Positions 1 through 64,000 of a stretch of 64,000 bases of DNA are shown piece after piece. Positions within the stretch are counted from its first letter, which is position 1, and each line of letters starts with the position of its first letter. The position numbers and the translations under genes were made by a program. The notes under the pieces were generated by a model. The model worked only from the letters and a program-made list of their open reading frames with translations. It was not told the DNA's origin and did no database searches. The DNA lies in NCBI GenBank assembly GCA_024653345.1, contig JANLFV010000002.1, positions 68,830 to 132,829 on the forward strand, in the 5' to 3' direction. Source of the stretch: Candidatus Acetothermia bacterium. Lineage in GTDB: Bacteria > Bipolaricaulota > Bipolaricaulia > RBG-16-55-9 > JANLFV01.

Positions 1-1555
1 CCTCTGCCCTTGCACCTACACACCTCGTTTGCCGGCGAAGAGCTTAGAGGCACGTTGTAATTGGAACGCGGACCGTGCAGCTAAAGGCCCCCACAGGGTC
101 TATGCCGTAGCAGTAGACAGCAGCGGAAACACGGCGGAATATTACCAAATCCTCCATATCGATCGTGATCCTCCAGTTGTCTCATTCGAAACAAACCCGG
201 GCCTGATGGATCCACCGCCTCATTTAAGCCCAGCTAAGGTAGTGGACAGGAAGGTGAAGGTTCTGGTTTCTGCACAGGACGAGGGTTACATCCGAAAGCT
301 CTGGTGGGAACTCTGGTCGGAGCGCGACACAAGGTGGCAGAAGAAAGGCGAGAAAGATTTCATCGATCAGTGGCAATATGCAAGCGCCGAATTTGATTGG
401 AACACTAGATCTCTCTCACCTGGGGCGGATTACAAAGTCAAGGCCTGTGCTCAAGATCCGTTTTGGCCAGCCGGTTGCAAGGAGCAAGCGGTCATTGTAG
501 ACAATGCCCCCCCGTATAAAGTCGAGATTTTGGAGCCGAAAAATAACGCCACGCTCAGTGCGGTTACTTTCACTCTCAAGTGGATTGTGGGAGATTCCTT
601 ATCAGGCCTCTATGGATACATACCGATCTTTAGGCAAGGAGACAAGGTCGAGCCTCCCAAGCTCCTTGACTCCGCCATCAAGGGAGCCCTGCAAACGGAT
701 GATCCAGACTTGCGCTTGGCAGTAAACGACCCAAGCCTTTTGGGTAATCATGCTGCTCTCGTCAATTTGGGTTTAAAGGTAATTGGTGGTATAACGGCTC
801 AAGGTACGCCGATAGACATTGAGCAAAGAGCCATCCAATTTACGGTATCTGAAAGCCCTCAGAGATACACCTTCTATGTAATTGGTGTTGATCGTGTAGG
901 GAACTATTCCATTTCTGAGCCAGTGACCGTGGATGTGACCGCGATTATGCCACGGCTTACTGTGCGTGCTAGTTGCGACAATGCTCGAATTAAGGTGACA
1001 CCCCCAGGGACCACCATCACAGGGCCTAAGTTTGGCTCCTTCACTTACGCTCAAGGAACGACGGTAGAGCTAGAAGCATTGGATCAGCAGCTCAACAGTT
1101 GTGGAATGCTTATGGTGCAGTCTGTGTTTAAGCAATGGGAGATGCAGGTAGGAACAAGCAAGACCACGTTTACCACCCCAAAGATCCAAATCACTCTTAC
1201 TCAGGATACTACGGCTACAGCGATCTATGAGCCTGCGCAGAGCGCTCAAGCCAAACTAGATGTCAAGGCTGTGGCGGAGATTTCATGGCCACTCCCCACG
1301 AGAATTGAGATTTCTGTCCCTGTGTTAGTCAACGGTATCCTAGTGTCTACACCTGCCAGCCAGCTATTCCCTGTAAATGGGCTTGTCTGGCTCGAGGCTC
1401 TTCAGCAAGAGGTGAATGTCCCGCCCTTTGGCACATTCTACTTTAGGCAGTGGGAGTGCGAGTCCCCAGCGTGGAGTAAGGTCTGCCAAACGCTGACGAT
1501 CATGTTCACGCTCAACGAAGACACCGTGTGCACGGTGGTTTACGTGAAAGAATAG
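1..1555 (+). CDS. secreted repeat protein, C-terminal part (5' end outside window)
   Basis: The reading frame is open to the first base, so the N-terminus lies upstream; the TTG at 29 is probably not the true start. The visible ~515 residues look like an extracellular multi-domain beta protein. The first half has Ig/fibronectin-like phrases (VYAVAVDSSGNTAEYY, DRDPPVVSFE, FYVIGVDRVGNYS). The last ~190 residues hold two divergent copies of an InlB-B-repeat-like unit, each with a central (F)xxW(E) motif and ending in an alternating Thr/Val strand (TATAIYE, CTVVYVKE). No enzyme motif or anchor is seen. Base composition is clearly more AT-rich than the neighbours, which may reflect transfer or a surface-protein island. 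Function is unknown; adhesion or a surface layer is possible. Confidence 0.7.
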   Translation, partial: LCPCTYTPRLPAKSLEARCNWNADRAAKGPHRVYAVAVDSSGNTAEYYQILHIDRDPPVVSFETNPGLMDPPPHLSPAKVVDRKVKVLVSAQDEGYIRKLWWELWSERDTRWQKKGEKDFIDQWQYASAEFDWNTRSLSPGADYKVKACAQDPFWPAGCKEQAVIVDNAPPYKVEILEPKNNATLSAVTFTLKWIVGDSLSGLYGYIPIFRQGDKVEPPKLLDSAIKGALQTDDPDLRLAVNDPSLLGNHAALVNLGLKVIGGITAQGTPIDIEQRAIQFTVSESPQRYTFYVIGVDRVGNYSISEPVTVDVTAIMPRLTVRASCDNARIKVTPPGTTITGPKFGSFTYAQGTTVELEALDQQLNSCGMLMVQSVFKQWEMQVGTSKTTFTTPKIQITLTQDTTATAIYEPAQSAQAKLDVKAVAEISWPLPTRIEISVPVLVNGILVSTPASQLFPVNGLVWLEALQQEVNVPPFGTFYFRQWECESPAWSKVCQTLTIMFTLNEDTVCTVVYVKE

Positions 1556-1598
1556 GACTAGTGGGAGGCCGGGCTCGCGAGGTTGGCGAGCTCGGCCT

Positions 1599-2969
1599 CT
1601 ACGGCTCCAGCCCCGTGATCGCCCGGGCCTTCCCCCGGTGGCGGAGCTTTAGCTTCTCCAGATCGACCGTCTGGATCTCATGCCCTTTGATCACGACCCG
1701 ACCGCCGATGATCAGGGTCTCGACCGTCGTCGGGGCGCACAGCACGAGCGCCCCGAGCGGATCGCCCGCGCCGGAGTAGTTCAGCTCCTCCAGGTCGAAG
1801 ATGGCGATGTCCGCTGCCATGCCCGGCTCGAGCTTACCCACATCTTCTCTCCCCAGGCAGTTTGCCCCTCCCGAGGTCGCCATCTGCAAGACATCCTGGA
1901 CCCCGAGCGCACTCGGGCCGTGGACGACGCGCTGGAGATAGAGGGCCTGGCGGATCTCGAGGAGCATGTTCGAGGAGTCGTTTGAGGCACTCCCATCGAC
2001 TCCGAGGCCCACGGGGACCCCAGCCCAGAGCGCGGCCACGATCGGGGCAATTCCCGAGCCGAGTCGCATGTTCGAGCTCGGGCAGTGGGCGATCGCCACG
2101 CCAGCCTCCACTAGGCGAGCAATCTCCCTCTTCCGGAGATGCACTGCGTGCGTGATCCACACGTCCGGGGCGAGCCAGCCCAGCTCCTCAAGATAATCGA
2201 GCGGGCGGCGTCCGAACCTCTCCAGGCAGAACGCCTCCTCATCGCGCGTCTCAGCCAGATGGGTGTTCAGCCTCACGCCGTATCTCCTCCCTAGCGCAGC
2301 GGTCTCCCTCATCAGCTCCGGGGTGACCGAGAAGGGCGAGCAGGGGGCGAGCGAGATCCGGACTGCCGCGCCGGGCGAGGGATCGTGGTATCGCTCGATC
2401 AGCCTCTCCGAGTCCGCTAGGATCTCCTCCTCGGTCTGGACCACGCTCTCCGGCGGGAGGCCGCCCTCACTCTCGCCGAGGCTCATCGAGCCGCGGCAGG
2501 GCTGGAACCTCATCCCGATCTCGCGGGCTGCCTCGATCTGGAGGTCGATCGCCCGCTTGAGGCCGGGCGTGAAGAGATAGTGATGATCCGTGGTCGTGGT
2601 GCAGCCGGAGAGCATCAGCTCGGCCATCCCTACCAGGGCACTCAGATAGACGGCCTCCTCATCGAGCTTGGCCCAGAGAGGATAGAGCCTCTTGAGCCAG
2701 TCGAAGAGCGGGGCGTCCATCACCGGCGGGTAGGCGCGGGTCAGGGTCTGGTAGAGATGGTGATGGGCATTGACGAAGCCCGGCAGGACGAGCTTCCCGG
2801 CGGCGTCGATCACCTCATCAGCAGTTCGTGGGGGCGCGCCGGCTCCGACCTCGGCGATGAACCCGCCGCGGATCAGGAGGTAGGCGCCCCGGAGATAGGG
2901 CCGCTCCGGCTCGAGGAGGGCTAGCGCCTCGGCGTTCTTGATCAGCAGATCTCCCTTGGCTTTGCTCAT
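1599..2969 (-). CDS. 8-oxoguanine deaminase-like amidohydrolase
   Basis: A 456-residue zinc amidohydrolase of the TrzN/AtzA/8-oxoguanine deaminase group (COG0402 type). Such enzymes hydrolytically deaminate aromatic bases; 8-oxoguanine would give uric acid and ammonia. Visible metal and active-site motifs are GFVNAHHHLYQTLTRA (HxH near residues 69-71), THLAETRDEEAF, ITHAVHL, CPSSNMRLGSGIAP and LGVDGSASNDSSN. The NAHHHLYQ and DGSASND forms are those I associate with 8-oxoguanine deaminases rather than guanine deaminase. Length is normal for the family. The ATG follows GGAGGTC and a promoter at 3002-3029. Its neighbours, BMP-type transporters and a molybdenum-hydroxylase maturation operon, favour a purine substrate. 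A related deaminase (for example isocytosine or an S-triazine type) is the alternative. Confidence 0.78.
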   Translation of the reverse strand: MSKAKGDLLIKNAEALALLEPERPYLRGAYLLIRGGFIAEVGAGAPPRTADEVIDAAGKLVLPGFVNAHHHLYQTLTRAYPPVMDAPLFDWLKRLYPLWAKLDEEAVYLSALVGMAELMLSGCTTTTDHHYLFTPGLKRAIDLQIEAAREIGMRFQPCRGSMSLGESEGGLPPESVVQTEEEILADSERLIERYHDPSPGAAVRISLAPCSPFSVTPELMRETAALGRRYGVRLNTHLAETRDEEAFCLERFGRRPLDYLEELGWLAPDVWITHAVHLRKREIARLVEAGVAIAHCPSSNMRLGSGIAPIVAALWAGVPVGLGVDGSASNDSSNMLLEIRQALYLQRVVHGPSALGVQDVLQMATSGGANCLGREDVGKLEPGMAADIAIFDLEELNYSGAGDPLGALVLCAPTTVETLIIGGRVVIKGHEIQTVDLEKLKLRHRGKARAITGLEP

Positions 2970-3001
2970 TCCGGACCGACCTCCCCCGCTCCAAGCAGGC
3001 C

Positions 3002-3029
3002 ATTATAGCCTCCGGGAGAGCCTCGGCAA
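3002..3029 (-). promoter_or_regulatory. promoter of the 8-oxoguanine deaminase-like gene
   Basis: On the minus strand a perfect TATAAT (-10, 3007-3002) is preceded by TTGCCG (3029-3024) with a 16-bp spacer, or TTTGCC with 17. It lies about 33 bp upstream of the ATG at 2969. Confidence 0.6.
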
Positions 3030-3079
3030 AGCGGCGGCGCTCAGGCGCGGGCTTGCCCCGGTGCACTATCTCGCCTAAC

Positions 3080-4330
3080 ATGGTCGGCGTGGACAAGGTC
3101 CGGCTGAGAGCGTTAAGCTCCTCCTTGCACAAGAAAGGCGAACTGGCAGCGCTCAAGGCCCAGCTCATCGCAGGGCTCAACGCCGCGGGCGAGGTTCTAG
3201 TCGAGGAGTCGAGCGGCGCTAAGCGAGATCTTACGCCCGAGGGGCTGCTGATCCTCACCGGCGGGGTGGAGCGAGAGGCACTCGAGGCCGCTCGCGCGCT
3301 GCGTGAGCCGATCGTCATCCTTGCCCATCCTCGGCATAACTCCCTCCCCGCGGCCCTCGAGGTCCTCGCCCGCCTCCGGCAGGAGGGGAGGCAAGGGCTC
3401 CTCCTCTACGGCGAGCCTGACCAGGTTGCAGCGCGACTGGCCCTGCAGGCCCGGGTCGCCGCCGCCTGGCGCAAGTTCGCCGGGTCGCGGCTCGGTCTGA
3501 TCGGCCGGCCGTCGGATTGGCTGGTGGCGAGCGGCGTCAAGCCTGAGCGCCTGAGGGAGCTGGGGATCGAGCTCGTGGAACTGGATACCGCGGAGTTGCT
3601 CGGGCGCGTCCGGGCTCTCGAGGGCCGGGCCTTCGACAATGACCTGCGCAAGCTGAGGCAGGGCCGACTTCGCCGACCGGAGGTTGATCATGAGACGCTC
3701 GCGGTGGCGATTCGCGTCTACCATGGGCTCCGCGAGCTTGCCGAGGAGCACGGCCTTTCGGCCCTCACCATCCGCTGCTTCGACTTGATCGAGTCACTGG
3801 GGAATACTGCCTGCTACGCCCTCTCCAGACTGAACGACGAGGGGATCACCGCCGGATGCGAGGGGGACATGCAGGCGCTCCTCTCGATGCATCTTGGACG
3901 GCTGCTCACCGGGCAGCCGGCGTTCATGGGGAATGTGGCCCAGCTCGACCTGGCGAAGTGCCAAGTCCTCCTCGCTCACTGCACATGTCCCCTCGCGCTC
4001 GCCTCCTCCCACGAGCTTCGCTCGCACTTCGAGTCCGGTCGGGGCGTGGGGATCGCCGCCAGGCTCCACCCTGGCCCGGCCACGCTCTTCCGCATCGGGG
4101 AAGAGGAGCTGAGCCGGCTCTTCGTCGCTCAGGGCATGATCAGGCCCAGAGAGCCGGAAGAGGGGCTCTGCCGCACCCAGGTGCTAATCGAGCTGGAGCG
4201 GCCACCGGAGGAGCTTCTCGAAGCACCGCTGGGGAACCACCATGTCCTCCTCCTCGGCCGCCATCGAGAGGAGCTCGAGGCCCTCTTCCACACATACCTT
4301 TGGAAAGGAGTGCCACAGATTGGAGGATAG
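3080..4330 (+). CDS. L-fucose/L-arabinose isomerase-like protein
   Basis: About 416 residues from the ATG at 3080; an upstream TTG at 3053 is also in frame but has no better signal. The C-terminal half resembles the fucose-isomerase-like fold: a Glu in GCEGDMQALLSMH and an Asp/His pair in QLDLAKCQVLLAHCTCP sit where the metal- and substrate-binding residues of FucI/AraA-type enzymes fall. GLIGRPSDWLV marks an N-terminal Rossmann-like part. The substrate cannot be read from sequence. The stop codon is one base before the ATG of the transporter ATPase, whose Shine-Dalgarno is inside this gene, so the two are cotranscribed. A role in handling the sugar part of an imported nucleoside is an inference. 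Confidence 0.62.
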   Translation: MVGVDKVRLRALSSSLHKKGELAALKAQLIAGLNAAGEVLVEESSGAKRDLTPEGLLILTGGVEREALEAARALREPIVILAHPRHNSLPAALEVLARLRQEGRQGLLLYGEPDQVAARLALQARVAAAWRKFAGSRLGLIGRPSDWLVASGVKPERLRELGIELVELDTAELLGRVRALEGRAFDNDLRKLRQGRLRRPEVDHETLAVAIRVYHGLRELAEEHGLSALTIRCFDLIESLGNTACYALSRLNDEGITAGCEGDMQALLSMHLGRLLTGQPAFMGNVAQLDLAKCQVLLAHCTCPLALASSHELRSHFESGRGVGIAARLHPGPATLFRIGEEELSRLFVAQGMIRPREPEEGLCRTQVLIELERPPEELLEAPLGNHHVLLLGRHREELEALFHTYLWKGVPQIGG

Positions 4331-4331
4331 C

Positions 4332-5879
4332 ATGACAACAGCGCAGCGCCCGATCGAGAAAGGCGAAGTTCTTCTGGAGGGCAAGGGGATTTCCAAGGGC
4401 TTCCCCGGCGTTTGGGAATACCTCATCCTGGACCACATCGACTTCGATGTCCGTGCCGGGGAGGTCCACACTCTGCTCGGGGAGAACGGCGCGGGGAAGA
4501 CGGTGATCGCCAACATCCTCTCCGGCTTCTACAGCCTCACCTCCGGCCAGCTTTTCGTCCGGGGCGAGCCTGTGACCCTGAGGTCGCCGCGGGACGGCTT
4601 GGAGCACGGGATCGGAATGGTCCATCAGGAGCTGATGCTCGTCCGGACCTTCACCGTGGCGGAGAATGTCGCTCTCGGGCTGAAGGCGTTCGGCCTCTCC
4701 TTCCCCCTGCGCCGAGTGGAGCAGCGGCTTCGCGAGCTCTCCGAGCGCTACCAGCTCCAGGTCGATCCCCGCGCGAGGATCGAGGACCTCTCGGCCGGGG
4801 AGCAGCAGCGGGTCGAGATCCTCAAGGTCCTCTACCACGAGCCGCAGGTGCTGATCCTCGACGAGCCGACCTCGCTCTTGACCCCGGAGGAGGCGGAGCG
4901 GCTCTTCGAGGTCCTCCGCGGGATGGCCGCCGAGGGCCACGGGATAGTCTTCATCACGCACAAGATGAAGGAGGTCTTCAAAGTCTCGGACCGCGTGACC
5001 GTCCTCAAGCTGGGGAAGGCGATGGGGACGAAGCCGATCTCCGAGACAAGCGAGGAGGAGCTCTCCCGGCTGATGTTCGGGGAGCACATCGACATCCACA
5101 TCGAACGGAAGCCGGTGAGGAGCGAGAAGATAGCCCTAGAGGTCCAGAACCTCGAGGCCCTGGGGCCCGAGGGCGAGCCGGCCCTGAGGGGCGTCTCCTT
5201 CGCCATTCGTGAGGGCGAGATCTTCGGGATTGCCGGGGTGGCCGGGAACGGCCAGTCCGAGCTGATCGAGGCCGTGACCGGGCTCCGGCGGGTGACGGGC
5301 GGCCGGGTGATCATCTTCGGGAGGGACATGACCAACCGCTCGCCGCGCGAGATCATCGAGGCCGGGGTCGCGCACATCCCGGAGAAGCGGCGCGAGATCG
5401 GGGTGGTCGAGCCGATGAATGTGGCCGAGAACGTGGTCCTCAAGGACTATCGCAAGCCGCCCTTCTCCCGCCGCTCCATCCTTAATATTCCTTATATATC
5501 CCGTCACTCGGAGAAGGTCGTGGCGCAGTTCGAGGCGCTCGTCCCCGACCTGTGGAGATCCCAGACGCGGATCCTCTCCGGCGGGAACATCCAGCGGCTG
5601 ATTCTGGGGCGGGAGACCTGGCGCCGGCCGCCGCTGATCGTCGCGGCTCACCCCACTGAAGGGCTCGACGCTCGGGCGATCCGCCACACCTGGGGATTGT
5701 TCTTGAGCCTGCGGGGCGAGGGCTCAGCGATCTTGCTCGTCTCGGAAGACCTCGATGAGGTCATGGCGCTCTCCGACCGGATCGCAGTGATGTTCGAGGG
5801 GAAGATCGTCGGGCTTGTCGAGGGGGCCGAGGCGCGGCGGGAGGAGATCGGGCTCCTGATGGCCGGGATAAGGGCTTGA
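4332..5879 (+). CDS. BMP-family nucleoside/sugar ABC transporter, double ATPase subunit
   Basis: A 515-residue tandem ATPase of the RbsA/MglA/YufO type that energises uptake of nucleosides or sugars from the inner face of the membrane. The N-terminal half has Walker A GENGAGKT, signature LSAGEQQR and Walker B VLILDEPTS. The C-terminal half has the usual degenerate Walker A (GVAGNGQSE) and signature LSGGNIQR. The start is ATG 4332, behind GGAGGA at 4322-4327; a longer frame from 4242 overlaps the upstream gene and is not used. It heads ATPase - binding protein - permease - permease on the plus strand. No ATPase gene accompanies the second, convergent permease set, so this subunit may serve both. 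Confidence 0.9.
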   Translation: MTTAQRPIEKGEVLLEGKGISKGFPGVWEYLILDHIDFDVRAGEVHTLLGENGAGKTVIANILSGFYSLTSGQLFVRGEPVTLRSPRDGLEHGIGMVHQELMLVRTFTVAENVALGLKAFGLSFPLRRVEQRLRELSERYQLQVDPRARIEDLSAGEQQRVEILKVLYHEPQVLILDEPTSLLTPEEAERLFEVLRGMAAEGHGIVFITHKMKEVFKVSDRVTVLKLGKAMGTKPISETSEEELSRLMFGEHIDIHIERKPVRSEKIALEVQNLEALGPEGEPALRGVSFAIREGEIFGIAGVAGNGQSELIEAVTGLRRVTGGRVIIFGRDMTNRSPREIIEAGVAHIPEKRREIGVVEPMNVAENVVLKDYRKPPFSRRSILNIPYISRHSEKVVAQFEALVPDLWRSQTRILSGGNIQRLILGRETWRRPPLIVAAHPTEGLDARAIRHTWGLFLSLRGEGSAILLVSEDLDEVMALSDRIAVMFEGKIVGLVEGAEARREEIGLLMAGIRA

Positions 5880-5887
5880 TGGCAGAT

Positions 5888-5921
5888 TTGCATCGCCGCA
5901 GGGGGACATGCTATATATAAT
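5888..5921 (+). promoter_or_regulatory. internal promoter before the binding-protein gene
   Basis: TTGCAT at 5888-5893 and TATATA at 5912-5917 with an 18-bp spacer lie in the 98-bp gap after the ATPase gene. TATAAT at 5916-5921 is an overlapping alternative. Internal promoters giving extra binding protein are common in ABC operons. Confidence 0.4.
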
Positions 5922-5977
5922 TCTTTGACCAATGGGGTTAATGATGACCCCATCGAGCTTGAAGGAGGTGGGTTCAG

Positions 5978-7239
5978 ATGAGATTCCGGGTGGTTCTAGC
6001 CGTGTTGCTCGTGGCCGCGGTCGGGCTCACGGCTGGCTTGGGGAGGGTCGTGACCCAGGCCCAGCCGGGGGCGGTCTGCCTCTACTTCGACCAGACGGGG
6101 CGGGGCGACCTCAGCTTCAACGATATGGCCGCTTTAGGGGCGGAGCGAGCTGTGGCGGAGTTCGGCCTCCAGCTTAAGGAGGCGACCGCCAAGGGGCCGG
6201 CGGACTATCTTCCGGACCTCTTGGCCTTCGCCCGCTCCGGGGAGTGCAGCCTGATCATCGGGGTCGGCTTCCTCCTGGCTGTCGACCTCCCTGAGGCCGC
6301 TCGTTAGGCCCCGCAGCAGAAGTTCGCCTTCATCGACGGCTCCTCGGGAGGGATCCCGAATATCCTCGGGCTGCTCTTCAAGGAGGAGCAGGGCGGCGCG
6401 CCCGCGGGGGCACTGGCGGCCCTCACCGCGATCGCTGATGGGGCCAAGGCCGTCGGCTTCGTGGCCGGGATGGAGATTCCCCCGGTCTGGCGCTACGAGG
6501 CCGGCTATCGCTATGGGGTCTACTGGGGCCTGAACTGGGCTAAGGCCCGATTTGGCACTAGCCAGGTCTGTGGATGCACAGTCTGCGCTTACATCGGGGA
6601 ACAATGCGTCGGCCCTTGTGAGCCGAGGTGCGTCACGGTCCCTGACAAGCTCCAGATCCTCGGGACCTATGTCGGGCGGCTCGACGATCCCGCAGGAGGG
6701 AAGGTGGCGGCCGCGACCCAGATCCAGCAAGGGGCTGATGTGATCCTCGGGATCGCGGGCGCGACCCATCTTGGCGTCTTCGACGCTGCGGAGGAGGCTG
6801 GCCGGGCCGCGGGCAGGGAGTTCGGCCCGCCCTACGGCCTCGGCGCGGATGCGGCCCAGGAGTGGATCAAGCCTGGGTTCATCCTCGCCAGCGCGCGGAA
6901 GCGCGTCGATGAGGGCGCATATGTGGCGATCAAGCAGGTCGTGGAAGGGACCTTCGAGGGCGGGCGGGACCTCCTGCTGGGGATCGCGGAGCTCGGCGTC
7001 GGGATCAGCACCGTGAGGGACATTCTGGACTTCATCGACATCGCCATCGCAGCGGGAGCGCTCCCTTCCGCACAGAGGGGGACGACATTCGACAAGATCA
7101 TGGCGATGCGGAATGCCGTCCCTTACTGGGTCTGGGAGGGGGCCTTCGAGCTTCAGTCCAAGATCATCAGCGGCGAGATCACGCCCCCAGCCCAAGCACC
7201 TTCGAGGAGATCCAGGCGATCAGGCAGAGTTATCCGTAG
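5978..7239 (+). pseudogene. BMP-family nucleoside-binding protein, interrupted
   Basis: Encodes a signal peptide (RFRVVLAVLLVAAVGLTAG) and a BMP/Med-type periplasmic binding domain paralogous to the intact gene at 11436-12626 (shared GRGDLSFNDM, LIIGVGFLL, FEAGYRFG/YEAGYRYG, SGEI). An in-frame TAG at 6305-6307 breaks the frame after residue 109, and the same frame resumes at once (QQKFAFIDGS). Near the end, a missing C in the C-run 7184-7188 shifts the frame. The shifted reading gives STFEEIQAIRQSYP and a stop at 7237-7239, matching the paralogue's tail (NTVDEMLAIRAQYPLP). Two lesions make a pseudogene likely; assembly error is the alternative. A six-Cys insertion around 6567-6635 is absent from the paralogue. 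AAGGAGGTG precedes the ATG. Confidence 0.8.
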
Positions 7240-7279
7240 GCCTTTGGAGAGCGAGCTAAGCTGGACTTAGAGTGACTGC

Positions 7280-7310
7280 GGGGCCCCCACTTCATCGCGG
7301 TGGGGGCCCC
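7280..7310 (+). terminator. perfect hairpin between binding-protein gene and permease
   Basis: An 11-bp perfect stem (GGGGCCCCCAC / GTGGGGGCCCC) with a 9-nt loop, followed by a C/T-rich tail without a clean T-run. It could act as a partial terminator or an mRNA 3'-end stabiliser that sets binding protein above permease. Confidence 0.6.
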
Positions 7311-7312
7311 TC

Positions 7313-8425
7313 TTGCTCCTTGCCTTTATTCCTTTGAGGACTATCTTACTCACCATCGCTTCCAGGGGGAAGCCCGTCCTGGAGGTGATCGCGGCCTTGT
7401 TGATTGGGCTCCTCCTCGGAGCGGCCCTCATGGCCGGCTGGGGGTATGATCCCTGGAAGGCCTATCTGGCCCTCCTTGAGGGCTCCTTCGGGAACCTGTA
7501 TAGCCTCGCCAGCACTCTCAGCAAGGCCACCCCACTAATCCTTACGGGCCTGACGTTCGCGATCGGGCTGCGGGCTGGGCTATTCAACATCGGAGCCCAG
7601 GGGCAGATGGTCCTCGGGGCTCTAGTGGCTGTGGCCGCCAGCACCCTTCGCCTCCCTACGGGGCTCCACCTGGTCGTCGCGTTAGCGCTGGCCATGTTTG
7701 CTGGAGCAGCTTGGAGCCTCCCAGCCTCCTGGCTCAAGGGCCGGCGCGGGATCAGCGAGGTCATCTCCACGATCATGCTCAACTCGATCGCTGTCTGGCT
7801 CGCGCGCTATCTGCTCCTCCACTTCCTGAACGACCCCCAGCGGGGCGGCTGGATCTCGATCATGGCTGGCCCGAGCGCTCGCTTCCCCACGCTCGTCCCA
7901 GGGAGCGAGCTCACCTACTCGATCTTCGCCAGCCTGGCCTTCGCGCTCGCGGCCTATTGGCTTTTGTGGCATATGGTCCCGGGCTTCGAACTCCGCTGCT
8001 CCGGCCTGAACGCCGCCGCCGCACGCTATGCCGGGATTGAGCCCCAGCGGAGCATCAATCTGGCCTTCATCCTCGGCGGCCTGGCGGCCGGCCTGACCGG
8101 CGCGACCCAGGTCTTGGGCCGATTCCCCTACTCGCTCGACAATGGGCTGACCATTCTCGGGACCCTGGGCTTCGACGGGATCGCCGTAGCCCTGGTGGGG
8201 CGGAACCATCCCCTGGGGATTATCGTCGCCGCGGTCTTCTTCGGGGCCCTCTCCGCCGGAGGGGGCTTGATGGGCTTCAGAGCGAGGGTCCCCCTCGATG
8301 TGACCTACATCGTCCAAGGGGTCATCATCCTCGCCGTGGCCGCCCCGGAGATCTGGAGGATCTTGCGAGGCCTGTTTCCGACCTTGGGCTGCCTCCGCCG
8401 AGGCCGAGAGAGATGGAACTATTAG
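7313..8425 (+). CDS. BMP-type ABC transporter permease 1 (YufP/NupP-like)
   Basis: A roughly 370-residue membrane protein with about 9-10 hydrophobic segments. It has the signature of the nucleoside permease family: TPLILTGLTFAIGLRAGLFNIGAQGQ near residue 75, then GISEVISTIMLNSIA and ALVGRNHPLGIIVAAVFFG. It forms the transmembrane channel with the gene that follows. The start is uncertain: TTG 7313 lies 2 bp after a strong hairpin and lacks a Shine-Dalgarno, while GTG 7385 would still keep all transmembrane segments. The 3' end overlaps permease 2 by 13 bp. It is clearly paralogous to the minus-strand gene at 10213-11346. Confidence 0.88.
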   Translation: MLLAFIPLRTILLTIASRGKPVLEVIAALLIGLLLGAALMAGWGYDPWKAYLALLEGSFGNLYSLASTLSKATPLILTGLTFAIGLRAGLFNIGAQGQMVLGALVAVAASTLRLPTGLHLVVALALAMFAGAAWSLPASWLKGRRGISEVISTIMLNSIAVWLARYLLLHFLNDPQRGGWISIMAGPSARFPTLVPGSELTYSIFASLAFALAAYWLLWHMVPGFELRCSGLNAAAARYAGIEPQRSINLAFILGGLAAGLTGATQVLGRFPYSLDNGLTILGTLGFDGIAVALVGRNHPLGIIVAAVFFGALSAGGGLMGFRARVPLDVTYIVQGVIILAVAAPEIWRILRGLFPTLGCLRRGRERWNY

Positions 8426-9306
8426 CGGCCCTGCTGACCCTGGCCTTCCAGGCGATGGTCCCGATCACCCTGGCGGCGATCGGGGAGATCTTCAGCGAGC
8501 GGGCCGGAGTGGTGAACATCGGCCTGGAGGGGCTGATGGTCATCTCGGCCTTCTTTGCCGTCGTCGGGGCGAAGGGGACCGGTGACCCGTGGATCGGGTT
8601 GGTCTGCGGGTTGGGTGCGGGGGTGGTCGTGGGGCTGATCCATGGCCTGATCAGCGTCTATCTCCGCGGGGACCAGGTGATCAGCGGGGTGGGGATCAAC
8701 CTCCTCGGGCTGGGGCTCGTCGGCTCGGGAATGGTAGCCCTCTGGGGCGGCCCGCTCCAGCTCCCGGCGGCCTTGCAGGTCCCGAGCCTACCGGCTCCCT
8801 GGGGCAGGGTCAGCCCGATCTTCATAGTCATGCTCCTTCTCGCGGCCTTCACCTGGTGGCTCCTCTTTCGCACTGCCCTCGGGCTCCGGGTCCGAGCGGT
8901 CGGGGAGAACCCTGCACCAGCCGATGTGGCCGGGATTCGGGTCGAGCGGCTCCGCTTCGGGGCTGTGATCTACGGGGCATTCCTTGGCGGGCTCGCGGGG
9001 GCCTTCTTCAGCCTCGATTGGACCCACACGATCACCAAGACCCTCCCGGCCGAGCGGGGCTTCATCGCCCTGGCGAATGTGGTCTTCAGCAAGCTTAACC
9101 CGCTGTTGGCCCTCCTCGGGGGCTTCATTTTCGGCTTCTTCGACGCCCTGAGCTTCTGGGTCTCCAATGTCCCGGGGATCAATCGGTTCGTCCCCTGGCA
9201 GTTCGTCAGGATGATCCCTTATGTGGCGACCCTCCTCGTCCTGATGGGGGCCATCGGGAGGGCCAGGTTCCCCCAGGCCCTCGGAAGGCCCTACTGGCGG
9301 GAGTGA
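8413..9306 (+). CDS. BMP-type ABC transporter permease 2 (YufQ/NupQ-like)
   Basis: A 297-residue integral membrane permease, the partner of permease 1. Diagnostic stretches are MVPITLAAIGEIFSERAGVV, NIGLEGLM, GDQVISGVGINLL, RAVGENPAPADVAGIRV and ERGFIALANVVFSKLNPLLA. These are shared almost word for word with the minus-strand paralogue at 9311-10216. The ATG lies inside the end of permease 1, so translation is probably coupled. Only 4 bp separate its stop from the stop of the convergent paralogous operon. Confidence 0.9.
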   Translation: MELLAALLTLAFQAMVPITLAAIGEIFSERAGVVNIGLEGLMVISAFFAVVGAKGTGDPWIGLVCGLGAGVVVGLIHGLISVYLRGDQVISGVGINLLGLGLVGSGMVALWGGPLQLPAALQVPSLPAPWGRVSPIFIVMLLLAAFTWWLLFRTALGLRVRAVGENPAPADVAGIRVERLRFGAVIYGAFLGGLAGAFFSLDWTHTITKTLPAERGFIALANVVFSKLNPLLALLGGFIFGFFDALSFWVSNVPGINRFVPWQFVRMIPYVATLLVLMGAIGRARFPQALGRPYWRE

Positions 9307-9310
9307 GAGT

Positions 9311-10216
9311 TCATTCCCGGATGTAAGGTCGGCCCAAAGCGGCGGGGAATCGGACTCGCCCGATCGCCCCGGCGACCACGAGCAGCGTGACGATGTAAGG
9401 CGTCATCGGCACGATCTCCCAACGGACGACCGCCTTAATCCCGGGGAAGGTCGAGATCCAGGTGGCCAGGCTCTCGAAGAACCCGAAGATGAACCCCCCG
9501 AGCAAGACGAGCAACGGATTGAGCCCGCTGAAGACTACCGTCGCCAGGGCGATGAACCCCCGTCCGGCGGAGATCTCCTTGGTCACGGACCCGATCCAGT
9601 CGACACTGATGAAGGCCCCTCCCAGCCCGGCGAGCGAGGCCCCCCCGGTTGCCGCGAGGAGGCGGGTGATGTTGACCCTGATCCCGGCCACATCCGCGGC
9701 TGCCGGGTGCTCCCCCACTGCCTTGAGCTTCAGCCCGACCTGGGTCCGCGAGAGAAGATAGTAGGCGAAGAATGGCAGAGCCAGGGTCAGGAAGATCAGC
9801 GGGCTCAGGTCCTTCCCCAGAGGGGTGTTGATGTTCGGCACCTGGGCCGCCCTCGGAACGGCATGGAATCCGGGCGCGCCGAGGATGATCAGTTGGAAGG
9901 CCACGAACCCGATGGCGAGAAGGTTGATCCCCACGCCGACGATCAGCTGGTCTCCCTTCCAGTAGGTCGAGATCAGCCCGAAGAGCAGCCCGATCGCGAC
10001 CCCTGTCCCGATGCCGGCTAGAAGCCCGACGACCCATCCCCCGGCCTCGGCCCCCAGAGCTCCGGTGAGCGCGCTGAGGAGGATGATCCCCTCCAGGCCG
10101 ATGTTGAACAGCCCGGCCGTCTCCCCGAGCACCTCGCCCGTGGCAGCGAGCGTGATCGGGACCATCGCGTGCAGAGAGATGAAGAGGATCCCGAAGAAGT
10201 GGTCGAGGATCGTCAT
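9311..10216 (-). CDS. BMP-type ABC transporter permease 2, second copy
   Basis: 301 residues from the ATG at 10216, which forms an ATGA overlap with the stop of the preceding permease gene; a longer upstream frame is a shadow. It has the same family motifs as the gene at 8413-9306: MVPITLAATGEVLGETAGLF, GDQLIVGVGINLLAIG, RGFIALATVVFSGLNPLLVL, GRVRFPAALGRPYIRE. With the two genes upstream it forms a binding protein-permease-permease set of the same order as the plus-strand operon, but with no ATPase gene of its own here. Confidence 0.9.
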   Translation of the reverse strand: MTILDHFFGILFISLHAMVPITLAATGEVLGETAGLFNIGLEGIILLSALTGALGAEAGGWVVGLLAGIGTGVAIGLLFGLISTYWKGDQLIVGVGINLLAIGFVAFQLIILGAPGFHAVPRAAQVPNINTPLGKDLSPLIFLTLALPFFAYYLLSRTQVGLKLKAVGEHPAAADVAGIRVNITRLLAATGGASLAGLGGAFISVDWIGSVTKEISAGRGFIALATVVFSGLNPLLVLLGGFIFGFFESLATWISTFPGIKAVVRWEIVPMTPYIVTLLVVAGAIGRVRFPAALGRPYIRE

Positions 10217-11346
10217 GCTCGCCTCCAGATGAGGAGCTTCCCCCGGAAGAGCCGGAAGATCCTGATCAGCTCCGGGACGGCTAGGGTGATGATGATCGCG
10301 CCCTCGACGACGCGGATCAGCTCCAGGGGGACGCCGGGGGAGATTTGCATCAAGCGCCCACCGGCCATCAGCCCGCCGAAGAAGATCGCGGCTAGGACAA
10401 TCCCCACGGGATGATTCCGCCCGATCATCGCCACCCCCAGGCCGTTGAACCCCAAGTTCACCAAGCCGCCCAGCCCACTGAAGATCGCATAGCTCGGCGG
10501 GCGGCCCATCACATCCACCGCGCCCGCAAGGCCGGCAGTGAAACCCCCCATGACGAAGGCGAAGAGAGCGGTCCGCCACCGCTTAATCCCGGCGTAGCGG
10601 CAGGCGGCGGGGTTGAAGCCCATCGCCCGGACCTCGAACCCGATCGTGGTATACCAGAGGAGGAAGAGGACCAGCCCGACAAAGAAGATCGAGACCAAGA
10701 TCCCGTAGCTCAGGCTCGTTCGGGGCATGAGGACCGGGAATCGCGCGGTCGGCAAGATGCTGATCGTCTTCTCAGCCCGCCGGGGATCGACCAAGATGTT
10801 GGCAATCAGGTAGAACGAGAGAAAGTGGGCGATCCAGTTGAACATGATTGTGGAGATCACCTCGTGGACGCCGCGAGCGATCTTGAGGATCGCTGCCGGG
10901 AGGCTCCACAGAGCCCCGGCGAGCATCCCCGCCAGCAGCGTGACGATCAGGTGGAGGCCCGCGGGGAGCTTGAAGAGGCTCAGCGCGATCGCCGCCAGCG
11001 CCCCGATGTAGACCTGCCCCTCGGCCCCGATGTTGAAGAGCCCGCCCCGCAGGCCGATGGCGAAGGTGAGCCCGGTAAGGATCAGCGGCGTGGCGTTGGC
11101 CAGTGCCTCGGAGAGGCTGTAGACGGTCCCGAAGCTCCCGCGGAAGAGCGCGAAGTAGGCCTGAATCGGGTTGAAGTGGTAGATGAGCATGATAATCGCC
11201 CCCACGGCCAGGCCGATTAGCCCGGCGAGGAGTGATTCCCAAAGTGGCCGGAGCCTAGCGATCGCTCTTGCGGCCGGGCCAATAAGCCTGGCAAAAAGCC
11301 ATGCCTTGAGCCGCCGGAGCCTCGCGATGAACGCCAGTCCCTTCAT
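10213..11346 (-). CDS. BMP-type ABC transporter permease 1, second copy
   Basis: A 377-residue membrane protein with a basic N-terminus, then LLAGLIGLAVGAIIMLI and the family core TPLILTGLTFAIGLRGGLF, NIGAEGQ, GVHEVISTIMFNWIAHFL and GVAMIGRNHPVGIVLAAIFFG. It is a paralogue of 7313-8425. It ends in an ATGA overlap with permease 2. A long perfect hairpin separates it from the binding-protein gene upstream, and the ATG has only a weak Shine-Dalgarno. Expression may therefore be lower than that of the binding protein. Confidence 0.9.
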   Translation of the reverse strand: MKGLAFIARLRRLKAWLFARLIGPAARAIARLRPLWESLLAGLIGLAVGAIIMLIYHFNPIQAYFALFRGSFGTVYSLSEALANATPLILTGLTFAIGLRGGLFNIGAEGQVYIGALAAIALSLFKLPAGLHLIVTLLAGMLAGALWSLPAAILKIARGVHEVISTIMFNWIAHFLSFYLIANILVDPRRAEKTISILPTARFPVLMPRTSLSYGILVSIFFVGLVLFLLWYTTIGFEVRAMGFNPAACRYAGIKRWRTALFAFVMGGFTAGLAGAVDVMGRPPSYAIFSGLGGLVNLGFNGLGVAMIGRNHPVGIVLAAIFFGGLMAGGRLMQISPGVPLELIRVVEGAIIITLAVPELIRIFRLFRGKLLIWRRA

Positions 11347-11373
11347 CCGGGGGAAAGAGGACTATAAATCGGA

Positions 11374-11406
11374 GGAGGGAGAGAGGAGAGGCTCCTCTCT
11401 CCCTCC
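11374..11406 (-). terminator. 15-bp perfect hairpin between binding protein and permease
   Basis: The arms GGAGGGAGAGAGGAG (11374-11388) and CTCCTCTCTCCCTCC (11392-11406) are exactly complementary with a 3-nt loop. The position is equivalent to the hairpin at 7280-7310 in the other operon. There is no T-run, so partial termination or 3'-end protection of the binding-protein mRNA is the likely role. Confidence 0.6.
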
Positions 11407-11435
11407 GTAATCCACTGCCGCTTGCGGTATCGGCT

Positions 11436-12626
11436 CTATGGCAGGGGATACTGCGCGCGGATTGCCAGCATCTCGTCGACAGTGTTGGCCGTGGGGACGA
11501 CGATCTCGCCGGAGACGATCTTCATCTCCAGGTCGCTGACCGCGTCCCAGATCCAGTAGGGTATACCTTGCCGCATCGTCAGCCAGTTGCTGATGATCCT
11601 GTCCTTGTCAGCCGCAGTGATCGCTCCCGCGTTGATGCCGAACTCGATGAAGTCAAGCAGGTCCTGATACCGCGAGATGGCGATGCCGCGGTTGCTCACG
11701 CCTAGGCTGACGATCTCGCCCTGGAAGGTCCCGTGGACCACATCGGCCACGGCCTTGTAGCAGCCGCGATCGACCCGCTTCATCATGCTCGCGAGGACCC
11801 TGTGCCCATCGCCCAGGTAGTCCTGGTTCGCGTCGACGCCGATCATGAACGGAGGCCCGGCCTCGCGGCGCTGAGCGAAGACCGCCTCAGTGACGGCCTG
11901 GAGGTCGCCGATCCCGAGCGGGCCGGCAACATTGTAGATCAGGCCCGCGCCCTGGGCGAGCATCGCCTGGCTGGCAGCATAGCCCTTGGCGATGTCGCTG
12001 AAGGTCCCGGTGTAGGTCCACAGGAGGCCGATGTTGGGATTCGTGCCGGTGACCTGCTGATACTTCTTGTTGCCCCAGTCGATCCCGAACCGATACCCCG
12101 CCTCGAAGTGGTAGAGGACGGGGATCTCGATCCCCAGGACCACCCCGACCTTAGGGTAGCCGTAGTAGGCCGCGACCATCGCCGAGAGCGCCCCGACGAG
12201 GGCCGAGCCCTCGTTCTCCGCGAAGACGATGGACATCACATTCGGCTGGTCCACGACGCTATCGATGATCGCGAACTTCTGGTTGGGGAACTCCGCCGCG
12301 ACGGTGTTGAAGGCATCAGTGAGCAGGAAGCCGACGCCGATGATCAGGTCATACTGGCCGGAGATGGCCGCATTCCGGGTGTTCGGAAGGTAGTCGGCAT
12401 CGCTCGCGCTCTGGATCTCGTCCATCTGGAGGCCGAAGTCCGCAGCCGCCTCGTCCGTCCCCTTGAAGCCCATATCGTTGAAGGAGAGGTCTCCCCGCCC
12501 GCCGACATCGAGGATGACCGCGACCCTCCCCTTCAATGCCTGTCCCGCGCCCGGGAGCAGCACCAGACCCGTGATCAGCAGTGAGACCGCTACTACCAAG
12601 ATCAGCAACCTTGACTTGCCCTGCAT
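11436..12626 (-). CDS. BMP-family nucleoside/nucleobase-binding protein
   Basis: A 396-residue BMP/Med-type substrate-binding protein that captures nucleosides or bases outside the membrane. The signal peptide is residues 1-29 (LLILVVAVSLLITGLVLLPG); no lipobox cysteine is visible, so it is either free or anchored in another way. The mature domain has VAVILDVGGRGDLSFNDMGF, LIIGVGFLLTDAFNTVA, FAENEGSALVGALSA, HFEAGYRFGIDWG, GVDANQDYLGDG and LASMMKRVD, typical of the BMP family. GGAGG precedes the ATG, and a strong promoter lies about 150 bp upstream. It is the intact counterpart of the broken gene at 5978-7239. Confidence 0.9.
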   Translation of the reverse strand: MQGKSRLLILVVAVSLLITGLVLLPGAGQALKGRVAVILDVGGRGDLSFNDMGFKGTDEAAADFGLQMDEIQSASDADYLPNTRNAAISGQYDLIIGVGFLLTDAFNTVAAEFPNQKFAIIDSVVDQPNVMSIVFAENEGSALVGALSAMVAAYYGYPKVGVVLGIEIPVLYHFEAGYRFGIDWGNKKYQQVTGTNPNIGLLWTYTGTFSDIAKGYAASQAMLAQGAGLIYNVAGPLGIGDLQAVTEAVFAQRREAGPPFMIGVDANQDYLGDGHRVLASMMKRVDRGCYKAVADVVHGTFQGEIVSLGVSNRGIAISRYQDLLDFIEFGINAGAITAADKDRIISNWLTMRQGIPYWIWDAVSDLEMKIVSGEIVVPTANTVDEMLAIRAQYPLP

Positions 12627-12776
12627 TGTGCAACCTCCTGTCTCTAGAGTTTAGAACTTCTCCAATCCGCTCCCTCGCTGGCTCTCGCCCCTCGATCACC
12701 TCCCTTCCCTACCTTGCTCTCCCAATCGGGCACCATCAGGCTTGACCTTCCGGACAGGTCGTGAGCCCGTAAGGTG

Positions 12777-12805
12777 AATATAGCACATGCATCTCTTCAA
12801 GTCAA
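12777..12805 (-). promoter_or_regulatory. promoter of the second BMP transporter operon
   Basis: Minus strand: TTGACT (12805-12800), 17-bp spacer, TATATT (12782-12777). It is one of the best sigma-70-type matches in the window. Confidence 0.7.
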
Positions 12806-12874
12806 GCTCTGCCTGAACTGGCCAACCCCTGCCCAGGCAACAGGGACGGCTTGCAGACGCTGAGGCACCCCGAT

Positions 12875-12896
12875 GGCCGGGTTGCCATTCCCGGCC
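12875..12896 (-). terminator. hairpin downstream of the yqeB operon
   Basis: GGCCGGG / CCCGGCC, 7 bp, 8-nt loop, about 43 bp after the yqeB stop. No T-run; a terminator or RNA-end structure is plausible. Confidence 0.4.
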
Positions 12897-12938
12897 GACT
12901 GGGGCGTGATGATAGCCTCCCCGGCCCGCCCTCCGCCT

Positions 12939-13796
12939 CTAACGAGCGTGCGAGGCCAAGGCAGCGCGGGCGAAGAGCCCCCGCTCCAGGCCGAGAGTGA
13001 AGATCGCTTCCAGGACCCCGCAAGCCACCGAGTCGGCCTTCTCCGAGGTCCGGCAGCAATCCGAGGCTTCTCCGCGATGGTCCACATCCCCCAGCTTTGT
13101 CCCTTCCTCGACCTCGAGGCCGCTGTAGAGCAGGCCCCGGATCACCCCGGAGATCTTGGCCCTCACCGGCTCATCATCAACCCAGCCCACGACCTCGCCG
13201 GCCTGGACCTTATCACCGATCTCGTGGGCCGCGCGGAAGACGCCCGCAATGGGGGCCCGCAACGCGCGCTCCTCTCTATAGCCGTAGCTCTTGCAGGGGA
13301 CGCCGGTGTCCTCGACGGCCCGGCCGCGGTAGATCACACGGCCGTCTTGAGGGCCGTCTTTGGTCTCGATCACGGCATCGGCGTGGAAGCCAGCCTCGAT
13401 TCCAGGCCCGAGAGCGATGACGATCGGGGCCTGGCCGATCCTGGTATCCAAAGGCCGCTTGGCCATCCGCCCGTCGATGAGCACAGCGGGCTTCAGCTCC
13501 TGTAAGCTCCTTCCCTCAGGGTCGATCAACACCGGGACTCCGCCGACTTCCATCGAGTAGCTCCTGGCCTCCGCGAGGTCCCGGACCAGCTTCCCGGGGA
13601 CGCCCTCGACCTCGCACTCGCCGGCAAAGACGCACTGGGCGAAGGAGACGAGCCGCCGGACGGCCAGCGGCTTCTCCAGCTCCAGGACGACGGTGGGGAA
13701 GCCGGCCCAGTTGAGCCGCCGGATCGCGCCTGAGGCCAGCTCGCCCCCGCCGCGGACCAAGACCCAGATATCCTTGAAGATCTCGCGAACTGCCAT
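12939..13796 (-). CDS. yqeB: YqeB, selenium-dependent molybdenum hydroxylase system protein
   Basis: A 285-residue member of the EF2563/YqeB family, which accompanies selenium-dependent molybdenum hydroxylases (xanthine dehydrogenase and relatives) and is thought to act in cofactor maturation. Matching stretches are VLVRGGGELASGAIRRL at the N-terminus, LIDGRMAKRPLDTRIGQAP, VIALGPGIEAGFHADAVIET and the C-terminal SEKADSVACGVLEAI, preceded by a CC pair. The ATG directly abuts the TAG of xdhC, so the two are cotranscribed. The hydroxylase itself is not in this window. Its position next to purine transporters and a purine deaminase suggests purine oxidation. Confidence 0.82.
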   Translation of the reverse strand: MAVREIFKDIWVLVRGGGELASGAIRRLNWAGFPTVVLELEKPLAVRRLVSFAQCVFAGECEVEGVPGKLVRDLAEARSYSMEVGGVPVLIDPEGRSLQELKPAVLIDGRMAKRPLDTRIGQAPIVIALGPGIEAGFHADAVIETKDGPQDGRVIYRGRAVEDTGVPCKSYGYREERALRAPIAGVFRAAHEIGDKVQAGEVVGWVDDEPVRAKISGVIRGLLYSGLEVEEGTKLGDVDHRGEASDCCRTSEKADSVACGVLEAIFTLGLERGLFARAALASHAR

Positions 13797-14870
13797 CTAA
13801 TGCTCCTCCCGTGCGTTCTTGACCTTGATCATCTCCGCGAGGATGCTCACGGCGATCTCGCCCGGCTCCTTCCCCCCGATCGGCAGCCCGATCGGGGTGT
13901 GCACCCCGCTCAAGCGCGCTCTCGCTATGCCCTCCTCTCCTAGCTGCCGGAAGATCTCGTCCCTCTTCTTGGGACTTCCGATCATCCCCAGGTAGGCCGG
14001 GGCCCGGCCAGAGTCCAGGATCTGGCGGAGGACCACTGCGTCGACCTGATGCGAGTGGGTCACGATAGCAACGAACGATCGCTCGTCCGGCAGGGGCAGA
14101 TTTCCCTGAAAGTCCCGGCCGACCAGATGGACGCGGTCGACGAGCGGCCTGAGCGGCTCGAGCAGGTCCTCCCGCTCGTCCGCCACCTCGACCTCGAAGA
14201 GCTCCGTGGCCGCGGCCAGCTTGACAAGCTTCGCCCCGACATGCCCCGCGCCGAAGATCAGAAGCCGCGGCGGGCGCTCGACGACCTCTAGAAACGCCCA
14301 GAAGCGCCCCTCGCCCTGGGGATCGGCCAGTTCCTTGAGGGCCGCTCTCTTCCCCGAGGGCAGAAGCGCAGCCGCCTCCGCGCTGATCCTCTCCACTATC
14401 TGCGGAGAAGGGCCTACGCCGCAACACGAATCCGGCTCACCAGCGGCCGACAGGATGAGCCTCGCCTCACGGGCTGAGCTGGGGCCGGCCCGGCTGAAGA
14501 GGTGGGCGATGACGATTGGCCCTCCCTCGCGGAGCAACTCCTGAACCCGAGCGCAGAACTGCCGCATCTCCGGGCCGCGCACGGCCTCATAGAACACGCT
14601 CACCTCGCCGCCGCAATGCATTCCCAGGTCCCGCAGGGCATAATCCTTGAGCACAGGAGGAGTTTCGGGGAAGAGCCTGAGCGCCTCCTGGACAACATGC
14701 ATCTCCAGCGCTCCTCCGCCGACGGTGAACTCCGTGGTTCCGTCAGGATGGACAATCAGCTTCGCCCCGGCCCGCTGCGGCGCCGGCCCGCGGGCCTCCG
14801 CCAGATGGGCGAGGACAAGGGCGCGCCCCTCCTCCAGCAGCTCAGCCACGCGGTCGTAGAACGATCTCAT
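13797..14870 (-). CDS. xdhC: XdhC/CoxI-family molybdenum-hydroxylase maturation protein
   Basis: 357 residues from the ATG at 14870 (ATGA overlap with mocA). XdhC-type proteins deliver or sulfurate molybdenum cofactor for xanthine dehydrogenase-type enzymes. This one has two successive XdhC/CoxI N-terminal domains: MRSFYDRVAELLEEGRALVL with LRDLGMHCGGEVSVFYE, then MRQFCARVQELLREGGPIVI. The Rossmann domain follows (LLIFGAGHVGAKLVKLAA, VAIVTHSHQVDAVVL, YLGMIGSPKKRDEI, GLPIGGKEPGEIAVSI). The duplicated N-terminal domain is an arrangement known in the family. A long upstream extension of the frame is a shadow of mocA. Confidence 0.85.
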   Translation of the reverse strand: MRSFYDRVAELLEEGRALVLAHLAEARGPAPQRAGAKLIVHPDGTTEFTVGGGALEMHVVQEALRLFPETPPVLKDYALRDLGMHCGGEVSVFYEAVRGPEMRQFCARVQELLREGGPIVIAHLFSRAGPSSAREARLILSAAGEPDSCCGVGPSPQIVERISAEAAALLPSGKRAALKELADPQGEGRFWAFLEVVERPPRLLIFGAGHVGAKLVKLAAATELFEVEVADEREDLLEPLRPLVDRVHLVGRDFQGNLPLPDERSFVAIVTHSHQVDAVVLRQILDSGRAPAYLGMIGSPKKRDEIFRQLGEEGIARARLSGVHTPIGLPIGGKEPGEIAVSILAEMIKVKNAREEH

Positions 14871-15475
14871 CTCCGCTCCAGTTCGAGCAGCCACGCGTAG
14901 TCCTCGGGCGTATCGAGGTCCAATTGCGTCGCCCCATCTCTCAGGGGCAGTTTGACTGCCTCGGCCCAGTGCCTCTTCACCACGCCCCAGCCGCTCTGGT
15001 CGCCTGTGAGCGTGGCCAGCTCTCGCAGCAGTTCCCGGGAGAAGGCGACCGGATGGCCCTTCTCGCCATTGTAGAGTGGGAAGCAGAGCGGCGCACCGGT
15101 CCTCAAGAGCCCCTCGGCTACCGAGTCGATCAACTGGGCGGTCATGAGCGGCATGTCGCCCTGGAGGAAGAGGGCCCCGCGCGCTTCCTTTGGCAGCGCC
15201 TCGATGGCTGTCTTCACCGAGGAGGCTCGACCGGAGGGCCAATCTGGGTTCTCGACCACTCTGATCCTGGGGTGAGAGGCTAACTCGGCCAGGGCCGCTA
15301 AGATCTTCTCCCCCTCGTGGCCGATCACCAGGATGATCGGCTCGAGTCGCGATCCCAAGGCCGCGCGGACCACATGATAGACCACCGCCCGGCCACGAAA
15401 GGGGAGGAGGAGCTTGTTCCTCCCTCGGAAACGACTCCCCTCGCCCGCGGCGAGGATCACGCCAGCTATGGCCAT
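14867..15475 (-). CDS. mocA: MocA-like molybdenum cofactor nucleotidyltransferase
   Basis: A 202-residue MobA-like NTP transferase. MocA transfers CMP to molybdopterin for the xanthine oxidase family of enzymes. Motifs are GVILAAGEGSRFRGRNKLLLP (nucleotide-binding loop), NPDWPSGRASSVKTAIEAL, FLQGDMPLMTA (metal-binding GDMP) and LDLDTPEDYAWL. It is the first gene of mocA-xdhC-yqeB, with its own promoter about 27 bp upstream. Other MobA-like transferases share the fold, but the operon partners support MocA. Confidence 0.83.
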   Translation of the reverse strand: MAIAGVILAAGEGSRFRGRNKLLLPFRGRAVVYHVVRAALGSRLEPIILVIGHEGEKILAALAELASHPRIRVVENPDWPSGRASSVKTAIEALPKEARGALFLQGDMPLMTAQLIDSVAEGLLRTGAPLCFPLYNGEKGHPVAFSRELLRELATLTGDQSGWGVVKRHWAEAVKLPLRDGATQLDLDTPEDYAWLLELERR

Positions 15476-15501
15476 TTGCTCGGAATCCTTGCCCTGGCCG
15501 A

Positions 15502-15530
15502 ATCCTAGCCGAGTTTCCTCCCCAAGTCAA
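15502..15530 (-). promoter_or_regulatory. promoter of mocA-xdhC-yqeB
   Basis: Minus strand: TTGACT (15530-15525), 17-bp spacer, TAGGAT (15507-15502). Confidence 0.6.
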
Positions 15531-15571
15531 GGATTCTGCGCTCCGGCTCACAACACCGCTTGAAGCGGGTC

Positions 15572-16546
15572 TCACTCGCTGTCGCCGAGCTCGGCGCTCC
15601 CTTCGCGGGGCTGTGCCATTCCCGTGATGGCTAGAACGATCCTGTAGAGTGCTTCCTCGGGCTCGGCCTCGCCCCGCTTGAGCCGGGCATCCTTGCGGTG
15701 CAAGAGGTAGATTAGGTCGATCAACTCCTCCTCGCGGAAGCTCTTCACCTGGCTCAGGCGGCGCTTGACGAGCCAGGGGTATTGCCCCGTCTCGGCGGTG
15801 ATCTCCTGGAGGCTGCGGCCCGCCTCGGCCAGGGACTTCACGGCCAGGAGCGCCCGGATCTCCCCGGCGATCATGAAGAAGACTCTGTTCGGGTCCTCAC
15901 CCTCTGCAAGGAGCTGCCGGAGGCTCACCAGCGCCTGAGGCCGGCGCGAGCCGAGCTCCTCGAGGAAGGCAAAGATGCCCGCCCCTCGCCCACCGAAGAT
16001 CAAGCCCTTGAGGTCCTCGACCCCCAGCGGGCCCTCGTGCGGATAGAGCGAGAGCTTCTCGATCTCGTTCGCCAGATGGTGCAGCTCGGGCTCGCTCATC
16101 TCCAAGAGGCAGCGGAAGGCCTCGGCTGTCAGCTCGACCCCTTGCTCGCGGAGGAGGTCCCGGACCAGCTTCGGCAGGCTCCGCCGGTCCGGCTTGGGGA
16201 AGTCCTCAGCCTCGCCCCGCTCGGCAATCAAGTGGACTAACTTGCTCCGCTGATCCAGCTTCTCCGCGCTCAGCAGGAGGAAGAACCCCGCGGGCAGGCC
16301 CCGCTCGAGTAACTGGACGAGTCCCGCGCCCTCGGGGAGCTTCTCGACGCGACGGATGAGGATCAACTTCCCCGGGGCGAAGAGCGAGGGGGTGAAGAGC
16401 TCCTCGAGCAGCTTCTCGTTGTCGAGCCCTTCGGCGTCGAGGTGGACCTCGTCCAGTTGGCCATGGGCCTTAATCTCGGCGATCTTCCGCTGGAGCGCCC
16501 GCTCGCGCAGGAAATCGTCGCCGGTGAAGAGGTAAACTTGCTTCAC
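15572..16546 (-). CDS. holA: DNA polymerase III delta subunit
   Basis: A 324-residue HolA, the clamp-loader subunit that opens the beta sliding clamp. It starts with the family hallmark YLFTGDDFLRERALQ; an AAA+-like domain follows (KLILIRRVEKLPEGAG, FFLLLSAEKLDQRSK), then the helical C-terminal domain (IFAFLEELGSRRPQALVSL, MIAGEIRALLAVKSL). The ATG overlaps the stop of the HD-domain gene (ATGA). It is the last gene of mutM / alkyltransferase-endoV / HD / holA. Confidence 0.9.
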   Translation of the reverse strand: MKQVYLFTGDDFLRERALQRKIAEIKAHGQLDEVHLDAEGLDNEKLLEELFTPSLFAPGKLILIRRVEKLPEGAGLVQLLERGLPAGFFLLLSAEKLDQRSKLVHLIAERGEAEDFPKPDRRSLPKLVRDLLREQGVELTAEAFRCLLEMSEPELHHLANEIEKLSLYPHEGPLGVEDLKGLIFGGRGAGIFAFLEELGSRRPQALVSLRQLLAEGEDPNRVFFMIAGEIRALLAVKSLAEAGRSLQEITAETGQYPWLVKRRLSQVKSFREEELIDLIYLLHRKDARLKRGEAEPEEALYRIVLAITGMAQPREGSAELGDSE

Positions 16547-17088
16547 AGCCCGAGCTGGGAGGCGATCCCCTGCATCGCCGCCAGGACGAACCCGATGTGC
16601 TCGTCGAGGTCCACCCCGAGCTCGGCCGCCCCCCGGACAAGGTCGTCCCGGTTCACCCCCCGGGCAAAGGATTTATCTTTCATCTTCTTCCGGACCGAGC
16701 TCGGCTTCACCTCCGCCAGGGTCTTGTTCGGCTGGACCAGGGCCGCGGCCACGAGGAAGCCCGTGAGCTCATCGACCGCGAAGAGGGCCCGGTCGAGCAG
16801 GCTCTCCCTTTTCACCCCGGTGAAGTCGGCGTGGGCCCGCACGGCATGGACCAGCTCCGGGGGATAGCCGAGCTCCTCGAGGAGCTTCGCTCCCTTTAAC
16901 GGGTGCTCCTCGGGGTAGCGCTCGTAATCGAAGTCGTGGAGCAGGCCGGTGAGGCCCCAGAGCTCCTCATCTTCCCCAAAGCGGCGGGCATAGGCCCGCA
17001 TCGCTGCCTCGACCGCCAGGGCATGCTTCACCAGGTTCTCGTTCTTCGTGTATTCCCGCAGGAGCTTGAGCGGCGCTTCCCGATCCAT
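16543..17088 (-). CDS. HD-domain hydrolase (HDIG type)
   Basis: 181 residues from the ATG at 17088, which follows GGAGGG. Metal-binding HD motifs are NLVKHALAVEAAM, LLHDFDYERYPEEHPLKGAK and VHAVRAHADF. LLDRALFAVDELTGFLVAAA and VKPSSVRKKMKDKSFARGV are typical of the stand-alone HDIG proteins annotated as predicted hydrolases. Substrate unknown (a nucleotide or phosphoester is likely from the fold). It sits inside a DNA-repair operon, with 10 bp between it and the preceding fusion gene. Confidence 0.82.
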   Translation of the reverse strand: MDREAPLKLLREYTKNENLVKHALAVEAAMRAYARRFGEDEELWGLTGLLHDFDYERYPEEHPLKGAKLLEELGYPPELVHAVRAHADFTGVKRESLLDRALFAVDELTGFLVAAALVQPNKTLAEVKPSSVRKKMKDKSFARGVNRDDLVRGAAELGVDLDEHIGFVLAAMQGIASQLGL

Positions 17089-17098
17089 CAGCCCTCCT

Positions 17099-18211
17099 TC
17101 ACAGCCCCAGTGCCATCTGTTTGCCCTCTTCTCTCCGCCCCTCGCGACCCTGCTGGGCCGCCGCGGAGCAGAGCTCATGGGCCAGGCGGATCGGCTCGGG
17201 GAGCCGATGGGAAGAGGAGGCGAGGGGCAGCGTCAGCTCGATCGCCCCCTCCAGGTCGATCTTATTCCCCGGGGAGATGAAGATCGGCTGGGCCCGCTCG
17301 CTCAGCCGGACCGCCGCCCCGACCCGCTCGCCCGAAAGCAAGACATACCTCACCTCGCGGACTCCCAGCCCAGCGAGCTCGACCTGGCCGCAGAGGAGAG
17401 ACTTAGTGATCCCGATCGTGGGGATATCCAAGAGGACCCCGAGGTGGGAGGCGATCCCGGCGTGCCGTGGGTGCAAGATCCCGTTCCCGTCGACCATCAC
17501 CACATCGGCCAGCTTGCCAACCCCGCGGACCCTCTCCAACAGCTCCAGGAGGATCGGCAGCTCCCGGAAGGCGAGGTAGGTCGGGATGTAAGGGAAGGCG
17601 ACCTCCCGTTCGACCGTCTCAAAGCCCACGGCTCGGCCCGCAAGGTCGAGGAGCGCATACCCGGCCACCGCTCGCTCTCGCTCCCCCTCCCCGCGGCCAT
17701 AGGCCACATCGACCCCGGCGACGGTCTTTGGCTCCTTTGGCAGGGGCTCGAGCGAGATCGCCGCGCTCAGCTCCTCCTGGAGCGCACGAAGCTGCTCGAG
17801 GGGCCTGGAGCTCTTGAAGTCGGTGAAGAGATACCTGTGCAAGCCCACGATCCGCCCGTCCTGGATCTCGATCCCCTCGGCCCGAAGCTTGGCGATCTTC
17901 GCCGCCGACCCGCCGGGGGCGGAGTAGGCCCCCACCTCGCCGCTCGAGTGGACCACCTTGTAGCAAGGGAATCTCTCCGGCTGATCGTTCGCGGCCATGA
18001 TCTGGCCGACGGCCCGGGCCGCCGCCTCATCCCCTAAGGCCACGGCCAGGGCATGGTAGGTCGTGACCTTCCCCTTGGGGATCTGCAGCAGCAGCTCCAG
18101 CGCCTCCCGCCGCAGGTCCGGGACCTGGAGCCTCAAGCTCTCTATCTTCCCCTCCTCGGTGGCCGATTCGCCTCTTGTGTTGATTCTAGCCCTCCCTTGC
18201 GGCTCTTTCAA
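17099..18211 (-). CDS. O6-alkylguanine alkyltransferase-like / endonuclease V fusion
   Basis: About 370 residues. The likely start is TTG 18211, which overlaps the mutM stop (TTGA); GTG 18238 is an alternative. Residues ~25-115 are the DNA-binding/active-site domain of an O6-alkylguanine-DNA alkyltransferase: IPKGKVTTYHALAVALG, the acceptor Cys in FPCYKVV (PCHRV in most homologues) and SSGEVGAYSAPGG. Residues ~135-350 are endonuclease V, which nicks DNA next to hypoxanthine: all three metal ligands can be placed (Asp in AGVDVAYG, Glu in YLAFRELP, Asp in VMVDGNGILHPR), with GITKSLL after them. Such fusions have been characterised in the archaeon Ferroplasma. Gene order with mutM supports a repair role. 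Confidence 0.85.
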   Translation of the reverse strand: MKEPQGRARINTRGESATEEGKIESLRLQVPDLRREALELLLQIPKGKVTTYHALAVALGDEAAARAVGQIMAANDQPERFPCYKVVHSSGEVGAYSAPGGSAAKIAKLRAEGIEIQDGRIVGLHRYLFTDFKSSRPLEQLRALQEELSAAISLEPLPKEPKTVAGVDVAYGRGEGERERAVAGYALLDLAGRAVGFETVEREVAFPYIPTYLAFRELPILLELLERVRGVGKLADVVMVDGNGILHPRHAGIASHLGVLLDIPTIGITKSLLCGQVELAGLGVREVRYVLLSGERVGAAVRLSERAQPIFISPGNKIDLEGAIELTLPLASSSHRLPEPIRLAHELCSAAAQQGREGRREEGKQMALGL

Positions 18212-19026
18212 ACTGAACCGTGGTGTTCGGGCTGGCACTCGGAGCAGAAGTAGGTGCTCCTCCCGCCCTGACTGGTCTGCTCAATCGGGGCCCCGCAGCG
18301 GGGGCAGGGCTCGCCCCCACGGCCGTAGACCTTCAGGAAGAGCTGAAAGCTCCCCGAGTCGCCCGTGGCCGTCCGGTAGTCGGAGATCGTCGTCCCTTGA
18401 AGGGCGATCGCCTCCTCCAGGAGTTGAGGGATCGCCTCAAATAGGCGCTGGGCCTCCTCTAGTGAGAGCGAATCGGCCCGCCGCTGGGGGTGAATCCCGG
18501 CCCGGAAGAGGGCCTCATTGGCGTAGATGTTCCCCAGGCCGGCGAGCTTCCGCTGGTCGAGGAGAAGCCGCTTGATCTCTTGCTTCGTCTGCAGGAGCTT
18601 CTGGAAATTCCCGAGAGTATAGCTTGCGGTGAAGGGCTCGAGCCCGAGCCTCCGGAGCGGCTCGAACTCCTCTAATCTCTCGGCCCGGACGCAGTGGAGG
18701 GTGGCGAACCGCCGCGGGTCGTCCAGGACCAAGCGCTTGCCATCGGAGAAGCCCAGGACGAGCCTGGTATGCCCTTCCTCTTGGGGCAGGAGCCGGCCGG
18801 TCATCCGGAGGTGAATGACTAAAGCCAGGCCGGAGAAGTCGAGGATCAGGAACTTCCCCCGCCGGGCGACCCTCTCCAGGGCCTTCCCTCGGAGCCCTTC
18901 CAGATCGGGAAGGGGGCAATCCCGTAGCAATCGCGGATCGCGGACCTCGACGGCCGCGAGCCGGGCCCCGACGAGGAGCCCCTCCAGCCCGCGACGAATG
19001 GTCTCGACCTCCGGCAGCTCCGGCAT
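18208..19026 (-). CDS. mutM: formamidopyrimidine-DNA glycosylase
   Basis: A 272-residue Fpg that removes 8-oxoguanine and formamidopyrimidines from DNA. The N-terminus MPELPEVETIRRGLE carries catalytic Pro2 and Glu3; the conserved Lys is in RRGKFLIL. The helix-two-turn-helix core includes KLAGLGNIYANEALFRAGIHP, and the C-terminal zinc finger is CPRCG...CSEC. Length is normal. It starts the repair operon and is divergent from the mutase genes; the plus-strand promoter at 19044-19072 lies in the shared 77-bp gap. Confidence 0.95.
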   Translation of the reverse strand: MPELPEVETIRRGLEGLLVGARLAAVEVRDPRLLRDCPLPDLEGLRGKALERVARRGKFLILDFSGLALVIHLRMTGRLLPQEEGHTRLVLGFSDGKRLVLDDPRRFATLHCVRAERLEEFEPLRRLGLEPFTASYTLGNFQKLLQTKQEIKRLLLDQRKLAGLGNIYANEALFRAGIHPQRRADSLSLEEAQRLFEAIPQLLEEAIALQGTTISDYRTATGDSGSFQLFLKVYGRGGEPCPRCGAPIEQTSQGGRSTYFCSECQPEHHGSV

Positions 19027-19043
19027 CTTTGTCTCCGGCCAGA

Positions 19044-19072
19044 TTGATCGGCCAGGCCTGCCAAACTATAAT
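19044..19072 (+). promoter_or_regulatory. promoter of the methylmalonyl-CoA mutase genes
   Basis: TTGATC (19044-19049), 17-bp spacer, TATAAT (19067-19072). It is followed by AAAGGAGGGG and the ATG at 19104. Confidence 0.72.
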
Positions 19073-19103
19073 AAGCTCAGGAGCCTGAGGCAAAGGAGGG
19101 GCG

Positions 19104-20789
19104 ATGAAGGAGCTGACCCTGAAGAGCGAACGGGCGCGCTGGGAGAAGGAGGTCCTCCAGCCCTTTTTAGAGGAGCACGGCGAGCGGAAGGGGCGGTTCA
19201 TCACCGTCTCGGGCGAGGAGATCAAGCGGCTCTATACCCCCGAAGATGTCCAGGGCCTGGACTACGACCGCGACCTCGGCTACCCCGGGGAATACCCCTT
19301 CACCCGCGGGGTCTACCCCACGATGTATCGCGGCCGGCTGTGGACGATGCGCCAGTTCTCCGGCTACGGCGGGGCGGAGGAGACCAACCGCCGGTTCAAG
19401 TATCTCCTGAAGGAGGGCGAGACCGGGCTCTCTACGGCCTTCGATATGCCGACGCTGATGGGCTACGACCCCGACCATCCTTTGGCCGACGGCGAGGTGG
19501 GCGTGGAAGGGGTCTCGGTCGCCACCTTAAGGGACTTCGAGATCCTCTTCGACGGGATCCCCTTGGATAGGGTGAGCACCTCCTTCACCATCAACCCCAC
19601 GGCCGCGGTCATCTATGCCATGTATATCGCGATCGCGGACCAGCAGGGTGTCCCGAGGACGGAGCTCCGCGGGACGATCCAGAACGATATGCTCAAGGAA
19701 TTCATCGCCCAGAAGGAGTGGGTGATCCCCCCAAAGCCGGCGATCGACCTGATCGTCGATATCTTCGAGTTCGGGATCAAGGAGACCCCGAAGTTCAATC
19801 TGATTAGCATTTCGGGCTACCACATCCGCGAGGCCGGGGCCACGGCCGTCCAAGAATTGGCTTTTACACTGGCCGACGGGTTCGCCTATGTCGAGGCCGG
19901 GCTGGAGCGGGGGCTCGATCTGGATAGCTTCGCGCCCCAGTTAAGCTTCTTCTTCAACTCCCACAACTCCTTCTTCGAGGAGATCGCCAAGTTCAGAGCG
20001 GCGAGGCGGATCTGGGCGAGGAGGATGCGCGAGCACTACGGCGCGAAGCGCCCGGAGTCCTGGCGGTTGCGGTTCCACACCCAGACGGCCGGCTGCACCC
20101 TCACCGAGCAGCAGCCCTTGAATAACATCATCCGGGTCGCGCTCCAGGCCCTCGCGGCCGTCCTCGGCGGGACCCAGAGCCTCCATACCAACTCCTACGA
20201 TGAGGCCCTAGCTTTGCCGTCGGAGGAGGCGGTCCGGATCGCCCTCCGGACCCAGCAGATCATCGCCCATGAGAGCGGGGTGGCGGACACGATCGACCCC
20301 CTGGCGGGGAGCTACTTCGTGGAGAGCCTGACGGACGAGATGGAACGGGAGGCACTGGACTACATCGGCCGGATCGAGCGGATGGGCGAGGGCTCGCTCC
20401 TCAAGGGGGTCCTACGCGGGATCGAGGAGGGCTTCTTCCAGCGGGAGATCGCGCGCGCGGCCTACGAATACCAGAAGCGGGTCGACTCCGGGGAGCAGGT
20501 GATCGTCGGGGTCAACAAATATGTCATCGAGGAGGACCATAAGCCCCGTATCCTGAGGGTCGACCCCGAGGTCCAGCGGCGGCAGATCGCCCGGCTGAAC
20601 CAGGTGAAGCAAGAGCGGGATCAGGCCAAGGTGAAGGCCGCGCTCGCGGGGCTAAGGCGGGCCTGCGAGCGGGGCGAGAACCGGATGCCGCACATCCTCG
20701 AGGCTGTGAAGGCCCAAGCTAGCCTGCAGGAGATCATGGACACCCTGCGCGAGGTCTATGGCCAGTATCGGGAGCCAGCGATGTTCTAG
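19104..20789 (+). CDS. methylmalonyl-CoA mutase, large (catalytic) subunit
   Basis: A 561-residue acyl-CoA mutase barrel subunit that interconverts succinyl-CoA and methylmalonyl-CoA with adenosylcobalamin. Family motifs are [97 protein letters not shown] and THSLHTN-like [19 protein letters not shown]. It lacks the C-terminal B12 domain, which is the next gene, as in archaeal-type split mutases. The TMRQFSGYG form points to methylmalonyl-CoA rather than isobutyryl- or ethylmalonyl-CoA mutase, though substrate is inferred. MeaB and epimerase genes are not in the window. Confidence 0.92.
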
Positions 20790-20797
20790 GGGGCAAG

Positions 20798-21196
20798 ATG
20801 GGAAAGATCCGGGTTCTGATGGCGAAGGTCGGCCTTGACGGGCACGATCGGGGCGTGAAGGTCCTCTGCAGCGCCCTGCGGGACGCGGGGATGGAGGTGA
20901 TCTATACCGGCCTGCACAACACGCCGGAACAGGTGGTCCGGGCCGCCCTCCAGGAGGATGTGGATGTCATCGGAATCAGCCTGCTCTCCGGGGCCCACAT
21001 GGCGATCTTCCCCAAGGTCCGAAGGCTGATGGACGAGCACGGCTTGAAAGATGTCCTCCTCCTCGGCGGGGGGATCATCCCCGACGAGGACAAGGAGGCA
21101 CTAAGGAAGCTCGGGGTCAAGGGGCTCTTCGGCCCGGGGACCCCGCTGAGCGAGATCGTGGAATACATCAAGCGGGAGGTCCAACAACGCCACTAG
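20798..21196 (+). CDS. methylmalonyl-CoA mutase, cobalamin-binding subunit
   Basis: A 132-residue B12-binding domain protein. The base-off/His-on motif is VGLDGHDRG (DxHxxG), followed by SLLSGAHM and the GGGIIP loop, all typical of the mutase C-terminal domain. It starts 8 bp after the large-subunit gene and surely works with it. Full length for a stand-alone subunit. Confidence 0.94.
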
Positions 21197-21343
21197 CCCG
21201 GGCTCCTCTCTTAGGTCAATGCGATTGGACGCCCGGATGCGAGATGCCCCTTGGCAAGTAGCCTGTTCCCTCGTCGCAAGGGACCGCTCGCCGGGCTGGC
21301 GCAGCGCGAGCGATCTCGAGGGACTTCTCTTCTAACCCGGCCC

Positions 21344-22294
21344 TCAGGGCCTGGGGACCGCCAGGTCCGCCGGGCCCTGCCTCGAGAGAGTGGCCTGGGG
21401 GAAGTTCTCCTGGATCGTCTCGTGGATGATCTGGGCGTATTTCACCTTCTCGCGAGCCCAATCGGCGAGCATCCCAGCGCTCACCCACGGCTTATAGAGG
21501 GCCTGGGGCCCGGCGGCGCAGGCCGGGCCGGGCTCGATCTTGAAGTAGCACGGCGCGGTCACCCGCGCGAGCTCCGGGCCATCGTAGATCCGGATGTAGC
21601 CCCCGAAGGACTCCGTGAGCATGATGTGCACATCCAAGGGGATGGAGATGGCCTTCCGGATCGCGGCGAACTGCGGCAATGTGAGGTCGGCCACGGGGTT
21701 GAACGAGCCCGCGCCTGAAGACTCGAGGAGCTTGCCACCGGCGGGATTGGCATGGCCGGCGTAGATCGAGACCTTGAAGGTCACATCCTTGGGGAGCTCG
21801 CCGGCCTTCTTCATCTTGTTGAGCAGCCAGAGGAGCCCCTCGTCGATCACCAGGAACCCGCGGAAGCCGAGCTCGATGCCCCGCATGATATCGGCGATCA
21901 CTTGTTTCAGCGCGTCCGCGCCACGGAACCGCAGCCCGGAGATGATCCCTTCAGGAGTAAGAGGCTGCCGCCCGATGTCCCAGGCCGCCCGCGGGCCGGG
22001 AGTTAAGATCACCTCCAGTTTCGCCTCGGCCGCCATCTGGGCGAAGGCCCGCAGCTCAGCCTTATCGAGCAGGGTCGCGCCCATCACGACCGAGATGACC
22101 CGATGGATCGGGATCTTCCGCTTCTCCATCTCCAAGATGACCGCCTCCAGGACCTGGGGCCGCTCGACCCCTGAGATCTCCATCCGATACCAGGCCCCGT
22201 CGGGGAACCGCTTCTCCGAGGTCGGGAGGTCATGGGCATCCCTGCCCGGGATCCCATGCCGTTCCATCAGCTCGGCTACCTTCTCCAGCTTCAT
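21344..22294 (-). CDS. conserved protein, predicted TIM-barrel (U32-peptidase-like)
   Basis: 316 residues; ATG behind AAGGAGGG. I do not recognise a characterised enzyme. The sequence alternates beta and alpha elements (IHRVISVVMGATLLDKAELR, GFRGFLVIDEGLLWLLNKMK, IPLDVHIMLTESFGGYIR) as in a TIM barrel. The phrase HGIPGRDAHDLPTSEKRFPDG is typical of a family often labelled U32-like peptidase. No signal peptide or membrane segment. It is convergent with the mutase genes and lies downstream of the YycJ gene, with a hairpin between. Function should not be inferred from the mutase neighbours. Confidence 0.6.
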   Translation of the reverse strand: MKLEKVAELMERHGIPGRDAHDLPTSEKRFPDGAWYRMEISGVERPQVLEAVILEMEKRKIPIHRVISVVMGATLLDKAELRAFAQMAAEAKLEVILTPGPRAAWDIGRQPLTPEGIISGLRFRGADALKQVIADIMRGIELGFRGFLVIDEGLLWLLNKMKKAGELPKDVTFKVSIYAGHANPAGGKLLESSGAGSFNPVADLTLPQFAAIRKAISIPLDVHIMLTESFGGYIRIYDGPELARVTAPCYFKIEPGPACAAGPQALYKPWVSAGMLADWAREKVKYAQIIHETIQENFPQATLSRQGPADLAVPRP

Positions 22295-22317
22295 CGAGCC
22301 CTCCTTAAATTTGAAAC

Positions 22318-22336
22318 CCCTCCTTGCGAGGGAGGG
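22318..22336 (-). terminator. hairpin after the YycJ-type gene
   Basis: Minus strand: CCCTCC / GGAGGG, 6-bp stem, 7-nt loop, followed by GTTTCAAATTT. It is a weak intrinsic-terminator candidate immediately before the next gene's Shine-Dalgarno. Confidence 0.4.
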
Positions 22337-22342
22337 TAAGGA

Positions 22343-23107
22343 TCATAGTATTAGCAGCTCACTCCGACGATCCTGCCAGGTGAGATGGAGCTCGGCCCGC
22401 CCATCCAGATAGCTCTGGACCGTCTGGAGGGCCAGCTCGGGCCGGTTGTTCGTCCGGGAGAGGTGGGCGAGGAAGGCCGTGCGCAGCCTTCCGGAGCGGG
22501 TCAGCTCCGCGAGGGCCTCCCCGCAGGCGTCGTTCGAGAGATGGCCGACCTCGCTCCGGATCCGTTGCTTCAGCTCCCAGGGGTAAGGGCCGGTCTTGAG
22601 CATCTCCAGGTCGTGGTTCGCCTCGAGGATCACGGCATCACAGGTAGCGAGGGCCTCGAGCGCGGCCCGGCTCACCACCCCCAGGTCGGTGGCCAGCCCG
22701 ACGGTCCCTTCCTCGGAGCGGATCAGGTAGCCGCAGGGCTCGGCCGCGTCGTGGAAGATGGGGAAGGAGGCGATCCGGAAGTCGCCGATCTCGAACTCCT
22801 GGCCCAGCTCGAACGGGCGCAGCTCTTCCAGGCCGCTGAGGGACCACCGGAGCGCCGCGAGTGTCCGGCGCGTGCCATAGAGCGGGCAGCGGAACCGGCG
22901 GGCGAGCGAGCCGGCCTCGCTGCAGTGGTCCCCGTGTTCGTGAGTAATGAGGATCGCTTTGACCACCCGCGGCTCGATCCCCAGAGTCTCCAACTCCTGC
23001 CGAATGCGGAGGTAGCTCAGCCCTCCGTCGATGAGGAGCGCCGTGCCACCTCGCTCGATGAAGGTCGAGTTTCCACCGCTCCCGCTGCCTAGAACACAGA
23101 TCCTCAC
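22343..23107 (-). CDS. metallo-beta-lactamase-fold hydrolase, YycJ/WalJ-like
   Basis: A 254-residue MBL-fold protein. The N-terminus MRICVLGSGSGGNSTFIERG and ILITHEHGDHCSEAGSLARR (HxHxDH zinc motif) are the signature of YycJ/WalJ proteins, a family with 5'-exonuclease activity implicated in DNA processing. Further ligands are the His in FPIFHDAAEPCGY and the Asp/His residues downstream (VILEANHD, AHLSRTNNRPE). Full length. Its promoter is in the region shared with the divergent crp-like gene. Confidence 0.86.
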   Translation of the reverse strand: MRICVLGSGSGGNSTFIERGGTALLIDGGLSYLRIRQELETLGIEPRVVKAILITHEHGDHCSEAGSLARRFRCPLYGTRRTLAALRWSLSGLEELRPFELGQEFEIGDFRIASFPIFHDAAEPCGYLIRSEEGTVGLATDLGVVSRAALEALATCDAVILEANHDLEMLKTGPYPWELKQRIRSEVGHLSNDACGEALAELTRSGRLRTAFLAHLSRTNNRPELALQTVQSYLDGRAELHLTWQDRRSELLIL

Positions 23108-23142
23108 CGGATTGGCCGGCCTCTTTGCGCCAGACTGAGGCG

Positions 23143-23172
23143 ATTATAGCAACGAGCGCTCTCCTCGGCCAA
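23143..23172 (-). promoter_or_regulatory. promoter of the YycJ-type gene
   Basis: Minus strand: TTGGCC (23172-23167), 18-bp spacer, TATAAT (23148-23143). Confidence 0.55.
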
Positions 23173-23216
23173 ATTGCCAGGGGGAGCGGGCTGGCTGTTG
23201 GCATCAGTATAGTGCC

Positions 23217-23246
23217 TTGCGGCCGATTGTGGTCTTCGGCTATACT
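23217..23246 (+). promoter_or_regulatory. promoter of the first Crp/Fnr regulator gene
   Basis: TTGCGG (23217-23222), 18-bp spacer, TATACT (23241-23246), then GAGGAGG before the GTG start. Confidence 0.5.
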
Positions 23247-23281
23247 CCCCAAGAACGAGGTGAGGAGGAACGGCACGAGAA

Positions 23282-24040
23282 GTGGGTAGAGGGGAGCGTC
23301 TGACTCCCCGCGCTGATCCGCAGGAGTTAGCCCAGTTCCTTAGCTCCATCTTTGCGGGCCTAGGCCAGGCTGAATTGCGGGAGCTGCTGGACTCGACCCT
23401 CATGCTGAGCTATGGGGAAGGCGATCTGATTGTCCAGGAGGGCTCATACTTCTCGGGGATCTATATCGTCTATCGTGGGCTAGTCCAGATCGGAAAATAC
23501 TCTTCCACCGGGAAGCGGCGGGTCCTGCGCTTCTTGGCCCCCCGGGAGATGTTCGGCCTGGAGGCGCTGTTCATGCGCGAGCAGGAGATGAACATCCAGT
23601 ATGCCAGGGCTCTGGTCGACTCCGACGTCTTGTTCATCAAGGAGCGGGGATTCTGCGATTTTCTGAAGAGCCATCCGGCGGCGCTCTTCACGCTATGTCA
23701 GTGGTTCGCGCGGGAGGTGGCGATGCTAGAGTTCAAGCTCACGCGAGATGCCACTGAAGGGAGCTTGCAGAACTTCGCCCTGCTCCTGGCAGCTCTCAAA
23801 GACAAATACGGGTCGAGGACGGCCTCGGGAATACAGATCAAGCTGGAGCTCCCGCGCCAACTGCTCGCGGAGCTCCTCGGGGTCTCCGTCGAGACGATAA
23901 TCCGCCTGATGAAGAACTTGAAGGACAGGGGCATTATCACAGCGGAGAACAGTGAGATAACCATAACTGACGAGGACAAGCTGACCTCTATCGGCCGGAC
24001 GACAGCCTTCTACCTGGAGATACTGAAGGAGACCCTCTGA
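23282..24040 (+). CDS. Crp/Fnr-family transcription regulator (first copy)
   Basis: 252 residues from a GTG behind GAGGAGG. The N-terminal cyclic-nucleotide-binding-like domain (SYGEGDLIVQEGSYFSGIYI, VLRFLAPREMFGLEALF) is followed by a dimerisation helix and a C-terminal winged HTH (LPRQLLAELLGVSVETIIRL with MKNLKDRGIITAE). There is no FNR-type N-terminal Cys cluster and no full cAMP phosphate-binding cassette, so the ligand is unknown. It is convergent with a second family member, with 9 bp between stops, and lies 1 kb upstream of the glutamate dehydrogenase/flavoprotein region, which carries a Crp/Fnr-like operator at 26854-26869. Confidence 0.88.
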   Translation: MGRGERLTPRADPQELAQFLSSIFAGLGQAELRELLDSTLMLSYGEGDLIVQEGSYFSGIYIVYRGLVQIGKYSSTGKRRVLRFLAPREMFGLEALFMREQEMNIQYARALVDSDVLFIKERGFCDFLKSHPAALFTLCQWFAREVAMLEFKLTRDATEGSLQNFALLLAALKDKYGSRTASGIQIKLELPRQLLAELLGVSVETIIRLMKNLKDRGIITAENSEITITDEDKLTSIGRTTAFYLEILKETL

Positions 24041-24049
24041 GCTAGGCTA

Positions 24050-24805
24050 TTACAGGACTTGAGGCACGAGGGGATCGAGCCCGGCCAGCTCGGCTAGCCC
24101 CTCAGGATCGAGGACTACCAGTTTCCGCCCCTCTGCAGCGACCAATCCCTGCTCTTTCAGCTCCCTCAGGGCACGGATGAGCGATTCAGTGGAGACACCG
24201 AGCAGATCAGCGAGCACGCTCCGCTTGAGCTCCAGCTCAACAGACCACGCCCGACCACCGTTGGCGCGGAATTTGCGCGCTAGAGCCAACAGCACGAGCG
24301 CAAGGTTCCTCGTGGGAGTCTCGCTCCCATCCCAGGCCAATCTAATCTCGAGCGCGAGCAGCTCGCGGGCTAGCCAGTTGCAGAGCCTGATGGCTACATC
24401 GGGGCGGGCCTCAAGCAAGTCGAGAAAGGTGTCCCGATCGATGAAGCGCACCCGCATATCTGTGAGGGCGCGGGCGTAGCCAAAATGCGGCCAATCGCCG
24501 TGCAACAGCAGAGTATCGGCTCCCAGTAAGTCCTGGGGGCCGACAATCTTGATGATCCTCTCCCTGGACCCGTCGCCGGAGCGTCGCCCGTAGGCCGCCA
24601 GTCCTTCGGTGATCACATGGATGCCAGCAGTGATGGCTCCCTGCTGAAAGAGCAGGTCGCCCGCCTGATACTGAACGGATATCGATGCATCGTTGAGCCA
24701 GGCCAGCTCATCTTCCCCAAGGCCGCCGAAGATTGATTGAGGGAGGCCCTCAGCCACCCCGGGCTGCTCTAGTGTCTCGAGTGCAACTGGTGTGGTCTCT
24801 AACAT
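24050..24805 (-). CDS. Crp/Fnr-family transcription regulator (second copy)
   Basis: 251 residues. Sensor domain: VQYQAGDLLFQQGAITAGIH, RIIKIVGPQDLLGADTLLL. HTH: LKRSVLADLLGVSTESLIRA with LRELKEQGLVAAEGRKLV. It is distantly paralogous to the gene at 23282-24040 and equal in length. No iron-sulfur Cys set is visible. It is divergent from the glutamate dehydrogenase gene, the classical position for a regulator of that gene. Its effector and targets are not readable from sequence. Confidence 0.88.
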   Translation of the reverse strand: MLETTPVALETLEQPGVAEGLPQSIFGGLGEDELAWLNDASISVQYQAGDLLFQQGAITAGIHVITEGLAAYGRRSGDGSRERIIKIVGPQDLLGADTLLLHGDWPHFGYARALTDMRVRFIDRDTFLDLLEARPDVAIRLCNWLARELLALEIRLAWDGSETPTRNLALVLLALARKFRANGGRAWSVELELKRSVLADLLGVSTESLIRALRELKEQGLVAAEGRKLVVLDPEGLAELAGLDPLVPQVL

Positions 24806-25065
24806 GATGCTGCCCTCACTCTAGCGAAGAATCCGGGCGCCAGCACTGTCTTTTCTCATAGCGCGATACCTCTCTCCCTCATGCCCGGAGGAGGCCGACA
24901 GTCAGCAAATTGCCAGTCATTTGGCGAGGATTGCCACTCAATTGGGCGGGCCACAGCTGGCAGAGACGACAGCGGCGGGCACCACAAAATGCGCTCCCTT
25001 TGCTGCGGTCGATCCTGGAGCCATGTTTCTGCTCGTCCTTAGAATCGCAGCGGAGGTGGTCGCAA

Positions 25066-26385
25066 TTGATCAAGATGAGAGACATTGCTGGAGCTGCCGT
25101 CGCTGAGGCCATACCCAGGCAGCGCGAATTAGGCACCAATCCCTATGAGATGGTCCTGGCCCAGTTAGATGGCGTCGGGAAGGAGCTCGATCTGGACCGC
25201 GGCCTGCTCGAGATCCTCAAGCGGCCGGAGCGCGTGGTCGAGGTCTCCGTCCCGGTGGTGATGGATGACGGCCGGATCGAGGTGTTCACCGGATACAGGG
25301 TGCAGCACAACAGCGCTCGCGGCCCCTACAAGGGGGGAATCAGATATCACCCCGATGTCACCCTCGATGAAGTGAAAGCCCTCGCAGCCTGGATGACCTG
25401 GAAGTGCGCCGTGGTCAATATCCCCTACGGCGGCGGGAAGGGCGGGATCAAGTGCGACCCGACCCAGATGTCTGAGGGGGAGCTCCAGAGGATGACGCGG
25501 CGATATGTCACGATGCTCCTCCCACTCCTCGGGCCGGAGAAGGACATCCCGGCACCGGATGTGAACACCAACGCCACGATCATGGACTGGATCATGGATA
25601 CGGCCAGCATCTTCAGCGGGCATTATCTCCCGGGGATTGTCACGGGGAAGTCGGTCGAGCTGGGAGGAGCCCTGGGGAGGCGCGAAGCGACCGGCCGAGG
25701 CGTGACGATCATCACCAAGGAGGTCCTGAAGCGGCTCGGCATGAGCCTTCAGGAAACGACCGTGGCTATTCAAGGCTACGGTAACGTCGGCTCTGTCAGC
25801 GCGACCTTGCTGGCCCAGGAGGGTTGCCGGATCGTCGGCGTGAGCGATATCTCCGGCGGATTCTACAACCCAAACGGCTTGGATATCCCGGATATCAATC
25901 GGTATGTCCGCACATCGCCGGGGCATCTCCTGCGAGGATACACCGCCCGCGGAGCCGCGCCGATCTCCAACGAAGAGCTATTGACGCTACAGGCGGATGT
26001 GCTGATCCCCGCCGCTATGGAATGCCAGATCACCGAGGAGAACGCCCCTGAAGTTCGGGCCCGAGTCATCGTCGAGGGGGCCAACGGGCCGACGACTCCC
26101 GAGGCTGATCTAATCCTCGAAGAGAGGGGCATCTACGTTGTGCCGGACATCCTCGCCAATGCCGGCGGGGTGGTCGGCTCCTACTTCGAGTGGGTGCAGA
26201 GCCTGCAGGCCTTCCCTTGGACCGAGGAGGAGACGAACGCCAGACTCGCGCGGATCATGAGCCAGAGCTTTGCCGAGGTCTGGGAGTGCGCACGCGAGCG
26301 GTCAGTCACCCTCAGAAAAGCTGCCCTGATGCTGGCTGTCAATCGCGTGGCGGAAGCCATTCGGAGGCGCGGGATCTTCCCGTAA
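25066..26385 (+). CDS. gdhA: glutamate dehydrogenase (first copy)
   Basis: 439 residues from TTG 25066, chosen because GGAGGTG at 25052-25058 is 7 bp upstream; ATG 25075 is too far from it, and a longer frame from 24910 covers non-coding sequence. It interconverts glutamate and 2-oxoglutarate plus ammonia. Motifs: RGPYKGGIRYHPDV, AAWMTWKCAVVNIPYGGGKG (substrate lysines), DIPAPDVNTN (catalytic Asp), VAIQGYGNVGS (dinucleotide fold), ARVIVEGANGPTTPEAD. Hexameric GDH family. It has a separate upstream region from the operon at 27057 but points the same way. Coenzyme preference is not assigned. Confidence 0.92.
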   Translation: MIKMRDIAGAAVAEAIPRQRELGTNPYEMVLAQLDGVGKELDLDRGLLEILKRPERVVEVSVPVVMDDGRIEVFTGYRVQHNSARGPYKGGIRYHPDVTLDEVKALAAWMTWKCAVVNIPYGGGKGGIKCDPTQMSEGELQRMTRRYVTMLLPLLGPEKDIPAPDVNTNATIMDWIMDTASIFSGHYLPGIVTGKSVELGGALGRREATGRGVTIITKEVLKRLGMSLQETTVAIQGYGNVGSVSATLLAQEGCRIVGVSDISGGFYNPNGLDIPDINRYVRTSPGHLLRGYTARGAAPISNEELLTLQADVLIPAAMECQITEENAPEVRARVIVEGANGPTTPEADLILEERGIYVVPDILANAGGVVGSYFEWVQSLQAFPWTEEETNARLARIMSQSFAEVWECARERSVTLRKAALMLAVNRVAEAIRRRGIFP

Positions 26386-26397
26386 TGAGGTGTGAAC

Positions 26398-26619
26398 ATG
26401 CAAAGGTATGAAGTGGTCTTTACTGACGAGGAAGCTGGCGGTGCAAGATCTTACCGGGTGTTCGAGTCTATGGAACAAGCCCTCGCTTTCATCGAGAGGC
26501 TCTGCTACCCCTTCCAAGGTCATCTGCTGCACGAATTGAACGTCTATGAGGAGGAGCTGGGGCAGAGCCTGGCTCTTGAAGCAGAGGAAGAGGCGGAGCC
26601 AGTTCTGCACCGCGCCTAG
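26398..26619 (+). CDS. small acidic protein of unknown function linked to gdhA
   Basis: 73 residues; ATG 26398 behind GAGGTG, 12 bp after the gdhA stop, so almost certainly cotranscribed. The sequence reads as a small alpha/beta protein (YEVVFTDEE...SYRVFESMEQALAFIERLCY) with a Glu-rich C-terminal tail. No family recognised. It could be a modulator of the dehydrogenase or of the redox complex downstream, but nothing in the sequence shows this. Confidence 0.65.
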   Translation: MQRYEVVFTDEEAGGARSYRVFESMEQALAFIERLCYPFQGHLLHELNVYEEELGQSLALEAEEEAEPVLHRA

Positions 26620-26627
26620 GTATAGAG

Positions 26628-26662
26628 CCTCTGAGGAGATAGGGCCTCATAGACCTCAGAGG
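26628..26662 (+). terminator. hairpin after gdhA and the small gene
   Basis: CCTCTGAGG (26628-26636) and CCTCAGAGG (26654-26662) are perfect complements with a 17-nt loop, 9 bp after the stop. Terminator or mRNA-end structure. Confidence 0.45.
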
Positions 26663-26676
26663 GCAGGCGTTAGAAG

Positions 26677-26745
26677 CTAACCCCCTTTCTTTCAAGTGAG
26701 GCCCAGGGCCTGTCCAACCCCGGGCCTTGGGCCTCCCCCTCCCTC
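26677..26745 (+). repeat. 69-bp hairpin repeat, copy A
   Basis: 65 of 69 positions match copy B at 34385-34453, without gaps. It begins CTAACCCCCTTTCTTTCAA and contains a 13-bp stem (26698-26710 / 26723-26735) with a 12-nt loop. One of the four differences turns an A-U pair into G-U, so pairing is kept. It follows the first gdh locus; copy B follows the second. It could be a termination/processing element, a dispersed repeat or an RNA element. Confidence 0.85.
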
Positions 26746-26853
26746 AGTCGCCCTCCCGGGCTGCCCTTCACCCTGCCCATGCTCGAGCGAGACGGCGGGA
26801 TCATCATTGCTGCTTCACCCAAGCTAGCCTGTTTGCCAGGGGTCAGGATCGCG

Positions 26854-26869
26854 CATGATGAATGTCATG
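26854..26869 (+). promoter_or_regulatory. Crp/Fnr-family operator candidate
   Basis: CATGA-N6-TCATG, a symmetrical site with the TGA-N6-TCA core and spacing of the Crp/Fnr family. Its centre (26861.5) is about 41.5 bp upstream of the start predicted from TATAAT at 26891-26896, the class II activator position. Two Crp/Fnr regulator genes lie 2-3.5 kb upstream. Confidence 0.55.
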
Positions 26870-26890
26870 TCTCCGAGGGCATTGCCCTGC

Positions 26891-26896
26891 TATAAT
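26891..26896 (+). promoter_or_regulatory. -10 element of the NuoE / NuoF-GltD operon
   Basis: Perfect TATAAT without a recognisable -35 hexamer at 16-18 bp, as expected for an activator-dependent promoter. The predicted leader is about 150 nt. Confidence 0.5.
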
Positions 26897-27056
26897 CCCG
26901 CCGCAAATGGCCTCCTCACAAAGGTCATTTGCTGTGAGGCGCGCCCGGAATGACGGCCTGGTGTGCCGGTCATGCAGGCTGAACACTAGCAAGCTCTGAG
27001 ATGGGCAGCGGCCTGGCCCAGAGAGTCGAGTAGGCGGGAGAGGAGCAGTTGCCAGG

Positions 27057-27527
27057 GTGGAGAAGGTTGATGAGATAATCGCAAGATACAACGGGGATAG
27101 ATCAGCTCTGATCTCTATCCTGCAGGATATCCAGGCCGAATACAACTGGCTGCCTCGCGAGGTCCTCACCGAAGTCGCTAAGAAAATGGGCCTGTCACTA
27201 ACTGAGCTATGCGGCACCGTCACCTTCTACAGATCCTTCCGCCTGAAGCCGCGGGGCAAGCACTTGATCACGGTCTGCATGGGGACAGCCTGCCATGTCC
27301 GCGGGGCGCCCAGGGTGCTGGAAGAGTTGGAGAAGAAGCTCAAGACTAGTGCGGGCGCAACGACGCCGGATAGGCTCTTCACGCTCGAGACAGTCAGGTG
27401 CCTCGGGGCCTGCGCTCTCGGCCCGATCGTCGTGCTGGGCGATGAGTATCATGGCCAGATGACTAAGGCGAAGGTTGATGCGCTCCTGTCAGAGGTGCGC
27501 CAGAGCGAGAGGGGTGCCAGCCAGTGA
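27057..27527 (+). CDS. NuoE-like [2Fe-2S] flavoprotein subunit
   Basis: A 156-residue NuoE/HydC/HoxE-type thioredoxin-fold protein that carries one [2Fe-2S] cluster and feeds or accepts electrons at the NuoF flavin. It has an N-terminal helical bundle (ALISILQDIQAEYNWLPREV, CGTVTFYRSF), then cluster ligands in ITVCMGTACHVRGA and VRCLGACALGP (two plus two Cys). Start GTG 27057 behind GGAGAGGAG. The stop overlaps the GTG of the NuoF-GltD gene (GTGA). The partner is the fusion protein that follows; no H-cluster hydrogenase or complex I membrane gene is nearby. Confidence 0.9.
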   Translation: MEKVDEIIARYNGDRSALISILQDIQAEYNWLPREVLTEVAKKMGLSLTELCGTVTFYRSFRLKPRGKHLITVCMGTACHVRGAPRVLEELEKKLKTSAGATTPDRLFTLETVRCLGACALGPIVVLGDEYHGQMTKAKVDALLSEVRQSERGASQ

Positions 27528-30500
27528 GGAGGATCGCCGGTCGCCGGGACTTAGAGAAGCTAAGAATCCAGCTGCTCAAGCAGACGCCTTCCAGCCGACC
27601 CTGCATCACGATCTCTTCAGGCACCTGCGGGCGGGCCCGCGGCTCGGAGAAGGTGGGGCAAGCCTTCCGGGAAGCGCTCAGAAAGCATGGCCTCGATGGC
27701 AAGGTTACGATAAGGGTCTCGGGCTGCCACGGCTTCTGCCAAGCAGAGCCCCATGTGCTAGTCCATCCCGAGGGAATCTTCTACCAAAGGCTCCGCCCGG
27801 AGGATGCTGAGGAGATCGTCGTGCAGACCCTTCTCCACGGGAGAATCATCGACCGCCTGCTGTATGTTGACCCTGCCACTGGGAAGAAATCTGTTTATGA
27901 GGGGGAAATCCCCTTCTACAAGAGGCAGCAGCGGAACCTCCTGGCAAGCAATGCCCTGCTCGACCCCACGAGCATTGATGACTACATTGCCATCGGCGGC
28001 TATACAGCCCTAGCTAAGGCCCTCACCACCATGAGGCCAGAGGAAGTAATCGAGGAGATCAAGCGCTCCGGCCTGCGCGGGAGGGGCGGGGCCGGCTTCC
28101 CCACGGGGATCAAGTGGGAGCTCTGCCGCCGCTCGCCCGGGGACCAGAAGTATGTCATCTGCAACGCCGATGAGGGCGACCCCGGAGCCTACATGGATAG
28201 GAGCCTCCTCGAGGGCAATCCGCACTCGGTGATCGAGGGGATGATCATCGGCGCTTACGCCATCGGCGCGTCCTACGGATTCATCTATGTCCGCGCGGAA
28301 TACCCGCTGGCGGTGAAGCATGTGGGTATTGCTCTTGAGCAAGCAAGGGAATACGGTCTTCTCGGAGAGGATATCCTGGCCTCGGGGTTTGATTTCGACC
28401 TCAAGGTTGTTCGCGGCGCTGGAGCATTTGTCTGCGGCGAGGAGACGGCCTTGATGGCCTCGATCGAGGGGAGGAAGGGCGAGCCGCGCCAGCGCCCGCC
28501 CTTCCCCGTTCAGAAGGGCCTCTGGGGTAAGCCGACGAATATCAACAATGTCGAGACCTGGGCCAATGTCCCGCTGATCATCAATCGTGGAGCTGAGTGG
28601 TATGCCAGCATCGGGACGGAGAGGAGCAAGGGGACGAAGATCTTCTCCCTCGTGGGGAAGATCAACAACACCGGCCTGGTCGAGGTCCCGATGGGGATCA
28701 CTTTGAAGGAGATCATCTACGACATCGGCGGGGGGATCCCTAAGGGGAAGAAGTTCAAGGCCGTCCAGACCGGCGGGCCATCAGGAGGCTGCATCCCCGC
28801 TGAGCTGCTCGACCTCCCGGTCGATTATGAGAAGTTGGCCGAGGCCGGCTCGATGATGGGCTCCGGCGGGATGGTTGTGATGGATGAGGACACCTGCATG
28901 GTCGATGTGGCCAGATACTTCCTCGACTTCTTAAGGGATGAGTCCTGCGGGAAGTGCCTCTCCTGCCGCGAGGGGACCCAGAGGATGTTCGAGATCCTCA
29001 CTGCCATCACCGAGGGGCGGGGGAAGGAGGGGGACCTCGAGCTTCTCGAGGAGTTGGCCCTCGTGGTCAAGGAGACCTCGATGTGCGGACTCGGCCAGAC
29101 CGCCCCTAATCCGGTCCTCTCGACGCTCCGCCACTTCCGTGACGAGTATGAGGCCCATATCAAATACAAGCGCTGCCCGGCGGCGGTCTGTAAGGAGCTG
29201 ATCTCCTCGCCCTGCCAGCACATCTGCCCGATCGGGACGGAGGTCCCGGTCTATGTCGCCCTGATCGCTCAGGGGAGGTTCGCCGAGGCCCTAGAAGTAA
29301 TTAGGAAGGACAACCCCCTCCCCTCGGTCTGCGGGCGGGTCTGCCACCATCCCTGCGAGGCCAAGTGCCGTGCGGGCGAGGGGGGCGAGCCGATCGCCAT
29401 CCGGGCGCTCAAGCGGTTTGCCACCGACTATGGGCTGCGGGAGGGGCTCGAGCCCCAGCCGAGCCGCGGCCCCGGGAGGGAGGAGAAGGTGGCCGTGATC
29501 GGCTCCGGGCCGGCGGGCCTGAGCTGCGCCGCCGAGCTGGCCAAGCTCGGTTATCCCGTGACCGTGTTCGAGGCCCTTCCCGTGGCGGGCGGGATGCTCG
29601 CGGTCGGGATCCCGGAATATCGGCTGCCTAAGAGGATCTTGCAGGCCGACATTAGGGCGATCGAGAGCCTCGGCGTGGAGATCAAGACGAACACCGCTTT
29701 GGGGAGGGAGATCACGCTCGACGGGCTCTTCGCTCAGGGATATAAGGCCATCTTCATCGCCATCGGGGCCCACAAGAGCCTGAAGCTCGGCCTCCCCGGC
29801 GAGGAGGCCGAAGGGGTCCTCCCGGCGATGGACTTCCTGACCGCCGTTAACCTCGGGAAGAAGGTCCAGCTCGGCCCGCGGGTGGGGATCATCGGCGGGG
29901 GAAATGCCGCCGTCGACGCCGCGCGGGTCGCCCGCCGCCTCCTGAGAGATGGCGAGGTTACCATCATTTATCGCCGGACCAGGGCAGAGATGCCGGCCTA
30001 CCCCGAGGAGGTGGAGGCCGCCCTGGAGGAGGGGATCGCGATAGAGTTCCTCGCCGCGCCGGTGGAGATCCTCAGCTCGAACGGGAAGCTCGAGGGCGTG
30101 AAGCTCGTCCGCATGGAGTTGGGCGAGGTGGACGAGACCGGGCGGCGGAGGCCGATCCCGATCCCCGGCTCGGAGTTCACCCTCGAGCTCGACACCCTGA
30201 TCGCCGCGATCGGCGAGGAGCCGGAGATCCCCTTCCAGGACGGGCAGGTTCGTGTCTCCAAGTGGAAGACGATCGAGGTCGATCCGGAGACCTTTGCGAC
30301 AGGCCGGCCAGGGGTCTTCGCTGGCGGAGATGTGGTGAGCGGGCCGGGGACAGTGATCGAGGCGATCGCGGCCGGGAAGGTCGCGGCCCAATCGATCGAC
30401 AGTTATCTCCGCGGCTTGCCCCTCACGCGGGAGTATCGCTTGACCCGCCCCTCGGTCTACATCCCGCCGGTCGAGCTCTCCGAGGAGGAAGTAATCCAGG

Positions 30501-30685
30501 CCCGACGGCCGGCGATGCCGCTTCTCCGGCCAGAGGAGCGGGCCAGCAACTTTAAGGAGGTCGAGCTCGGCCTCACCGAGGAGCAAGCGATTAAGGAAGC
30601 ACGAAGGTGCCTCCGCTGCGACCTCGAGACGAAGGAAGGGAAGGCCGCCATCTCCGGGAGGGCCGTCGAGGCCGGGAGGGCTTAA
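27524..30685 (+). CDS. NuoF-GltD fusion flavoprotein (predicted NADH/NADPH/ferredoxin electron-bifurcating subunit)
   Basis: 1053 residues. ~25-115: thioredoxin-like [2Fe-2S] domain (Cys27, 35, 68, 72) as at the N-terminus of HydB. ~140-530: NuoF core with GLRGRGGAGFPTGIKWE (FMN), CNADEGDPGAYMDR (NADH) and a [4Fe-4S] site (Cys475, 478, 481, 521). ~550-620: ferredoxin-like GltD linker (Cys564, 568, 603, 607, 611, 615). ~655-1010: GltD/NfnB-type FAD domain (AVIGSGPAGLSCAAELA) and NAD(P)H domain (VGIIGGGNAAVDAARVA), ending near GGDVVSGPGTVIEAIAAG. In Sporomusa-type Nfn (StnABC), NuoF-, NuoE- and GltD-like subunits bifurcate electrons between NADPH, NAD and ferredoxin; here two are fused. Start GTG overlaps nuoE. 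The function is an inference from domains. Confidence 0.9.
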   Translation: MRRIAGRRDLEKLRIQLLKQTPSSRPCITISSGTCGRARGSEKVGQAFREALRKHGLDGKVTIRVSGCHGFCQAEPHVLVHPEGIFYQRLRPEDAEEIVVQTLLHGRIIDRLLYVDPATGKKSVYEGEIPFYKRQQRNLLASNALLDPTSIDDYIAIGGYTALAKALTTMRPEEVIEEIKRSGLRGRGGAGFPTGIKWELCRRSPGDQKYVICNADEGDPGAYMDRSLLEGNPHSVIEGMIIGAYAIGASYGFIYVRAEYPLAVKHVGIALEQAREYGLLGEDILASGFDFDLKVVRGAGAFVCGEETALMASIEGRKGEPRQRPPFPVQKGLWGKPTNINNVETWANVPLIINRGAEWYASIGTERSKGTKIFSLVGKINNTGLVEVPMGITLKEIIYDIGGGIPKGKKFKAVQTGGPSGGCIPAELLDLPVDYEKLAEAGSMMGSGGMVVMDEDTCMVDVARYFLDFLRDESCGKCLSCREGTQRMFEILTAITEGRGKEGDLELLEELALVVKETSMCGLGQTAPNPVLSTLRHFRDEYEAHIKYKRCPAAVCKELISSPCQHICPIGTEVPVYVALIAQGRFAEALEVIRKDNPLPSVCGRVCHHPCEAKCRAGEGGEPIAIRALKRFATDYGLREGLEPQPSRGPGREEKVAVIGSGPAGLSCAAELAKLGYPVTVFEALPVAGGMLAVGIPEYRLPKRILQADIRAIESLGVEIKTNTALGREITLDGLFAQGYKAIFIAIGAHKSLKLGLPGEEAEGVLPAMDFLTAVNLGKKVQLGPRVGIIGGGNAAVDAARVARRLLRDGEVTIIYRRTRAEMPAYPEEVEAALEEGIAIEFLAAPVEILSSNGKLEGVKLVRMELGEVDETGRRRPIPIPGSEFTLELDTLIAAIGEEPEIPFQDGQVRVSKWKTIEVDPETFATGRPGVFAGGDVVSGPGTVIEAIAAGKVAAQSIDSYLRGLPLTREYRLTRPSVYIPPVELSEEEVIQARRPAMPLLRPEERASNFKEVELGLTEEQAIKEARRCLRCDLETKEGKAAISGRAVEAGRA

Positions 30686-31413
30686 TGAATGGCATGATAA
30701 CGCTGCGGATCAACGGATTGGATGTCCAGGTCGAGGAAGGGACGACCCTGCTCGAGGCCGCCCGATTCCTGGGGTTCAAGATCCCGACCCTCTGCTACCA
30801 CGAGGGCTTGAGCCCTTATGGGGCCTGCCGCCTCTGCATCGTCGAGATCGGCGAGGGGAAGCGGGCCAGGCTCGTCTCCTCCTGCACTTATCCGGCGGAG
30901 GAAGGGCTAGTGGTCCGGACCCATTCCGAGAGGGTGATCCGGGCGCGGAAGATGCTGGTGGAACTGATGCTCTCGATCGCGCCGAACTCCAAGACCATCC
31001 AGGATCTGGCCTCCGAGCTGGGAGTGCAACAGGTGCGGTTTGAGGTGAGGAACGAGGAATGCATCCTCTGCGGCCTCTGTGTCCGGATGTGCGCCGAGCA
31101 GATGGACGCTCGGGCGATCGGGTTCGTCGGGCGGGGCCAGGAGCGGCGGATCACTACCCCGTTCGACATGAAGTCCGAAGCCTGCCGGACCTGTGGTGGC
31201 TGCATCTACATCTGCCCGGTCTGCCAGCTCCGCTGCCAGGGACCGGAGGCACCGAGCGCGGTCTGCGGCTCCTGCCTCCAGCTGGAGCCCACCTGTCTCG
31301 AGGCCTACGATGACCTAATGTGCTACATGGGCCCAGCCGGGGTCTGCGGGACCTGCATCAGGCCTGTTCCGGACGAGCTGCGAGAGCGCGAACGGACCAA
31401 GGTCAAGGTATAG
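30685..31413 (+). CDS. cysteine-rich [2Fe-2S]/[4Fe-4S] electron-transfer protein (HoxU/NuoG-N-like)
   Basis: 242 residues from ATG 30685 (TAATG overlap, GGAGGG upstream). Residues 1-75: plant-type [2Fe-2S] domain with Cys37, 48, 51, 67. Residues 120-180: two [4Fe-4S] ferredoxin motifs (Cys126, 129, 132, 136 and 167, 170, 173, 177). The last 65 residues carry eight further Cys (180, 184, 194, 197, 204, 213, 221, 224), which are not part of the usual HoxU/NuoG N-terminal pattern and could bind one or two more clusters. It probably carries electrons between the NuoF-GltD protein and the FMN-binding glutamate synthase protein or ferredoxin. Confidence 0.85.
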   Translation: MNGMITLRINGLDVQVEEGTTLLEAARFLGFKIPTLCYHEGLSPYGACRLCIVEIGEGKRARLVSSCTYPAEEGLVVRTHSERVIRARKMLVELMLSIAPNSKTIQDLASELGVQQVRFEVRNEECILCGLCVRMCAEQMDARAIGFVGRGQERRITTPFDMKSEACRTCGGCIYICPVCQLRCQGPEAPSAVCGSCLQLEPTCLEAYDDLMCYMGPAGVCGTCIRPVPDELRERERTKVKV

Positions 31414-31444
31414 CCGGTTCTCAAAGAGAGGAGGAGAGATAAAG

Positions 31445-33022
31445 ATGTCGATCACTAGGCTGAACTCGAGCGCGGCCACGCTGAGCAAGAATCGGACTGA
31501 CGGCTCGGTGACGCCGATCAGCGGGATGTGCGTCACTTGCGTTGATGGCTGCATCGGGATGTGCGAGATCGGGAAGTCGGCCTATCGCGGGAGCGAGGCG
31601 ATCTACCCCCAGCCGTTCGGGATCATCACCACTGCCTCGGAGAAGGCCTATCCGCTGGACCTCTCTCACTTCAACATCATGGGGACGACCGTTGGGGCGC
31701 ATGGGATCGAGGCGGACAGCGATGTGGCTATCTTCCCCAGTGTGCGATTGGAGAGGGAGATCGGGCGGGAGAAGAAGGTCAAATTGAAGCTCCCTTTGGC
31801 CGTCCTAGCCATGGGCTCGACGAATGTGGCCAGGAATAACTGGGAAGGGCTAGCCATCGGCGCGGCCTTGGCAGGGATCCCGGTCACCATCGGGGAGAAC
31901 GTCGCCGGGATGGACCCGGAATCGAGGATTGTCAAGGGGAAGCTGGTCGATTCCCCAGAGCTGGCCCGCCGCGTCCGGCTATACAGGGACTGGCAGCGGG
32001 ACGGCTACGGAGAGATCATCCTTCAGGCCAATGTGGAGGACACCCGCCTGGGGGCGCAGGAGTATGCTCTCAGCAAGCTGGGGGTGAGCGCAGTTGAGCT
32101 GAAGTGGGGCCAGGGGGCGAAGGACATCGGCGGCGAGGTGAAGATCAGGGACTTAAGGACGGCCCAGCTCCTTAAGAAGCGGGGCTACATCGTCCTTCCT
32201 GACCCCGAGGACCCCCGTGTGATCGCGGCCTTCGAGGCGGGGAGCTTCAAGGAGTTCGAGCGCCACTCGCGGGTGGGGATGGTCACCGAGGAGGGCTTCC
32301 TGGAAAGGGTGAAAGAGCTCCGCCAGGCCGGGGCGAAGTTCATCTCCTTGAAGACCGGGGCTTATCGCCCTGCAGACCTGGCTCGGGCGGTCAAGTTCGC
32401 CTCCGAAGGGAAGCTTGACCTGCTAGTGGCGGATGCGGCCGGCGGGGGGACCGGGATGAGCCCCTGGCGGATGATGAACGAGTGGGGCGTCCCGGGCGTG
32501 GAGCTCTGGTCCCTCCTCTATCGCTATGCGGACAAGCTTGCCAAGCGCGGGGAGTATGTGCCGGATATCGCCATCGCTGGCGGCTTCATCTTGGAGGATC
32601 AGATCTTCAAGGGGCTGGCCCTCGGGGCTCCCTATTTCAAACTGATTGGGATGGCTCGTGGCCCGATGGCGGCGGCAATGGTCGGGAAGACGATCGGGCG
32701 GCGGATCGACCAGGGCGAAGTCCCTGTCTATGTCGCCCGCTTCGGCAGCACCAAGGAGGAGATCTTCGTCACTGCAGCGGAACTGAAGCACGAACTCGGA
32801 GCTGACTTTGAGAGGGTTCCGACCGGGGCTCTGGGGCTCTACACCTATCTCCAGCGGCTCGCGCAGGGGCTGCGACAGTTGATGTGCGGTGCGCGGAAGT
32901 TCGCTTTGGAGTATATTACTCGTGACGACATCGCTGCCCTCACGAGAGAGGCGGCGGAGGTCAGCGGTGTTCCCTACATCACAGAGGTAGATGCGGCAGA
33001 GGTGGAGCGGATACTCGCATGA
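31445..33022 (+). CDS. FMN-binding glutamate synthase domain protein
   Basis: 525 residues, archaeal/stand-alone GltB type: the FMN TIM-barrel synthase domain without a glutaminase domain. Motifs: ISLKTGAYRPADLARAVKFA, LLVADAAGGGTGMSPWRMM, IAIAGGFILEDQIFKGLALG, YFKLIGMARGPMAAAMVGK. The N-terminus adds CVTCVDGCIGMCEIG (Cys29, 32, 36, 40), a probable [4Fe-4S] site. Such domains reduce 2-iminoglutarate to glutamate in glutamate synthases; lacking glutaminase, this one would need ammonia from elsewhere or do another reaction. It lies between an Fe-S protein and a glutamate dehydrogenase gene that starts within its stop codon. Confidence 0.85.
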   Translation: MSITRLNSSAATLSKNRTDGSVTPISGMCVTCVDGCIGMCEIGKSAYRGSEAIYPQPFGIITTASEKAYPLDLSHFNIMGTTVGAHGIEADSDVAIFPSVRLEREIGREKKVKLKLPLAVLAMGSTNVARNNWEGLAIGAALAGIPVTIGENVAGMDPESRIVKGKLVDSPELARRVRLYRDWQRDGYGEIILQANVEDTRLGAQEYALSKLGVSAVELKWGQGAKDIGGEVKIRDLRTAQLLKKRGYIVLPDPEDPRVIAAFEAGSFKEFERHSRVGMVTEEGFLERVKELRQAGAKFISLKTGAYRPADLARAVKFASEGKLDLLVADAAGGGTGMSPWRMMNEWGVPGVELWSLLYRYADKLAKRGEYVPDIAIAGGFILEDQIFKGLALGAPYFKLIGMARGPMAAAMVGKTIGRRIDQGEVPVYVARFGSTKEEIFVTAAELKHELGADFERVPTGALGLYTYLQRLAQGLRQLMCGARKFALEYITRDDIAALTREAAEVSGVPYITEVDAAEVERILA

Positions 33023-34281
33023 AGAGGCAAGAGGCGGCGAAGAAGTTCTCCCTCGCCGAGATGGCGAGGGAGCAGATCGCGCGAGCAGCCCGGGTGATGG
33101 AGCTGCCAGCTGACCTATTGACAATCCTCAACTGCCCCAAGCGGGTGTTGACCGTCTCCCTGCCCATCGAGCGAGACGATGGGAGCATCAGCTGCTTCAC
33201 CGGCTTCCGCTGCCAATACAACAATATGCGCGGGCCGACCAAGGGCGGGGTCCGGATCCATCCCGATGTCACTGAGGACGAGGTGATCGCGCTGGCAGCC
33301 TGGATGACCTGGAAGTGCGCCCTGGTCGATTTGCCTTACGGAGGCGCGAAGGGCGGGATCATCTGCGACCCTACGAAGCTCTCGGAGAAGGAGCTCGAGC
33401 GGCTGATCCGACGCTATACTACGGAGATCATGCCCCTCCTCGGCCCGCACCAGGACATCCCGGCCCCCGATGTCTTCACCACCTCCAAAGAGATGGCCTG
33501 GATGATGGATACCTTCAGCATGTTCAAGGGGTATACCGAGCCGAGCGTCGTCACTGGGAAGCCCGAGGTCCTCGGTGGCTCGCCGATCCGGAAAGAGGCC
33601 ACCGGGCGGGGTGTGGCCATTGTGACGCGGCAGCTTTTCGAGAAGCTCGGCTGGAGCCTGAAGGGAGCGAGAGCCGCCATCCAAGGCTTCGGGAATGTCG
33701 GCAGCTTTACGGCCCTCTTCCTCTCAGAGATGGGGGTGAAGATCGTCGCCGTCTCCGATGTCTATGGAGGTTATGCCGATGACCGGGGCTTCAAGATCCC
33801 AGAGCTCATGGCTTACGCGGAGAAACACGGCTCGCTGCGGGGCTGGCCGGGAGAGAGGATCGAACGGGACGAGATCCTCTACCAAGATGTCGATCTCCTC
33901 GTCCCAGCAGCTCTGGAGAATCAGTTACACGCGGGTAATGCGGCCAGAATAAGAGCCAGGGCCATCGTCGAGGGCGCTAACGGCCCGACAACGCCCGAAG
34001 CGGACGAGGTCCTGGAGAAGCGGGGCATCCATGTTGTCCCCGACATCTTAGCCAACTCCGGAGGGGTCATCGTCAGCCACCTCGAGTGGGTTCAAGCTCT
34101 GAGCGGGCTTCTTTGGGAGAGAGAGGAAACGATCAGCCGGCTCGAGCGCCGGCTGGTCCGGAGCTTCGATGCGGTCTGGAAGAAGGCGCAAGAGAAGAGG
34201 GTCTCCTTGCGAACGGCAGCCTACATCGTGGCCTTGGAAAGGGTCGTGGAGACCTATCGCTATCGGGGCCTCTTCCCCTGA
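33019..34281 (+). CDS. glutamate dehydrogenase (second copy)
   Basis: 420 residues, ATGA overlap with the glutamate synthase gene. Family motifs: RGPTKGGVRIHPDV, AAWMTWKCALVDLPYGGAKG, DIPAPDVFTTSKEMAWMMD, AAIQGFGNVGSFTALFLSE, AIVEGANGPTTPEADE. The residue after the catalytic PAPDV is Phe-Thr-Thr where the first copy and most homologues have (N/Y)-T-N; whether this alters activity is unknown. The two copies are diverged paralogues rather than a recent duplication. Being last in the operon, it may form part of a complex with the flavoproteins or run the reverse reaction. Confidence 0.92.
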   Translation: MKRQEAAKKFSLAEMAREQIARAARVMELPADLLTILNCPKRVLTVSLPIERDDGSISCFTGFRCQYNNMRGPTKGGVRIHPDVTEDEVIALAAWMTWKCALVDLPYGGAKGGIICDPTKLSEKELERLIRRYTTEIMPLLGPHQDIPAPDVFTTSKEMAWMMDTFSMFKGYTEPSVVTGKPEVLGGSPIRKEATGRGVAIVTRQLFEKLGWSLKGARAAIQGFGNVGSFTALFLSEMGVKIVAVSDVYGGYADDRGFKIPELMAYAEKHGSLRGWPGERIERDEILYQDVDLLVPAALENQLHAGNAARIRARAIVEGANGPTTPEADEVLEKRGIHVVPDILANSGGVIVSHLEWVQALSGLLWEREETISRLERRLVRSFDAVWKKAQEKRVSLRTAAYIVALERVVETYRYRGLFP

Positions 34282-34294
34282 GGTGACCGGGCAC

Positions 34295-34323
34295 TTGTCA
34301 GGCGAGCGCGGATGTGGTATATT
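34295..34323 (+). promoter_or_regulatory. strong promoter just after the second gdh gene
   Basis: TTGTCA (34295-34300), 17-bp spacer, TATATT (34318-34323). It begins 13 bp after the gdh stop and reads into a 12-codon frame and the 69-bp hairpin repeat. Confidence 0.6.
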
Positions 34324-34349
34324 CCCTGGCAGAAAGAGGTGCGGGGCTG

Positions 34350-34388
34350 ATGGCGAAGATGGATTTCTGCCTTGAGATTGGAGTCTAA
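34350..34388 (+). CDS. 12-codon leader-peptide candidate
   Basis: ATG 34350 lies 8 bp after AAGAGGTG and encodes MAKMDFCLEIGV; the stop TAA is the start of the 69-bp hairpin repeat. Promoter, well-spaced Shine-Dalgarno, tiny frame and hairpin together resemble an attenuator leader or a small dual-function RNA. Codon bias for one amino acid is not evident, so classical attenuation is not shown. Confidence 0.35.
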   Translation: MAKMDFCLEIGV

Positions 34389-34453
34389 CCCCCTTTCTTT
34401 CAACTGAGGCCCAAGGCCTAACCAACCCCGGGCCTTGGGCCTCCCCCTCCCTC
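34385..34453 (+). repeat. 69-bp hairpin repeat, copy B
   Basis: Same element as 26677-26745 (65/69 identical). The 13-bp stem GAGGCCCAAGGCC / GGCCTTGGGCCTC (34406-34418 / 34431-34443) is perfect here, with a 12-nt loop and a C/T-rich tail. Confidence 0.85.
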
Positions 34454-34539
34454 CCCCGCTGCCCAATGTCCCCTGCCCAGAGGAAGAACGGGCCTCCCCT
34501 CTCCGGATCGGGCCGCTAGCATCTCGCTGGTGACAGGAA

Positions 34540-34767
34540 ATGCTTGACCAGAGCTGGGAAGAGGCCTTCAAGCTCCTCTACGGGAAGGACTCCTTGCGTG
34601 CCTACCGGAGCCGAAGCTGCGCCAAGTGCCACCAGGAGTATGATGCGCTGCTCCACCTCGGCCGCTGCCCCCATTGCGGCCACCGCTCGATCCTGGCGGG
34701 CTTCCTGGAGAAGGCCACAGCAAAAGTGGACCAACTCCTGGAGAGGGAGGCCCAAGGTGTCTGTTGA
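34540..34767 (+). CDS. small zinc-ribbon protein
   Basis: 75 residues with two CxxC knuckles (CAKCHQEY and CPHCGHRS), a rubredoxin-like or zinc-ribbon arrangement. Flanking helices suggest a nucleic-acid or protein adaptor. Its end overlaps the next gene by 11 bp. No named family recognised. Confidence 0.65.
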   Translation: MLDQSWEEAFKLLYGKDSLRAYRSRSCAKCHQEYDALLHLGRCPHCGHRSILAGFLEKATAKVDQLLEREAQGVC

Positions 34768-35011
34768 GGCTGGAGACCGCCTCTCTTACCTCTACCAATT
34801 GCTCCGGCGCGGGCGGATCCCGCGCCGCGGCCTCCTCCAATACCTGGAGACCGAGCGGGGCCTGAAGGTCGGGCAATTGGAGAACCTGCCGCCGGAGCAG
34901 GTCAATGCGCTGATCCAGGAGCTGCGCGATCGGCAGCAGCGGGCGATCCTGCAGGAGCGGATCCTCACCATCGACATGGAGCCGCTCTTCCCCGAGCTGG
35001 CCGTCCGCTAG
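34757..35011 (+). CDS. small helical protein of unknown function
   Basis: 84 residues from GTG 34757, behind GGGAGG and inside the end of the zinc-ribbon gene, so translation is probably coupled. Mostly helical and charged (RLSYLYQLLRRGRIPRRGLL, QVNALIQELRDRQQRAIL). No family recognised; likely a partner of the zinc-ribbon protein. Confidence 0.55.
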   Translation: MSVEAGDRLSYLYQLLRRGRIPRRGLLQYLETERGLKVGQLENLPPEQVNALIQELRDRQQRAILQERILTIDMEPLFPELAVR

Positions 35012-35012
35012 C

Positions 35013-35042
35013 TTGCCTCAGCCCGCCATCATCCCGTATCCT
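35013..35042 (+). promoter_or_regulatory. promoter giving a probable leaderless mRNA
   Basis: TTGCCT (35013-35018), 18-bp spacer, TATCCT (35037-35042). The ATG of the peptidase gene starts 6 bp after the -10, at about +1, and no Shine-Dalgarno is visible. Confidence 0.45.
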
Positions 35043-35047
35043 AGGCC

Positions 35048-37030
35048 ATGTTCAAGCCAGCTGTCGAGGCCATTCGCGCCGAGTGCTCGGGCGAGCGGGC
35101 GCTCGACCTCGTCGCTTCCATCTCGCGGCATCATCGCATCCAGGCCAGCCCGGGGTTCCGCGCCGCGGCGGAGTTCGCTCTCGCCGAGCTGGAGAGAGCC
35201 GGCCTGGAAGCGGAGCTCCTCTCCTTCCCCGCAGAGCACGCGACGAGCTTCTGGTCCCTTCCGATGTTCCAAGAGTGGGAGGCGACCCAGGGGGAGCTCT
35301 GGCTGATCGAGCCCGAGGAGCGGAAGCTCGCGGACTATCAGGAATGCCCGCTCGCACTCATTCAGCGGAGCGGGCCGGGGGCGCTCGAGGCCGATCTGCT
35401 CCTCCTCGAGGATGGTGAAGAGCTCGAGGAGTATGCGGGCCTCGACCTCCACGGGAAGGCCGTCCTGACGAAGGGCGACATCCGGCGGGTCTACGACCTG
35501 GCGGTCGAGCGGGGCGGCGCGGAGGGGCTCCTGTTCGACGGGATGCGCGAGCTCCCGATCCGCTCCCGGCTCGACCTGCTCGATGCCCGGCAATACACCT
35601 CCTTCTGGTGGACCGGGGAGGAGCGGAAATGCTTCGGGTTCGTCCTCACCCCGCGGGAGGGGGAGAGGCTCCGCCAGTTCTTCAAGGAGGGGAAGAGGCT
35701 CAAGATTCGGGCGCGGGTCAAGAGCTGCTTCTGGGACGGCCAGATCGAGACCGTCTCCGCGCTCATCCCCGGCGCCTCGGCCCAGGAGGTGGTGGTCATC
35801 GCTCATCTCTGCCACCCGAAGCCGAGCGCGAACGACAACGCCTCCGGCGCGGCAGCGCTCCTCGAGAGCGCCCGCGCGCTCCAGGCCCTGATCGCTCAGG
35901 GGAAGCTGAGGAGGCCCAAGCGGAGCATCCGCTTCCTCCTCGTCCCGGAGATGACGGGGACGATCGCCTACCTCGCCTCCCGCGAGGAGGCGATCCCCAG
36001 GATAATCGCCGGGATCAACCTCGACATGGTCGGTGAGGACCAGGAGCGGTGCGGGAGCACCTTCCTCATCGACCGCCTTCCCGGGGCGGCGGCCAGCTTC
36101 ATCGAGGTCCTCGTGAGAACTCTGAGGCAGGAGTTCACCGGTGAGCTCAAGGGCTTCAGCGGCCTCGGCGGGTATGCCTCCTTCCGCTACGGCGAGGTCC
36201 CCTTCTCCGGAGGGAGCGACCACTATGTCCTCTCCGATCCGACGGTAGGCGTCCCTGCGGTGATGCTGATCCAGTGGCCCGATCGGTTCTATCATACCAG
36301 CTTCGACACCCTGGATAAGGTCAGCCCGAAGATGCTCCATCTCGCGGCCAGTCTAGCCGGGAGCTCGGCCTACGCCGCGGCCAGTGCGGGGGAGCGAGAG
36401 GCCCGCTGGCTGGCCACGGAGATGGTGGCCCAGTTCAAGAGCGAGCTTCTCAAGCTGATCCAGCTCAGGCTGGGGGAAACGCTCGCCGCGGATGGCGAAG
36501 GAAGGGTCCGCGAGCTCGCCCAGAGGCTGGCGCGCGAGGGCGCCTATCTGGCCGAGCGGGCTGGGAAGGGGCTGGAGTCGCTCCTAGCCCTCGGGGCGAT
36601 CGAGCTTGGAGAGGAGCGGCGCGAGGTGTTGGAGTTCGCGGGGCGCGAGCTGGCCCGGGCTAGGGAGCTCATCTCCCGCGAGACGAAAGTGGGGCTCGCC
36701 GAGAAGCAAGCGGGTAAGCCTCCTCTCGAGAACGATCAGGCCCGGCTCATCGTCAGGCGGCGCTACCGCGGCCCGCTGGCCCAGCTCCAGCCCTATGTCC
36801 GGAAGCTCTCCCCGGAGGACCAGGAGGCGTGGCACAGGCTGGCGAAGGAGTCCAAAGAGCGCCCCTCGATCCTCCCCACGCTCGCCCTGTATTGGGCTGA
36901 CGGCACCCGCACGCTCGGCGAGATCGCGGCGTTGGTCGAGCTGGAGAGCGGCGAGCGAGCGGAGCAGCTCCTCGCCCAGCACTTCCGCCTGTTGGAGAAG
37001 ATGGGCCTGGTCGAGCTGCGAGCTCGCTAG
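35048..37030 (+). CDS. M28-type aminopeptidase-like protein (DUF4910-like)
   Basis: 660 residues. The central M28 zinc-peptidase core has VVVIAHLCHPKPSANDNASG (His and Asp ligands), LVPEMTGTIAYL (catalytic/ligand Glu), GINLDMVGED (Asp) and QWPDRFYHTSFDT (His). An inserted domain at ~100-230 and a C-terminal ~200-residue helical region match the layout of DUF4910-type proteins. The last ~70 residues resemble a winged-helix (TLALYWADGTRTLGEIAALV), so a regulatory tail is possible. No signal peptide; cytoplasmic. Peptide substrate unknown. Confidence 0.78.
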   Translation: MFKPAVEAIRAECSGERALDLVASISRHHRIQASPGFRAAAEFALAELERAGLEAELLSFPAEHATSFWSLPMFQEWEATQGELWLIEPEERKLADYQECPLALIQRSGPGALEADLLLLEDGEELEEYAGLDLHGKAVLTKGDIRRVYDLAVERGGAEGLLFDGMRELPIRSRLDLLDARQYTSFWWTGEERKCFGFVLTPREGERLRQFFKEGKRLKIRARVKSCFWDGQIETVSALIPGASAQEVVVIAHLCHPKPSANDNASGAAALLESARALQALIAQGKLRRPKRSIRFLLVPEMTGTIAYLASREEAIPRIIAGINLDMVGEDQERCGSTFLIDRLPGAAASFIEVLVRTLRQEFTGELKGFSGLGGYASFRYGEVPFSGGSDHYVLSDPTVGVPAVMLIQWPDRFYHTSFDTLDKVSPKMLHLAASLAGSSAYAAASAGEREARWLATEMVAQFKSELLKLIQLRLGETLAADGEGRVRELAQRLAREGAYLAERAGKGLESLLALGAIELGEERREVLEFAGRELARARELISRETKVGLAEKQAGKPPLENDQARLIVRRRYRGPLAQLQPYVRKLSPEDQEAWHRLAKESKERPSILPTLALYWADGTRTLGEIAALVELESGERAEQLLAQHFRLLEKMGLVELRAR

Positions 37031-37103
37031 CACATAGTCCGGAAGAGAATTGCCGTTCTCCCAGCCGGAGGCGAGGGCCCGCGGATCGCTGCTCGATCGA
37101 GCT

Positions 37104-37811
37104 CTACTCTTCGGGACCCTCCTCGAGTGTTCCTCGCCCCCCGAAGGTGACCATCACCTGGACAAGCGGGGCGCTCAGGGACTCGGGCGGGCCGACGAGC
37201 GGGAGGCCGGCCTGCTTCCAGGGCTCGCCGAGGGTCCACAGATACCCCAGGTTCACCTTGAGCATGATCCAGTCGAGAAGCGCGAACTCCAGCCCCGCGT
37301 AGGCCTGGACGCCGAAGAAGCCCCGCGTGAGGGCCGTGTTGGCAGGGTTGCTCAAGGCGTCATCGAACGAGGTCGAGCGATGGTCGAGCAAGTCGAGGTC
37401 GGCGCCCCCGCCGCCGATCACCGCCCCGAGCGAGAGGCTGTAGCCTCTCCCGGCGAAGAGCCCGCGCTCGACCATGAAGCCCCCAAACCCGATGGAGAAG
37501 GTGGCGACCTTCTGGCCCTGGAGCGAGGTGGCATCCCCGCCCCAGCCCAGGCCGCCGAACCGCAGGCCCCGGACCTCGCCGCCGTAGCCACCCCCGCCCA
37601 TCACGATGACCATCTCCGGCAAGGGCGCGTAACCGTTGGCCGCGAGCCGCTCGTTCAGCCCCGCCAGGTCGAGAAGGACGACCCCGGGCATCGCCCCGCC
37701 GCCGCCGATCCCTTCCTCCGCCTCGGGCGCAGCCTCTTGGGCCCCGAGCGAGGCCAGCGGCAGGCCGATCAGAACCACTGACAACAGAACAGCCAGCCTA
37801 TGTCTAGCCAT
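37104..37811 (-). CDS. secreted glycine-rich protein, possible outer-membrane barrel
   Basis: 235 residues from ATG 37811 behind GGAGGG; an upstream in-frame ATG has no ribosome site. Signal peptide residues 1-24 (MARHRLAVLLSVVLIGLPLA, cleavage after SLGA). The mature part is rich in Gly and alternating hydrophobic strands (MVIVMGGGGYGGEVRGLRFG, FSIGFGGFMVERGLFAGRGY, GVQAYAGLEFALLDWIMLKV) and ends in a strand-like VQVMVTFGG. This suggests a small beta-barrel or surface protein. No family recognised. Confidence 0.6.
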   Translation of the reverse strand: MARHRLAVLLSVVLIGLPLASLGAQEAAPEAEEGIGGGGAMPGVVLLDLAGLNERLAANGYAPLPEMVIVMGGGGYGGEVRGLRFGGLGWGGDATSLQGQKVATFSIGFGGFMVERGLFAGRGYSLSLGAVIGGGGADLDLLDHRSTSFDDALSNPANTALTRGFFGVQAYAGLEFALLDWIMLKVNLGYLWTLGEPWKQAGLPLVGPPESLSAPLVQVMVTFGGRGTLEEGPEE

Positions 37812-37883
37812 ATCGATACCCTCCTTCGCTACGGTGATCATAGTCGCGCGCCACAGCCAAGCCAACATTCCACTGGCGAGCCT

Positions 37884-37906
37884 TCCCTGAGGCAGCTGCT
37901 CAGGGA
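37884..37906 (-). terminator. hairpin downstream of the flavodoxin gene
   Basis: TCCCTGAG / CTCAGGGA, perfect 8-bp stem with 7-nt loop, about 87 bp after the flavodoxin stop in the gap before the secreted-protein gene. No T-run. Confidence 0.35.
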
Positions 37907-37992
37907 CCCGCTCGAAGCCGACGATCGTGAGCGACCGCCGCTGCCGTGTTCGCGCCAGCCGCCCGGCTGATGCCGCAGCCTTCTCGCCGCTC

Positions 37993-38448
37993 TCAGCGGC
38001 CGCTCCTCCGCTCGGCCCCTTCCAGGATCTGGTTCGCCCAGGCGGCAGCTCTATCCAGCTCGCCCTCGAGGAGCGGCCCCTCGGTCCCCTTCACGAAGAA
38101 CCGCGTGGCCGGGGCGACGATGGTGCAGCCCCGCTGCCGGAGGGCGCGCTCGATCTTCTTCGCCGCTGAGCCGGAGAAGCGCGAGGTGAAACCGGTGTCG
38201 AAGGCCGCAGCCCGCACGCCCGAGAGAGCGCCGCGCGGCAGGCCGCTCAGGAAGACCTTCGTCGGCCTGCTCGCGCTCCAGGCCTGGGTCGGGCTCCCCA
38301 CAACCAGCAAGTCTAGCCCCTCGATCTCCTCCGGGCTGATCGTCTCGGCTCTCGCTGCCCGGACTTCCGGCCCGAGGGCCGCCGCGATCGCTCGGGCCAC
38401 CTTCTCCGTGTTCCCGAACTTCGTGTCGTAGACCACTAAGGCTCTCAT
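37993..38448 (-). CDS. flavodoxin-family protein
   Basis: 151 residues from ATG 38448 behind GGAGGAG. N-terminal FMN phosphate loop YDTKFGNTEKVARAIA, then LLVVGSPTQAWSASRPTKVFL and AAFDTGFTSRF, as in the short flavodoxin/FldA-like or protoporphyrinogen-oxidase-like group. Probably a one- or two-electron carrier in the cytoplasm. Its Shine-Dalgarno lies within the end of a short upstream frame. Confidence 0.85.
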   Translation of the reverse strand: MRALVVYDTKFGNTEKVARAIAAALGPEVRAARAETISPEEIEGLDLLVVGSPTQAWSASRPTKVFLSGLPRGALSGVRAAAFDTGFTSRFSGSAAKKIERALRQRGCTIVAPATRFFVKGTEGPLLEGELDRAAAWANQILEGAERRSGR

Positions 38449-38449
38449 C

Positions 38450-38599
38450 TCACTCCTCCTCGGCCCACTCGCGGAACTTCCGCTTGAGCTCCTCCCGCGT
38501 CCGCCGCCTGAACCGCCACCTGGCCCCGGAACCACTCTCCCAGACGGCGATCACTTCCAGAAGCAACCCGAAGTCATGCCGCCCGCCGTGGTTGTTCAC
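38450..38599 (-). CDS. possible small basic protein upstream of flavodoxin
   Basis: A 49-residue frame from GTG 38599 ending one base before the flavodoxin ATG. It reads like real protein (HGGRHDFGLLLEVIAVWE, then RRRTREELKRKFREWAEEE), is open upstream to 38635, and has a promoter candidate at 38622-38650. The flavodoxin Shine-Dalgarno forms its last codons. No family recognised. Confidence 0.4.
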   Translation of the reverse strand: MNNHGGRHDFGLLLEVIAVWESGSGARWRFRRRTREELKRKFREWAEEE

Positions 38600-38621
38600 C
38601 TCGTCGAGATCATCTTCCCTG

Positions 38622-38650
38622 ATGCTAGTCGCTTAGCCGGTGGACGGCAA
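38622..38650 (-). promoter_or_regulatory. promoter of the small gene-flavodoxin operon
   Basis: Minus strand: TTGCCG (38650-38645), 17-bp spacer, TAGCAT (38627-38622). Confidence 0.4.
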
Positions 38651-38685
38651 ACTGCGACTTACGACATGGCCTTCGCTGGCTTGGG

Positions 38686-38694
38686 TGATACAAT
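38686..38694 (+). promoter_or_regulatory. extended -10 promoter of the phosphoglycerate mutase gene
   Basis: TGATACAAT: an extended TGn next to TACAAT, 27 bp before the ATG, without a clear -35. Confidence 0.4.
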
Positions 38695-38721
38695 TGCCCC
38701 TTGGAAGGAGATGATCAAGCA

Positions 38722-39939
38722 ATGGAGGAGATCATTCGCGCGATCGCGCAGAAGACGGATTCCAAGATCGTCCTCGTCGTCCTCGACGGTTTGGGCGACC
38801 TCCCGGTCGAGGGAAAGACCCCCCTCGAGGCGGCGCGGACCCCGACCTTGGACGAGCTGGCCGGGAATTCCGCTCTGGGCCTGCTGGACCCGATCGCAAG
38901 GGGGATCACCCCCGGGAGCGGGCCGGGGCACCTCGGGCTCTTCGGCTACGATCCCTTGCAGTATGAGGTCGGGCGGGGGGTCCTCGAGGCCCTGGGGATC
39001 GGACTGGACCTCGAGCCGGAGGATGTGGCCGTCCGGGGGAACTTCGCCACGGTCGACGAGAACGGCGTGCTGACGGACCGCCGGGCCGGGCGGCTCCCGA
39101 CAGACGAGAACAAGAGGATCTGCGCCAAGCTCCAGCGGCAGATCAGGAAGATCGAGGATGTCTCGGTCCAGATCGAGCCGGTGATGGACCACCGCTTCGC
39201 GTTGGTCCTCCGCGGGCCGGGGCTGGGGAGCGGCGTGGCCGACACCGACCCGCAGAAGACCGGCCTCAAGCCCCTCCCGGTCACGGCAGTTGCGCAGGAC
39301 CGCGGCTCGCGGAAGACGGCCCGGATCGCCGAGCGGTTCGTCTTCCAGGCGATGGCCGTCCTGAAGGACGAAGTGAAGGCCAATGCCGTCCTCTTGCGCG
39401 GGTTCGGGAAGCTCCCCAAGATCCCGAAGCTGCAGGAGTTGTATAAGCTCACCCCGGCGGTCATCGCCGGCTACCCGATGTATCGCGGCTTGGCAAGGCT
39501 CATCGGGATGGAGATCCTCCCACTTGAGCTAGGGGACGAGCGGCTCGAGGAGAAGATGCGCCTCCTCCGCGAGCACTGGGAGAGGTTCGACTTCTTCTTC
39601 ATCCACATCAAGCGGACCGACAGCGCCGGCGAGGACGGGAACTTCTCGAGGAAGGTCGAGCTGATCGAGGAGTTCGACGCCCATCTCCCGGAGATCCTGG
39701 CGCTCGAGCCCGATGTCCTGGCGATCACCGCCGACCACTCCACGCCCGTGCCGCTAAGGAGCCATTCCTGGCATCCCGTCCCGCTCTTGCTCCATTCGCG
39801 CTATATCTGGCCTGGAGGGAGCGATCAGCGGTTCACCGAGCGGGCCTGCCGCCGGGGCGGGCTCGGCCGCTTCCGGGCGGTCGAGCTGATGCCGGAGCTA
39901 CTGGCCCATGCCCTCAAATTGCAGAAGTTCGGAGCTTGA
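38722..39939 (+). CDS. apgM: cofactor-independent phosphoglycerate mutase, archaeal type
   Basis: 405 residues; ATG 38722 with GGAAGGAG upstream. It interconverts 3- and 2-phosphoglycerate in glycolysis/gluconeogenesis. Alkaline-phosphatase superfamily motifs: VLVVLDGLGDLPVEGKTPLE (metal Asp), GSGPGHLGLFGYDP (Ser nucleophile region), FDFFFIHIKRTDSAGEDGN, LAITADHSTPVPLRSHSWHP (metal DH and H). Length matches ApgM (about 400), not the 510-residue bacterial GpmI. Confidence 0.93.
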   Translation: MEEIIRAIAQKTDSKIVLVVLDGLGDLPVEGKTPLEAARTPTLDELAGNSALGLLDPIARGITPGSGPGHLGLFGYDPLQYEVGRGVLEALGIGLDLEPEDVAVRGNFATVDENGVLTDRRAGRLPTDENKRICAKLQRQIRKIEDVSVQIEPVMDHRFALVLRGPGLGSGVADTDPQKTGLKPLPVTAVAQDRGSRKTARIAERFVFQAMAVLKDEVKANAVLLRGFGKLPKIPKLQELYKLTPAVIAGYPMYRGLARLIGMEILPLELGDERLEEKMRLLREHWERFDFFFIHIKRTDSAGEDGNFSRKVELIEEFDAHLPEILALEPDVLAITADHSTPVPLRSHSWHPVPLLLHSRYIWPGGSDQRFTERACRRGGLGRFRAVELMPELLAHALKLQKFGA

Positions 39940-39971
39940 GCTCCAGCCGAAGGGGAAGGGGTGATGAACTG

Positions 39972-42593
39972 GTGAGCCCAAGCCAGAGGACGGCGAGAGT
40001 AATTTCTATCACACTTATGAGCCTGCTCGGCTTAGTCTCCCTCGGGGCTGTCCCTTCGATCACGATCGCTACCGCCGACGGCTTGATCCTCGCTTTCTCC
40101 CTAAAGGGCGAAATCGTGGGCCTGAGCGTCGATGGCGTCGAGCTTGTTACGGAAGAGGCCCCCGCGCTCTGGATCCGGGATCTATCCCGGGCCAATGAGA
40201 CGGGCCAGCCGAACTTGGTTGACAATCCAGGCTTCGAGAACGGGCTTCCCGGCTGGCGGCAGCTCGTCAACAACCGCTTGAGCGTCCAGGTAATGCAAAC
40301 CCAAGCCCACGGAGGCAAGCAGGCGCTGGAGTTTACCAGCCAGTCTGAGGCGCCCGGCTTCGCCGCCTATGCCGGTGAGCCCATACCCGTTGAGGCCGGA
40401 CGGCGGTATCGAGTGAGCGCCTGGTGGAAGAGCAAAGAGGGCTACCTCTCGACGCTCTCCGGGCCCCCGCCAAATCTTTGTATGGACCTCTATCGCGAGC
40501 CCCAGCGAGTCACAGGCCTCTATCTCCAGTGGCTCGACCGTCGTGGCGAGCCGCTGGGAGATCCGGAGCTGGCCGTGGCCTTGCACACGAACGCTAACAA
40601 CTGGCGGCTCATCCAGCGGGAGGTCGCCGCCCCTGAGGAGGCCGCACAGGTTCAGGTGGTCATCGCGGCTAAGCTGCAGAACGAGACCTTGTGGGCCGAT
40701 GATATCCGATTCATCGCCAGTGTTGAATCGGAGGAGCCGGTCGCAGGCACGGTGGAGCAGGAGGGCAAGCGGCTCATCCAGACGGCCGAGAGCAATGACC
40801 TCGACATTCAGGTGACATATGAAGCCCATGATGACTTTATCGCGATCCACGGCGAGGCCCTCAACTTACGGACCGAAGATCGAGCCTTGGAGTTGGGCTT
40901 CGCGTTGCCCGCTGTGGCTATAGGCTGGCGCTTCTGGGACGATGCCCATCGTAGCCGTGAGATCTCAAGAGGCGGTTATGAAAACGCGATCAGCGCGCTC
41001 TTCGACGGCTGGCTCCCCATCTCTCTCTACCCCTACGCCGGGATCGAGGACGGAAAAGTCGGCTTGGCCCTGGCTTTGCCACCCGACCGCCCGCAGCTCG
41101 CGCTGCTGCGTTACGAGGCCGATCGAGGCCGGTTCGAGGCCGTCTTCCACCTGGGGATCTCCCCCCAGGCGGTGAAGCTGGAGAATAAGGCCACCTTCGA
41201 CCTTTTAATCTATCGCTTCGACGCGGAGTGGGGCTTCCGGAGCGTAATCGCCAAGCACGTGGAGCTCTACCCCCGGGTCTACAATACGGACCTCCCGATC
41301 TACGACTACCGCGGCGCGGAGCAGGGTTACTTCCTCACCCCGCAGGCGGCTGAGATTGTAAGAGAACACGACGGACAGGGGATCTACACCGCGCAATACA
41401 CCCCTACGGAGCTGGGGATCAAGGTGTGGCCGAGCGATGCCCCGCGCCCCACGCTGGAGGAGATCTTGAAGGCTGTGGATGAGCTGGCCCGAGGCGGGAA
41501 GCCCGGCGCGGCGGAGTTCGCCCAGGCGATCCGCCAGAGCGCGGCGATCGATACCAACGGCGACTGGATCTTGAAGCACGTCGGGATCTTCTCCTGGGAC
41601 CCGGGGAACTGGGAGGCCACCTGGGCGGCGAACCTCGACCCCGACCTCGCTCAGGGCTTTGCCCGCTGGCTCATCGCCTGGCGGATCGACCCGGCATTTG
41701 AGGCCGCAGAAGAGATCGGCGCGCACCTCGACGGCGTCCAGCTCGATAACTTCCTATCTACACCCGCGATTGATTTCCGCCCCGAGGCTTTGCAAAATGC
41801 CGCCCACACGCTCACCTACAGCCCGCATACTTACAAGCCGGGCGTGCATAGCGGCTTTGCCATGTTCGATTATCTCCAGTTCTTGCGTGGGTATCTGGAC
41901 GCCAACTGGGGCGAGGACCGCGGGATCAGCGTCAACTTCTGGGGGCTGGGCCACCCCAATTACCTCGCGGAGTTCATCGACGCCTTCGGCGGCGAGGGGA
42001 ACACCCCGGACGGCCAAGGGATCAGCTGGAACCCCGAGATCCTCGATTATCGCCGCGCAGTGGCCTACCATAAGCCGCTGCTCTTTGCCAATCAGACCTC
42101 TGAGCTTACAGAAGAGGCCGCCCGGCGCTTCCGGGCCCTGGCGCTGCTCTACGGCGTTTGGCCGCGACAGGGGCCACACGGCACCGGCTGGAGCCCCGCC
42201 GTGAACGAAATCTTTGCCGAAACTGCTGCCGTAGTCGAGCAATATTGGCGAGCCGGCTGGGAGCCGATGACCTATGCCCGGGCCGATAACCCGGATATCT
42301 GGGTGGAGCGGTTCGGCCGCGATCCTGAGGAGGGGATCTTCCTCGCCGTCCACAATCGTGCCGAGGGCCCTGCTGGCTTCACCCTGAATGTCGATGTGGT
42401 AGCGCTAGGGATTAGAGCCGGCGGGCCACTCAATATCACCGAACTTGTCTCGGGCGAGGCAGTCCCCTTCGACCAGATTGGGGCTGTGATCCGAATCCCT
42501 GGCCTGCTGGAGAGATGGAGCACTGTGATCTTTAGCGTGAGGGCCTCTTGCCCCTCGCAAGCGCATCTCCTAGAATCCTCGTTGAGAAAATAG
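39972..42593 (+). CDS. secreted protein with carbohydrate-binding module, probable glycoside hydrolase
   Basis: 873 residues from GTG 39972 behind GGGGTGA. Signal peptide at residues ~8-28 (ISITLMSLLGLVSLGAV). Residues ~80-225 form a CBM-like jelly roll (NLVDNPGFENGLPGWRQL, ...LWADDIRFIA). After a second beta region come barrel-like segments in which IGAHLDGVQLDNFLS, SVNFWGLGHPNYLAEFIDAF and DGQGISWNPEILDYRRA look like glycosidase active-site strands with acidic residues. A beta domain closes the protein. Exported polysaccharide degradation is likely; family and catalytic pair are not assigned. Confidence 0.65.
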   Translation: MSPSQRTARVISITLMSLLGLVSLGAVPSITIATADGLILAFSLKGEIVGLSVDGVELVTEEAPALWIRDLSRANETGQPNLVDNPGFENGLPGWRQLVNNRLSVQVMQTQAHGGKQALEFTSQSEAPGFAAYAGEPIPVEAGRRYRVSAWWKSKEGYLSTLSGPPPNLCMDLYREPQRVTGLYLQWLDRRGEPLGDPELAVALHTNANNWRLIQREVAAPEEAAQVQVVIAAKLQNETLWADDIRFIASVESEEPVAGTVEQEGKRLIQTAESNDLDIQVTYEAHDDFIAIHGEALNLRTEDRALELGFALPAVAIGWRFWDDAHRSREISRGGYENAISALFDGWLPISLYPYAGIEDGKVGLALALPPDRPQLALLRYEADRGRFEAVFHLGISPQAVKLENKATFDLLIYRFDAEWGFRSVIAKHVELYPRVYNTDLPIYDYRGAEQGYFLTPQAAEIVREHDGQGIYTAQYTPTELGIKVWPSDAPRPTLEEILKAVDELARGGKPGAAEFAQAIRQSAAIDTNGDWILKHVGIFSWDPGNWEATWAANLDPDLAQGFARWLIAWRIDPAFEAAEEIGAHLDGVQLDNFLSTPAIDFRPEALQNAAHTLTYSPHTYKPGVHSGFAMFDYLQFLRGYLDANWGEDRGISVNFWGLGHPNYLAEFIDAFGGEGNTPDGQGISWNPEILDYRRAVAYHKPLLFANQTSELTEEAARRFRALALLYGVWPRQGPHGTGWSPAVNEIFAETAAVVEQYWRAGWEPMTYARADNPDIWVERFGRDPEEGIFLAVHNRAEGPAGFTLNVDVVALGIRAGGPLNITELVSGEAVPFDQIGAVIRIPGLLERWSTVIFSVRASCPSQAHLLESSLRK

Positions 42594-42605
42594 GAGAGGT
42601 CAAAG

Positions 42606-43484
42606 ATGGAAGGGCTCTTGCGGGCAGTTGAGCAGGTCCGGGAGCAGATCGGGCGGTATCGAGCCGAGCTCCAGAAGAGCGAGGCCCTCACCCGCTATGC
42701 CCTGATCGACCCGATCCTGCGGGCCTTGGGCTGGGACACCGAGGACCCGGGGCAGGTCAAGCCCGAGTTCATCACAAAGAAAGGCCGGGCAGATTACGCT
42801 CTCCTCCAGGACAATAAACCGCTAGTCGTGATCGAGGCCAAACCGCTTGATAGCGACCTTGAGAGTGCTCAAAGCCAAGGGGTCAACTATTGTGTTACCG
42901 AAGGCATCCCCTACTTCATCTGCACCGATGGCCAGAAGTGGGAACTCTATGATGTCTTCCGCAGCGTTCCTCTGGAGCAGAAGCGGATCTTCGAGGCCGA
43001 TCTGCTCAATGAGGGCCCCGGCGAAGTCGCCCGTAAGCTCCTCGCCCTCTGGCGTCCGGCGGCACCTAAAGTTGAAACTGCTCCGGCATCAATTAGTGTA
43101 CAACGTCCACTGCCTCCGCTTTCAGGAATCACGCTCAGCGAGCTGAGAAAAGAGGTTACGCATGGGAGAAAGCCACCGCGGGCTGTGGCCTTCCCAGATG
43201 GAAGTCGGCAGGACTTAAAGTGCTGGAAGGATCTGTTGGCAGCCGTCGGACAATTGGTTGCCCCGAGAATCCCCAAGAACCAAGTGCCCATCTATTTTGG
43301 CCCTAAGGGTATCTTGCTAGGTTTAGAACCTGTTCATCCTACAGGGAAGAAGTTTTATGCACCTGTGCAAGTAGGTAAACTCTGGTTGGAAACAGGCATC
43401 GATGCCCCAGCTTGCGTCCGCCACGCCTGTCGGCTGCTGGAGGCGGTTGGCGTCTCTCCCGATCAGGTCCGGGTCGAGTTCTGA
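42606..43484 (+). CDS. HsdR-N-like PD-(D/E)xK nuclease-domain protein
   Basis: 292 residues. Residues ~10-130 match the N-terminal nuclease domain of type I restriction subunits: TRYALIDPILRALGWDTEDP, GRADYALLQDNKPLVVIEAK (the D...ExK core), GIPYFICTDGQKWELYD. The helicase part of HsdR is absent. Residues ~185-292 form a second domain (AVAFPDGSRQDLKCWKDLLA) seen attached to similar nucleases but of unknown role. GAGAGG precedes the ATG. It heads a three-gene defence module. Confidence 0.75.
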   Translation: MEGLLRAVEQVREQIGRYRAELQKSEALTRYALIDPILRALGWDTEDPGQVKPEFITKKGRADYALLQDNKPLVVIEAKPLDSDLESAQSQGVNYCVTEGIPYFICTDGQKWELYDVFRSVPLEQKRIFEADLLNEGPGEVARKLLALWRPAAPKVETAPASISVQRPLPPLSGITLSELRKEVTHGRKPPRAVAFPDGSRQDLKCWKDLLAAVGQLVAPRIPKNQVPIYFGPKGILLGLEPVHPTGKKFYAPVQVGKLWLETGIDAPACVRHACRLLEAVGVSPDQVRVEF

Positions 43485-43532
43485 TCGTATTACCCCCGGG
43501 CGATGTCTATGTTTGTTCCCTCAGGGGAAAGG

Positions 43533-43562
43533 TTGATCATCCTGCCAGAGGGGTGCTACACT
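43533..43562 (+). promoter_or_regulatory. promoter of the methyltransferase gene
   Basis: TTGATC (43533-43538), 18-bp spacer, TACACT (43557-43562), giving the methylase its own promoter separate from the nuclease-like gene. Confidence 0.45.
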
Positions 43563-43594
43563 TCGATTGGGATAAGCCGATGGGAGAGGGCACG

Positions 43595-45097
43595 ATGCCG
43601 GATCAGCAGTTGAGGTTGTTCGCTGAGGTTGTGTCTCCTTCGCAGAAGTTAAGGCACTTTGCCTCGAAGGAGAAGATCTTGGGGCAGTTCTTCACTCCCA
43701 AAGCTATAGCTCGCTTTATGGTCGCCTGGGCAGAGTTGCTCGGTATCCCCAAAGGAATAGCGATAGACCCTGCCTGCGGCGACGGCGTATTCTTGAAAGA
43801 GCTAGTGGCCGCCGGGTTCGAGCATATCCTGGGTGTGGATATCGACGATGGTATTTTGCGAAAACTCGCGAATCAGGTCCCTGCAGCGGTAGAGCTTCGC
43901 CAGGCCGATGGCTTAATGACCTCCCAAGAGGGTTTTGCCGATTTTGTGGTCGGCAACCCCCCGTTCAGCGCGAAGTATGGCCGGGTTAAGGATCGCTCCA
44001 TCCTCAACTGCTTCGCCCTAGGCAAGGGCCGGAGGAGCCAAGCGCCGGAAGTGCTCTTCTTGGAAAAGTTTGTGAGACTCGCCAAACCGGGAGGACTTAT
44101 AGCTATCATCTTGCCTGAAGGGGTCTTCGCCTCGCTCCCCATGCAGCCAGTGCGTGACTACATTGCCTCTCACCTCTTGCCCCTCGCGGTGATCAGCCTC
44201 TCTCGGCGCTTCTTCCCTGCTAAGACGAGCATCTTGATCGCCCGCAAGGAACTTTATGGCAGGGCATCCGATTGGCCAGTCTTCCTAGGCACAGCAGAAG
44301 ACGAAGCGGGGCTGAACAAGCTGTTAGAGCTCTATCGAGCTGGTCAGGAGGGAGATTCCGCCCTCTTTAGGCCGCTTCGGAGGTTGCGGGCGAATATGTC
44401 GGTCGAGTTCCATCTCCCGATGCCGGATGTGCTGAGCGAGATCGATCCCTCCATTCCACTCGTCCCGCTCTCCCGACTCTTAAAGAGCCTGAGAACCGGG
44501 CGAACTGAATACGGGCCGGGACGAGAATTCGTCCCTTCAGGCTTCCGCTGGATCGGAGCGTCGGTGGTCACACCCTTAGGGCTCGATTTCAGGAAGGAAG
44601 AGCGATTTATCCGACCAGGCAGCCCTATGGACAAGCGGACTGCCTACACCCAGGTTGGCGATGTGCTCTTCGTGCGCGTGGGAGTCGGGTGCGCCGGTCG
44701 AGTCGCGGCTGTTTTGAGCGAGGAGGAGTGTGGGATCGCAGATGACTATATCTACATCCTGAGGCTTAACGAAGAGGAGATCCTTCCCGAGTATTTTGCG
44801 CTCTTTGCGGCCACAAGATTCTTCAAGGCCCAGATCGAGCGGCTGAAAAGGGGCGTAGGCACGGTGAATATCCCACAGAGCGCATTGAAGACAGTGCGAG
44901 TGGCCGTGCCGCTGCTTTCTGTGCAGGAGCGATTCGCCAGCCTCTACCGTCAACTCCACTATTGCTGCCCAAGCGCGTCGACCAAAGGGACTTATCGAGA
45001 GGTATTGGCCTCGTTCGATGCGGCTGTGGCTGAATTGGAAGCCCTACTTGAAGGAGGAAAGACCTGTGGCAGAGCCAGTCCAAGTTGTGTGGGCTGA
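43595..45097 (+). CDS. N6-adenine DNA methyltransferase with specificity domain
   Basis: 500 residues from ATG 43595 behind GGAGAGGG; ATG 43580 is a weaker start. N-terminal half: SAM motif AIDPACGDGVFLKELV, catalytic GNPPFSAKY (NPPF) and GGLIAIILPEGVFAS. C-terminal half is a HsdS-like target-recognition domain (LLKSLRTGRTEYGPGREFV, QVGDVLFVRVGVGCAGRVAA, GVGTVNIPQSALKTVRVAVP). This fused M-S layout recalls type IIG or BcgI-like enzymes without the nuclease part. It overlaps the next gene by 32 bp. Confidence 0.88.
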   Translation: MPDQQLRLFAEVVSPSQKLRHFASKEKILGQFFTPKAIARFMVAWAELLGIPKGIAIDPACGDGVFLKELVAAGFEHILGVDIDDGILRKLANQVPAAVELRQADGLMTSQEGFADFVVGNPPFSAKYGRVKDRSILNCFALGKGRRSQAPEVLFLEKFVRLAKPGGLIAIILPEGVFASLPMQPVRDYIASHLLPLAVISLSRRFFPAKTSILIARKELYGRASDWPVFLGTAEDEAGLNKLLELYRAGQEGDSALFRPLRRLRANMSVEFHLPMPDVLSEIDPSIPLVPLSRLLKSLRTGRTEYGPGREFVPSGFRWIGASVVTPLGLDFRKEERFIRPGSPMDKRTAYTQVGDVLFVRVGVGCAGRVAAVLSEEECGIADDYIYILRLNEEEILPEYFALFAATRFFKAQIERLKRGVGTVNIPQSALKTVRVAVPLLSVQERFASLYRQLHYCCPSASTKGTYREVLASFDAAVAELEALLEGGKTCGRASPSCVG

Positions 45098-45713
45098 AGG
45101 GCTTACTTGCCTTCTCCCATTGACGACACCTAAAGGCCATGTGCGGGTTAGAAGGAATCATCAGCAGTTAACCAGCACGCGAACAACCGCTTTGTCCGAG
45201 AGAGATGTTATTGAATGGCAGATATCCTATTTCGGAGCGGATGGCGAACTCGTAGAGCTGGGCAAGCTTCTCTCCCTAGGGCTTGCGCATGAGCTGATCA
45301 AGCCAGAGCGGCTACAGACGCTCAAGGAAGAGATTATCAGGCAGCAAACCTTCTTCTTGGACAAATGCCAATTAAAGCAAATTCCTACAGAGGAGATCTT
45401 TCAAGGGTTCAAGATTATATATAAAGGATATCCGATTTGGCACAAGGATGTAGGCGATGTGAGTATAGAGATAGAAATGAGGCCAAGACAGAAGGCTGCT
45501 GGCTATCAACCGATGCTTTTCCTCTTGATCCCCATGAAGAGTCTGGTCGGGCACGAGGACTTGATCGGAAAATGTGCGCGCAAGAAGCAGGTTGTGCAAT
45601 GGCGCCCTTCTCTTGATATCCTCTTTGAGGTCGTCCGAGCCTTCGCTATCGTCTCCCCTCAGCATCAGAAGGACATGTTAGAGATGCTCTCGAGGATTCT
45701 GGAACAAACTTGA
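45066..45713 (+). CDS. restriction-modification associated protein, possible endonuclease
   Basis: 215 residues from GTG 45066, directly behind AAGGAGGAAA and inside the methylase gene. No family recognised. Its place after a methylase makes a cognate restriction enzyme the best guess; KDVGDVSIEIEMRPRQ could be part of a nuclease core but lacks a clear ExK. Base composition is visibly more AT-rich than the window average, which suggests recent acquisition. Confidence 0.55.
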   Translation: MAEPVQVVWAEGLTCLLPLTTPKGHVRVRRNHQQLTSTRTTALSERDVIEWQISYFGADGELVELGKLLSLGLAHELIKPERLQTLKEEIIRQQTFFLDKCQLKQIPTEEIFQGFKIIYKGYPIWHKDVGDVSIEIEMRPRQKAAGYQPMLFLLIPMKSLVGHEDLIGKCARKKQVVQWRPSLDILFEVVRAFAIVSPQHQKDMLEMLSRILEQT

Positions 45714-45758
45714 TCCCGCTCTGCTAGATCAAGCTTGAGATGAGGCTTAAAGAGGGTC

Positions 45759-47264
45759 TTAGTGAAGCCGATAGACCTCGCTGAACTTCTCCTTGTTGTA
45801 GCGGAGGAAGTGCTGGGGGTTCGGCCCCTCGGCGGTCACCCGCTCGAGCAGCTCCTTCGGCTCGGAGATCTTCCCAAGCCGATGGATCTTCTCCCGCTGC
45901 CACTCCCTCAAGGGGAGGAGCTCGCCTTTGGCGATCTTCTTCTCCAGGTCTGGGATCTCCCTCTTGGCTGCATTGAAGAGCTGGGCGGCGTAGAGGTTCC
46001 CCAGCATGTAGGAGGGGAAGTAGCCGAAGTAGCCCGCGGACCAGTGGACATCCTGGAGGACCCCTTTCGCGTCGTCCGGTGGGACGAGCCCGAGATACCG
46101 CTTCATCGCGTCGTTCCAGAGCGGGGGTAGCTCCTCGACCTCGATCCGCCTGTTGAGGAGCCCCTCCTCGAGCTCGAACCGGAGCATGATGTGCAAGTTA
46201 TAAGTCACCTCGTCGGCCTCGACGCGGATGAACGAGGGCTCGACATAGTTGACCGCGCGGTAGAAATCCTCGAGCGGGACCCTCCTGAAGCGGGGGAAGA
46301 GCTCCTGCAAGCTGGGATAGAAGAACTCCCAGAAGGGGCGACTCCTTCCGACGAGGTTCTCCCAGGTCCGGGACTGGGACTCGTGGAGCCCCATCGAGGC
46401 CCCATCATCGAGGCCGGTCCAGCGGAGCTCGGGCGCGATCCCCTGGTCGTAGAGGGCGTGGCCGCCCTCGTGGATCGAGCCGAAGAGGGCCGAGAGCAGG
46501 TCCTTGGGATCGAACCGGGTCGTGACGCGGACATCCCCCGGCCCGATGGTGATGGTGAAGGGATGGGCGGTGGTGTCCTGTCTTCCGGCCTCGAAGTCGT
46601 AGCCCATGGCCCTCAAGGCCCGGAGGGTCAGCTCCTCCTGCTTCTTGATCGGGAAGGTCCCTCGAAGGAAGGCCCGCCTTGGCCGCTCGCCCTCCTCGAG
46701 CAGCCGCTTGAGGAAGGGGACCAGCTCCCGCTGGAGGGGCTCGATGATCGCCTTAAGGTCGCGGGCCGTTAGCCCGGGCTCGTAGTCCTCGAGCAGGGCA
46801 TCGTAAGGGTTCTCCTTATAGCCGTATAGCTCGGCGAACTGGCGGACGAAGTCCACGATCTTCTCTAGATAAGGCTTGAAGAGGGCGAAGTCCGCCTTCT
46901 CCCTTGCCTCCTGCCAGACCGAGTGGGCCTTGGAGGTGGTGATGACGAACTGCTCGTATAGCTCTGGTGGGATCGCCTTCCTCCGGCGGTGCTCCTTGGC
47001 CAGGACCCGGACCATCGCCCGGTCCTGCTCGCTCAGGCCGGCCTTGACCTCCGGCCGGTCGAGTTTATCGATGAACTCGGCCATCTGGGGCGAGACGAGC
47101 ATCTCGAAGGCCAGCCGCGCCAGCTTACCTAGCACCTCAGCCCGGCCCTCGTGGCCCCTCTTGGGGATGTAGGTCTGCTGGTCCCAGTTGAGCAGGGCCG
47201 CGGCCGAGCCGAGCTTCCCCATCTCTCGGACATACTCCTTGAACCGCTTCAGCTCTTCCACCAT
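45759..47264 (-). CDS. M32 metallocarboxypeptidase (Taq type)
   Basis: 501 residues. Zinc motif IHEGGHALYDQG (HExxH variant HEGGH, normal for M32), DDGASMGLHESQSRTWENLV, then IRVEADEVTYNLHIMLRFEL (third ligand region). The N-terminus KRFKEYVREMGKLGSAAALL and QTYIPKRGHEGRAEVL are also family features. It removes C-terminal residues from peptides in the cytoplasm. Last gene of nitroreductase-acylphosphatase-carboxypeptidase; 9 bp after the acylphosphatase gene. Confidence 0.94.
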   Translation of the reverse strand: MVEELKRFKEYVREMGKLGSAAALLNWDQQTYIPKRGHEGRAEVLGKLARLAFEMLVSPQMAEFIDKLDRPEVKAGLSEQDRAMVRVLAKEHRRRKAIPPELYEQFVITTSKAHSVWQEAREKADFALFKPYLEKIVDFVRQFAELYGYKENPYDALLEDYEPGLTARDLKAIIEPLQRELVPFLKRLLEEGERPRRAFLRGTFPIKKQEELTLRALRAMGYDFEAGRQDTTAHPFTITIGPGDVRVTTRFDPKDLLSALFGSIHEGGHALYDQGIAPELRWTGLDDGASMGLHESQSRTWENLVGRSRPFWEFFYPSLQELFPRFRRVPLEDFYRAVNYVEPSFIRVEADEVTYNLHIMLRFELEEGLLNRRIEVEELPPLWNDAMKRYLGLVPPDDAKGVLQDVHWSAGYFGYFPSYMLGNLYAAQLFNAAKREIPDLEKKIAKGELLPLREWQREKIHRLGKISEPKELLERVTAEGPNPQHFLRYNKEKFSEVYRLH

Positions 47265-47273
47265 GCCTCCTTT

Positions 47274-47549
47274 TCAGTATCTTATCTCGAAATCGCTGAA
47301 CTCGCCGCGAAAGTCCTCCCAGCGAGCCTCGACCGCGCGGACGACCGCCCCCGGCGGGCCGTGATGGCACCAGGCGACCAACTCCTTGAGCCGCTCCTCC
47401 TCCCCTTCGACGACGGCCTCGACCCGCCCGTCGGGGAGGTTCCGCACCCAGCCGGAGAGGCCGAGCCGGCGGGCCTCGTCGCGCGTGTGAGCGCGGTAGA
47501 AGACCCCCTGGACCTTCCCGGAGATGAGGAGGTGAGCCCGCCGCTTCAT
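47274..47549 (-). CDS. acyP: acylphosphatase
   Basis: 91 residues. Catalytic loop [20 protein letters not shown] (Arg in FYR) and Asn in [17 protein letters not shown] are the two active-site residues. Hydrolyses acyl phosphates. ATGA overlap with the nitroreductase gene. Confidence 0.94.
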
Positions 47550-48064
47550 ATCTCGCGGAGGAATTCCTGGAGCGGCCGGCGCACTCGCGGGCCGGGCGGG
47601 CTGGCCTCGCTCGGGGCCGGGTGGCCGACGAGGAGGAGCATGACCAACTCCTCGTTCCCCTTGAGCTCCAAGACCTTCGCTGCCTCCTCCTTGGACCCGG
47701 AGACGCCGCCGACCCAGCAGGCTCCCAAGCCCAGGGCATGGGCCGCGAGGAACATGTTCTCCACGCAGGCGCCGATCCCCTGCATGTCCTTGTCCCGGTC
47801 ATAGCCGCGCTCGCGGTCGAGCAGGACCGCCAGGCAGACCGGCGCCGATTCGATGAGCTCCTTCTGGCGGCTGAGCCCGGCGAGCGCCGCCCGCTTCGCC
47901 TTGCTCTTCACCAGGATGAAGGCCCAAGGCTGGGTGTTCTTCCCAGAGGGGGCCCACCTCCCGGCCTCGAGGATCTTCTCCAAGTCAGACGCGCTCACCG
48001 GCTCGGGGGAGAACGCCCGCACGCTCCGCCTCTCCCTAATTGCCTGCAACACCTCTTCTGCCAT
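47546..48064 (-). CDS. nitroreductase-family flavoprotein
   Basis: 172 residues. FMN-binding [15 protein letters not shown] at the N-terminus, [20 protein letters not shown], and the C-terminal [10 protein letters not shown] / LLLVGHPAP. This is a short NADH-type nitroreductase; physiological substrate unknown. Promoter TTGACT/TATACT and GAGGAGG precede the ATG. Confidence 0.92.
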
Positions 48065-48083
48065 ACTGTCCTCCTCTGGAAGG

Positions 48084-48113
48084 AGTATAGAGCTGCGTTG
48101 TTGAGCGAGTCAA
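48084..48113 (-). promoter_or_regulatory. promoter of the nitroreductase operon
   Basis: Minus strand: TTGACT (48113-48108), 18-bp spacer, TATACT (48089-48084). Confidence 0.65.
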
Positions 48114-48221
48114 GGCTGATGGCCCAGCTCTTCGCCCTGTTGCCTTCGCTCGCTAGTGCTTCAAGCCCGGCTCTGCTGCGGGCCGAGTCAGGATCCTCTG
48201 CGAGCCCTTCATCGGCTGCAA

Positions 48222-48259
48222 GCCCTGCTAGCGTTGCGAGAGGTGGGCGCCAGCGGGGC
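48222..48259 (-). terminator. hairpin after the sugar-binding protein gene
   Basis: Arms 48222-48233 and 48248-48259 pair over 12 positions (one G-U, one mismatch) with a 14-nt loop, 12 bp after the stop codon. Confidence 0.35.
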
Positions 48260-48271
48260 ACAGCACTTTGG

Positions 48272-49549
48272 CTACAGATACTGCTCGGCCTCCTCCGCCG
48301 CCTCCTCGAGGACCTTCTGCGGATCCTCTCGTCCGAAGAGGGCCTTCTCCAGGGCCAGGCCGATGATTCGCGAGATCTCGGTGTAGCCAGGGAGGGCCGG
48401 TCGGGGCCGAGTGTAGAGCAGTTCCTCAAGCGAGGTCTCTGCTCCGGGGGTCCGCTCCAGGTATTCCTGGAACGGGCGGGAGCGGAGCACGGAGAGCCTG
48501 ATCGGGCTGTAGCCAGTAGTGATGCTCCACCTGAGGTTCTGCTCCGCCGCGGTGAGCCAACGGATGAACTCCCAGGCGGCCTGCTGCTTCCTCTCGTCCT
48601 GGGTGAAGACGGCCAGGCCCTTTCCCCCTAGGATCGTCGCCCGCTCGGCGTTCATCGGGAGGGGGGCAACTCCCAGCTCGAACCCCGCTTGGGCCAAGTA
48701 GTAGCCCAGCTTTGCTGAGGAGCCGAGGGTCATGGCCACCCGGCCGGCGAGGAAGCCCTCGATCGGCGGTGCCAGGGGCACGATCCCGTATCCGTGGATC
48801 AGATCGACCCAGAACTGGAGTGCTTCCACGCCCTCAGTAGCGGCGAAGAGGAGTCCGGTCCCGTCGGGGTTGAGGAGTTCCCCGCCCTTCTGCCAGAGGA
48901 AGGGGAGCCAGTAGTAGACGACGCCCGTCTGGGCCGTGAGGGGGAAGCTCAGGGCCCACTGGTCAGTCCGGCCGTCCCCATCGAGGTCTCTGGTGAGAGC
49001 GAGGCCCACGCTCACCAGCTCGTCCCAGGTGCGGGGAGGAGCCTCGGGGTCCAGCCCGGCCTCACGGAAGAGATCCTTGTTGTAATACATCATCAGGTTG
49101 CTCATCGCGTAGGGCATGGCCCAAACTGTCCCCGCGTAGCTCCAGCTCCGCCAGAAGAGCGGATAGATGTCATCCTCGAGCGCCCGGCCTTCCCCGGCGA
49201 TGAGCCCATCTAGTTCGAGGAGCGCCCCGCTCGACGCGAGCTTGGCCGTCCAGTAGTCCTCGATCAGGGCTAGATCGGGCGCAGTCCCCGCGGCGATCGC
49301 CAGGACGAGCTTGTCCCATCCGGTCCAGGAGTCGCCGCTGTAGGAGTATCTGACCCGGATGTCGGTGCGGCTCGAGTTGAACTCCTCGACCAGCTCCTCA
49401 TGGGCCCGCCCGAGGTCCCCGCCGAGGATGTGCCAATACTCGAGCTCGACCGGCCCCTCCCCGCTCCAGCCCGGCCCGGGCCACCAGAGGGCGGCGAGCG
49501 CTAGTAGCAGCAGAAGAGAGCGCCGCAGCACAGAGCATCTGCGTTTCAT
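48272..49549 (-). CDS. orphan sugar-type ABC substrate-binding protein
   Basis: 425 residues, family 1 extracellular solute-binding protein (MalE/UgpB-like). Signal peptide SLLLLLALAALWWPGPGWSG, no lipobox. Motifs: ELEYWHILGGD, AIAAGTAPDLALIEDYW, WAMPYAMSNLMMYYNKDLFR, PRTWDELVSVGLALTRDLDG, AAWEFIRWLTAAEQNLRW. No permease or ATPase gene is adjacent, so its membrane partners lie elsewhere. Own promoter TATAAT. Confidence 0.9.
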   Translation of the reverse strand: MKRRCSVLRRSLLLLLALAALWWPGPGWSGEGPVELEYWHILGGDLGRAHEELVEEFNSSRTDIRVRYSYSGDSWTGWDKLVLAIAAGTAPDLALIEDYWTAKLASSGALLELDGLIAGEGRALEDDIYPLFWRSWSYAGTVWAMPYAMSNLMMYYNKDLFREAGLDPEAPPRTWDELVSVGLALTRDLDGDGRTDQWALSFPLTAQTGVVYYWLPFLWQKGGELLNPDGTGLLFAATEGVEALQFWVDLIHGYGIVPLAPPIEGFLAGRVAMTLGSSAKLGYYLAQAGFELGVAPLPMNAERATILGGKGLAVFTQDERKQQAAWEFIRWLTAAEQNLRWSITTGYSPIRLSVLRSRPFQEYLERTPGAETSLEELLYTRPRPALPGYTEISRIIGLALEKALFGREDPQKVLEEAAEEAEQYL

Positions 49550-49569
49550 GTCACCCTCGCTACTGGGGT

Positions 49570-49598
49570 ATTATACCTCACAGGCCGGAGGGCGACAG
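49570..49598 (-). promoter_or_regulatory. promoter of the sugar-binding protein gene
   Basis: Minus strand: TATAAT (49575-49570) with a poor -35 CTGTCG (49598-49593) at 17 bp. Confidence 0.45.
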
Positions 49599-49622
49599 CC
49601 ATTGGATAGGAGGCGAGACGAG

Positions 49623-50129
49623 ATGACCCTGGCGAACATCATCACTCTGGCGCGGTTGGCGTTGATCCCGGCGATCATCGCCCTTCTGCTGACTGGGCGG
49701 ACGATCGCGGCCTTCGCCCTCTTCCTGACATTCCTCATCGGCGACCTTGCCGACGGGGCCCTGGCCCGGGCCCGCCGGGAGACGACCGCGCTCGGGGAGT
49801 TTCTCGATCCACTGGCCGATAAGCTGCTCGCGGCCGGGCTTCTGGCGGCGTTCGCGGCCCAGGGGCGGCTCTCCTGGCTGGCCTTCGCGCTGCTCGCCGT
49901 CCCGCAGCTCGCCCTCCTCGGCGGGGCGGCCTTCTTGTCTCGCCGCCGGCTCAGGATCTTCCCCGCCAAGGCCTGGGGCAAGGCCGCGGCCACGGTCCTC
50001 GCCGTCGGGCTGGCCATGACCTTCTCCGCCCTCCCCGGCTACTGGGCCGTCATCTACCTAGGGATCTTCCTCTCCTATCTTGCGGGGCTAGACTATCTTC
50101 GGCTCCTCCTCCGGCCAGCCAAGGGCTGA
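49623..50129 (+). CDS. pgsA: CDP-alcohol phosphatidyltransferase (phosphatidylglycerophosphate synthase)
   Basis: 168 residues; ATG 49623 behind AGGAGG. The CDP-alcohol motif DG-x2-AR-x8-G-x3-D-x3-D is complete (DGALARARRETTALGEFLDP then LAD). Four to six hydrophobic segments; inner membrane. Transfers a phosphatidyl group from CDP-diacylglycerol, most likely to glycerol-3-phosphate (N-terminus LANIITLARLALIPAI is PgsA-like). Its last 80 bp overlap the convergent rluD gene. Confidence 0.85.
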   Translation: MTLANIITLARLALIPAIIALLLTGRTIAAFALFLTFLIGDLADGALARARRETTALGEFLDPLADKLLAAGLLAAFAAQGRLSWLAFALLAVPQLALLGGAAFLSRRRLRIFPAKAWGKAAATVLAVGLAMTFSALPGYWAVIYLGIFLSYLAGLDYLRLLLRPAKG

Positions 50130-51000
50130 ACTCCGCCGGGGGCGGGGCACTGAACTTGACCCGCTCACCGGTCCGAGGGTGGGCAAGCTCGATCTCCCAG
50201 GCATGGAGCATCATCCTCGGGGCATCGTCCTGCCTCCGGCCATACTTCCGATCGCCCACCACAGGATGGCCGATGTGGCGGAAGTGGACGCGGATCTGGT
50301 GCATTCGGCCCGTCCTCGGGCGGGCCTCGACGAGCGTCTTCTGCTCAGCCTTGAATCTCTGGAGGACCACGAACTCGGTCGAGGCGCGCTTACCCCCCGC
50401 GCTCACGCGCACCTCTTCTCGTCGGCGCGCGTCCCGCCCGAGGGGAAGCTCGATCAGCCCCTCGTCCTCCTCGATGATCCCCTGGACGAGCGCCAGGTAT
50501 CTCTTCCGCACGGAGCCGCGCTTGAACTGCTCCACGAGCTTCCGATGAGCCTCCTCCGACTTCGCCGCGACGAGGACCCCGCTCGTCTCCCGATCGAGCC
50601 GCTGGACCAGCCCCGGCCGGCGCGGGTCATCAGTCTCCGCCAAGTGGCAGTGGTAGAGCAGGGCATTGACGAGCGTCCCGCTCAGGTGCCCCGCGCCGGG
50701 ATGAGTCACCATTCCCGCGGGCTTGTCCACGACGATGATCTCCTCGTCCTCGAAGATGATCCTCAACGGGAGAAGTTCGGGCTGCGGGGCGAGCGGGCCC
50801 GGGGGCGGGAGCTCGATCTGGACGCGGTCCCCGACACGGAGAGGGTAGCCTGGCTTGGCCTGGCTCCCGTTCACCAGGGCCTTCCCTTCGCGGATCAGCC
50901 GTTGGATCTCCGCCCGCGAGCGGCCCGTCCGCTCGGCCAGCCAGCGGTCGAGCCGCAGGCCCACCGCCTCCGCAGGAACGGTCAAGTCCTCCATCTGCAA
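50050..51000 (-). CDS. rluD: RluD-family 23S rRNA pseudouridine synthase
   Basis: 316 residues. N-terminal S4 domain (RLDRWLAERTGRSRAEIQRL), catalytic domain with LVQRLDRETSGVLVAAKSEE (catalytic Asp), IIVVDKPAGMVTHPGAGH and GRMHQIRVHFRHIGHPVVGD. The C-terminal ~27 residues (after FSPWLAGG) are read inside the end of pgsA on the other strand and look like a non-conserved extension. Confidence 0.93.
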   Translation of the reverse strand: MQMEDLTVPAEAVGLRLDRWLAERTGRSRAEIQRLIREGKALVNGSQAKPGYPLRVGDRVQIELPPPGPLAPQPELLPLRIIFEDEEIIVVDKPAGMVTHPGAGHLSGTLVNALLYHCHLAETDDPRRPGLVQRLDRETSGVLVAAKSEEAHRKLVEQFKRGSVRKRYLALVQGIIEEDEGLIELPLGRDARRREEVRVSAGGKRASTEFVVLQRFKAEQKTLVEARPRTGRMHQIRVHFRHIGHPVVGDRKYGRRQDDAPRMMLHAWEIELAHPRTGERVKFSAPPPAEFSPWLAGGGAEDSLAPQDRRGRSLGR

Positions 51001-51041
51001 CCTAGGCCAACCCCCCTGCGCTTATCCTCGCTCAACTCCAG

Positions 51042-51069
51042 TTGCAACACCGCGCCTTTCAAGTATAAT
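51042..51069 (+). promoter_or_regulatory. promoter of nusA
   Basis: TTGCAA (51042-51047), 16-bp spacer, TATAAT (51064-51069), 47 bp before the ATG. Confidence 0.6.
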
Positions 51070-51115
51070 CTTTCAGTGAGGTTTTCGCGATGGACCGGGA
51101 GAAGGAGACGATCCG

Positions 51116-52090
51116 ATGAACGTCGAGTTCCTGGAGGCGCTGGAGGAGATCGCCAAGGAAGAGGGGATCGAGCGGGAGGAGCTCTACGCGATCGTCGCCG
51201 CCGGGCTTGAGGTGGCCTACCGGACCGAGCACGGCGAGGCGAAGGAGATCAAGGTCGAGATCGACCGGAGCTCCGGCGACATCAAGATCCTCGCCGACGG
51301 GCAGGAGAAGGAGATCGACATCAGCGACTTCGGGCGGATCGCAGCCCGCCGCGCTGAGGAGGCGATCCGGCAGGGGATCATCCAGCGCCGGCGGGAGATC
51401 ATCTACGAGCGCTATGCCCCCAAGGTGGGGGAGCTGATCAGCGGCGCGGTCCACCGCTTCGAGGGAGGGAGGGTCTGGCTCAATCTCGGCCGGGCCGAGG
51501 CCCTCCTCGCCGAGGAGGAGCGGATCCCCGGCGAACGCTACCGCCCCGGTGAGCAGCTGCGGGCCTACCTCTTCCGCGTGGAGAAGACCCAGGGCGATCC
51601 GCGGATCCTCGTCTCGCGGACCCATCCCAAGTTTGTCGAGCGGCTCCTCGAGCTGGAGGTCCCGGAGATCCTCCAGGGGCTGGTGAGGATCGAGGCCGTG
51701 GCCCGCGAACCAGGGGTCCGGGCCAAGGTGGCTGTCTCCTCCGCCTCCCCGGAGATCGACCCCGTCGGGACTTGCGTCGGCCCGAACGGCGCGCGGGTCC
51801 GGGCCGTGGTCCGCGAATTGAACGGGGAGAAGATCGATGTCATCCCCTGGAGCCCGGATGTTCGGACGCTCCTCAAGAGCTGCCTCGAGCCGGCCCGTGT
51901 CCTGGAGATCGAGGTGGACGAGCAGAACCGCCGGGCGAGACTGGTCGTCCCCGACGACGAACTCTCGCTCGCCATCGGGAAGAACGGCCAGAACGCCCGC
52001 CTCGCGGCCAAGCTCACAGGCTACGATGTCGAGGTGACCAGTCCCAAGGAGCTTGCGGCCAAGAAGGGCAACGAGCAAGCGGGCCGATGA
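51116..52090 (+). CDS. nusA: transcription termination/antitermination factor NusA
   Basis: 324 residues: RNA polymerase-binding N-terminal domain (FLEALEEIAKEEGIEREELY), S1 domain (GELISGAVHRFEGGRVWLNL), KH1 (PVGTCVGPNGARVRAVVREL, then EKIDVIPWS) and KH2 (LVVPDDELSLAIGKNGQNAR). It lacks the C-terminal acidic repeats of E. coli NusA, as in many deep lineages. The usual rimP upstream and ylxR/infB downstream are missing; the stop overlaps the ATG of an RND-type exporter gene instead. Confidence 0.95.
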   Translation: MNVEFLEALEEIAKEEGIEREELYAIVAAGLEVAYRTEHGEAKEIKVEIDRSSGDIKILADGQEKEIDISDFGRIAARRAEEAIRQGIIQRRREIIYERYAPKVGELISGAVHRFEGGRVWLNLGRAEALLAEEERIPGERYRPGEQLRAYLFRVEKTQGDPRILVSRTHPKFVERLLELEVPEILQGLVRIEAVAREPGVRAKVAVSSASPEIDPVGTCVGPNGARVRAVVRELNGEKIDVIPWSPDVRTLLKSCLEPARVLEIEVDEQNRRARLVVPDDELSLAIGKNGQNARLAAKLTGYDVEVTSPKELAAKKGNEQAGR

Positions 52091-54852
52091 GCGAGCGCCT
52101 CTTCCTCTCCGTCTACCGGTTCGTCCGCGATCGCGCAAAGTGGGTGCTGCTCGGAGCATTCTCCCTGGCATTCCTCGCCTTCCTCTACACCTTCGTCATC
52201 TCCGGCCTCACGGTCCGCAGCTCGTTTCTCGACCTTCTTCCCCGGGACGACCCGCTGATCGCGCGGTTTAGGGAGACCCAAGAGGCCCTGGAGCGGGTCG
52301 ACTACCTCCAGATCCTCGTCCGGCTGAAGAGCCCGCCCGCGGATGTGGGGGAGCGGAGGAGGACCCTTCTGGAAGCCTCCTCCAGGCTGATCGCCCAGCT
52401 CCGCGCCAGCCCCGAGATCGTCGAGGCGAGCGATCGCCCGGAAGTGGCCCTCCCTGAGGTGCTGATCCTCGCCGGTGGGCAGGAGCAGCTCCAGGAGTTG
52501 CTAAGCTATGTCGAGCGGATCGAGGCCCGTCTCCCCGCGGGCGGGGCAGCCCCGGCAGGCAGTGAGAGATTGAGCGAGGTCTACGGCCAAATAAATGCTG
52601 CTCTCGAGGCGGCGATCTCCGGCGAGGGCAGCGGCGGGGGCGAGTTCGACCCGGACCAGCTGAAGCAGACGGCCCTTGAACTGCGCGGGCTTACCCTGGG
52701 CGTGACGGAGATGGTCGCCCTCCTCGACCAGCCGGAGGGGCTGGAGGGGGATATTGCCGGTCTGATCAGCAGCCTGGATGAACTCCAGCAGCGAGCGGAG
52801 GAGCAGGTCTTCTTCTCTCAGGATAGTGCCGCGATCTTGATCAACGCCCGACCACGGTTCTCCTCGCAAGCCGGAGGCGTGAGCTATGCCCACGAGGTGG
52901 TGCGGACGGTGAGAGAGGCGGTCCGCGCGGCCGGGCTCGACTCCGCTCGGTTCACGGTCGGCCTGGCCGGCTCTTATGCCACCGCCGCCGAGGGTGACCT
53001 CTTGATCAAGGGCGACATGGGGAAGGCCACAATCTTCTCCGCGATCGGGATCGTGCTCATCCTCCTCCTCGCCTTCAAGCAACTCCTCCTCCCGCTACTG
53101 GCGATCATCCCTCTTCTGTTGGCGCTGGTCCTGACCCTCGGCTGGGCCCAGCTCGCCACCGCCGGGCTCAATCTGATCACGGCCTTCCTCCCCGCCCTGA
53201 TCATGGGGCTGGGGATCGACTACGGGGCGCACTTCCTCACCCGCTACCTCGAGGAGCGCCGGGCCGGGCGGCCGGGCGGCCCCGCCTGGGAGAAGACCCT
53301 CCAGATGAAGGGCCCGGCAGTGGCCGTCGCCGGGCTCACCACGGCGATCGTCCTCCTCTCGCTCCTCTCCTCCCGCTCGCGGGGGATCTTCGAGATGGGG
53401 GTGATCGGGGCCGTCGGAATCCTTCTGGCCCTGCTGCTGTTCATCTTCCTCCTCCCCTCGCTCGCCATCGTCTGCCAGGGGCTCTTCGGCCAAGGCCTGC
53501 TCGGCCAGCTCCGGCAGCGTCAACTCCTCCCCTGGGGAAAGCTCCTCTCCTGGCTGTTGAAGCGGAAGCGGGCCGTGGTGTTAAGCATCATCGTCCTCTC
53601 CCTCGTGCTCATCTACCCTGCCTCGCAGGTCCGGCTCCGGTTCGTCTCCCAGACCCTCCTCCCCCAGGAGATGGAGAGCCAGCTCGTCCAGCGGGCGATT
53701 CAGGAGGGCGGGTTCAACCTTGAGCAACTCAAGCTGGGGGACTACTTCATCTTCTACGCCCGCGATGCCGAGGAGCTCCAGAGAGTTGCCACCCGGCTGA
53801 GGGAGGTCCCCCTCGTGGAGGGAGTCCAATCCCTGGCCGATTATCTCTCTCCGGAGTTCCAGGCCTATGGCCTGGAGGGGGTGAGCTTCAGCGCGGGGCT
53901 CGCGGCTGCGGGGCGGCAGCTCGAGCTGGTCCGGACGAACCTGGGCGAGCGGGAGGCGATCCGCGCCGAGGCGGAACGGCTGGTCATCAACCTCAGCTCG
54001 CTCCAGGCCCTCTCGGCCCTCTACGGCCAGGGGGAGATCGCCGCGACGCTCAGCTCGCTCATCCAGGGGCTCCTCGGGCTGATCGACTCCCTGGAGCACC
54101 TCGACCCGGAGAGGATCGCCGCGCACATCGAGGCCTTGGGTGAGGAACTGGCCCGCTTGGAAGCCAAGATCAGGGAGGCTTTCCCCAAGGGCGATCCCTT
54201 CACCCTCGCCTGGGGCCTCCTCCAGGAGTGGTTCCGCACGGCCAAGGGCGAGTTCATCATCTATGCCAAAGTGGACAGTAGCAAGATCTATCAGCCGGAG
54301 TATTACCGGCAGTTCATCGCGCAAGTCTCGCAATTCAGCCAGGTCTTCTTCGGCGCGGCGATGATCCAAGACCGGCTCGAGCAGCACATGAAGCGGGACT
54401 TCTGGGTGACGACCTTAATCTCGTCTCTCTTGATCCTGGCGCTCCTTTTGTGGAACTTCCGCCGGCGCGGGCAGCGCCGGTTCGCGCTGCTCGCAGTCCT
54501 CCCGCTTCTCCTCGGCTACCTCTGGATGCTGGCGGGGATGAGGCTCTTGGGGCTCAACTTCAATTTCACCAACATGATCATCTCCCCCCTGTTGATCGGC
54601 ATGGGGATCGGCTATGGAGTCTACATCATCCATCGCTACCTCGAGGAGGACGATGTCCAGCGGGCCACGGCTTCTACCGCCCTAGCGGTCCTGGTCTCGG
54701 CCACAACCACCATGGTCTCATTCGGCTCGCTCCTCCTCGCCCGGACCCCCGGGCTCCGCTTCCTCGGCCAGTCGGCCCTGCTCGGCCTCGGGTTCAATGC
54801 CATCTTCAACCTCGTCCTCCTCCCCGCCGTGATCGCCCTGCGCAAGGATTGA
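52087..54852 (+). CDS. MMPL/RND-superfamily membrane exporter
   Basis: 921 residues from ATG 52087 (ATGA overlap with nusA). Two homologous halves, each with one TM helix, a large extracytoplasmic loop and five TM helices. The halves meet the RND/MMPL pattern: LIMGLGIDYGAHFLTRYLEE in the first, LIGMGIGYGVYIIHRYLEED in the second, plus LDLLPRDDPLIARF after TM1. The first loop contains a Gly/Ser stretch (GEGSGGGEF). Likely exports lipids or hydrophobic compounds, as in HpnN/MmpL-type proteins; substrate unknown. Confidence 0.88.
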   Translation: MSERLFLSVYRFVRDRAKWVLLGAFSLAFLAFLYTFVISGLTVRSSFLDLLPRDDPLIARFRETQEALERVDYLQILVRLKSPPADVGERRRTLLEASSRLIAQLRASPEIVEASDRPEVALPEVLILAGGQEQLQELLSYVERIEARLPAGGAAPAGSERLSEVYGQINAALEAAISGEGSGGGEFDPDQLKQTALELRGLTLGVTEMVALLDQPEGLEGDIAGLISSLDELQQRAEEQVFFSQDSAAILINARPRFSSQAGGVSYAHEVVRTVREAVRAAGLDSARFTVGLAGSYATAAEGDLLIKGDMGKATIFSAIGIVLILLLAFKQLLLPLLAIIPLLLALVLTLGWAQLATAGLNLITAFLPALIMGLGIDYGAHFLTRYLEERRAGRPGGPAWEKTLQMKGPAVAVAGLTTAIVLLSLLSSRSRGIFEMGVIGAVGILLALLLFIFLLPSLAIVCQGLFGQGLLGQLRQRQLLPWGKLLSWLLKRKRAVVLSIIVLSLVLIYPASQVRLRFVSQTLLPQEMESQLVQRAIQEGGFNLEQLKLGDYFIFYARDAEELQRVATRLREVPLVEGVQSLADYLSPEFQAYGLEGVSFSAGLAAAGRQLELVRTNLGEREAIRAEAERLVINLSSLQALSALYGQGEIAATLSSLIQGLLGLIDSLEHLDPERIAAHIEALGEELARLEAKIREAFPKGDPFTLAWGLLQEWFRTAKGEFIIYAKVDSSKIYQPEYYRQFIAQVSQFSQVFFGAAMIQDRLEQHMKRDFWVTTLISSLLILALLLWNFRRRGQRRFALLAVLPLLLGYLWMLAGMRLLGLNFNFTNMIISPLLIGMGIGYGVYIIHRYLEEDDVQRATASTALAVLVSATTTMVSFGSLLLARTPGLRFLGQSALLGLGFNAIFNLVLLPAVIALRKD

Positions 54853-54877
54853 TCTCACCCCGAGAAGCCTCTATAAT
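54849..54877 (+). promoter_or_regulatory. promoter of the unknown gene-rny-spoVS operon
   Basis: TTGATC (54849-54854, overlapping the preceding stop), 17-bp spacer, TATAAT (54872-54877). Confidence 0.7.
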
Positions 54878-54908
54878 CGAGTTAAGCCCTCAAAGGGCGG
54901 GGCCTTCG

Positions 54909-55451
54909 ATGATCGTGAAACTGGATGGAGAGAAGCTGGAGGTGGCCGACGGGCTGACCTTTCCGGAGCTGATCGCCCATGTCCGAAGCATCCTCAAGCA
55001 GCGGGCGTTGAGCGAGCTCCGGCTCAATGGGGCTACCGTCTCACAGGCGCTCCTTGATGAACTGAGCGGCCGGCCGATCTTCGGCCAGATCGAGCTCTTC
55101 TCGATCGAGCCGCGCGAGCTGGTCGCGGAGCTCGCCCGCCAGGGCCGGCGCTATTTGGAGCAGTTGGCGGGCGTGGAGCTGACACCGGAGGTCGTCCCTG
55201 GCCTGCTCGAAGGCTTCGTCTGGCTGAACCAGGCCCTGGCGCTCATCCCCTTAGGGGTCGGCTTCCCCGAGCTCCAGGCCCGCGTCCGGGAGCTGCTGAT
55301 CGAGAATCGTCGCCTCCGCGAGCGGCTCAGTCGGAGCTCGGAAGAAGGGCTCGAGGAGCTAGAAGAGGAGCTGGGGCGCGAGTTGGTCGCTTACCAGGAG
55401 ATCTTCACTGAGGTAGGAAAGAGGTTGGAGAGATGTGGTGGGGATACTTAA
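54909..55451 (+). CDS. conserved-looking hypothetical protein upstream of rny
   Basis: 180 residues. Not recognised. The N-terminal ~75 residues look like a small beta-grasp-like unit ([38 protein letters not shown]); the rest is helical, ending in a Glu/Arg/Leu coiled-coil ([20 protein letters not shown]). No signal or membrane segment. The end overlaps the rny start by 19 bp, so coupling with RNase Y is likely. Confidence 0.6.
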
Positions 55452-56962
55452 TTCTCGGCGGGCTCTTGGTAGCCCTAGGGGGCTACTGGCTGGGAAGGGC
55501 CCATCTGGCGCGCCGGCTGGCGCGCGAGGAGCGTCAAGCCGGTGAGATCATCGCCGCGGCGAAGGAGGAGGCCGAGCGCCTCCGCCAGGAGGCCCTCCTC
55601 AGCGGGCAGGAAGAGCTCCAGCGAAGAAGAGAGGAGCTGGAGCGCGAGGTCAGACGGCGGGAGGAGAAGCTCGAGACGCTCGAGGCCCGCTTGCTCAAGC
55701 GCGAGGAGCGGCTGGAGGAGAAGAGCGAGCAGCTCGAGCGGCTCGAGGGGAGCCTCAAGGAGGAGCTCCGGCAGCTCGGGGAGCTGGCCGAGCGGGGGAA
55801 GCGGCTCCTGGCCGAGGAGCAGCAATCGCTCGAGCGGATCGCCGGGCTCTCACGGGAGGAGGCGCGGGAGGAATTGCTCCACCTCCTTGAGGCCGAGGCC
55901 GAGCGCTCGTTCGCCAAGTGGCTCGAGCGGCGGAGGGCCCAGGTCGAGGCCGAGGCCGAGCAGGAGGCGCGGAAGATCATCGCCACTGCGATCCAACGCT
56001 ACGCCGCTGAGGAGGTGGAGGAGACGACCTTCAGCTCCGTCCCCCTCCCCAGTGACGACTACAAGGGGCGGATCATCGGCCGCGAGGGGAGGAACATCCG
56101 GACATTCGAGGCCCTCACGGGCGTGGAGGTGCTCGTGGACGACACGCCCGACACGGTCGTGCTCTCCTCGTTCAACCCCCTGAGGCGGGAGATGGCCCGG
56201 ATGGCGATGGAGAAGCTGATCGAGGACGGCCGGATCCATCCGGCCCAGATCAAGAAGCAGGTCGAGCGGGCGGAGCAGCGCCTGATTGAGCACATCCGCG
56301 AGCTGGGCCAGAAGGCGATCTTCGAGCTGGGGATCGACAACATCCATCCCGAGCTGGTGATGCTTATCGGGCGGCTCAACTACCGCCTGAGCTACGGGCA
56401 GAACCAGCTCCGCCACTCCCTCGAGGTTGCCTACCTCGCGGGGATGCTCGCGGCGGAACTCGGGCTCGACCCGAAGCCAGCCAAGCGGGCGGGGATCCTC
56501 CACGACATCGGGAAGGCGGTCGATCACAAGGTCGAGGGCTCGCACTCGCTGATCAGCGCGGACCTGGCCCGGCGCTACGGCGAGCCGGAGAGCATCGTGC
56601 ACGCGATCGCGGCCCACAACGGCGAGGTCGAGCCCCAGACGGTCCTGGCGATCCTGCTCCAGGCGGCGGACGCGCTCTCAGCCGCCCGGCCGGGGGCACG
56701 CCAGGAGACCTTCGAGGCCTACATCCAGCGCCTCCAGGAGCTCGAGGAGATCTGCACTTCCTTCCCCGGGGTAGCGGAGGCCTACGCGATCCAGGCCGGA
56801 AGAGAGGTGCGGGTGATCGTCAAGCCGGAGGAGGTCGATGACGAGCTTGCGGCCAAGCTCTCCTACGACATCGCCCGGATGGTCGAGCAGGAGCTGGACT
56901 ATCCCGGCGAGATCAAGGTGAATGTGATCCGTGAGACCCAGTTCGTTCAGGTAGCGAGATGA
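55433..56962 (+). CDS. rny: ribonuclease Y
   Basis: 509 residues, usual length ~510-520. N-terminal membrane anchor ([16 protein letters not shown]), long charged coiled coil to ~190, KH domain ([20 protein letters not shown] with [20 protein letters not shown]), HD domain ([40 protein letters not shown]) and the conserved C-terminus ([20 protein letters not shown]). Membrane-bound endonuclease that starts mRNA decay. Confidence 0.96.
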
Positions 56963-56988
56963 TCCCAGGCTTAGCAAAGGAGGTAACG

Positions 56989-57324
56989 ATGGCTGTGTTG
57001 AAGGTCTCATCCCACTCGAACCCGAGCGCCACCGCCGGGGCGTTGGCCAACACCATTCGCAGTCAGGGCTGGGCCGAGATCCAGGTGATCGGGCCGAAGG
57101 CCGTGAATCAGGCGGTCAAGGCCATCGCCATCGCCAGAGGCTACATCGCCCCTTCCGGGATCGACCTCGTCGCCGTGCCGGGCTTCGTCGAGGTGGAGAT
57201 CGAGGGCCAGGAGCGGACGGCGATCAAGCTCGAGGTCCACCCTCGCAATCCGCTGGCGAAGTTCGCGCCGCCGAGCGAGCCGGAGCCCGAGGAGCGACCG
57301 GCCGAAGAGGAGCCTCCGGCCTAG
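56989..57324 (+). CDS. spoVS: SpoVS-family protein
   Basis: 111 residues from ATG 56989 behind AAAGGAGGTAA. The core VLKVSSHSNPSATAGALANT, IQVIGPKAVNQAVKAIAIAR is nearly invariant in SpoVS, an Alba-like nucleic-acid-binding fold found also in non-sporulating thermophiles. It has an extra acidic Pro/Glu tail of ~25 residues (EPEPEERPAEEEPPA). Cotranscribed with rny. Confidence 0.94.
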   Translation: MAVLKVSSHSNPSATAGALANTIRSQGWAEIQVIGPKAVNQAVKAIAIARGYIAPSGIDLVAVPGFVEVEIEGQERTAIKLEVHPRNPLAKFAPPSEPEPEERPAEEEPPA

Positions 57325-57342
57325 CCCGCGGTTGGGGAGAGG

Positions 57343-57372
57343 TTGACAGGCCGCTCTCTCCGGGGATACTAT
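57343..57372 (+). promoter_or_regulatory. promoter of the parvulin/TPR gene
   Basis: Perfect TTGACA (57343-57348), 18-bp spacer, TACTAT (57367-57372), then GAGGAGG before the ATG. Confidence 0.65.
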
Positions 57373-57405
57373 TGCTGTTGAGACTGAACTGAGGAGGCAC
57401 AGAGC

Positions 57406-60357
57406 ATGAGACGCTTGATCGAGAAGTATGGGAAATATATCATCTGGGCCATTGCAATCAGCTTCCTTCTCGGGGCGCTCGTCATCTTCACCCCGGGGAG
57501 GTTCAACATCGCCCGCCAGGGGAGCCCCCAGAGCCGCGAGACGGCCCTGATCGTGAACGGGGAGAAGGTCACCCAGGGCCAGCTGGACCAGCAATACCAG
57601 AGCTTGCTCAACTACTATCGCCAGCTCTACAGCCAGGCCCAGATGGGGAGGTTCGACTCCCAGCTCCAGGGCGCTTCCGGGGCGCGGTATCAGCTCCAGC
57701 TCAAGGCCGATGTGGCCCAGGATCTCATCCGCCGGACGATCCTCAACCAGGAGGCAAGGAAGCGCGGGATCACCGTCTCCAAGGCCGAATATGAGGCGGA
57801 GCTCACCAAGGAGGTCCGTAGCCAGCTCCAGTGGCTCCTCTCCTACTACCAGATGACCGAGGACGAGCTCCGGGAGCGGCTGGCCGAGGGCGGGCGGACG
57901 CTGGACGACTTCAAGAAGGACATCCGCAAGGAGCTGGAGAAGCATGAGGACGAGCTGAAGAAGAGGATCCAGGACGAGAAGCTGAAGGCCGCGGTGGTGG
58001 GGGCCTTCCTTCCCACCGATGACGAGCTGAGGGAGTATTTCGAGGAGAACAAGCCCCAGTTCGCCTCCCCGGAGATGGTCCGAGCCCGCCACATCCTGAT
58101 CAAGGTGCCCGAGGAGGCGCCGGAAGCGGGGGACCACGAGACCGAGGCCACGACACCCCCTGCGGAAGAGGCGAAGGGGCGGACCTGGCTCGACGAGCTC
58201 GACCCGGACCTCGCGGCGAGGCTGGGGCCGAATGTCAGGGGTTGGGCCTCGAGAAACGGCAAGGCCAAGCTCAACATCTTGGTCACTCACACTGATGGCA
58301 CACGCGCGCTCGTCCAAGGGACGAGCTTCAGTGATGAGCGGGCGGAATGGGAGTATATCAAGCGGCTAGTCGCGTGCCCCGAGGTCAAGCTCGTCCAGGA
58401 GGCGGGGCTGCTCACGCCCAGGCCCGAGCTGATCCTGAAGACGCAAGAGGAGGCCGAGCGGGCGCTCTGTGCACCGTCAGCGGCGGGGGCCTTGCAGCCA
58501 GCTACGAAAGAGGGCAGTCCAGCGGCGACCAGCGCGGAGGCCAAGGCTCGGGCGAGGATCGAGGAGATCAAGCGGCAACTTGATGCCGGCGCGGACTTCG
58601 CTGAGCTGGCGAAGCAGTATTCCGAGGACGAGGGGACGGCCCAGAAGGGCGGGGACCTCGGCTGGTTCCAGCGGGGCCAGATGGTGAAGGAGTTCGAGGA
58701 GGCGGCCTTCGCCCTCCAGGTGGGGCAGCTGAGCGGGATCGTCCGGACTCAGTATGGCTTCCACATCATCAAGCTCGAGGACCGGCGCCCGGCCTCGACC
58801 TTCGAGGAGGTGAAGGATCAGGTCCGGAGCGCCTACCTCAGCGAGAAGAAGGAGGACCAGTTCACCAAGTGGTATCAGCAGACGCGGGACGCGGCCACGG
58901 TCGAGATCAAGGTCCCGCTCCTCCAGGCCTATCTGCTCGAGCAGGAGGACAAGGATAAGGCCCTCGCGGCCTATGAGCAATTGGCCGCCGAGGGGAAGGT
59001 CGCCGACCTCTACCTCCCCTACTACATCGCCCGGCTCTACGAGGAGAAGCTCCGGGAGGCCGAGGACGAGCGGGATGCCCTGGCAAGCACGGCCCAGCCC
59101 GATGACCCGCGGCTGAAGACCCTCGAGGCCCAGATCGCGGAATACTCGAAGAAGGTCAAGGACAACCTTTACAAGACGCTCGATGCCGCGGGGTCGGATC
59201 AGGCCCTCTTCGAGGAGCTGCTCACCTACGACGAGCAGAACCCTGAGCTGCACTACCGCTACGGCCAGTTCCTCGAGGAGATGGGCCGCTACAACGAGGC
59301 CCTGAAGCAGTTGGACCGGGCGCTCGAGCTCAAGCCCGACCACGCCGGCTCGCTCATCCTCTACGGGGACATCAAACTCGACGCCAAGGAATACGACGAG
59401 GCGATCGCGAAGTATCAGCAGGCCCTCCCGCTCATCGCCGCTGAGCGCGAGCGACTGAAGCGAGTCCGAACCAGACTGGCCCAGGCCTACATGGGCCGCG
59501 GGGAGAACGATCCCGCCGTGGAGCTGTTGAGCAAGGTCCTCGCTGACAGCCCGGACGATCAGCAGGTCCTCACCCTGATGGGCGACATCCTCTTCGGCTC
59601 GGGGAAGTTCGCCGAGGCCGCGAGCTACTACAAGAAGGCCCTCGAGAGCGGGGTGAAGCCCGAGCTCCAGGTGAAGCTGGCCAACGCCTACCTCAAGGCG
59701 GGGAGCCCGAAGGAGGCCGGGGAGCTCTTCGACGCCGTGATCAAGGGCCAGTCCTTCTACGCGGCCGATGCCTACCTCGGCCTGGGGGATGTCCACCGCG
59801 CGGAGGGGCTGACGGAGAAGGCCCTGGACGACTACCGCGAGGGCTTCAAGCGGAGCCAGTATAGGACCCAGCTCCGCGAGGAGCTGGGCGAGCGGATCCT
59901 CGAGCTCAACCCGGAGGACACCGCGACGCGGTTCGATCTGGCCAAGGCCTACAAGACCAACCGGGCCTACGACAAAGCGATCGCCCACTATCTCGAGCTC
60001 CTGAAGCGCCAGCCCCAGTCGTTCGACGCCCACCAGGCCCTGGCCGAGACCTACACCGCAAAGGAAGATTACGCGAACGCTAAGGCCATATACAAGAAGG
60101 CCGTGAGCCTGACCGACGACCAGGCGCGGAAGATCCTCGTCTGGCAGAAGGTCCTCGAGTCCGAGGAGAAGCTGGTCGGGGCGGGGAATAAGCTCGGCGA
60201 GGACGGCTTAGAGGCGCTCCTGGAGATGGCCCGGCTCTACCTGAGCCAGGGGAACACGGCCAAGGCCCAGGAGCAGCTCGACCGGCTCGAGAAGGAGGAC
60301 CCGAGCTGGCGGGCCGAGGAGGTCGGGAAGCTGAAGGCCGAGCTGAGCGGGCCATAG
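57406..60357 (+). CDS. membrane-anchored SurA/PpiC-type peptidyl-prolyl isomerase with TPR repeats
   Basis: 983 residues. N-terminal uncleaved anchor (YIIWAIAISFLLGALVIF), then a SurA-N-like helical domain to ~220 (RETALIVNGEKVTQGQLDQQ). A parvulin domain begins at ~226 (VRARHILIKV) and continues at ~380 (FAELAKQYSEDEGTAQKGGD, LGWFQRGQMV, GIVRTQYGFHIIKLEDRRPA). About 140 residues are inserted between its first strand and first helix. Residues ~500-983 are TPR-like repeats (AGSDQALFEELLTYDEQNPE, LGDVHRAEGLTEKALDDYRE). Likely an extracytoplasmic chaperone for exported proteins. Followed after 15 bp by mazG. Confidence 0.86.
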   Translation: MRRLIEKYGKYIIWAIAISFLLGALVIFTPGRFNIARQGSPQSRETALIVNGEKVTQGQLDQQYQSLLNYYRQLYSQAQMGRFDSQLQGASGARYQLQLKADVAQDLIRRTILNQEARKRGITVSKAEYEAELTKEVRSQLQWLLSYYQMTEDELRERLAEGGRTLDDFKKDIRKELEKHEDELKKRIQDEKLKAAVVGAFLPTDDELREYFEENKPQFASPEMVRARHILIKVPEEAPEAGDHETEATTPPAEEAKGRTWLDELDPDLAARLGPNVRGWASRNGKAKLNILVTHTDGTRALVQGTSFSDERAEWEYIKRLVACPEVKLVQEAGLLTPRPELILKTQEEAERALCAPSAAGALQPATKEGSPAATSAEAKARARIEEIKRQLDAGADFAELAKQYSEDEGTAQKGGDLGWFQRGQMVKEFEEAAFALQVGQLSGIVRTQYGFHIIKLEDRRPASTFEEVKDQVRSAYLSEKKEDQFTKWYQQTRDAATVEIKVPLLQAYLLEQEDKDKALAAYEQLAAEGKVADLYLPYYIARLYEEKLREAEDERDALASTAQPDDPRLKTLEAQIAEYSKKVKDNLYKTLDAAGSDQALFEELLTYDEQNPELHYRYGQFLEEMGRYNEALKQLDRALELKPDHAGSLILYGDIKLDAKEYDEAIAKYQQALPLIAAERERLKRVRTRLAQAYMGRGENDPAVELLSKVLADSPDDQQVLTLMGDILFGSGKFAEAASYYKKALESGVKPELQVKLANAYLKAGSPKEAGELFDAVIKGQSFYAADAYLGLGDVHRAEGLTEKALDDYREGFKRSQYRTQLREELGERILELNPEDTATRFDLAKAYKTNRAYDKAIAHYLELLKRQPQSFDAHQALAETYTAKEDYANAKAIYKKAVSLTDDQARKILVWQKVLESEEKLVGAGNKLGEDGLEALLEMARLYLSQGNTAKAQEQLDRLEKEDPSWRAEEVGKLKAELSGP

Positions 60358-60372
60358 CATCCTGAAGGCTGG

Positions 60373-60981
60373 ATGAGAGAGTTCGAGCGGTTGGTTGAGC
60401 TGGTCGCCCGCCTCCGCGGCCCTGCTGGCTGCCCCTGGGATCGGGCCCAGACGCACGATTCCCTCAAGGGGATGCTCCTCGAGGAGGCCTACGAAACGAT
60501 CGCCGCGATCGAGAGCGGCGACCCTGAGGCGCTCGAGGATGAGCTGGGTGACCTCCTCTTGCACATCGTCTTCCAGGCCCAGATCGCCCGCGAGGCGGGG
60601 GAGTTCGACATCGAGGCGGTCCTCGAGAAGCTGAACGAGAAGCTTCTCCGCCGCCACCCGCATGTCTTCGGCGGGCCGGAGGCTAAGGACGCGGCCGAGG
60701 TCCGCCGGAGGTGGGAGGAGATCAAGGACCAAGAGGCCCGGAAGGGGGCATTGCCCCCTCTCCCGGCGCTCATTGCCGCGCGGAAGGCCCAGGAGCAGTC
60801 GGCCTACGCCGGCCGGGGCGAGGTGAGCGGGGACGGCCTTCGGTCGCTCCTCGGCCCCGGCGAGCCGGAGGAGGAGATCGGAAAGCTCCTCTTCCGCGTG
60901 GTGGCCCTGGCCCGCGCAGTGGGGGTGGAGCCGGAGCTGGCCCTCCGCCGGGCCACGGAGCGCTTCCTCCGCGGGGAGTAG
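60373..60981 (+). CDS. mazG: MazG-type nucleoside triphosphate pyrophosphohydrolase
   Basis: 202 residues. PAGCPWDRAQTHDSLKGMLL, EEAYETIAAIESGD, LEDELGDLLLHIVFQAQIAR (EExxE...ExxD magnesium site) and RRHPHVFGG are classic MazG. The second MazG repeat of the E. coli protein is reduced to a short C-terminal part. Clears non-canonical or excess NTPs. The stop directly abuts the next ATG. Confidence 0.93.
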   Translation: MREFERLVELVARLRGPAGCPWDRAQTHDSLKGMLLEEAYETIAAIESGDPEALEDELGDLLLHIVFQAQIAREAGEFDIEAVLEKLNEKLLRRHPHVFGGPEAKDAAEVRRRWEEIKDQEARKGALPPLPALIAARKAQEQSAYAGRGEVSGDGLRSLLGPGEPEEEIGKLLFRVVALARAVGVEPELALRRATERFLRGE

Positions 60982-61212
60982 ATGGAGACCTGGCTCGTCG
61001 AGCTGGACGAGGGGGAGATCCACTTCCTCGCGGCGATCCTCGAGGGCTACGACGGGATCGCCACGCTCACGCGCGACTACCAACTGCTCGAGGGGAAGAC
61101 CTACTTCAAGCTCCTCGTCCCGGCAGGCTTCGAGCAGGAGGTCGAGCAGCTACTGCGCGAACTGAGGGGGTATGCGGCTATCGGTGAGGTTCGGCGAGAT
61201 CTTGCCGGATAG
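60982..61212 (+). CDS. DUF4911-like small protein
   Basis: 76 residues beginning immediately after mazG. The pattern DEGEIHFLAAILEGYDGIAT and the LLVPAGFEQEVEQLLREL tail match DUF4911, a small alpha/beta domain of unknown function that commonly sits next to YqeG-type genes. The end overlaps yqeG by 41 bp. Confidence 0.75.
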   Translation: METWLVELDEGEIHFLAAILEGYDGIATLTRDYQLLEGKTYFKLLVPAGFEQEVEQLLRELRGYAAIGEVRRDLAG

Positions 61213-61690
61213 GGAGCTCGAGTCGATCTTCGAGCTCGAGCCCGCCTCCCTGAAGGCGGCGGGGAAGCGGGGGATCATCTTCGATCTCGATAATACCCTG
61301 GCCCCGCGCGGGGCGCGACAGCTCGACCGCGCGGCCCTGGCGCTGCTCGACCGGCTCCGCGAGGAGGGCCTGCTCGTCGGGATCTTGAGCAACGACCAGG
61401 GCTTGGGCAGGGAGCACCTGCAGGGCAGGACCGAGGGCTGCCCGATCTACTTCAATGCCCGGAAGCCGCGGCGAGCGGTCTTCCGCCAGCTCTTGCGGGA
61501 GATGGGCCTCAGCCCCGAGGAGGCCGTGATGGTGGGGGACAACCTCTTCACCGACATCTGGGGGGCCAAGCGGCTCGGGCTCTACGCGATCTTGGTCAGG
61601 CCGCTCGATCCCCGCGAGCCCTCCCACATCAGGCTCGTCCGGCTCGCCGCCAGGGCCGCCCTCTCCCTGGGCAGGCTCTTGGGCTGCTAG
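61172..61690 (+). CDS. yqeG: YqeG-family HAD phosphatase
   Basis: 172 residues from ATG 61172 behind GAGGGGG. HAD motif I IIFDLDNTLAP, motif II GILSNDQ, motif III/IV FRQLLREMGLSPEEAVMVGD and GDNLFTDIWGAKRLG. The HAD-IIIA (YqeG/GEP4-like) group includes phosphatidylglycerophosphate phosphatases; with pgsA in the same window a lipid role is possible but not shown. Convergent with hypF, 5 bp between stops. Confidence 0.88.
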   Translation: MRLSVRFGEILPDRELESIFELEPASLKAAGKRGIIFDLDNTLAPRGARQLDRAALALLDRLREEGLLVGILSNDQGLGREHLQGRTEGCPIYFNARKPRRAVFRQLLREMGLSPEEAVMVGDNLFTDIWGAKRLGLYAILVRPLDPREPSHIRLVRLAARAALSLGRLLGC

Positions 61691-61695
61691 CCTGG

Positions 61696-63969
61696 CTAGG
61701 CCCAGCCGAGGCGGAGCCTCGTCCCGGCCACGACCGCCTGGCCGAAGGAGATCCCACCGTCCCCGCAGGGGACCTTCTCGTTCAGGTAGAGCTTGAGGCC
61801 GGCCCGCTCGACTTCGGCCTTGATGACGCTCGTGATCGCCTCGTTATAGGCCACCCCGCCGGCGAGCGCGACCTCCTCAAGGCCGCTCTCCCGAGCGGCC
61901 CTAATCGCCAGCCTCGCCAGCCCCGCGGCTAGGGCCCACTGGGCCGTCGCGGCCAGATCGGCGGGGCTATGCCTCCCTTTGAGCTCGAGCAGCCTCAGGA
62001 AGAGGGCGGGGGTGTCCAGGACCGGGCGGCCCTCCTCGACGGCGAAGGGCAGCTCCAGCTCGATCGGCCGCCCCTCGCGGGCCGCGGCCTCGAGCTTCAT
62101 CGCCGGCTCGCCCTCGCAGGTCCGCTCGGAGCAGACCCCGAGGAGCACGCTCACCGCATCGAGGAACCGCCCGGCGCTGCTGGTCTGAAAGACATTCAAC
62201 CCCGCCTCGAGCTGCCTCTTCACCAGCTCGAGCTCCCGCAGGCTGCGGAAATGCGGGAGGAGGTGGTCCCCCAGGGCCTGCTCGAGCTTCGCCCCCCTCA
62301 AGCCGGCGGCAAAGAGGAAGCCCGCGGCCATCCGCGCGGGGAACCGGGTGGCGAGGTCTCCCCCGGGCATCGGGGCGCTCCTTAAGCCCCCGACGCGCCT
62401 GAAGTCGGCCCGCTCGGCGATCAGGACCTCCCCGCCCCAGATCCGGCCGTCGGTCCCGTAGCCGACGCCATCGAGGGCCAGCCCGACCGCCCGCTCGAGG
62501 CCGTGCTCGCCCAGGACCGCGGCGATGTGGGCATGGTGGTGCTGGACGCGGATGACCCTCTCGCCCAGCTCCTCGGCCAGCCTGGTAGTGAGGAACCGCG
62601 GGTGGAGGTCGCAGGCCAGGACGCGCGGGAGCTTCGCCCCGGTGATCGCGAGGAGGTGCGCGATGGCCTCCCTCAGGAATTGGAAGGTCTCGAGGTCGTC
62701 GACATGGCCGATGTGCTGGGAGAGGTAGCACTTCCGGTCGAGGTAGAGCGCGAAGGTGTTGTTCAGCTCCGCCCCGAGGGCCAGGATCGGCTCCTCGCCC
62801 AGGTCCAGCTCGAGCGGGGTGGGGACCCAGCCTCGCGAGCGCCGGATGAACCGCCAGCCGAGGCTATGCCGGAGGACGGAGTCGTCGCACCTAGCGACGA
62901 TCTCGCGGTCGTGGAGGAGGAAGTCGTCCGCGATCCCTTCCAGCCGCTCCTCGATCTCGCCGTTCTCGATGAGCATCGGCCTCCCGGGCATATTGGCCGA
63001 GGTCATCACCAGCGGGAAATCCAGATGCTCGAAGAGCAAGTAGTGGAGCCCGGTGTAGGGGAGCATGACCCCGACATTGTGGAGCCCGGGGGCGACCGAG
63101 GGGGCGAGCGGTGAGGCCGGCCGCTTGTTCAGCACCACGATCGGCCGGCGCGGCGAGCGGAGGAGCCGCCACTCCTCCGGCGAGGGCTCGGCGAGCTGCT
63201 GTAGCTGCCCCTCAGTGGCCATGAGGGCGAACGGCTGCTGGGGCCGGCCGAGCCGGGCGCGGAGCCTCAGGACCACCTCCTCGCTCGTGGCATCGCAGGC
63301 CAGGTGGGTTCCCCCCAGCCCCTTGATCGCCACGATCCTCCCGGCCTTGAGGGCCTCAGCTGCCTTCGCGATCGGGTCCCCCTCGGGTGAGCCGTTGAAG
63401 TAGAGCCTTGGGCCGCAGGAAGGGCAGGCGATCGTCTGGGCATGGTAGCGGCGGTCGAGCGAGTCGGTATACTCCTTCGCGCAGGCGGGGCACATCGGGA
63501 ACTCGGCGAACGAGGTCCGCTCGCGGTCGTAAGGGAGGCTCCGGATCGTGGTGAACCTCGGGCCGCAGTCGGTGCAGGAGGTGGCCCAATAGCCATGATA
63601 GCGGGAGCGATTCCGGATATCTTCTACACAGCCGTCGCAGATCGCTGTATCCGGCGGGATGGTCCCCGAACTTCCCTCGCCGGCCTGGGAGCGCTCGATC
63701 TTGAACGCGCTCAGCTTCCCATCTCGCGGGAGGTCGGCCACCCGCAGCGCCTCGATCTCGGCCAGCGGCGGCTTGCGGGCCTGGAGCTCCTCGAGGAATC
63801 GCGCGATCTGCTCCGGCGTGCCCTCGACGATAATCTCCACGCCGGCATCGCCGAGGTTCCTCACGCTCCCCACCAGCCCGTTCCGCACCGCCGTCCGGTA
63901 GACGAACGGCCTGAACCCCACCCCCTGGACGATCCCTTGGACCAGGATCTGCCGCCGGACGGGCGTCAC
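61696..63969 (-). CDS. hypF: carbamoyltransferase HypF
   Basis: 757 residues from GTG 63969 behind GGAGGAGG, full length. Acylphosphatase domain 1-90 (QGIVQGVGFRPFVYRTAVRN), two zinc fingers (CDGCVEDIRN, SCTDCGPRFTTI, CPACAKEY, CPSCGPRLYF), YrdC-like domain (AIKGLGGTHLACDATSEE) and a Kae1/TobZ-like C-terminal domain (VQHHHAHIAAVLGEHGLE, GLALDGVGYGTDGRIWGGEV, VALAGGVAYNEAITS). Makes the cyanide ligand precursor for [NiFe] hydrogenase. Other hyp genes and the hydrogenase are outside the window. Confidence 0.96.
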   Translation of the reverse strand: MTPVRRQILVQGIVQGVGFRPFVYRTAVRNGLVGSVRNLGDAGVEIIVEGTPEQIARFLEELQARKPPLAEIEALRVADLPRDGKLSAFKIERSQAGEGSSGTIPPDTAICDGCVEDIRNRSRYHGYWATSCTDCGPRFTTIRSLPYDRERTSFAEFPMCPACAKEYTDSLDRRYHAQTIACPSCGPRLYFNGSPEGDPIAKAAEALKAGRIVAIKGLGGTHLACDATSEEVVLRLRARLGRPQQPFALMATEGQLQQLAEPSPEEWRLLRSPRRPIVVLNKRPASPLAPSVAPGLHNVGVMLPYTGLHYLLFEHLDFPLVMTSANMPGRPMLIENGEIEERLEGIADDFLLHDREIVARCDDSVLRHSLGWRFIRRSRGWVPTPLELDLGEEPILALGAELNNTFALYLDRKCYLSQHIGHVDDLETFQFLREAIAHLLAITGAKLPRVLACDLHPRFLTTRLAEELGERVIRVQHHHAHIAAVLGEHGLERAVGLALDGVGYGTDGRIWGGEVLIAERADFRRVGGLRSAPMPGGDLATRFPARMAAGFLFAAGLRGAKLEQALGDHLLPHFRSLRELELVKRQLEAGLNVFQTSSAGRFLDAVSVLLGVCSERTCEGEPAMKLEAAAREGRPIELELPFAVEEGRPVLDTPALFLRLLELKGRHSPADLAATAQWALAAGLARLAIRAARESGLEEVALAGGVAYNEAITSVIKAEVERAGLKLYLNEKVPCGDGGISFGQAVVAGTRLRLGWA

Positions 63970-64000
63970 TGCGGGGCCTCCTCCGGGGTTGCGAGGACTA

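Follow-up and report, generated by a model that had tools for sequence, protein, structure and literature searches.

The palindrome CATGATGAATGTCATG, which precedes a flavoprotein operon in the 64,000-nucleotide stretch of DNA analysed here (hereafter the window), is probably a class II activator site belonging to an order-wide redox regulon, and its reader is most likely a cysteine-bearing FNR-like paralogue. The Crp/Fnr-type operator occupies positions 26854-26869 of the window (no strand assigned; core ATGAT-GAAT-GTCAT) and is centred at 26861.5. A -10 hexamer, TATAAT, follows on the forward strand at 26891-26896, i.e. 21 bp past the operator, and this spacing is conserved in the order. Placing the hexamer at -12 to -7 puts the predicted transcription start at 26903, and the centre of the palindrome then falls at -41.5. 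The original prediction, made from the letters of the window alone, had described a symmetric CATGA-N6-TCATG site of Crp/Fnr type about 41.5 bp upstream of the start expected from a perfect TATAAT, and this holds exactly. Its statement that no -35 hexamer accompanies the site is likewise borne out: a sigma-70 scan for a -35 element at the window promoter returned none, and TGTCTC stands in its place, 17 bp from the -10 hexamer. Similarly missing from the window promoter is a G at position -33 that is common among the order's sites. Relative to the predicted start, the promoter thus shows both marks of a class II arrangement, a two-fold symmetric site near -41.5 and a poor or absent -35 element beneath the activator site. 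The usual activating position of E. coli FNR is -41.5, and its site is TTGATnnnnATCAA (PMC3688515).

The operon begins downstream of the TATAAT hexamer with a GTG start codon at 27057, which opens the gene for a nuoE/HoxE-like thioredoxin-like [2Fe-2S] subunit (27057-27527). This gene is followed, all on the forward strand, by those for a HydB/NfnB/NuoF-like flavoprotein fused to a GltD-like NADPH-dependent oxidoreductase domain (27524-30685), a NuoG/HoxU/HydA-like N-terminal iron-sulfur subunit (30682-31413, start inferred), a glutamate synthase FMN-domain protein (GltB2-like, 31445-33022) and the glutamate dehydrogenase Gdh2 (33019-34281). The likeness to bifurcating HydABC/NfnABC/Stn-type complexes is evident from the nuoE, NuoF/HydB-like and GltD-like modules, which match the solved NiFe-HydB, HydB and NfnB/NfnA chains. 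However, the NuoF/HydB-like and GltD-like modules are fused here, in a single 1053-aa polypeptide, and the genes for the glutamate synthase FMN-domain protein and glutamate dehydrogenase come next. An Rfam scan near the operon returned nothing above threshold. The only close orthologous operon (69%, in G015) has a different gene order and stands behind oxidoreductase genes, and its contig ends before the promoter; 71 further loci, at most 59% identical, were left out of the promoter alignment.

Counts of the palindrome by itself were dropped as evidence, as they lie at chance level in both window and genome. Allowing up to two mismatches, the 64-kb window contains 16 occurrences (17.75 expected from shuffling), and the 1.71 Mb genome contains two exact copies, where simple arithmetic for ten fixed bases gives an expectation of about 1.6. 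These two copies agree at 15 of 16 bases and have a GAAT centre in common, which is not general among the order's sites. Combined with the spacing and the -10 hexamer, the pattern ATGAYnnnnRTCAT (a search pattern with fixed outer A and T) followed after 21-23 bp by TANNNT occurs 74 times in the order, spread over 19 genomes, as opposed to once for the reversed pattern. Across the remaining 81 genomes of the class the same combination yields 31 matches versus 10 for the reversed pattern, and several of these 31 look like copies of a single coding segment within the same genus. When a strict -10 hexamer (TANAAT) is required and the spacing is left free between 8 and 38, 21 of the 33 matches fall at 21-23 bp, a peak confined to 3 of 31 bins (p ~6e-14). 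Most of the 74 sites are intergenic (54, or 73%), whereas positions drawn at random from these loci are intergenic in 10% of cases. Alignment of the order's sites brings the -10 hexamers into register and reveals a TnGACA-like -35 element (G frequency 74%) at 17-bp spacing, which begins on the last base of the site. Within the window genome, a looser pattern gave 12 matches versus one for the control. A search of 197 genomes with the 16-mer CATGATGAATRTCATG, allowing one mismatch, found matches in 40 genomes; many of the loci inspected lie inside genes, and several of those from the same order are intergenic and near redox genes. For these genomes, which are incomplete, have simple ORFs as gene calls and, where related, are not independent, the occurrence of the site with fixed spacing and a -10 hexamer is far beyond chance, and the site, its spacing, its enrichment, the gene content behind it and its phylogenetic spread are established by computation.

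The original prediction for the window of an operator of the Crp/Fnr family in the position of a class II activator is strengthened by the recurrence of the same arrangement across the order before related redox genes. In the window genome the second exact copy precedes an operon that encodes a CCG/Hdr subunit, an HdrA-GltD-like protein and [NiFe]-hydrogenase subunits. Other sites of this genome precede hypA-hypF and the genes for a [NiFe]-hydrogenase small subunit, a 2-oxoacid:ferredoxin oxidoreductase subunit and fumarase, and one lies in the promoter of another Crp/Fnr gene; several others of the 12 looser matches look coding and are probably due to chance. Targets in the relatives, as named by Pfam, include GltD-like proteins, POR alpha, NuoC, Rieske, a NapC/NirT-type cytochrome and ferritin, a glutamyl-tRNA reductase fused to porphobilinogen deaminase (HemA-HemC), riboflavin synthase, Rrf2 and TetR regulators, a CooC-like ATPase (CbiA domain) and a CBS-domain protein. 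Judged by this gene content, the targets would constitute a redox or anaerobiosis regulon. Just past the right end of the window (G000:C22:133201-134048, locus L306), a Crp/Fnr gene is immediately followed by a class II site and then by hypA-hypF.

In the mechanism that we propose, a dimeric activator of the Crp/Fnr family would bind the palindrome at -41.5, overlapping the region in which the -35 element is absent, and would recruit sigma-70 RNA polymerase to the TATAAT hexamer at 26891-26896 (class II activation), so that nuoE, nuoF-gltD, the nuoG-like gene, gltB2 and gdh2 would be switched on. The window promoter would lean more on its activator because the TnGACA-like -35 element is missing there. 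Its operon would belong to a regulon that spans the order and serves respiration and the metabolism of hydrogen, ferredoxin and NAD(P)H. That the site activates and does not repress, where transcription starts, which protein is the reader and that redox or oxygen is the signal are what we infer from sequence.

The window genome encodes seven full Crp/Fnr proteins. The recognition helices of six of them have Glu or Lys and Arg at the positions of CRP 181 and 185 and are without Arg at 180. HcpR1, which has lost Arg180 but retains Glu181, is associated with TTGACnnnnGTCAA sites (PMC1274295), and this rule matches the helices and half-sites found here; by the same rule all paralogues but ARENTTSA, and perhaps also SSKT, could read TGAY. 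As a means of naming the reader the helix sequence was rejected, because most of the seven paralogues have related helices and are too similar. A perfect 10/10 site is located in the own promoter of four cysteine-bearing Crp/Fnr genes, and these four make up the evidence for autoregulation: G000:C8 (L150), G013:C114 (L381), G002:C18 (L226) and G005:C18 (L172, broken into two ORFs). The proteins of L150, its G001 relative and L381 have a Cx2Cx4C motif near the N terminus and another cysteine about 44 residues on; in the G000:C8 protein (fourth Cys 44 residues later) this is not FNR spacing. A common clade, which includes the C22:133275 protein, has fewer cysteines and a single member per genome across most of the order. 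The presence of the STETAIRTL clade compared with that of the sites is at most suggestive, with no such gene found in G006, a genome without the site. Tandem pairs of Crp/Fnr genes are conserved across several genomes of the order (L309, L310, L313, L314, L317, L318, L322 and L339), and one protein of each pair carries C-x4-C-x2-C and two further cysteines. Paralogues that carry cysteines and have the site in the promoter of their own gene are probably better candidates than the two regulators encoded near the operon, CrpA and CrpB. In the proposed mechanism, the reader would most likely be a cysteine-bearing FNR-like paralogue with an ETxIR helix, either the four-cysteine protein of G000:C8 or the protein encoded at G000:C22:133275-134048, just past the right end of the window, whose gene precedes a site and hypA-hypF.

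The class II promoters of E. coli FNR (TTGATnnnnATCAA) share with those described here the 14-bp frame, the TGA/TCA core, the class II position and an anaerobic or redox gene content, and the Glu and Arg of the helix are kept. They differ in the outer base, which is A here and not T (ATGAY), in the residue before Arg, which is Ile and not Ser in most paralogues here, and in the spacing of the cysteines and the place of the fourth one. Indeed, neither the window sequence ATGATnnnnGTCAT nor the order consensus ATGAYnnnnRTCAT is an FNR box, although the outer A/T of that consensus are imposed because the sites were picked by pattern. Sites of HcpR1 type (TTGACnnnnGTCAA, predicted; PMC1274295) are similar in their TGAC half-site, and the regulators are similar in that Glu181 is kept and Arg180 replaced (by Ser/Pro in HcpR1, by Thr/Pro/Val here). 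By contrast, HcpR1 is without cysteine clusters and controls hcp/frdX, whereas the regulon here comprises hydrogen, ferredoxin, NAD(P)H and respiration genes. The class II promoters of E. coli CRP (TGTGAnnnnnnTCACA) are alike in the domain plan of the regulator and the -41.5 position, but no TGTGA half-site is present here, and the candidate readers lack the Arg180 equivalent that goes with a third-position G.

According to the original prediction, two Crp/Fnr genes lie just upstream of the operon and one of their products would activate it. The genes are real, but they are located about 2-3.6 kb away with a glutamate dehydrogenase gene, Gdh1 (25075-26385, forward strand, start inferred), between them and the operon. 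CrpA (23282-24040, forward; helix VSVETIIRLM) and CrpB (24050-24805, reverse; helix VSTESLIRAL) both contain the Pfam domains cNMP_binding and HTH_Crp_2 and are without an N-terminal cysteine cluster. We regard CrpA (at 23282) and CrpB (at 24805) as unlikely activators of the operon through the CATGA site. Both keep the equivalents of Glu181 and Arg185, which fit the TGA core, and a local regulatory role is made plausible by a locus, conserved in about 33 genomes from other families of the class, in which CrpA is joined by Gdh1 and a degenerate CrpB-like gene and sometimes also by nuoE and nuoF-gltD. Regulator and site, however, do not occur together: full-length orthologues of CrpA (44-60% identity) are found in G001 and in some 32-33 genomes of other families of the class, which are without CATGA-type class II sites, while the 17 order genomes of other families, which hold most of the sites, have no CrpA orthologue but only paralogues of at most 42% identity. 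Furthermore, no TGAYnnnnRTCA site is present in the window promoters of CrpA, CrpB or Gdh1, the families that possess CrpA show a different conserved palindrome at its locus, and other paralogues of the window genome are a better fit, all of which argues against activation by a local regulator.

The conserved palindrome at the CrpA and Gdh loci of the other families is CTGTCAnnTGACAG. It came to light through the near-absence of the order's ATGAY-type motif from Gdh and NuoE promoters of those families; de novo motif discovery at their Crp-Gdh loci returned it with a log-likelihood of 141 (21 for shuffled sequences), and it exceeds 8 bits in 40 of 54 Gdh upstream regions. At L410-L442 it precedes glutamate dehydrogenase, nuoE and CrpB-like genes (e.g. 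at 3741 in L426, 4779 in L434 and 3662 in L436), and we found no established name for this class-wide palindrome. Since CrpA is accompanied by Crp-like and Gdh genes across other families, the locus is an old unit. In most relatives the recognition helix of the second Crp-like protein beside CrpA (L412-L442) is degenerate, and the window copy at 24050-24805 keeps the E..IR helix. The window contains no strong match to CTGTCAnnTGACAG; a weak, degenerate match, CAGTCATTTGGCGA, is located on the forward strand in the CrpB-Gdh1 intergenic region (24914-24927).

Exactly at the predicted +1 begins an inverted repeat with 11-bp arms, GCAAATGGCCT-N8-AGGTCATTTGC (26903-26932, forward strand), which may represent a 5' mRNA hairpin or a second operator. 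Its arms resemble GTCATTTGS, the core of the class-wide Gdh operator. This element occurs exactly twice in the 64 kb, in the CrpB-Gdh1 gap and in an arm of the repeat, a recurrence that is statistically weak because 0.5 occurrences are expected. It is a reasonable guess that CrpA and CrpB, if they act at the operon, would do so on GTCATTTGS and not on CATGA. Strong inverted repeats at the predicted +1 are also seen in L246, L256, L264 and L265; the one in L246 lies before a TetR gene, which suggests the operator of a local repressor. A 5' hairpin at +1 as a general feature of the order's class II promoters was rejected, since only a few members show one. A tentative possibility is that redox state and glutamate metabolism meet at the window promoter, where the order's own FNR-like regulon (hydrogen, ferredoxin and respiratory genes; box ATGAYnnnnRTCAT), with four-cysteine readers unlike FNR (three N-terminal cysteines and one in the sensor barrel), would be joined by a CTGTCAnnTGACAG-related palindrome at +1.

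Alternatively, binding of a Crp/Fnr protein across the -35 region could block the promoter, and in many members of the order the TnGACA-like -35 element overlaps the site, so that binding could exclude polymerase there. Such a repressor site is very unlikely in our view, as the window promoter has no -35 element and would need help, and as class II sites classically lie at -41.5 (PMC3688515). That the palindrome is a functionless product of chance is highly improbable, for although by itself it is not enriched in window or genome, its exact class II spacing, its enrichment across the order, its preference for intergenic positions and the second, nearly identical copy ahead of the hydrogenase operon all speak against this.

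The preferred reading, a class II activator site within an order-wide redox regulon, also holds a caution: the nearest regulator gene need not read a site, and here cross-family comparison points elsewhere. It turns a single palindrome into a testable predicted regulon in an uncultured lineage, with a consensus, about 74 promoters and candidates for the regulator, and its genes encompass those for electron-bifurcating flavoproteins, hydrogenases and their maturation, 2-oxoacid:ferredoxin oxidoreductases, NADH dehydrogenase, Rieske, cytochrome c and heme synthesis.
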